Notes: generated by a model not told the origin, from the sequence alone. A stretch of 24,371 nt of DNA from Candidatus Iainarchaeum sp. (GCA_021158055.1 JAGGVJ010000014.1:1-24371), one strand, 5' to 3'; numbered from the stretch's first letter, positions 1-24,371 are shown. Numbers and translations: made by a program.

Positions 1-836
1 ATAACTGCAAACGGTCGTTCGCCAACAGCTCTTTTTTTCGAAATTCTGTAATTCCTGTATTTTTGCTTAAACGTCAAATTTCCCCTCATCATATTTGCGT
101 TTCCTTTCGCTTTTGTTTTCGTTCTGGTGTACCATCTGTCACCGTACCGGACTTCGTTTTTGTCATCCAGGTTAATTTTACTGTCATGCACTGACGCTGT
201 TGTAACCTTATATTTTCTTATGAACTGCCTTTCCGAATCAACTTTCACGTGAGACTTGTAACCGTAATGCACCTGATTATTCTTAACTGAAAAAGTAGCG
301 TCCGCATCAATGTGTCGCTTTTGCTTTTCAGTATATTTAACCTTCTCGCCTTTCTTTTTCGCTTTTTTCTCTTTGTAGTGTCTTTTTTTGCCTAAATCCG
401 ATTCAATAAAAGTCGCGTCCTGAATAACCCCATTTTTAACAGCGTAACCTTTGGCATCAAGCTGTCTTTGAAGCTCGCTCCAAATCTTCCTGTCAACACC
501 CTCGTTTTTAAGACGCTCTCTTATCTTCCAAATCGTGCTGAAATCAGGAACGTTCTTTGGAAAATCAAGAAAATTACGAAAACTCAACCTGTCACACACC
601 TGAAACTCAAGCTCCGGGTCAGACAAACCATACCACGCCTGAAGAAGCATAACCCTCACAACCACCACCTCATCAGTATGCGGCCTCCCGCCACGCTCCT
701 TATCATCAAAAAACACACTTGAAACCAAAGGCACAAACGGAGCCCAATCAACCTTATTCTTCATCAAAGAAAGACGATCACCCAAACCACTCACTTTCTT
801 ATAACTATCCCTCAAAACAAACTGACTAAAATCCAC
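1..836 (-). mobile_element. IS5-type transposase, 3' end cut by window edge
   Basis: DDE transposase of the IS5/IS4-like superfamily. I translated the minus strand by hand and found one open frame of 278 codons from a GTG at 836 to the window edge, with no stop or frameshift. GGGGTG lies a few bases upstream of the GTG. Family signals are an N-terminal helical region (LMKNKVDWAPFVPLV), then GGRPHTDEVVVVRVMLLQAW, the first Asp in NGVIQDATFIESD, the second Asp in TTASVHDSKINLDDKNEV, and the third acidic residue in KKRAVGERPFAV. The last motif fits the R-x3-E part of the family signature, and the final K-containing segment would lie beyond base 1. The catalytic triad appears intact, so the element may be functional, but its left end is not visible. 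Exact IS family and name not determined. Confidence 0.88.
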
Positions 837-877
837 ACCAACACCCCAATATTAATAAATACCAACACATATTACTA

Positions 878-916
878 CTTTACTAAAGGGGTTATTCAAA
901 ACTCTCTATAGTAAAG
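878..916. repeat. 8-bp inverted repeat beside the IS
   Basis: CTTTACTA at 878-885 is matched by its perfect complement TAGTAAAG at 909-916, with 23 bases between them. The first arm lies about 40 bases upstream of the transposase GTG, where the terminal repeat of an IS5-type element would be expected, and the pair also sits just before the stop of the gene at 932. It may be the right end of the insertion sequence, a terminator-like hairpin for the minus-strand operon, or both. The matching left end of the element is outside the window. Confidence 0.4.
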
Positions 917-931
917 AGATTTATAACTTAT

Positions 932-2032
932 TCACAAGACATAACCATTTGCGTCCTCAATCAATCCAAATCCCGAACCTAATCCACTTGCATCAATATC
1001 AAGGTCTTCTATAAATATATCAGTAACTTCGCTTAAGTATTCGATATAAGTAAAAGAACCGATTTTTTCAAATACAAATTTATGGGAAGAATAAGACTTT
1101 AAAGAGGTGAAAAATTTCCCTTTATTTGCTGTAATTATCCATCGCGGATTATTTTTTCCGAATTTCTTTATGGTTAAATCTTTGAAGATATATTTTTTAT
1201 CTTTTTCATTATCGTAAAATGTAAGCACTGATGACAATTTGTGGTTAAATACTGATAGTTCTATTCTTGGCTCATAGTAAGTTATAATAGAACCGTTTGA
1301 AAATACGATTCTTCCCCAGTACCATGGAACAAAAGGACCGACCACAACAACTTTTTGAACATAGCATTTTCCAGAGAACTTTTTTTTATTTAACATTCCT
1401 GTAAAATCAAAGTATAAATCTATCAAGGTATAACCAGCGAATGATTTAAAATAATTGCTAAAACCAAAATGATCTGAATTATCTTTTGGTTTTGTTATTT
1501 TTAGATTTACAAGTTCTTTGTTATTCTTGGATATATTAAGGAAATAATCAGGAAACTTCCCTTTGTAATTTATTTTATATTGTTCATCAGAAGCTGTAAT
1601 GTTGTCAGGATTCATTGATATTGAACTTTTACCATCTAATATCAAATCTTTTTTATTATCATAAAACCAGACCGTCATATAACCATTTCTTCCGTTCTGT
1701 TTTCCGCATTTCACTTTTGTTTTATTTATTTTTATAATCTCCGAACTGTCTCCGAACATCACAAGAAGTTGTCTTTTGTCTTCGGGTTCTGTTGATGTAA
1801 ATTTCATAAACCAGTATTCTTTGCCGGTGGGGGGCAGATCTTCAAAACAAAAAAACATGGGGTCAATCTCGTGCGTAGAATTTTTTGTTTTTTTAAGTTC
1901 AATTAAGGACTTATACTTGGAATTAATCTGTTTGATTTTTTCTTTAAACTGCTTTTTTTCAATACTTGATAAGGTCTGGATATATTTATTTAGGGTATTG
2001 AATGCATCATCCTTCAGTTTTTTTATTTTCAT
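932..2032 (-). CDS. CrtC/AttH-like (lipocalin-type) beta-barrel protein, tentative
   Basis: A 366-residue soluble protein without signal peptide or membrane segment. Residues 1-50 are Lys/Glu-rich and predicted helical. From about 57 to the end it is a run of short beta strands rich in aromatic residues, with a conserved-looking core GPFVPWYWGR at 232-241 followed by IVFSNGSIITYYEP, and a Gly-rich C-terminus (GLGSGFGLIEDANG). This layout recalls the double-lipocalin barrel of hydroxyneurosporene hydratase/AttH-type proteins, which act on isoprenoid double bonds or lipids. The match is by pattern only and function is not established. It is the last gene behind the Tes-like gene (56-base gap, same strand, AAAGGCG before the ATG), which makes a lipid-related role attractive but unproven. 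Codon use is strongly AT-rich. Confidence 0.6.
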   Translation of the reverse strand: MKIKKLKDDAFNTLNKYIQTLSSIEKKQFKEKIKQINSKYKSLIELKKTKNSTHEIDPMFFCFEDLPPTGKEYWFMKFTSTEPEDKRQLLVMFGDSSEIIKINKTKVKCGKQNGRNGYMTVWFYDNKKDLILDGKSSISMNPDNITASDEQYKINYKGKFPDYFLNISKNNKELVNLKITKPKDNSDHFGFSNYFKSFAGYTLIDLYFDFTGMLNKKKFSGKCYVQKVVVVGPFVPWYWGRIVFSNGSIITYYEPRIELSVFNHKLSSVLTFYDNEKDKKYIFKDLTIKKFGKNNPRWIITANKGKFFTSLKSYSSHKFVFEKIGSFTYIEYLSEVTDIFIEDLDIDASGLGSGFGLIEDANGYVL

Positions 2033-2088
2033 ATTTTATCGCCTTTATTAAACTTAAAATCCGTTTTTTTTTTCTGTAATTTTTGGTT

Positions 2089-3582
2089 TTATGATTCAAT
2101 ATTCAGCGGTTTGCTGAATTTTTTTTCTACAATCGGCCTGTGAATATAATTATACGAGCAAAAAGGGATTATTCTATCATCGGGTGTGGAATAATGGACA
2201 ATGCAGCTCTGGACTCTCTGGCAGTCAAAATTATAACGGTCCATAAAATGCATAGCGCCAATCATCACTGATTTTTCGGCAAATATTTCCATCGCTTTTG
2301 CATCTCCTTTCAAAAAATTAATAATAAGTTTAGTTATATTCATTGATTTTGGCATTTTTGCTTTATCAACCAATTCAGGAATTTCTTTTATAATTTTAGC
2401 TATTGCCTTTACTTTCCAGATGCTGTGATTTTTTTCTTCATCTTCAGTTAGTTGCTTCATCAAATCAAAAAATCCGTTGACGTCAACGAATTTTGTTATC
2501 GGGGTTATTTTTTCGTCTTCTGCATAGATGTATGTTGCAGAACCGCAGGCAGGATGGCAGGATAATCTGCCCAGTCGCTTGTTGTGCCATCTTTCTAAAA
2601 ACAAATTCAACGGAACCACAAAGGGAACAGAATAAAAATCATCCGGTCCTATCTGTCCTTCTGTCTGTTTTTCAAGCAAATGCATTAAATCCGGCTGAGT
2701 GATTCTCATTTTCTTGAGATCTTTATTATCAACTCTTCCTGCAAATGACAGCGGCTGAAAATTTACCCCTCTGACAACATCGGCATTTTTTACAGCAAAT
2801 TTCACTATATCTCCTGCTTCTTTGTCATTGACGCCTCCGATCAATGTCGGGACCAGAACAATTTGCTTAAAATTCATCTGCCTGCAGTTTTCAATGACTT
2901 TCAATTTTGTTGGAAGCGCATTGAAACCGCGTATTGTATGGTATGGCTCTTCTGTAACTCCGTCAAACTGAAGATATACAGTATCTAAGCCGGCATTTTT
3001 TAAGGAAGTAATATAGCTTAAATCTTTTGAGATTTTTATCCCATTTGTGGCAATAAGAATATACAGGAATCCCATTTGTTTTGCCATCCTGATTATATCA
3101 GGTAAATCCTTACGCATTGTCGGTTCCCCTCCGGAAAACATGACTGCATTACAGCCAACGGGCTTTTCGTTTGTTAAATTGCGCAGCATTTTCCTTAACT
3201 GGTCCAAGGATGGTTCATAAACATAGCCGCAAGCTTCTGAATTGGCAAAGCACACAGGGCATCGTTGATTGCATCTGTTTGTCACATCAATAATGCCAAG
3301 GATCGTGGGGCTTTTATGATTGTTGCACAATCCGCAGTCATGAGGACAGTTATTTGTTGACAGGGTGTTTGGATTTTCCAAGCCTGTGTTGTCATATTTA
3401 TCTTTTAAAAATCTTTCAAATACCTTTGCATCCCCGTAATACAAGTCTTCAAAATCACCATGCTCTTTGCAGGTTTTTTTGATAAAAATTTTGTTGTCTT
3501 TTTCTTCCACTACTGCATCAATTGTTTTGTGGCATTCCGGGCACAATGATTTTGTTTTATAGGTCATTTTTTTTAGTTTCAT
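2089..3582 (-). CDS. tes: Radical SAM enzyme, tetraether synthase (Tes/MJ0619) family
   Basis: 497 residues. Tes couples the ends of two archaeol-type chains by radical C-C bond formation to give tetraether or macrocyclic membrane lipids. Visible features: a zinc-ribbon-like N-terminus (C14, C17, C38), an extra cluster motif CPHDCGLC at 79-86, the radical SAM motif CNQRCPVC with C104, C108 and C111, and FSGGEPT at 149-155, which contacts the S-adenosylmethionine. C-terminal cysteines follow at 342 and 346 (CHPAC) and at 454, 460 and 475, consistent with the several iron-sulfur clusters of the family. Length is normal. The ATG overlaps the TGA of the upstream small ORF by four bases, which fixes the start and suggests translational coupling. 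Known: family chemistry. Inferred: that this copy makes tetraethers rather than a related product. Confidence 0.85.
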   Translation of the reverse strand: MKLKKMTYKTKSLCPECHKTIDAVVEEKDNKIFIKKTCKEHGDFEDLYYGDAKVFERFLKDKYDNTGLENPNTLSTNNCPHDCGLCNNHKSPTILGIIDVTNRCNQRCPVCFANSEACGYVYEPSLDQLRKMLRNLTNEKPVGCNAVMFSGGEPTMRKDLPDIIRMAKQMGFLYILIATNGIKISKDLSYITSLKNAGLDTVYLQFDGVTEEPYHTIRGFNALPTKLKVIENCRQMNFKQIVLVPTLIGGVNDKEAGDIVKFAVKNADVVRGVNFQPLSFAGRVDNKDLKKMRITQPDLMHLLEKQTEGQIGPDDFYSVPFVVPLNLFLERWHNKRLGRLSCHPACGSATYIYAEDEKITPITKFVDVNGFFDLMKQLTEDEEKNHSIWKVKAIAKIIKEIPELVDKAKMPKSMNITKLIINFLKGDAKAMEIFAEKSVMIGAMHFMDRYNFDCQRVQSCIVHYSTPDDRIIPFCSYNYIHRPIVEKKFSKPLNIES

Positions 3583-3761
3583 ATTATATCACATCCATAT
3601 GATGTCGCATTAAGTAAACATAGGAAATTATTTTTCAAGTCGGCAACAGCACTGATTACGGGATTATCCGGATCATAAAAAGGTCTGCTTGCGCTCATTG
3701 TCATTAATAACATTGCAATAGCAGCAGAGGGGGTTAGCTTGTGTTTTATTTTATATTTCAT
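3579..3761 (-). CDS. Small ORF (60 aa) translationally coupled to the Tes-like gene
   Basis: Not recognised. It begins with ATG behind AAGGCGA, the same unusual upstream motif as the last gene of the block, and its TGA overlaps the ATG of the radical SAM gene (ATGA). The N-terminus is basic (MKYKIKHK), followed by a weakly hydrophobic stretch (SAAIAMLLMTMSA) that could be a short membrane or signal segment, then a polar middle and the C-terminus ATSYGCDII. The evidence for coding is the overlap and the ribosome-binding context, not homology. It could be a small regulatory or leader peptide, a membrane-associated partner of the lipid enzyme, or a decayed gene remnant. Confidence 0.5.
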   Translation of the reverse strand: MKYKIKHKLTPSAAIAMLLMTMSASRPFYDPDNPVISAVADLKNNFLCLLNATSYGCDII

Positions 3762-3846
3762 AATTATGTTCGCCTTATATAATATTGTCCCTATTTATTT
3801 GTTTTAACTTATTTCAGTTTTTTGTGAAATTTAGGGCTAAAAAAAA

Positions 3847-4341
3847 TCACCCCAATAAATTCTTTATCTTTTCACCTGTAATTTTTTTCATGCTTATCAT
3901 TTTTCCAAACCAACCAAGATACATCTCAAGTTGTTTATATTCTGCAGTCAATCTTAACAATTTTGGATTTTTGTTTTTTTCATTTATCATATCCAAATGA
4001 TTGATAAGGGGACTGATATCGTGTTTTAATTGTCTTTTAATTAGTATGTTGAACGCTTCAATAAAGGATAACTCTAATTCGTATAGTTTTTCTCTTCCCG
4101 TCCCTCTAATAGACCTTATTAAATTTAATGATTCAAGAATTTTCAAACTAGGACTTACCAGACTTAAACTGTAATCTGTTTTCGTTGCTATATTTTTTTG
4201 AGAAAGAGGATATTCTGCAAATAAAAGCGTCGCCCATACTCTGCCGGCAGGTTCTCCGAGGCTCCACTGTTTGGAGATTTTTCCAGTCCGGTCAATAAAC
4301 TCTTTCTCAATTTTTGATATGTTTTGCTCCATTAGATTCAC
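3847..4341 (-). CDS. GbsR/MarR-family winged-helix transcriptional regulator
   Basis: 164 residues, close to the usual GbsR length. The segment WSLGEPAGRVWATLLFAEYP (about 26-45) is characteristic of the GbsR-like branch of MarR regulators. It is followed by the helix-turn-helix: LSQKNIATKTDYSLSLVSPS (46-65) and the second part of the recognition region, then a wing (RGTGREKLYEL). The C-terminal half is helical, as in MarR dimerisation regions. It stops 85 bases before the 60-residue ORF, and all four genes of the block run on the minus strand, so it probably regulates the tes-like operon and itself. The start is ATG at 4341, and a second ATG three codons in is possible. The effector is unknown. 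GbsR itself responds to choline, but nothing here shows the same ligand. Confidence 0.85.
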   Translation of the reverse strand: MNLMEQNISKIEKEFIDRTGKISKQWSLGEPAGRVWATLLFAEYPLSQKNIATKTDYSLSLVSPSLKILESLNLIRSIRGTGREKLYELELSFIEAFNILIKRQLKHDISPLINHLDMINEKNKNPKLLRLTAEYKQLEMYLGWFGKMISMKKITGEKIKNLLG

Positions 4342-4365
4342 AAATTTCAGTTTTTAATGAAATAT

Positions 4366-4388
4366 GTATAAATATATTTATAAATATT
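4366..4388 (-). promoter_or_regulatory. Palindromic AT-rich promoter/operator upstream of the GbsR-like gene
   Basis: A perfect 14-bp palindrome ATATTTATAAATAT lies at 4374-4387, 33 bases upstream of the regulator ATG, inside a longer run of TATAAATA-like words. It is correctly placed for an archaeal TATA box of a short-leader transcript on the minus strand, and its symmetry suits binding of a MarR-type dimer. Autoregulation is inferred. Confidence 0.45.
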
Positions 4389-4456
4389 ACTGTTTTCTGA
4401 ACGACAGGATTCCTCATAAATTATGAAGAACTCTTTATATTCTTATTTTAAAAAAG

Positions 4457-4561
4457 GAACCCATTGATCCTACGAACATTTACTCTCCTTTCGGTCAGGT
4501 CTTGAACCTGGGATAAACCAATAACTAAGGTTCGCTTTAAACAAGTTATGCAACAGAACCT
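4457..4561 (+). other. Intergenic inverted-repeat cluster upstream of pyrB
   Basis: This part of the 296-base gap 4342-4637 holds no ORF but several matching segments. CAGGT/ACCTG (4496-4500 and 4506-4510) form a 5-bp hairpin with a 5-base loop. AGGTTC at 4528-4533 is the exact complement of GAACCT at 4556-4561 and at 4504-4509, and of GAACC at 4457-4461, so alternative pairings compete for one arm. It could be a structured leader or a small RNA. If pyrB is transcribed from the AT-rich stretch near 4575-4590, however, it lies upstream of the transcript. No known RNA family recognised. Confidence 0.3.
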
Positions 4562-4637
4562 CGAAAAAACACAATTAATTTAATACATTTAAGCCCAAGT
4601 TATAGAGGGCGATAGTATTTCGTTTAAAGGAAGGAGC

Positions 4638-5537
4638 TTGATTTCAATATCTGATTTTTCAAGTAAGGAATGTGACAGGATTTTTGAGCTGGCGTCGGAG
4701 TATAAGCAGAACGGCGCTGAAAATGAGTGTTCCGGTAAGATTCTTGGAAGCGCGTTTTTTGAGCCGAGCACGAGAACGATGCTTTCTTTTCATTCGGCAA
4801 TGCAGCGTTTGGGCGGGAATGTTCTTGGGTTTTCTGACACGTCGACTACTTCTGTGAAAAAGGGCGAGTGTCTTGCAGACACGATGCGCACTCTTGCAGC
4901 TTATTGTGACCTGATGGTGATAAGGCATCCAAACGAGGGTTCTGCAAAACTTTCTTCAGAGTTTGCTTCTGTCCCGGTTATCAATGCAGGGGACGGGGGA
5001 AGAGAACATCCGACCCAGACTTTGCTTGATTTGTTTACGATAAAAGAGAATAAGGATTCTGTAAAGGGCTTGAATGTTGTCCTTTGCGGTGACCTTAAAT
5101 ACGGCCGCACAGTGCATTCTCTTGCCATGGCTCTTGCCGGGATGGGTGCAGATATAACTTGCGTGTCACCTCCCGAACTGAAAATGCCTGAATCAGTCAC
5201 TACGTGTCTTGAGAGAAAACACAAAGTAAGTGTGGTTGAAGAAAATGAATTGTCTTCTGCTGTGAAAGATGCTGACGTCTTGTACATGACAAGGATTCAG
5301 AAGGAGCGTTTTGGAAGCCCTGAAGAATATGCAAAGGTGAAAGACTGTTACGTGGTGAATAAGGAGATCATGTCAAAGGCAAATGAAAATATGCTTTTGA
5401 TGCATCCTCTTCCGCGGGTAAACGAAATTTCTCTTGATGTTGATTCTGACAAGAGGGCGATTTTTTTTGAACAGGCGCTGAACGGTGTTTTTGTTCGCAT
5501 GGCGCTTATTTCTTTGATTTTGGGGGTGAGGGATTGA
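4638..5537 (+). CDS. pyrB: Aspartate carbamoyltransferase, catalytic subunit
   Basis: Condenses carbamoyl phosphate and aspartate to N-carbamoyl-aspartate, the committed step of pyrimidine synthesis, in the cytoplasm. 299 residues, typical length. Carbamoyl-phosphate site: FFEPSTRTMLSFHSAMQRLG with STRT at 44-47. Further active-site motifs are REHPTQTLLDLFTI (HPTQ 124-127), CGDLKYGRTVHSL (150-162) and MHPLPRVNEI (HPLPR 256-260). The start is TTG at 4638, giving MISISDF. No ATG or GTG lies upstream before a stop, and an AAGGAAGGAG purine tract sits directly before it, unusually close. The gene overlaps pyrI by four bases (TTGA), so the two subunits are likely made in step from one mRNA. The holoenzyme would be the PyrB-PyrI complex. 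Confidence 0.97.
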   Translation: MISISDFSSKECDRIFELASEYKQNGAENECSGKILGSAFFEPSTRTMLSFHSAMQRLGGNVLGFSDTSTTSVKKGECLADTMRTLAAYCDLMVIRHPNEGSAKLSSEFASVPVINAGDGGREHPTQTLLDLFTIKENKDSVKGLNVVLCGDLKYGRTVHSLAMALAGMGADITCVSPPELKMPESVTTCLERKHKVSVVEENELSSAVKDADVLYMTRIQKERFGSPEEYAKVKDCYVVNKEIMSKANENMLLMHPLPRVNEISLDVDSDKRAIFFEQALNGVFVRMALISLILGVRD

Positions 5538-5995
5538 GCCTGAAAGTGGATGTGATAGGGAACGGAACAGTTATTGATCATATTCCGGGCGGCCGGGGTC
5601 TTCTTTGCCTTAAGGTGCTTGGTATTGAATCAATTGACAGCCCGGTTATCCTTCTTTCAAACGTGTCTTCCAATAACAAGGGTGGAAAAAAGGATTTGAT
5701 TAAGATAGAGGACAGGTTTCTCACGCCAAAAGAGCACAACAAGCTTGCTATAATTGCCCCGGGCGCAACGGTCAATATAATAAATGACACGCATGTAACA
5801 GATAAAAGGCTGATTTCTGTTCCTGAAAAGTTTGTTGATGTGATTTGCTGCACAAACCCGAATTGCGTTTCAAACACGGAGAGTTATATTTCAAGCAGTT
5901 TTGCAGTTGAACGAAAGGAGCCGCTTGAAGTCCGTTGCAGCTATTGCGACAGGGTTGTTGGAGCAAAGCAGTTGTTGCGTCAGGTAATCGGTTAA
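5534..5995 (+). CDS. pyrI: Aspartate carbamoyltransferase, regulatory subunit
   Basis: 153 residues, full length. Binds nucleotides (CTP/ATP in characterised enzymes) and links catalytic trimers. The N-terminal allosteric domain starts with the family motif NGTVIDHIPGGRGLLCLKVL (10-29). The C-terminal zinc domain has C106-x4-C111 (CTNPNC) and C135-x2-C138 (CSYC), the same spacing as the E. coli zinc site. The start is the TTG that overlaps the TGA of pyrB as TTGA, a rare-start equivalent of the common ATGA coupling. The last codons contain the first copy of a 15-bp direct repeat that recurs 25 bases further on, after the stop. Confidence 0.96.
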   Translation: MSLKVDVIGNGTVIDHIPGGRGLLCLKVLGIESIDSPVILLSNVSSNNKGGKKDLIKIEDRFLTPKEHNKLAIIAPGATVNIINDTHVTDKRLISVPEKFVDVICCTNPNCVSNTESYISSSFAVERKEPLEVRCSYCDRVVGAKQLLRQVIG

Positions 5996-6011
5996 TTTGT
6001 TGCGTCAGGTA
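5972..6011. repeat. 15-bp direct repeat spanning the pyrI stop
   Basis: TTGTTGCGTCAGGTA occurs at 5972-5986, inside the last codons of pyrI, and again at 5997-6011 after the stop, at a 25-base period. The flanks also resemble each other (GGTTA after each copy). It looks like a small tandem duplication at the convergent pyrI/glyA junction. No function is visible. Confidence 0.6.
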
Positions 6012-6066
6012 TGGGTTATTTATTGTTGCTGCAGGTGTCGTTGATTGCCCCTTTGCAGATAATCAG

Positions 6067-7314
6067 TTATCCTGTTAGGCAGTAGTTGACTTCAAGGAAG
6101 TTTTTCCTTAGTTCTTTGACGTCTTCTTTTACGTTTTTGTTTTCAATGACTGCTTTTTTTATGAGTTCTGCAATTTCAGTCATTTCGCTTTCTTTCATTC
6201 CCCACCGCGTCATTTCCTGTGTTCCGATCCTTATTCCGGCAGGGCTTTTCATTGTTTTTGAGTTTATTTTTTCACCGGGAATGAAGTTTTTGTTGAGGAT
6301 GATGTTCATTGATTCAAGAAGTTCTGCTACGTGTTTTCCGCCGCCGTGGCTTGTTGCGTCAAAGAGGACCTGGTGGCTTTGGGTGAATCCGTTGTTTTCG
6401 GCTTTCACGTCAAACCCGCGTTCAAAAAGTGCTTGTGCGAGCGCTTTTGCGTTTTTTATTGTCTGGGTTGCGTAGTCCTGTCCGAAGGTAATCATTTCCT
6501 GCGCGGTGACTGCAAGCGAGAACAGTTTGTGTTGGTGGAAGTTGCAGGTTATTTGAGGAAATATCTTGTTTTCTATTGCCTGCCATGTTTCGTTGTCTTT
6601 TGAACTCATCACGACGCCGCTTTGCGGTCCGGGAAATGTCTTGTGGGTTGATGACGTGAGTATGTCTGCTCCTTCCCGAAACGGGTCCTGAAATGTTTTG
6701 CCGGCGATTAACCCGAAAACGTGTGCAGCGTCATACATTACGTGCGCTCCGTGTTCTTTTGCGGCTTCCGAAAGCTCTTTTATGGGGTGGGGGAAGAGCA
6801 TGACTGAACCTCCGAACAGGACTATTTTGGGTTGCTTTTCCCTGATGAGTTTTTCTGTTGCGTCGATGTCAATGTTCATTTCCTGCGCGTCGAAGGGAAA
6901 GCTGGTTTCTTTTAACCCGATCAGCCCTGCGGTGCCGAATTTTGTGTGTGACACGTGCCCTCCGTTTTGAATTGCGCTTGTCATTATCCGGTCCCCGAAG
7001 TTTGCAGTTGCAGCAAAGGCGGCCATGTTGCTTTGGGTCCCGCTTAACGGGCGGAGGTCTGTGCACTTGCATTGAAAAAGGGTGTTGAAAAGGTTTTGCG
7101 TCAGCGAGTCTATTTCGTCTATGAATCTGCTTCCCTGGTAGTGGCGTGCCCAGGTTTTTCCTTCTGCGTAGCGGTGGGCTGCGTCGTTTAGATACATTTG
7201 GTCTGCAAAGGGAGAGGTGACGTTTTCCGAAGCGATTAAGTTAATGCATTCTGTTTTTCGCCAGTTGTCCTGGTTTTCTTTTATTTCTTTTATTTTTTGA
7301 ATGGTTGCGTCCAA
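6067..7314 (-). CDS. glyA: Serine hydroxymethyltransferase
   Basis: PLP enzyme interconverting serine and glycine while charging a one-carbon carrier (tetrahydrofolate or a methanopterin-type pterin). Conserved segments: INLIASENVTSP, YAEGKTWARHYQGSRFIDEI, RPLSGTQSNMAAFAATA, MYDAAHVFGLIAG, then the PLP-lysine motif SSTHKTFPGPQSGVV (Lys225 counting from this start), ending in the usual helical C-terminus. The open frame extends to a TTG at 7359. I prefer the TTG at 7314 because GGGGATTAC sits directly before it and the resulting N-terminus (25 residues before LIASEN) matches other archaeal SHMTs. It is convergent with pyrI and downstream of tRNA-Gly. The length (415 residues, 430 with the longer start) and sequence style fit the archaeal branch. 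Confidence 0.95.
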   Translation of the reverse strand: MDATIQKIKEIKENQDNWRKTECINLIASENVTSPFADQMYLNDAAHRYAEGKTWARHYQGSRFIDEIDSLTQNLFNTLFQCKCTDLRPLSGTQSNMAAFAATANFGDRIMTSAIQNGGHVSHTKFGTAGLIGLKETSFPFDAQEMNIDIDATEKLIREKQPKIVLFGGSVMLFPHPIKELSEAAKEHGAHVMYDAAHVFGLIAGKTFQDPFREGADILTSSTHKTFPGPQSGVVMSSKDNETWQAIENKIFPQITCNFHQHKLFSLAVTAQEMITFGQDYATQTIKNAKALAQALFERGFDVKAENNGFTQSHQVLFDATSHGGGKHVAELLESMNIILNKNFIPGEKINSKTMKSPAGIRIGTQEMTRWGMKESEMTEIAELIKKAVIENKNVKEDVKELRKNFLEVNYCLTG

Positions 7315-7404
7315 GTAATCCCCTGTATTTTTATAAGAAGTAAAAGGCGGGGATGGCAAGAGAACTAAGGATTAGGCTCTCACCATCTAAATTAGATATG
7401 AACA

Positions 7405-7418
7405 AAAATATATTTAAA
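7405..7418 (-). promoter_or_regulatory. Candidate TATA box for glyA
   Basis: The minus strand reads GTTTAAATATATT here, with the TATA-like core at 7408-7416. An archaeal TATA box lies about 26 bases before the start point, which would put transcription start near 7386, between the tRNA and glyA. Either proposed glyA start would then be inside the transcript. Inferred from position and composition only. Confidence 0.4.
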
Positions 7419-7441
7419 CTGTTTGATTTTTTTAAAGAATG

Positions 7442-7515
7442 TGGTGCACCGACGGGGAATCGAACCCCGGTAACAAGCTTGGAAGGCTTGAGTCATGCCG
7501 CTAGACCATCGGTGC
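7442..7515 (-). tRNA. tRNA-Gly (anticodon UCC), CCA encoded
   Basis: The minus strand from 7515 folds as a complete cloverleaf. The acceptor GCACCGA pairs with TCGGTGC near the 3' end. The anticodon stem CAAGC/GCTTG carries the loop CTTCCAA (anticodon TCC, read UCC). The T arm is CGGGG-TTCGATT-CCCCG with the standard TTC. The discriminator is A and the terminal CCA is present in the DNA (7442-7444). There is no intron. It decodes GGA. It lies directly upstream of glyA on the same strand. Confidence 0.97.
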
Positions 7516-7544
7516 ATTTGTTTAAATGTTTTATTTTTGAGTAC

Positions 7545-7554
7545 TCTATATATG
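7545..7554 (-). promoter_or_regulatory. Candidate TATA box for tRNA-Gly
   Basis: TATATAT at 7547-7553 is centred about 35 bases before the mature 5' end of the tRNA, giving a predicted start near 7524 and a short leader for RNase P removal. Position and composition only. Confidence 0.45.
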
Positions 7555-7726
7555 TGCTTTGAAAAAATAAAAACATTGCCCCTGCTTTCAATCAGTTGAA
7601 TAATTGAGAAATAGGCTTGACGGCTGTTGGTGCTGCCACCTGGTTGTTTGATGCCTGTTGCTGGCTATTGATAAGTATGACTAACTATTTTGACTGCCTT
7701 TGGTTGACAACACGCTTGTTTTGTTT

Positions 7727-7981
7727 TCAGTCAAGTATTTTGTCAGCGTATTTGTGGCTCAGTATTGCAAAGATGACAAAAATTGTTCCTATCCCGAAAA
7801 GTTCAAAAATTTGAATCAGTTGAATGTTTTTGAAAGCAATGCTAACAGGCACTCCCAAAGTTTCGATTCTTGAGACGTTTCCAAGAAAGTCCATCAGTGT
7901 AGTTACTCCAAAATAGAAATAAGTAGCTGATATAAACCCGTTTAAGGCAGTAATTATTTTTATTGCGAGTTCTTTTTCCAT
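7727..7981 (-). CDS. Small two-helix membrane protein, unknown function
   Basis: Not recognised. 84 residues beginning MEKELAIKIITALNGF. Two hydrophobic segments, about 8-31 (IKIITALNGFISATYFYFGV) and about 52-75 (NIQLIQIFELFGIGTIFVIF), are separated by a polar loop, and the tail is short and charged (SHKYADKILD). This is a plausible inner-membrane hairpin with both ends on one side. It is 132 bases downstream of the Ig-like protein gene on the same strand and may be the end of that transcript. The upstream signal is weak (GGA six bases before the ATG). Coding is supported by the clean membrane-protein pattern, not by homology. Confidence 0.55.
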   Translation of the reverse strand: MEKELAIKIITALNGFISATYFYFGVTTLMDFLGNVSRIETLGVPVSIAFKNIQLIQIFELFGIGTIFVIFAILSHKYADKILD

Positions 7982-8113
7982 AAATCCATTAAAGTATCGG
8001 GGTGTTTTTATTTGTTTTGGTTGTTGTTATTCTGCAGATTGATTGCCGCGGTTGGTTTTGTTGGTCTTAGGGTCGGTGTTTTTATTGCGTTTTTGTTTTG
8101 CTAATTATCCTGT

Positions 8114-8722
8114 TTATTGATTTTCCTTGTTATGCTTTGTTTTTTTCGCATGCAGGATGTATATAAGTATAATTACTGCGAGTAATGCAAGAATTATTCC
8201 GCTCAAAACTGTCGGGTTTGCTGCAAGAAAAAACAACCCGGTGGGGTTGGCTGTTTCGTTTAATTTTTCACTAAGTTCGTTTCCTTCCCGGCTGTTTTGT
8301 CCTGTTTCGGCTGCTTTTTCTGTTGCGTTCTTTAAGATTTCAGTATTTTCCACAGAAACACTGACAGGTATTTTTATGCCTGCCCTTACATCTGTTTTCC
8401 CGGAATCATTTGAGACAATGAAGAGAGTTGCCTTGAAGTTGCCTTTGATTTTCCCTAAGTCAAGTTGTATTGCTACTTCCGAGGTTTTCTCTTTTTCCAG
8501 TGAAAAGGCATTTGGAAAGGGGGTGATGGCATTTGAGTCAGAGTAGACAAGGTAATCTGATTTTTTTTCACTGTTATTTATTACATAAATTTTTTTCAAT
8601 AGGTCGTTTTCTGAATCAATGTGAACATCCAGATATGCAGGGGTTGCTGCGAGTCCTGCAGCGTTTGCATTGTCTGTTAATAAAAAAAGAAAAAAGAAAA
8701 GGAAAAAGAATTTTATTTTCAT
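8114..8722 (-). CDS. Membrane-anchored extracellular Ig-like protein
   Basis: Exported protein with a Phe-rich signal sequence (MKIKFFFLFFFLFLLTDNANA) and a beta-sandwich-like domain of about 100 residues starting LAATPAYLDVHIDSENDLLK and running through SDYLVYSDSN to KATLFIVSNDSG. A polar Glu/Asn linker (about 130-160), a C-terminal membrane helix (LSGIILALLAVIILIYIL) and a basic cytoplasmic tail (HAKKTKHNKENQ) follow. The domain recalls Ig-like folds that begin with an SPA-type strand, as in cell-surface adaptor proteins. Exact family not recognised. The ATG at 8722 is preferred over the GTG at 8731 because the Lys-rich signal N-terminus starts there. It is 43 bases downstream of the large secreted protein on the same strand, so it may anchor that protein, which lacks its own membrane segment. 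Confidence 0.8.
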   Translation of the reverse strand: MKIKFFFLFFFLFLLTDNANAAGLAATPAYLDVHIDSENDLLKKIYVINNSEKKSDYLVYSDSNAITPFPNAFSLEKEKTSEVAIQLDLGKIKGNFKATLFIVSNDSGKTDVRAGIKIPVSVSVENTEILKNATEKAAETGQNSREGNELSEKLNETANPTGLFFLAANPTVLSGIILALLAVIILIYILHAKKTKHNKENQ

Positions 8723-8765
8723 TTCGACCACTTTTTTTGTTTTTCCTTTTCTGCCTTTATTTCCT

Positions 8766-10760
8766 TTAATCAGGGATTCCTGTGGCGGTTGCCCAGAAAG
8801 TCAATGTGCCTGTTTCTGTTCCTGTTCCAGAGTAATTTTCCGGCGTGTCAAGGCTTGTTGAAACGGTTGACTCGTGTACGAAGTCGCCGGGATCAGCTGT
8901 CAATCCCATGAGGAAGATGTCCCATGGGTTTGCATCCAGCAACAGGTTTTTTGTGTACAGTGTGCCTTCGCTGTCTGTCACTTCTGCTTCTATTTTCAGA
9001 TTCCATGACCCGCTGTTTTTCAGTGTCAGCTTTGTGCCTGAAACATTGTATCCGGGTCCGAATGAGCCGAAATCAATTGACAACGGGTTCACTGAAAAAG
9101 AAACAGCAGGGATGATTACTGAGGTCATCCGGACATCCGAGCTTGTTTGTTCTCCTCCGTCCACGCTGAATTCAAGTTTTTCGCTTCTAAAGTATTTGCC
9201 GTCGGGTTTTTCCGCGTAGACCTGTTTTGCGCCTCCGGAAGAAAATGTTATTGTCGCTGTTCCCAAGTCATCGGTTGTCTGTTCAGAGCTTGCGCCTTTT
9301 ACTGTCGCGCCTTCCAGCGGATGCCATTTGCCTTCGTCTTTGTGAAAGTATTCCACTGTTACGTCGACGTTTTCCCCTGCGTTAGCTTCTGTCGAACCGG
9401 CTGTTATCCTGAGCGCGCTTGCGTTCCAGTCCCCGTAAAACCACACTGCTTTTTCGTGCGGCGGGTTTGGCGGACTGCTTTCCTGCCATATGAAGCTGTT
9501 CACTGAAGTGAACCCGGTTGAATGGTAATCGACCCTTATGTTCCACCCGTCCAGTCCGCTTGCATCATATCCTGCCACGCCGTTCACGTAAAACCCCATT
9601 GCAGGGTACCATTCGTCACTGATGCTCACCGAAAAACTGTTTTCTTTTCCTGCCTGAAGCAATCCCATCAACAGGCTGGGTTCTGTCAGGGTGTATGTTG
9701 TCTGGCTGTTTGAAGACGTGAAGTCAATTGAGTCAGGCAGTTCTATTTCGGTGTCAAGGATTGTCTGGTCAGGTGCTTCTATCCTGATTGCCATTGTGTG
9801 GCTTGTTGCCTGCTGAATGGTTTTTACCGGGTGGGGTTTTCCAAGCAGTGCGTTGACGGCGTTTGCAGTGGTCCACCCGCTTGAAGTCAGTTCCGGATTA
9901 GCGTAAGGGTTGCTGAATCCCCCGTCTGCCTGCTGCCAGTCAAGAATGTAATCAACAGGGTTTGTGCCGTTTTTATCCCACTCGGCTGAAGTGGGGTCTT
10001 GTTCAACTGCTGCAATTGATTCAATTGCGTAAGAGGTTGAATCCGGGTTTGCCTGCCCCCATGAAACGAAGCCGGCGCTACTTGAGTGCTGTTGGGTTTT
10101 CAGATAATCTATTGCGTTCTCTATGTTTGTTTCCGTTTTTGGCTTTCCGGCTGAAACAAGGGCCATTATTGCGGTTGCCGTGCTGTCGGCGTCGCTTGAC
10201 TGGCCTGTGCCCCAGCTCCACCCGTTGTCTGTTCCCTGGTTTGATTCAATGAAATTGACCATTCCCTGTATTTCTGTTGATGAAGCAGGTTCTCCTGCGC
10301 AGATTAATGCGATTACTCCCCAGAAATCATCATTTAGCAGGGTTGAACTTCCCATTTGCGCTTCGCCGTGGTTGTACATTGATTTCAGTTTTGCAACATA
10401 GTCAAGCCCGTTGAAGTTTTTCGGGTCTTTGTCTGCTGCAACGATTGCAATGATCTGCCTTTCAAAGTCTGTTGCTGTCCTGCCTGGGTCATCAAACCAC
10501 AAGGCATCTTTTTTTATGCAGTCAACCAGTGAGTTGTCTCCTGTAGACCATTCGCTTGAGGAAGGGTCTTCACCTGCTGCTGTAACTGCGCTTATCACCC
10601 ATGCGCTTGTTGAAAATCCTCCGATGCACCCGTCGCTGTCCTGCTGTGATTTGAAATAATCCAGTGAGTTTGCTATTTCAGTGTCAGAGGCATTCATCGG
10701 ATAGGCATGAGCCCCGGCAGTCAATAGTAATATGACCAAAATACTTAATGCGTGTTTCAA
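8766..10760 (-). CDS. Secreted alpha/alpha-toroid plus DUF4430 protein, transcobalamin-like architecture
   Basis: 664 residues, exported (signal MKHALSILVILLLTAGAHA). Residues 30-310 hold five prenyltransferase/terpene-cyclase-type repeats, each with a hydrophobic helix pair and Gln/Gly-rich turns (YFKSQQDSDGCIGGFSTSAW, then copies near 120, 167, 215 and 270, the last with WQQADGGFSNP). Residues 325-445 look like DUF4430: EPSLLMGLLQAGKENSFSVS, then MGFYVNGVAGYDASGLDGWN. An Ig-like domain follows (450-535) and a C-terminal beta domain (545-664) ending TGTLTFWATATG. A toroid followed by DUF4430 is the layout of transcobalamin and intrinsic factor, so binding of a corrinoid or other small ligand is a fair inference, not shown. 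No catalytic DxDD motif of true cyclases is seen. The TTG start follows GGTGG at the right distance. No C-terminal anchor; the next gene encodes an anchored partner candidate. Confidence 0.85.
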   Translation of the reverse strand: MKHALSILVILLLTAGAHAYPMNASDTEIANSLDYFKSQQDSDGCIGGFSTSAWVISAVTAAGEDPSSSEWSTGDNSLVDCIKKDALWFDDPGRTATDFERQIIAIVAADKDPKNFNGLDYVAKLKSMYNHGEAQMGSSTLLNDDFWGVIALICAGEPASSTEIQGMVNFIESNQGTDNGWSWGTGQSSDADSTATAIMALVSAGKPKTETNIENAIDYLKTQQHSSSAGFVSWGQANPDSTSYAIESIAAVEQDPTSAEWDKNGTNPVDYILDWQQADGGFSNPYANPELTSSGWTTANAVNALLGKPHPVKTIQQATSHTMAIRIEAPDQTILDTEIELPDSIDFTSSNSQTTYTLTEPSLLMGLLQAGKENSFSVSISDEWYPAMGFYVNGVAGYDASGLDGWNIRVDYHSTGFTSVNSFIWQESSPPNPPHEKAVWFYGDWNASALRITAGSTEANAGENVDVTVEYFHKDEGKWHPLEGATVKGASSEQTTDDLGTATITFSSGGAKQVYAEKPDGKYFRSEKLEFSVDGGEQTSSDVRMTSVIIPAVSFSVNPLSIDFGSFGPGYNVSGTKLTLKNSGSWNLKIEAEVTDSEGTLYTKNLLLDANPWDIFLMGLTADPGDFVHESTVSTSLDTPENYSGTGTETGTLTFWATATGIPD

Positions 10761-10926
10761 GAAACCACCTGTTGCTTGTTTAAAATTTTTGATATGTTGT
10801 TTTTTTCAAAAAGATTATCAATGAAAAAGTTAACAAAAAGATAATATTTTCCAGAATACGAACTTTTTTAAACTACTCTTTTGGATAATAATTATTAGTT
10901 ATTAGTTAATGCTTGATTATTGATAG
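10761..10926. promoter_or_regulatory. Divergent regulatory region with short direct repeats
   Basis: This 166-base gap separates two divergent TTG-start genes. CAAAAAGATTAT at 10807-10818 recurs as CAAAAAGATAAT at 10834-10845, 27 bases on. On the right, ATTAGTT is repeated at 10894-10900 and 10901-10907 near an AT-rich TATA candidate (GATAATAATTATT, 10884-10896). These are candidate operators for the ArsR-type protein and candidate promoters for both genes. Confidence 0.35.
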
Positions 10927-11448
10927 TTGGTGTCTGATTTGGATATTTTCAGGGTTTTGGGCAACGAGAACCGGAGAAAAATTTTGAAGCTCTTGTTTGA
11001 AGAAGAGTTGCATATCAATGGAATTGCAAAAAGGCTCGGTATTTCTGTGCCGGTTGTTTTTAAGCATGTAAAAGTATTGGAAGACAATGAATTGATTGAA
11101 AGAAAGAAAATCGGAAACATGCATGTTCTGAAGATAAGGAGCGCGTATGTTGCCACGATCAGGAAGGTTTTTAATGCGATTGAAAAATCCCATATGATAA
11201 AAGCGGAAAAAGGAGAGACGCTCCTGAGTGTTTTTAAGCGCGTTTCCGGAATCGGATTAAAAAAATCCAAGAACGGTTATTTTGTTGATAGTATTGACGG
11301 AAAAAAAGGTTTTTTTCTGTTTGAGGTAAATGGGAAGATTCCGAACAGGCCGCTGGAGAAGGTGGTGCTGAAGAAAAATTCGGAAGTAAGTTTTTATCGT
11401 TTGACGCCTGTTCTTGGAAAAATATTTGAGATAAACTTGACGGAATAG
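10927..11448 (+). CDS. ArsR-type winged-helix regulator fused to a DUF4430-like sensor domain
   Basis: 173 residues, cytoplasmic. Residues 3-75 are an ArsR-family winged helix (FRVLGNENRRKILKLLFEEE, HINGIAKRLGISVPVVFKHV, KVLEDNELIERKKIGNMHV). No ArsR metal-binding cysteines are present; the protein has no Cys at all. Residues about 96-160 fit DUF4430: GETLLSVFKRVSGIG, then NGYFVDSIDGKKGFFLFEVN and a closing strand VVLKKNSEVSFYRL. The family consensus is likewise a short helix, a Gly-Tyr strand with IDG, a VNG turn and a final strand. The secreted protein transcribed divergently next door carries the same kind of domain, so this is probably a one-component ligand sensor controlling that gene. 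Start is TTG at 10927, with GTG at 10930 equally possible. Confidence 0.8.
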   Translation: MVSDLDIFRVLGNENRRKILKLLFEEELHINGIAKRLGISVPVVFKHVKVLEDNELIERKKIGNMHVLKIRSAYVATIRKVFNAIEKSHMIKAEKGETLLSVFKRVSGIGLKKSKNGYFVDSIDGKKGFFLFEVNGKIPNRPLEKVVLKKNSEVSFYRLTPVLGKIFEINLTE

Positions 11449-11514
11449 CCGGTTTTCAGAAATAATATTTGACTACTGCAAACCCTTAAATCTATGTTTC
11501 GCTCTTTTTTTAGT

Positions 11515-13059
11515 GTGGCAGTTTGGGCTAAAAAATACGCTCCGGAAACTTTGTCCGAAGTGATTGGAAACGAGTATGCGCTCAAGAAACTGAAGAAGTG
11601 GGCTTTTTTGTGGAGTGAAGGCAATTCTCAGATGCCTTTGCTGCTTTCCGGGACTACCGGTGTGGGAAAGACTGCTTGTGTGTATGCTCTGGCAAAGGAT
11701 TTTGATTTTGATCTGCTTGAAACAAACGCGTCTGACACCCGCAAGAAGGATTTTGTTGAAAAGCTTCTTGGCGCGGCTTCCCAGTCTTCTACTTTGAGCG
11801 GCAGGAAAAGAATCATTTTAATCGATGAAGCGGATGGCCTGCAGGGAAATGCAGACCGCGGGGGGGCGTCGGCAATACTCAAGGTGCTGAAGGGTGCTTG
11901 TGTTCCTGTGATTTTAACTGCAAGTGATGCTTACGCCCGGTCTTTGCAGTTGATCCGAAAGGAATGCACGATTGTGAAGTTCAAGGAAGTGAATTACCAC
12001 GACATTGCATTGAGGCTGCTTTTTATTGCAAAAGAAGAGGGTGTTGCTGCAGAACAGGAGGCGGTTGAGGAACTGGCGCGGGATTCAAGCGGGGATGTGA
12101 GATCCTGCATTAACGATTTTCAGGTGTTGTGTGCAGGGAAAAAAAACGTGTCAAAGTCTGATTTGGATGTTCTGGGTTTTCGGAAGAGAAGCCAGAATGT
12201 CAAGGAAGCGATACGAATTGTGTTTAATTCATCGGATTATCAGGAGATTAGGTCAGCTAACTGGTCAACCAGCGTTGACCCTGATTTGTTCAAGAAATGG
12301 ATTGTTGAAAATGTCCCGTATGAATACGAGGGAGAAGATGTTGTTTCCGCATTGAATCAATTGTCTCGCGCTGATGTTTTTGACGGCAGGATCTTAAACA
12401 GGCAGTGTTACGGGTTTTTGAGGTATTCAAACGAACTGGTTACGGCGGGAGTTGCTTTCAGCAGGTCAAGGCAGTATGACGGGCAGTCAAGTTACAGGTT
12501 TCCGTCGTTTATACTGAAGCTTTCTGCTCAAAAGTCAACGAATGCGCTGAAAAAGGAAATCGGGTTAAAGATTTCATTAAAAAACCATGTTTCAGTAAGG
12601 GATGCTGTGGGTTCAACTTTGCCTTATCTTTCGCAGATGTTTGAAAAAGAAAGCATTGCGTGCGGTTTGACTGCTTTTTTTGGTTTTGATGAAAAAGAAG
12701 TCGCGTTTATAACTGGCAGGAACGTGGCATCTTCTGAAGTCAAAAAAGTGTGTGAAAAAGCAAGGGAAATTGAGCAAAACATTGTCAGGGAGCACATTCA
12801 TCTGTCAAAGAGTTCGTTTTTCTGGGGTGATGATCCTGTTTCCGGCGAGTTCAAACAGGAAAGTGGTAATGAAAGTGGGCTGTCTTCTGAAAGCAGTTCC
12901 CTGAACGTGGAAAACGCCGGTGCTGTACGCCGTTCCAGAAAAGGCGGAGCAGAAGATCAGGAAAGCAAGGACAGTTCTGAAGAAACCGCTCAGGAAAAAA
13001 CCGTTACTGATAGTGCGCGAGATTCTGATTCTGTTCAGACAAATTTGTTCGGGTTTTAA
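11515..13059 (+). CDS. rfcL: Replication factor C large subunit (clamp loader)
   Basis: AAA+ ATPase that, with RFC small subunits, loads the PCNA clamp at primer-template junctions. The GTG at 11515 gives MAVWAKKYAPETLSEVIGNE, the family N-terminus. The frame also reaches an ATG at 11494, adding seven unusual residues, which I reject as start. From the GTG: Walker A GTTGVGKT at 46-53, Walker B IILIDEAD at 100-107, sensor-1 region TASDAYARSLQLIRKEC at about 135-151. A helical collar domain is followed by a charged, Ser/Glu-rich disordered tail of about 70 residues that ends in QTNLFGF. This fits a Q-x2-L-x2-F PIP box for binding PCNA, placed exactly at the C-terminus as in other archaeal RfcL. 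No small subunit is in the window. Confidence 0.95.
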   Translation: MAVWAKKYAPETLSEVIGNEYALKKLKKWAFLWSEGNSQMPLLLSGTTGVGKTACVYALAKDFDFDLLETNASDTRKKDFVEKLLGAASQSSTLSGRKRIILIDEADGLQGNADRGGASAILKVLKGACVPVILTASDAYARSLQLIRKECTIVKFKEVNYHDIALRLLFIAKEEGVAAEQEAVEELARDSSGDVRSCINDFQVLCAGKKNVSKSDLDVLGFRKRSQNVKEAIRIVFNSSDYQEIRSANWSTSVDPDLFKKWIVENVPYEYEGEDVVSALNQLSRADVFDGRILNRQCYGFLRYSNELVTAGVAFSRSRQYDGQSSYRFPSFILKLSAQKSTNALKKEIGLKISLKNHVSVRDAVGSTLPYLSQMFEKESIACGLTAFFGFDEKEVAFITGRNVASSEVKKVCEKAREIEQNIVREHIHLSKSSFFWGDDPVSGEFKQESGNESGLSSESSSLNVENAGAVRRSRKGGAEDQESKDSSEETAQEKTVTDSARDSDSVQTNLFGF

Positions 13060-13107
13060 TGCATGAGTTTTTTTTATGTTTTTTTGTTCTGGCAGTAAAT
13101 TTTTGAC

Positions 13108-13122
13108 AGGTTTAAATACTTG
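13108..13122 (+). promoter_or_regulatory. Archaeal TATA box upstream of the multi-TM gene
   Basis: AGGTTTAAATACTTG contains a good TATA core, TTTAAATA at 13111-13118. It is about 40 bases before the ATG at 13155, with a strong GGAGGTGA ribosome site at 13143-13150. The predicted transcription start falls near 13140, just upstream of that site. Confidence 0.55.
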
Positions 13123-13154
13123 TCTTGTATTTTGTGTTTATTGGAGGTGAATAT

Positions 13155-13853
13155 ATGGCTTTTAGCGATATTTTCAGCACGATTCAAACGGGGGTTGTTG
13201 AGGCCACCCAGCAACTGGCTGTCCAGTTTGTCCAAGGAATTGGAGGGATAATCTGGCTTTTGCTTTTCCTGGTATTTGGATATATAGTAGCGTGGTTTGT
13301 TGCGGATGTGATTCTCAAAAGACTGCTTGACCTCATGAAAATCGAGGGAAGGATTAAGCAGGTTGGATTGCAGGACGCGCTTGTCGGATTTACTCTTACA
13401 GGGTTGATTACCGGGTTCACTAAGTTTTACATAGTACTCATGTTTTTGGGCAGTGCAGCTGAAACTTTTAAACTGTTGTTGTTCAACGACGTGATAAAAA
13501 CTTTGTTGTTTTACATCCCGTCCCTGATACAGGGTTTGGCAATTCTTGTTCTCGCGCTTTTCCTGGGTGATTTTATAACAGGAAAAATACGAAAATCAAA
13601 AACATTTCCTTTATCAGGATTGGTTGCAACGGTTATACAGGTAATAATCGCTTACGCTGCATTGGTAATGGCTTTGAATTTGATTTTCCCAAGTGTTGAC
13701 ATATCAATTCTTGTGAACATGTTCAATTTGTTCTTTGGAGCGTTGGCTGTTGGTTCGGGACTTGGTATTGCGATTGCTTTGGGACTGGGGTTAAAGGATT
13801 CTGTTGCCGCAATAGCAAAGAGAAAAGAGAAAGAAATCGAGAAAGCGCTTTAA
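13155..13853 (+). CDS. Multi-spanning membrane protein of the MscS-associated 'TM helix' type
   Basis: 232 residues with about five hydrophobic helices (roughly 28-52, 74-97, 112-137, 150-172, 183-210) and a Lys/Glu-rich cytoplasmic end (AKRKEKEIEKAL). The pairs of Gly-rich helices (VFGYIVAWFVADVILKRLLD, then FGALAVGSGLGIAIALGLG) resemble the conserved TM-helix repeat family found alone or fused to small-conductance mechanosensitive channels. The MscS pore and beta domain themselves are absent. Function probably channel- or membrane-stress-related, inferred. The ATG at 13155 is chosen because GGAGGTGA lies five bases upstream; the frame runs ten codons further up without such a signal. The stop codon lies in the loop of the terminator hairpin that follows. 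Confidence 0.8.
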   Translation: MAFSDIFSTIQTGVVEATQQLAVQFVQGIGGIIWLLLFLVFGYIVAWFVADVILKRLLDLMKIEGRIKQVGLQDALVGFTLTGLITGFTKFYIVLMFLGSAAETFKLLLFNDVIKTLLFYIPSLIQGLAILVLALFLGDFITGKIRKSKTFPLSGLVATVIQVIIAYAALVMALNLIFPSVDISILVNMFNLFFGALAVGSGLGIAIALGLGLKDSVAAIAKRKEKEIEKAL

Positions 13854-13871
13854 CAGGCGCTTTCTTTTTTT
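13841..13871 (+). terminator. Hairpin plus T-tract terminator overlapping the stop codon
   Basis: GAAAGCGC at 13841-13848 pairs perfectly with GCGCTTTC at 13857-13864 around an 8-base loop that contains the TAA (13851-13853), followed at once by seven T residues and more T-rich sequence. It has the form of an intrinsic terminator for the multi-TM gene and lies at the convergent junction with pheT. Confidence 0.7.
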
Positions 13872-13938
13872 ATTTTTTAACTGTTTTTTTATTCTGAATT
13901 TTTTGCTTTTTTATTTTAAGTTTTGTTTTTTTGAAAAA

Positions 13939-15591
13939 TTAGCTGTTCCCTTGTTTTCCTGCCGGAAGCAGTTCTTCCGCGTCAAACTCGATTAGCGCGA
14001 CTGGCATTTCGATTTCAAAGTTTTCAAGAACTTCCGGGTGCACTTCTCCCATCACGCCGATGGTTTTTCCGTTCAGCAAAATGTTTACTGCGCGGCCGTT
14101 GATGAATGTCGGGTTGCTTGTTTTTTCCAGTTTTGCTTCAAGCCGGAACAGGTGAAATATTGATTCTGCAACTGATTTTATACAGGAAAAGTCTGCTTTT
14201 GATTCTGCGATGAGCACCGTGCACTTTCTTGTTGTCCTGCCGCCGTTTTGTTCCGGAACCATGCAGTCGGCAACTTCAAATATTTTTTGAGGGTATTTGT
14301 TGTGCTTGTTTCGCGAAAGGACGTCCATTAAGCTTGGGGCAAGAGTGTTCCTGCACACGCAGTAATCCACTGTCAGCGGGTTTTCTATTTCAACAACTTT
14401 TGATTCTGGCGAGTTCATTTTTTCAAATAGAAGTTCTTTGTTTGAAAGAATAAACGTGATGGTCTCCTGACACCCGAACCCGATGATTGCCTGCCTTAGT
14501 TTTCTTGAAAAAATCTCGAGTTCTTTTTCTTGTCCGATTCCCTGGACGTTTGGAATTTCCGGGTCAAAGTTTTCTATTCCAAATGCAATCGCTATGTCTT
14601 CGACAAGGTCAATGGCATGCATTACGTCTGTGCGGTAAGGCGGAACCCCCACAGAAAGCGTTTGCGGGTTTTCAACTGTTGCTTCAAATCTCATTTTTTC
14701 AAGGAGCCTTGCGGATTCTTTTATGTCAAGTGTTGTTCCGAGCATTTTGTTGATGTACTTGAGTGACAGGTTCATTTTCCTGTATTTGAGGTTTGGAAAT
14801 GTTTCTTTTCCGACTGTTGTTTCAACAAGGGTTGCATTTCTTTCAAAAAACGCGGTGACGACCATGTTGAGCGCCTGGTCAACCGCTGTTTTGTTTGTGC
14901 CTGTGATTTCAACAAACAAATTTTTTGTGTCAGGTGTTATTTTGGTGTGTTCCGAGTTGATTATGGGCGGAAAGCTCAGTACCTGCCCGGTGCTGTCAAT
15001 GATCATCGGCACAAGTTTGCCTGATTCGAGAATGTGCGCGTATTCGGTTCCTTTCGGGGTTTTTGTGAGTATTTCGTCTGCAGTCATTTTTTTGGCTGTT
15101 TCAAGCGGCACAAAAGAAAAGTCTCTTTTTACTGCTTTGTATGTGAGTGGAAAGCTTATGGTGTCAAGGTTGTGTATTCCGATTGCGACTTTTGAGCGGT
15201 TTCGCCCGTGTGTTATGTGAAGCTTTTCCTGTATCTGCATGATGCTTTTTATGAATTCGTCGCTCATTTCAATGTTTTTTACCGCCGCGCACGCAATGAA
15301 TTCCCGCACGTCTTTTGTGTTTGCATCAACTGAAACTTTCATGTTGCTTTTTTCAACTTTGTATTTGACTGGTCCTGTTTTTTCCCCGATGAATCCTGCG
15401 AGCGCCCGCGAGAACCCTTCAAGGCTTAAAAGGTCCGGCCTGTTTGGGAATACTTCCACTGTAAAATCGTCTCCTTGGTTTTCCTCCCATTCAGTTCCAA
15501 GCATTGGGACGCGGTCTTCGAGTTCTTTTATGGAAACATTTCTTCCGACAAATTTTGACACTTCGGTTCTGTTTAGTTCAATTACTGGCAC
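13939..15591 (-). CDS. pheT: Phenylalanyl-tRNA synthetase, beta subunit
   Basis: Partner of PheS in the (alpha-beta)2 enzyme that charges tRNA-Phe; archaeal short form, about 550 residues. Visible: VEVFPNRPDLLSLEGFSRAL near the N-terminus, the B3/B4 editing-type region in the middle (IINSEHTKIT, VEITGTN), and the B5 segment PPYRTDVMHAIDLVEDIAIA. The start is set at the GTG at 15591, giving MPVIELNRTEV, which matches archaeal PheT N-termini. AAAGGTGA lies four bases before it and the gap to the pheS stop is 11 bases. The frame also allows an ATG at 15615 that would overlap pheS by 13 bases and add eight residues; I consider it less likely. Convergent with the upstream membrane gene. Confidence 0.95.
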   Translation of the reverse strand: MPVIELNRTEVSKFVGRNVSIKELEDRVPMLGTEWEENQGDDFTVEVFPNRPDLLSLEGFSRALAGFIGEKTGPVKYKVEKSNMKVSVDANTKDVREFIACAAVKNIEMSDEFIKSIMQIQEKLHITHGRNRSKVAIGIHNLDTISFPLTYKAVKRDFSFVPLETAKKMTADEILTKTPKGTEYAHILESGKLVPMIIDSTGQVLSFPPIINSEHTKITPDTKNLFVEITGTNKTAVDQALNMVVTAFFERNATLVETTVGKETFPNLKYRKMNLSLKYINKMLGTTLDIKESARLLEKMRFEATVENPQTLSVGVPPYRTDVMHAIDLVEDIAIAFGIENFDPEIPNVQGIGQEKELEIFSRKLRQAIIGFGCQETITFILSNKELLFEKMNSPESKVVEIENPLTVDYCVCRNTLAPSLMDVLSRNKHNKYPQKIFEVADCMVPEQNGGRTTRKCTVLIAESKADFSCIKSVAESIFHLFRLEAKLEKTSNPTFINGRAVNILLNGKTIGVMGEVHPEVLENFEIEMPVALIEFDAEELLPAGKQGNS

Positions 15592-15602
15592 GTTTTCACC
15601 TT

Positions 15603-17141
15603 TTATTTTGGCCATATAAAGGCATTTCTGGTTTCTTCCAGGTCGTTTGAGTAAAGCTGTTTTAAGCTGTCTATGTTGTAAACGTCAATTACCATCCTTT
15701 CAAACCCGGGCCCCCACGCAAGCACAGGTATGTCTTCTCCGAGGAGCGGGACAACCACTTCGGGCCGGAATATTCCTGCGCCCCCGAGCTCGAGCCATTT
15801 TTGCTTTTTCGGGTGAAATACTTCGATTTCAACGCTCATTTCAGTGTATGGAAAGTACGCCGGCCGAAACCGCGCCTGCGGAAACCCGAGTTTTGAAAAG
15901 AACCTTTTGAGGTATCCGAGAAGGTGCTTGAATGATGCGTTTTCGTCAACGACTATTCCTTCGACCTGATAGAATTCTGCCAGGTGGCTCCAGTCAATTG
16001 TTTCGTTTCTGAAAACCCGTCCCACTGAAAAGAATTTTGCAGGCAGGTCTTTTTTTGAGAGTGATGCAAGGGTTCGCGCTGAAAGGGAGGTGGTGTGCGT
16101 GCGAAGCACTGGTTTTTCTGATTCGCTTTTGCTCCATTTGTAGTTCCAGCCCGTTGATTCCATGTTGCCTCCTTTTTCATGGGTTTCATGCACTTTTTTG
16201 ACAAGCTCTTTGTTGTCGTTTGTTATTTTTTCCGGGTTTTTCAAAAAGAAAGTGTCCTGCATTTCCCGTCCCGGATGGTCTTGCGGGATGTAAAGTGAGT
16301 CAAATACCCAAAAGCTTGAGTCTGCCATGGGTCCGGTCATTTCTGTGAAACCCATTTCAAGCCAGATCTGTCTGGTGAACTCCAGCGCTTCGTACATGTA
16401 GTGCCTGCGTCCTGCCATGGCCGGGGGTGCTGGGGCGTCAGTGTTGTACGGGCGAAAGCTGGTGGTTTTCCATTTTTTGCTTTTGATTATTTTCGGCGTT
16501 AAAACGTTTATTTCTTCAGTTATTTCAATGCCTGTTGAAATGGCTTCCATGCCAAGTTTTGTAAGCAGCGCAGTTCGCGTTGTTTTTTCCCGCACCTGTA
16601 CAAGCCCTCGTTTCACAAGCGTGTCAAGGGTGCTTTTCAGTTCCGCGACATCGGGACCTGTGACTGTGCCCGGTTCAAGTATTTTCAGCAGTTTTTCTGA
16701 GTCGCTTGTCTTGTTGTTGTCTTTGAGTCCTTTTTCAGTTAATGAAATGTTTTTTCCTTCAAATTCTATCCAGCCGTTTTTTTTCATCCACCCGAGGGCG
16801 ATGTTCGGGTTTGAAATGTTTGCTTTTTTTGACAGCTCGTCAAGGGGTGCTTTTTTCAGTTCCGCGAGTGCGTTTAGCATGAGTTTTTCAGGAAGGCCAT
16901 TTTTCGCGTATTTTTCTCCTTCTTCTTTGAGTGAGTAGTATTCGTTTATTTTTTCTTCTATTTCCGCGAGTTTTTTTGAGGAGAGCCACATGGCTGCGTT
17001 CATAAGGGAGTTTTTTTCCAGCCCGCTTGATGTTTCCAGCTCTTCAATGTCTTTTTTTTTGCCTGCTTTGAGGCAAATCAGCAGTTTTTTTTCGTTTTGA
17101 TGAAGTTCTTTAATGAGTGATTTTAAGTCCAGACAAAACAC
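15603..17141 (-). CDS. pheS: Phenylalanyl-tRNA synthetase, alpha subunit
   Basis: Catalytic class II subunit, 512 residues, archaeal/eukaryotic length. The N-terminal 200 residues are helical, winged-helix-like repeats (LNALAELKKAPLDELSKKAN, then WMKKNGWIEFEGKNISLTEK) thought to contact tRNA. The catalytic core starts near 225: HPGREMQDTFF (289-299), motif 2 FFSVGRVFRNETIDWSHLAE (370-389), LGGAGIFRPEVVVPLLGE (452-469) and motif 3 GPGFERM (478-484 region). Starts with GTG at 17141; no other start lies nearby and the family N-terminus (LDLKSLIKELHQNE) begins at once. Its TAA lies just before the pheT ribosome site, so the two are co-transcribed. Confidence 0.96.
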   Translation of the reverse strand: MFCLDLKSLIKELHQNEKKLLICLKAGKKKDIEELETSSGLEKNSLMNAAMWLSSKKLAEIEEKINEYYSLKEEGEKYAKNGLPEKLMLNALAELKKAPLDELSKKANISNPNIALGWMKKNGWIEFEGKNISLTEKGLKDNNKTSDSEKLLKILEPGTVTGPDVAELKSTLDTLVKRGLVQVREKTTRTALLTKLGMEAISTGIEITEEINVLTPKIIKSKKWKTTSFRPYNTDAPAPPAMAGRRHYMYEALEFTRQIWLEMGFTEMTGPMADSSFWVFDSLYIPQDHPGREMQDTFFLKNPEKITNDNKELVKKVHETHEKGGNMESTGWNYKWSKSESEKPVLRTHTTSLSARTLASLSKKDLPAKFFSVGRVFRNETIDWSHLAEFYQVEGIVVDENASFKHLLGYLKRFFSKLGFPQARFRPAYFPYTEMSVEIEVFHPKKQKWLELGGAGIFRPEVVVPLLGEDIPVLAWGPGFERMVIDVYNIDSLKQLYSNDLEETRNAFIWPK

Positions 17142-17235
17142 CTTTTCAGTTATAAATCAGTAAATATCTTTCAAGGTTGTTTATTTTAAGTTTTTGCTTT
17201 TTTGAATTATTGCAGGTGTTTTTGAAAAAAGCACA

Positions 17236-17244
17236 CTTAATATG
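17236..17244 (+). promoter_or_regulatory. TATA box of a probably leaderless transcript
   Basis: CTTAATATG sits inside an imperfect palindrome (ACAC...GTGT). Its centre is 26-27 bases before the ATG at 17267, which is the distance expected when transcription starts on the start codon. No ribosome-binding site precedes that ATG, in agreement. Confidence 0.5.
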
Positions 17245-17266
17245 TGTTTGAGAACTATTTTAGGTT

Positions 17267-18094
17267 ATGGGGGTCATAAAAAACACCTGCAACCGCATGC
17301 AGTCAACAGCCAACAGTGTGTTTTTCAGGAAAAGCACAGGAAAGCGCTTTTATGAAATAGATGTTTTGAGGGGTATTGCTGTTTTGCTGATGATTTTTTA
17401 TCATGCTTTTTTTGATTTGAATTATTTTTTTGGCTTTGGTTTTGATTTGTGGTCTGGTTTGATCTGGTTTGTCGGAAGGTCTGCTGCGGTGTTGTTTGTT
17501 TTTCTTGTCGGGGTGTCTTTGACAGTCAGTTTTTCAAGGGCAAGTCAAAAAAGTTTTTTTGCGAAAAAAACAGGTATTTCAAACGAGGGGTTGTTTTTTG
17601 CTAAAAAGTATGTTTTGAGGGGTTTAGGGATTTTTTCATTGGGCTTAATAATAACGGTTGTGACGTTTTTGTTTGATTCCTCAAAAACAATTTATTTTGG
17701 GGTATTGCATTTTATCGGTTTTGCTGTTGCGTTTTCTTTTCCTTTTTTAAGGTTCAGACGATTGAATCTGGTGTTTGGGGTTGCATCAATTTTTCTTGGT
17801 TTTTATTTGTCAAAGATTGTTTTTGATTTTCCTTATCTTCTTTTTTTGGGTTTTCGCCCTTCTTTTTTTGCTTCTTTTGATTATTTCCCTGTGTTCCCTT
17901 GGATCGGTGTTGTGTTTTTGGGAATGTTTTTTGGCAACGTTTTGTATCCTCAAGGGAAGCGGTTGTTTTTGATACCTGATTTTTCAAAAAGTTTTGGTGT
18001 TTTTTCTTTTCTCGGGCGAAATTCTTTGGCGATTTATTTCCTGCACCAACCCGTGATTATTGCATTGATGTGTTTATTGTCAATATTGTTTTGA
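17267..18094 (+). CDS. DUF1624/HGSNAT-like membrane acyltransferase family protein
   Basis: 275 residues with about seven membrane helices. The N-terminal motif RFYEIDVLRGIAVLLMIFYH (27-46), with Arg and His at the ends of the first helix, is the signature of the DUF1624/heparan-alpha-glucosaminide N-acetyltransferase-like group. It is followed by LIWFVGRSAAVLFVFLVGVS, and near the C-terminus by FPWIGVVFLGMFFGNVLYP and SLAIYFLHQPVIIAL, the latter typical of integral acyltransferases. It may transfer an acyl group to a cell-surface glycan or other exported compound; the substrate cannot be read from the sequence. The first about 25 residues are polar and weakly conserved, so a later start is possible. 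Divergent from pheS. Confidence 0.82.
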   Translation: MGVIKNTCNRMQSTANSVFFRKSTGKRFYEIDVLRGIAVLLMIFYHAFFDLNYFFGFGFDLWSGLIWFVGRSAAVLFVFLVGVSLTVSFSRASQKSFFAKKTGISNEGLFFAKKYVLRGLGIFSLGLIITVVTFLFDSSKTIYFGVLHFIGFAVAFSFPFLRFRRLNLVFGVASIFLGFYLSKIVFDFPYLLFLGFRPSFFASFDYFPVFPWIGVVFLGMFFGNVLYPQGKRLFLIPDFSKSFGVFSFLGRNSLAIYFLHQPVIIALMCLLSILF

Positions 18095-18160
18095 TTTATT
18101 TTTGCTGTTTTGATTGATCTGCAATTTTGCTGATTGATAATTTTGGTTGATTGAAGCAAT

Positions 18161-18171
18161 AATAATTTAAG
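18161..18171 (+). promoter_or_regulatory. Candidate TATA box for nob1
   Basis: AATAATTTAAG is centred about 35 bases before the ATG at 18202 and has the AT-rich core expected of an archaeal promoter with a short leader. Position and composition only. Confidence 0.4.
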
Positions 18172-18201
18172 AATCGTGTGTTTCTTCATAATTGTGGTTT
18201 T

Positions 18202-18708
18202 ATGAAAAAGTGTTTTGTTCTTGATGCTTCCGGGATAATCAATAGTCCGTTGTTTTCCCCGGGAAATGATTGTTTTTTGTGTCCTCCTGAAGTGATTTCT
18301 GAAATCAGGGACAGTCATTCAAGAAGTATTTTGGAGGCGTTGAAGGCTTCGGGAAATCTTGAGGTAAGAGAGCCTTTGAGCGATTCTGTTGAAAGTGTTT
18401 TGAAGCAGGCAAGGTCTACAGGGGACGTTTCTGTTTTGTCTGAAACAGATGTGAAGGTTTTTGCCCTTGCAATCGAAACAGGCAGTGTCTTGTTGAGTGA
18501 TGATTTTGCCTTGCAGAATGTTGCTTTGAAGATGAATGTTTGTGTTTTGTCTGCGTCGCACGGTGAAATAAAAAGAAAGGTGTCATGGGGGTTTCGGTGC
18601 GAGGGCTGCAACAGGAAGTTTCCCCTTGATTATAAGGAGAAGACCTGCAGTGTGTGCGGTTCAAAAATCAAAAGGTATGCAAAGCGTGTTTTCAGGCGTC
18701 GTCAGTGA
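18202..18708 (+). CDS. nob1: Endoribonuclease Nob1 (16S rRNA 3'-end maturation)
   Basis: 168 residues. A PIN nuclease domain is followed by a zinc ribbon, the archaeal Nob1 layout; the enzyme makes the final cut at the 3' end of 16S rRNA in pre-30S particles. PIN acidic residues: D8 (FVLDASGII), E34 (VISEI), D83 (SETDVKVFALA) and D100/D101 (LLSDDFALQN). Zinc ribbon: C133-x2-C136 and C149-x2-C152 (CEGC, CSVC), then a very basic C-terminus (KIKRYAKRVFRRRQ) suited to RNA binding. ATG at 18202 is chosen; a GTG 24 bases upstream is in frame but adds residues foreign to the family. It overlaps the convergent minus-strand gene by 17 bases. Confidence 0.93.
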   Translation: MKKCFVLDASGIINSPLFSPGNDCFLCPPEVISEIRDSHSRSILEALKASGNLEVREPLSDSVESVLKQARSTGDVSVLSETDVKVFALAIETGSVLLSDDFALQNVALKMNVCVLSASHGEIKRKVSWGFRCEGCNRKFPLDYKEKTCSVCGSKIKRYAKRVFRRRQ

Positions 18709-19579
18709 TGTCAAGCCCAAGGTCTTCGTTTTCCATGTTTTTTTCTTCTTTTCCGGTGTTGTGTTCTTCAACGTATTTTTCAAGGGTTTCCCGGATTTTT
18801 TTCCTTGAAAACACAACAAACAACAGCATGATTGCAAGAACGCCTGCGAGAATCAACGCGCGTTTTTCAAGGAAGTCAAAGATTTGATCCTGTATTTGGG
18901 TGACTTCTTCAGTTATCGGTATTTCCCAGGTGTATTCGAGGTTTATTTCGCTTGTTGTAATGTGCCCGCTCCAGGTGACTTTTGTGCTTGTACCCCCGCT
19001 TGGAGTGACTGCGTTTTCGGTTATGATGTAGCTTTCCGGCTTGATGTTTTTAAGAAGCTGGCTTCCTTCAGGGATTACCACTGACATGACGAAGTTTTTT
19101 GGGATTATGAACGAGCCGCTTTTTGTTTTAATGTTCAGTTTGCTTTCGTCGAATTTCATGTATTTTACGCGGTTTGTTTGCCCGGTAACTATTGACGGGA
19201 TAATTGCATCATATTCAATTGTCAGCATGACTGCGTTTCTGATCAGCTGGTTGTTTTCAATGTAAGGTGATGTCCTGTTGCTTAGGTTTTGCCGGTCTCC
19301 TGCTACAAAAAAGTCTATTCCCTGATTGAAGTTTTTCCAGCTGATTGTGTTTGAACCTGTTTTTTCAGCCAGTTTTTCAAAGTTGATGTAGTCGTTTTGG
19401 TTGCCGAGTTCAAAAAGAAATTTTTCGTTCACGTGTACAACGCCGTTTTCCTGCAGGTATATAGTGACTGAAGTGTTCATGAGGGTGTGGTTTATGGTAG
19501 TGTTTCCGTCAGTAAACAGTTCGGCGCCTGCAACTTGTGAAAGCAGTATTGCCGCCAGCAAAGCAATTATTTTTTTCAT
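18692..19579 (-). CDS. Membrane-anchored secreted protein, unknown function
   Basis: Not assigned to a family. 295 residues: signal peptide MKKIIALLAAILLSQVAGA, extracellular beta-rich region of about 210 residues with several N-glycosylation sequons near the start (NTT, NHT, NTS), one membrane helix close to the C-terminus (ALILAGVLAIMLLFVVF), then RKK and an acidic cytoplasmic tail (ENEDLGLDITDDA). The middle pattern (QENGVVHVNEKFLFEL, later SYIITENAVTPSGGTSTKVT and a WSGHIT strand) recalls archaeal surface proteins with repeated beta domains. ATG at 19579 is preferred to the TTG at 19594 because GGAGAT lies just before it. Tail-to-tail overlap with nob1. Confidence 0.8.
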   Translation of the reverse strand: MKKIIALLAAILLSQVAGAELFTDGNTTINHTLMNTSVTIYLQENGVVHVNEKFLFELGNQNDYINFEKLAEKTGSNTISWKNFNQGIDFFVAGDRQNLSNRTSPYIENNQLIRNAVMLTIEYDAIIPSIVTGQTNRVKYMKFDESKLNIKTKSGSFIIPKNFVMSVVIPEGSQLLKNIKPESYIITENAVTPSGGTSTKVTWSGHITTSEINLEYTWEIPITEEVTQIQDQIFDFLEKRALILAGVLAIMLLFVVFSRKKIRETLEKYVEEHNTGKEEKNMENEDLGLDITDDA

Positions 19580-19660
19580 TTTATCTCCTGTCAAAACATG
19601 GTAAGTGTGTGATTATATTGTCATGCTTGTCATGCGTAAATAGCATAACTTATTGTGTTT

Positions 19661-19691
19661 TATATATATTGATTTGATATATATATATTGA
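19661..19691. repeat. AT-rich direct repeat in the gap upstream of the secreted-protein gene
   Basis: TATATATATTGA occurs at 19661-19672 and 19680-19691, 19 bases apart. The surrounding 166-base gap (19580-19745) holds no ORF. These copies, or AATATAATC nearer the gene (about 19610-19620), may provide the TATA box of the minus-strand secreted-protein gene. TGTCATGC is also repeated near 19619-19636. Confidence 0.4.
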
Positions 19692-19745
19692 GTTTGCATA
19701 TACTATTAATAAGTATGTGAAACAGTCAATTACTGCCATTGAAAG

Positions 19746-20645
19746 CTAGATTTCGACTTCTTCCAGGTCTTCAGGCACAAATGATTCGTTGAATTCTTTT
19801 CTTGCTTCAAGTTCGAGAATCTGAATGTCGTCGTGGTATCTTGCGCTGACATGGATTAAGGCAAGCCTTTTGACATTTGCTTTTTTTGCCACTTCTCCTG
19901 CTTCGCCGGCAGTTGAGTGCTTGGCTGTGACTGCCCTGCTGCTCATTTTTTCAGCAAGGGTGGAGTCGTGAACTAAAAGGTCTGCGTTTTTTGCCTGTTT
20001 GATTGTTTCTTTTATGGGTCTTGTATCTGTTGCGTAAACTATTTTTTTCCCTGGTTCTTTTTTAAGCAGCACGTCTTCGGGTCTGATTGTTTTTCCTTTG
20101 AGCTTGATTGCTTTTCCTGTCTGAAGCGTTCCCCATAGTTTTCCTTTCGGGATGCCGAGTTTTTCTGCTTTTTTTTCATTTATTTTTCTCTGGTGCTTTT
20201 CTTCCAGGACGTAACCGAGGCATTCGATAACGTGGTCGAGTTCAAATGTGCGCACGAGAAAGCTGTCTTTTTCGTAGATTGTTTTTTCTCCGCGTATTTC
20301 CTTGACTTTCACTTCAAAGGTCTGCTCGTATTCTCCAAGCAGAAGGAGCTTGTTGACGATTTCTTTTGTCCCGGGCGGCCCGAAGACAGTCAGCTTGTGC
20401 TTTCTTCCAAAAAGCGACAGCGTCTGGAAGATTCCGGGAAGCCCGAGGAAGTGGTCTGCGTGAATGTGGCTTAAGAATAATGCCTCGCATTTGTAGAGCG
20501 ACAGTTTTGCTTTCATTGCCTGCATCTGCGCTCCTTCGCAGGCGTCAAACAAAAGGGTTTCGCCTTCAAGTCTTACGGCCATGGTGGTTGTGTGCCTGTG
20601 TTTTGAGGGCACTCCTCCTGAGGTTCCGAGAAAGACGACGTTCAT
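19746..20645 (-). CDS. rnz: Ribonuclease Z (tRNA 3' processing endonuclease)
   Basis: 299 residues, normal for short-form RNase Z, a metallo-beta-lactamase-fold dimer that trims tRNA 3' trailers. N-terminus MNVVFLGTSGGVPSKHRHTT is family-typical. Metal site SHIHADHFLGLPG with H60, H62, D64, H65, then YATDTRP (Asp ligand region), LLVHDSTLAE and ALIHVSARY (His). The GxP-rich exosite loop is present as VFGPPGTKE. The start is the ATG at 20645: it shares its A with the TGA of the upstream peptidase (TGATG), which indicates coupled translation. An in-frame ATG four codons upstream lies inside the upstream gene. tRNA-Gly in this window has an encoded CCA, which RNase Z must not remove. Confidence 0.95.
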   Translation of the reverse strand: MNVVFLGTSGGVPSKHRHTTTMAVRLEGETLLFDACEGAQMQAMKAKLSLYKCEALFLSHIHADHFLGLPGIFQTLSLFGRKHKLTVFGPPGTKEIVNKLLLLGEYEQTFEVKVKEIRGEKTIYEKDSFLVRTFELDHVIECLGYVLEEKHQRKINEKKAEKLGIPKGKLWGTLQTGKAIKLKGKTIRPEDVLLKKEPGKKIVYATDTRPIKETIKQAKNADLLVHDSTLAEKMSSRAVTAKHSTAGEAGEVAKKANVKRLALIHVSARYHDDIQILELEARKEFNESFVPEDLEEVEI

Positions 20646-21607
20646 CAAATAAGCCATTCTCCGTTTTCCATGAGTTTTTTGTTGTCTGCAAAAACGCTTG
20701 GGTTGAGGATTATTCCGTCGTTGTGAAAGTTGCTTGCGTTTTTGCCGCCGAAGCTGGTGTTGTTTCCAAAGCCGATGTGAACTGAACCGAATATTTTTTC
20801 ATCATTCAATGTGTTTCCGACAAGCTTTGCGCTTTTGTTGGTCCCCACGCCGAATTCGCACACTACTTTTGCGTTTTCGTCTCCAGAGGCAAATATTTTT
20901 TCAAGCGCTTCTGCGTCTTTGCCTTGGCAGGAAACAACCCGTCCGTTTTTGACAACTGCTTTCGTCGGGAGGTTTACTGAACCGCCCATGGATTCAATTA
21001 CAATTGTTCCCTGTGCTGTCCCTTCAACTGGTGCCGCATAAATTTCCCCTGTCGGAAGGTTTGCGCAGTCCCTGGGATTCCTGCAGTCGCCGTCGTCTTC
21101 GTGAATTTCCCTCCCGGAGATGCTGAATGAAAGAAGGGTCCCTTGCGGCGAGGTTATCCTGATTTTGTCTGCGCCGTCCAGTGTGTTTTTCATTTTTTTG
21201 TTCAGGTTTTTGATTTCAGGGTAGTTTGCCTTGATTGGCCCGGTAAACATTTCTTTGCTGACGTTTGGCAGGGAAAGTCCTCTTGCCCCGTTTTTGTTTG
21301 CATTGATTCTTGCTTTTGTGTGGGTTAAGCTGAAGGTTGTGGGGAGAAAAAACACGTCGCATTCAAGCATTGCCTGGGCGACAAGTTTCGGGGGTTCTGC
21401 CCCGTCTGTTCCTGTGGGGGGAAACACAATGCTTTTCACGCTTGCCCCGAGCTCTGTTGCCGATATCCGAAACGCCTCACATATTTCTTTTTTGTTCCCG
21501 TTTGAAACGATTAGGACTTGTTCGTTGCTTTTGATTCCAAGGCAGTCGCGTGCGGCAATCGTTGTTCCTTCAAGGAGGCCGCTGTCTGTCGTGAATTTTT
21601 CTTTCAT
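20645..21607 (-). CDS. M29-family aminopeptidase (AmpS/aminopeptidase T-like)
   Basis: 320 residues. Metal-dependent exopeptidase releasing N-terminal residues from peptides in the cytoplasm. All M29 metal ligands can be placed: E188 (LPTGEIYAAPVEG), E251 (CEFGVGTN), H277 (GSVHIGFGNN), H295 and D297 (NFHNDGII). It is shorter than AmpS of Thermus (about 410 residues), with a compact N-terminal domain (VLIVSNGNKKEICEAFRISA). GGGGA precedes the ATG. It is translationally coupled to rnz (TGATG) and divergent from the M24 peptidase gene across the tandem-repeat region. Substrate specificity unknown. Confidence 0.9.
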   Translation of the reverse strand: MKEKFTTDSGLLEGTTIAARDCLGIKSNEQVLIVSNGNKKEICEAFRISATELGASVKSIVFPPTGTDGAEPPKLVAQAMLECDVFFLPTTFSLTHTKARINANKNGARGLSLPNVSKEMFTGPIKANYPEIKNLNKKMKNTLDGADKIRITSPQGTLLSFSISGREIHEDDGDCRNPRDCANLPTGEIYAAPVEGTAQGTIVIESMGGSVNLPTKAVVKNGRVVSCQGKDAEALEKIFASGDENAKVVCEFGVGTNKSAKLVGNTLNDEKIFGSVHIGFGNNTSFGGKNASNFHNDGIILNPSVFADNKKLMENGEWLI

Positions 21608-21664
21608 GTTGATTCCCCGTTTTTATAGTTTTTTACTGTTTTTTATATGATTAGTTTAATGTGA

Positions 21665-21690
21665 TTGATTTATATGGTTGATTTATATGG
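21665..21690. repeat. 13-bp tandem duplication
   Basis: TTGATTTATATGG is present twice head to tail (21665-21677 and 21678-21690). It contains a TATA-like word and lies 58 bases upstream of the M29 ATG on the minus strand and 13 bases before a second, longer repeat array. Confidence 0.75.
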
Positions 21691-21702
21691 CATATTTTGT
21701 TT

Positions 21703-21786
21703 AGTATAAGTTAATCTATATAGAGTATAAGTTAATCTATATAGAGTATAAGTTAATCTATATAGAGTATAAGTTAATCTATATAG
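21703..21786. repeat. 21-bp unit repeated four times in tandem
   Basis: Four identical 21-bp units (21703-21723, 21724-21744, 21745-21765, 21766-21786), each beginning AGTATAAGTTAATC and ending TATATAG, followed by a degenerate partial copy (TATAACTTAG). The unit holds TATA-like sequences and equals two turns of B-DNA, so identical faces of every copy line up. It sits in the 243-base gap between the divergent M29 and M24 peptidase genes, 64 bases before the M24 start. Possible multi-site operator, repeated promoter or simple minisatellite. Confidence 0.92.
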
Positions 21787-21850
21787 TATAACTTAGTTCT
21801 TTTTAATTTTTAGATTTGCAATTATTTTTTTGTTTTGGGGGTGCGGTTTT

Positions 21851-22876
21851 TTGAAGGGTTTTGATTTTGAAGCGAGATTAAAAAATGTCAGGAAAAAGAT
21901 GGAGGAAAGCAAGGTTGACTGTGTGTTTTTTGCATCCGATAGCAGGCCTTCTCCGAATATTGTTTACCTGACAGGCATAAGGGACATTTGCCCGTTTTTT
22001 CTTCTCGTTACAAAAAAAAGTTCGTATGCATGGGTTTTTGACCACCAGTCAGAGCTTTTTGACAGTTCCTGGATAGACAATATTTATTCCCTTGATTCGT
22101 TTCAGGAAAACTTGAAAAAGACGATTAATCAGGAAAAAATAGAAAAACTCGGGTTTGATGATTCGTGGAGCAGGCCGTATTTTCTTTTCAAGCTTCAGAA
22201 GTACGGTAAAGTGATCCCTTTTTCAGAGCATATGTATTCCCTTCGCGAAAAAAAAGATGACCTTGAGCTGAAAATGCTTGCCAAGGCGTCAAAGATAACT
22301 CTTTCCGCAATAGATTCAGCGGAAATAGTTCCGGGAAAGACAGAAAACCAGATAGCAGGTGAAATGGAAGTTGCTGCAAGGTTTCTTGGAGCAAGCCTGG
22401 ATGCCTTTGAGCCGCTTGTGATCTCGGGAAAAAGGTCTTCTCTTCTTCATGGCCTTCCCTCAAACCAGGTGATTTCAAAAACTTCTTCTGTTCTGGTTGA
22501 TGTCGGCGCAAGAGTTGAAGGGTATTGCGGGGATTTTTCAAGAAGTTTTTGTTTTAAGGATTCAACAAGACAGGTAAAGGATGCAATTTTGGCAGTAGAG
22601 GAAGCAAAAAACAAAGCGGTAAAGGCTGCAAAAGTAGGGGTCACAGCCGGTGAGTTAAGTGATCTTGCACATCAGATAATTTGTGACTACGGTTTTGGGC
22701 AGTATTCTTTTGAAAGCCGTCATGCATTAGGTCATCAGGTGGGGCTTGAAGAACACGACGGTCCGCTTTTTGTTTATAAAAAAATTGAAAAAGGCATGGC
22801 GTTTACCATAGAACCCGGAATTTATGTCTCAAACAAGTTTGGAATAAGGTTTGAAGACGTTGTTTTAAAGTTGTAG
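21851..22876 (+). CDS. M24-family Xaa-Pro dipeptidase/aminopeptidase
   Basis: 341 residues from the TTG at 21851. A creatinase-like N-terminal domain (SPNIVYLTGIRDICPFFLLV, then SSYAWVFDH) and the pita-bread catalytic domain from about 140. Counting from this TTG, the five metal ligands are present: D217 and D228 (VDVGARVEGYCGDFSRSF), H295 (ALGHQVGLEEHDGP), E321 (TIEPGIY) and E335 (GIRFEDVV). HGLP at 200-203 is also typical. Cleaves peptides with proline in second position. TTG at 21851 is preferred because GGGGGTGCGG precedes it at a fair distance; the frame also begins at a TTG at 21830 that would overlap that signal. Likely pepQ-like, exact subtype uncertain. Confidence 0.92.
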   Translation: MKGFDFEARLKNVRKKMEESKVDCVFFASDSRPSPNIVYLTGIRDICPFFLLVTKKSSYAWVFDHQSELFDSSWIDNIYSLDSFQENLKKTINQEKIEKLGFDDSWSRPYFLFKLQKYGKVIPFSEHMYSLREKKDDLELKMLAKASKITLSAIDSAEIVPGKTENQIAGEMEVAARFLGASLDAFEPLVISGKRSSLLHGLPSNQVISKTSSVLVDVGARVEGYCGDFSRSFCFKDSTRQVKDAILAVEEAKNKAVKAAKVGVTAGELSDLAHQIICDYGFGQYSFESRHALGHQVGLEEHDGPLFVYKKIEKGMAFTIEPGIYVSNKFGIRFEDVVLKL

Positions 22877-22940
22877 TTTAGTGATTGATGATTTGGTTTG
22901 GTTTGAGTTGATTTGATTTTAGTTTGGTTTAAGTGATTTT

Positions 22941-24239
22941 ATGGATTTGAGTGAAAAGCAGCAATGTGAATTGGCTAAAAAAATAGTTTCAATAATGAAT
23001 GTCGGTAAAAAGAAAAATACGCATGGCATAAACAAGGCAAAGAAAAAGTTCGGGTCGTGGATAAGTGATTTTGCAGAGAAGTTTTCAGAAAAGCATGTGA
23101 CTTTGAAAGTTGTCCGGAAAAGTTTTCCTCAAATGACAAAAGGGATTTGGGAAGAGTTGAAAAGCCCTCTTTTTGGCCCTTTTTTGTGGTCAAATGAAGG
23201 AAAGACAAAGGTTCTTGACCGCGTCGGAGAAACTGTTTTGATTCAGTACCACAATGAAAACGAGTTTATTGCAAGGCGGATTATGGACGAGTGCAGGAAG
23301 AAAGGAGCGCACCCGATGTGGATGTTGAGGGATTCGCTTTTATTGAAAGAATCATACGCCACTTCAACAAAACAGGCTCTTGAAGAACTTCCGCAGTTTC
23401 AGATTAATTTGTGGAAAAATGTGGACAAATTGATTCAGTTCCAGTTTGTTGACGACCCGTTTTGGAAAACAGGCATTGATCCAAAAAAACTCAGGCTTGG
23501 AACAGATATCGCAGAGCTTTACAGAAAAAACACGCAGAAATGGGACTGGCTTCTTGTTGGCTGGCCTTATCCAAAGACAGCGGAAGTGTTTGGGGTCAAG
23601 CCGGAATGGTTTTCAGATATGCTTTTTGAAGCGCTTGAAGCGTCGTTTTCAAAAGAGACGCATGTTGCGCAAGAGTATTATATGGATGAACTGAAGGGAA
23701 AAAGCACTGTCAGGATTGAACACGAAGACGGGACAGATCTGGTTTTGAGCGTTAAAGGAAGAAAACCGATGTGGGATCACACCGGTTCAGAAAAAGTAAA
23801 CAATTTGCCTTCAGGCGAAGTGTTTGTTGCACCGGTTGAGAACAGTGCTGAAGGGAAAATATTTTTTGAGAAGATTAATGTTTTAGGGCACGGTTTTGTT
23901 GAAGGGTTGTGGCTTGAGTTCAGGAATGGAAAGCTTGATTTGTTCAAAGCAAAGAAAAACGGGGAATTTTTAAAGGCATGGCTTGCTGAAAACACGCCGA
24001 GTACAAGAATTCCTGGCGAGCTTGGGATAGGTTGCAATAAATCTGCAAGGTATTCGGGTTTTATTTTGACTGACGAGAAGATTTTTGGAACAATCCATAT
24101 CGCATTGGGATTCAACGTGGAGTTCGGGGGCAAGAACAATGCTTCGGGCCACATGGATATGGTAAAGGACATGTCAAATGGAAAGATGTTTTTTGACGAA
24201 AAGCTTGTGATGGAAAAAGGACTCCCGGTAAAACGCTGA
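22941..24239 (+). CDS. Second M29-family aminopeptidase, long form
   Basis: 432 residues, about 110 longer than its paralog at 20645-21607 and only distantly alike outside the active site. Ligands: E293 (NLPSGEVFVAPVEN), E360 (PGELGIGCNKSAR), H386 (GTIHIALGFN), H404 and D406 (ASGHMDMVKD). Residues 1-90 are an extra basic, helical N-terminal region (MDLSEKQQCELAKKIVSIMN), then a Rossmann-like half (RVGETVLIQYHNENEFIARR). Same strand as the M24 gene, 64 bases downstream, probably one transcript. The ATG follows T-rich sequence without a clear ribosome site. With the divergent paralog this makes three peptidases in a row, a peptide-degradation cluster. Confidence 0.9.
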   Translation: MDLSEKQQCELAKKIVSIMNVGKKKNTHGINKAKKKFGSWISDFAEKFSEKHVTLKVVRKSFPQMTKGIWEELKSPLFGPFLWSNEGKTKVLDRVGETVLIQYHNENEFIARRIMDECRKKGAHPMWMLRDSLLLKESYATSTKQALEELPQFQINLWKNVDKLIQFQFVDDPFWKTGIDPKKLRLGTDIAELYRKNTQKWDWLLVGWPYPKTAEVFGVKPEWFSDMLFEALEASFSKETHVAQEYYMDELKGKSTVRIEHEDGTDLVLSVKGRKPMWDHTGSEKVNNLPSGEVFVAPVENSAEGKIFFEKINVLGHGFVEGLWLEFRNGKLDLFKAKKNGEFLKAWLAENTPSTRIPGELGIGCNKSARYSGFILTDEKIFGTIHIALGFNVEFGGKNNASGHMDMVKDMSNGKMFFDEKLVMEKGLPVKR

Positions 24240-24266
24240 ATTTAAAGGAAAAATTTTTTATAAAGC

Positions 24267-24371
24267 CGGTCAAAAATATATGATCAATCAAGATCCGGAA
24301 CCAGTCAAAAATATATGATCAATCAAGATCCGGAACCAGTCAAAAATATATGATCAATCAAGATCCGGAAC
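24267..24371. repeat. 35-bp tandem repeat array running to the window end
   Basis: Three 35-bp units (24267-24301, 24302-24336, 24337-24371) without spacers. Units 2 and 3 are identical and unit 1 differs at its second base (G for A). Each unit has CAGTCAAAAATATATGATC, then AATCAAGATCCGGAAC. The last unit ends exactly at base 24371, as expected if assembly stopped inside a longer array. The lack of spacers argues against CRISPR. It lies 27 bases after the M29 stop. Confidence 0.9.

Follow-up and report, generated by a model that had tools for sequence, protein, structure and literature searches.

A divergent gene pair found in this archaeal genome probably represents a corrinoid-sensing one-component regulator and the corrinoid capture locus of a Diapherotrites archaeon unable to make corrinoids, as judged from sequence comparison. 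The window, by which we mean the whole stretch of 24,371 nucleotides analysed here, is contig C27 of an archaeal genome of 1.15 Mb that is 94.9% complete, and within it a regulator combining an ArsR-type winged helix with a DUF4430 domain diverges from the gene of a secreted alpha/alpha toroid protein, with a predicted operator between them (Table 1). The conserved pair and the common operator suggest how B12 scavenging is controlled in these archaea, and one protein family, one 16-bp operator and one set of target genes can now be named as candidates for archaeal B12 sensing. The comparison also suggests that archaea with tiny genomes and without corrinoid synthesis scavenge through a carrier of the same design as that of animals. 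One binding fold would then have served as carrier outside the cell and as sensor inside it.

Features of the locus

Re-reading of the sequence confirmed both open reading frames of the pair at the coordinates and on the strands given to them in the initial annotation. Throughout this study, relatives are the genomes placed in the same class as the window genome, including Candidatus Diapherotrites records; the search for the regulator covered 93 genomes and the search for CbiD covered 87 Diapherotrites genomes.

Table 1. Coordinates of the features of the divergent pair, counted from the first letter of the window.
Feature	Position	Strand	Remarks
One-component regulator, 173 aa	10927..11448	+	Start TTG at 10927 or GTG at 10930
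ArsR-type winged helix, about residues 5-88	10939-11190	+	Within the regulator
DUF4430/SLBB domain (transcobalamin C-terminal-like), presumed ligand-sensing domain, residues 94-158	11206-11400	+	Profile matches
Secreted protein, 664 aa: signal peptide, alpha/alpha toroid (about residues 25-310), DUF4430-like segment, Ig-like region	8766..10760	-	
DUF4430-like segment of the toroid protein, about residues 358-447	9420..9689	-	Suggestive only
Small secreted protein with C-terminal membrane helix	8114..8731	-	Follows the toroid gene in the predicted operon
Predicted operator GATAATAATTATTAGT, inverted repeat	10884..10899	.	Leave-one-out scoring and genome pattern search
Predicted TATA box TAGTTTAAAAAAG of the toroid gene	10863-10875	-	Predicted, read from the sequence
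Predicted BRE CAAAAGAG of the toroid gene	10876-10883	-	Predicted; directly abuts the operator

Elsewhere in the window, the gene at 2089-3582 (-) encodes a radical SAM protein whose N-terminus carries an HMPTM-type zinc ribbon (PF23545, PF04055) and which presumably resembles archaeal tetraether-lipid synthase or HMPTM-type enzymes. Two long open reading frames, at 932-2032 (-) and 18692-19594 (-), gave no Pfam match, and the product of the second looks secreted, with a membrane anchor at its C-terminus. An HGSNAT-type membrane acyltransferase (PF07786, E=7e-62) is encoded at 17267-18094 (+), and a similar gene lies near the S-component operon of another genome (G041, L121:5870-6598).

The regulator

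The initial annotation had described the regulator as an ArsR helix-turn-helix followed by a DUF4430-type domain, and both halves of that description held. The N-terminal part matched ArsR/HTH_5 of Pfam (E=5.5e-9) and HTH_metalloreg (E=3.2e-14, 52.5 bits against a cut-off of 55), and in a structure search it matched CzrA (VIA Z 13.9, rmsd 2.0, 88 residues). Residues 96-157 matched DUF4430 (PF14478; E=1.9e-4, 22.3 bits), with 23.9 bits in the genome-wide search against a curated cut-off of 23.8, that is, at the cut-off, while a profile-profile comparison with hhalign of the C-terminal domains of 19 regulators with DUF4430 lipoproteins of the same lineages gave a probability of 97.3% and E=2e-11. 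The structural model places a helix at residues 99-105 and strands at 109-114, 117-123, 129-134 and 154-159, consistent with a beta-grasp fold in which a beta-hairpin follows the helix; the structure search returned winged-helix proteins only, which filled its lists, and the absence of transcobalamin from those lists is uninformative. These sequence and profile matches identify the regulator as a fusion of an ArsR winged helix with a true DUF4430 domain.

Many ArsR/SmtB proteins sense metal ions, and the fold thus raises the alternative that the regulator responds to cobalt or nickel, with DUF4430 as merely a dimerisation or structural part. Against this, no conserved cysteine of the classic ArsR/SmtB metal site was found across the 19 aligned regulators, and because of this absence the protein was assigned to the ArsR/SmtB fold only and not to the metal sensors.

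The secreted toroid protein

For the secreted partner, described in the initial annotation as a toroid plus a DUF4430-like segment, the toroid was confirmed by matches to squalene-cyclase/prenyltransferase toroid families (SQHop_cyclase_C, E=1e-11; Prenyltrans, E=2.5e-8), whereas the DUF4430 domain of the window copy is only suggestive and not statistically established. Pfam returned no DUF4430 match in this protein, either at full length or with the segment 358-447 alone, and no match to PF01122. In a home-made DUF4430 profile the window segment scored at noise level and the homologue in G076, which lies at the same place and is 66% identical, scored slightly better (E=0.0011 in a one-sequence search). 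In a profile comparison three elements fell into the correct register, namely the helix SLLMGLLQA, the strand GFYVNGV and the W..RVD motif, and 1 of 200 shuffles matched the score. The N-terminus was judged by eye to be a signal peptide, and the structural model of the protein reached a pLDDT of 42 with two sequences eligible.

Partners at the same locus in other relatives carry a clear, Pfam-level DUF4430 domain, placed N-terminal to the toroid, one example being L069:5142-6689. Two partner architectures thus occur at one locus, toroid followed by DUF4430-like segment in the window and G076, and DUF4430 followed by toroid in L069, L066, L064, L118 and others, a pattern that would fit replacement of the carrier, or a rearrangement of its domains, with the regulator unchanged. 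The small secreted protein encoded after the toroid gene has a homologue in the equivalent position in G076 (38% identity), and relatives carry an analogous small membrane-anchored gene after their toroid gene.

Conservation of the pair

The ArsR-DUF4430 architecture was found in 18 Diapherotrites genomes, one copy being cut by a contig end, and in G087, a genome of another phylum. In 17 of these 18 Diapherotrites genomes, all except G012, the gene diverging from it encodes a secreted toroid protein, which shows the pairing to be present in related genomes. DUF4430 proteins of toroid length that exceed the Pfam cut-off occur in 14 genomes, all 14 of which have the regulator and 13 of which have it adjacent (Fisher p=6e-13 for co-occurrence); another 21 Diapherotrites genomes have small DUF4430 proteins only, without the regulator. 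The proposal that one domain type serves both outside and inside the cell is supported, and the pairing is conserved, with the operator common to the loci as a link between the two genes.

The predicted operator

The divergent intergenic regions have GATAAT-n4-ATTAnC in common, usually with a third half-site, GnTAAT, six bases on. In leave-one-out scoring the window operator reached 15.8 and ranked first among 24,371 positions, the runner-up reaching 9.9, and the operator was also the top of its locus in most relatives, with a matrix in which three training sites (L062, L066 and L068) were out of register; in the later operator matrix L062 was re-registered and L066 and L068 were dropped. A search of the 1.15-Mb genome for exact matches to GATAATNNTNATTANY gave a single site, the operator itself, and no position reached 10 in 120,673 bp of control loci taken mostly from genomes without the regulator. 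A sum-of-mismatches test is partly circular because the pattern was picked by eye from the same intergenic regions; the leave-one-out test and the G012 and cross-phylum tests described below are free of that circularity.

Towards the toroid gene the operator directly adjoins the predicted BRE/TATA, and on its other side the start of the regulator gene follows after about 30 bases; the regulator should therefore control both genes. The same layout of operator and BRE/TATA was seen in relatives. G012 is informative in this respect, since its regulator, its toroid gene and its operon of S component and DUF4430 lipoprotein lie in three places of one contig, more than 100 kilobases apart, and each unit has exactly one strong site just upstream, scoring 15.5 for the regulator, 14.0 for the toroid gene and 20.1 for the S component (at L120:3858, upstream of the S-component gene).

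These results bear on the reading that adjacency is incidental, the regulator acting on itself or on distant genes and the toroid protein being a structural surface protein. The Ig-like and surface-type regions of the toroid protein and the closeness of the operator to the regulator's own start would fit it, but the pairing has been kept over several families, with the co-occurrence given above, and the unlinked toroid gene of G012 still has an operator 82 bp upstream, so that we regard an incidental arrangement as highly improbable.

Uptake genes and corrinoid supply

The initial annotation had proposed a self-contained receptor and regulator pair, and this part of the proposal has to be given up, as the system in relatives also includes an S component, either CbrT-like or of the DUF6580 family, and a DUF4430 lipoprotein of its own. 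Contig C34 of the window's genome likewise encodes a CbrT-like S component followed by a DUF4430 lipoprotein (L081:3353-4577). The S-component family matched 6FNP, the structure of ECF-CbrT, with E=7.9e-5 alone and 3.6e-4 as a profile, its only significant match in the PDB; the own-genome protein searched alone gave E=4.4 against the same entry and is 45% identical to the member in G043, which is encoded close to a regulator-toroid pair. Eleven genes of this family (E below 1e-24) stand directly before a DUF4430 lipoprotein gene. Neither an ECF T component (CbiQ) nor a PduO-type adenosyltransferase was found in the own genome, and CbiQ is present in relatives of family f13. Membrane proteins of the DUF6580 family (PF20221) were observed beside DUF4430 lipoproteins and the regulator at L062:3665-4216, L069:3559-4101 and L072:2169-2726, and may likewise act as corrinoid S components.

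Besides the G012 site, an operator (15.4) precedes the unlinked S-component operon of G046. No operator was found at the S-component/lipoprotein operon of the own genome (best 6.6) or likewise in G005 and G063, these scans having used the matrix with the three out-of-register training sites, and the extended regulon is therefore not universal. The S-component and lipoprotein loci of eight genomes without the regulator also gave no operator.

CbiD is specific to anaerobic corrin synthesis. None of the 87 Diapherotrites genomes has it, G087 does, and the Diapherotrites must therefore scavenge corrinoids if they use them. Proteins with a B12-binding domain occur in most relatives, including the own genome, and they were found in 38 of 40 genomes with DUF4430 against 27 of 53 others (p=2e-6); this co-occurrence was given little weight because it weakens once genome size is allowed for (p=0.01 for DUF4430 and 0.27 for the regulator).

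A second archaeal phylum

In the phylum of G087 the regulator was found in 22 of 23 genomes, and no toroid partner was seen beside it in the loci of this phylum. Its neighbours include a divergent CbiX-CbiC-CbiD cluster (L167), divergent CbiM-CbiN (L178), SUMT with a FecCD permease and a corrinoid-type ATPase (L179 and L180), NikR and NicO-like transporters (L168 and L170) and BtuF-like proteins with CbiZ (L168), while several regulators adjoin unrelated genes. A motif trained on the Diapherotrites operators only, and consisting of their second part (ATTAnC-n6-GnTAAT), was tried on 22 loci; in 9 of them, some of which are closely related to one another, the best match of the locus fell near the start of the regulator, with up to 22.5 bits. 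Moreover, GTTACCCAAAAGGGTAAT (21.2 bits) lies just upstream of cbiM (L169:6023-6040), with further sites in the promoter of nikR/btuF and ahead of the second btuF-like gene in L168. The sites at cbiM, at nikR/btuF and at regulator starts tie the regulator and its operator to corrinoid and cobalt genes in a lineage where no toroid partner is seen beside the regulator. Several genomes of this phylum encode the full-length ArsR-DUF4430 protein twice, each time among other genes (L078 and L079 in G087; L169 and L172 in G097), which suggests two sub-regulons.

The NikR, NicO-type and CbiMN cobalt/nickel transport genes among these neighbours are what speaks, together with the fold, for metal sensing. 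However, other loci of the same phylum have corrin synthesis and salvage genes as neighbours, and the operator-bearing partners in Diapherotrites are transcobalamin-like and CbrT-like proteins, not metal transporters; with no cysteine conserved, a metal sensor is an unlikely reading of the regulator.

The pair might instead bind another cofactor or small molecule, the link to B12 being family resemblance only. SLBB domains are thought to bind diverse ligands, and a reviewer of the 2007 paper that defined them cautioned that the DUF4430 clade may bind other ligands (PMC1796856); in addition, the DUF6580 S components of some relatives gave no PDB match. This alternative appears improbable in view of independent pointers to corrinoids, namely the CbrT-like S component, the combination of toroid and DUF4430, the cbi, btuF and cbiZ neighbours and the common operator upstream of cbiM.

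Proposed mechanism

We infer a scheme of corrinoid capture and sensing, including the identity of the ligand, its binding by the two proteins, the contact of the regulator with DNA and the direction of control. At the cell surface, the secreted toroid/DUF4430-like protein would hold a corrinoid between its two domains in the manner of transcobalamin, and the CbrT-like membrane S component and the DUF4430 lipoprotein encoded on contig C34 would take it in. Inside the cell, the ArsR-DUF4430 protein would bind the corrinoid through the same kind of domain, and its winged helix would occupy the operator, controlling the toroid gene and the regulator itself. The corrinoid-bound regulator would most likely repress uptake when the cofactor is plentiful, which is the simplest logic for uptake genes, and a regulator on a site abutting the BRE could block TFB. 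The opposite sign, activation by the free regulator, is the alternative, and we lean only slightly towards the corrinoid acting as corepressor.

Comparison with known systems

The fusion of ArsR with DUF4430 and the idea of its relation to B12 are prior art, as they were described by Burroughs et al. (2007; PMC1796856), who defined the SLBB superfamily, noted toroid-SLBB proteins and presented ArsR-SLBB fusions in Methanosarcina (gi:72395507) as likely one-component regulators whose signal would be B12, a B12 precursor or some other ligand. The initial annotation had known of no description of such a pair in archaea, which does not hold for the fusion and its possible B12 role, predicted in 2007. 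For the divergent arrangement no earlier description was found, nor was one found for the operator, for the regulon or for Diapherotrites as hosts of the system. Our regulator has the same two-domain architecture and proposed role as the 2007 fusions, a comparison made at the level of architecture, and the operator, regulon and toroid pairing, which that text does not contain, are supplied here for Diapherotrites and the second phylum.

The secreted partner resembles transcobalamin, intrinsic factor and bacterial toroid-SLBB proteins in joining a secreted alpha/alpha toroid to a DUF4430-type domain, and the window and G076 proteins have the domain order of transcobalamin, which is reversed in most relatives. 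Compared with transcobalamin, the window protein is archaeal, has an extra Ig-like region, does not match PF01122 and has an only suggestive DUF4430 domain, and cobalamin binding is proposed by analogy. ECF-CbrT is a cobalamin/cobinamide transporter (PMC5997447), and the likeness of the own-genome S-component family to it is one of low identity, in a genome without detectable CbiQ.

It is an even question whether the ArsR-DUF4430 proteins are the long-missing class of archaeal B12 regulators, which would act through one conserved operator on transcobalamin-like uptake in scavengers and on cobalamin, cobalt and salvage genes in corrinoid makers; a binding domain of the transcobalamin type would in that case have been recruited into a transcription factor. 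In a comparative study of 2003, Rodionov et al. reportedly proposed that some archaea have a binding signal for a hypothetical B12 regulator. More recently, the predicted archaeal cobalamin regulator CblR of Pyrococcus furiosus was given as being of unknown identity (PMC10746257, a study of 2023), and the ArsR-DUF4430 protein would likewise be a DNA-binding regulator of archaeal corrinoid genes.
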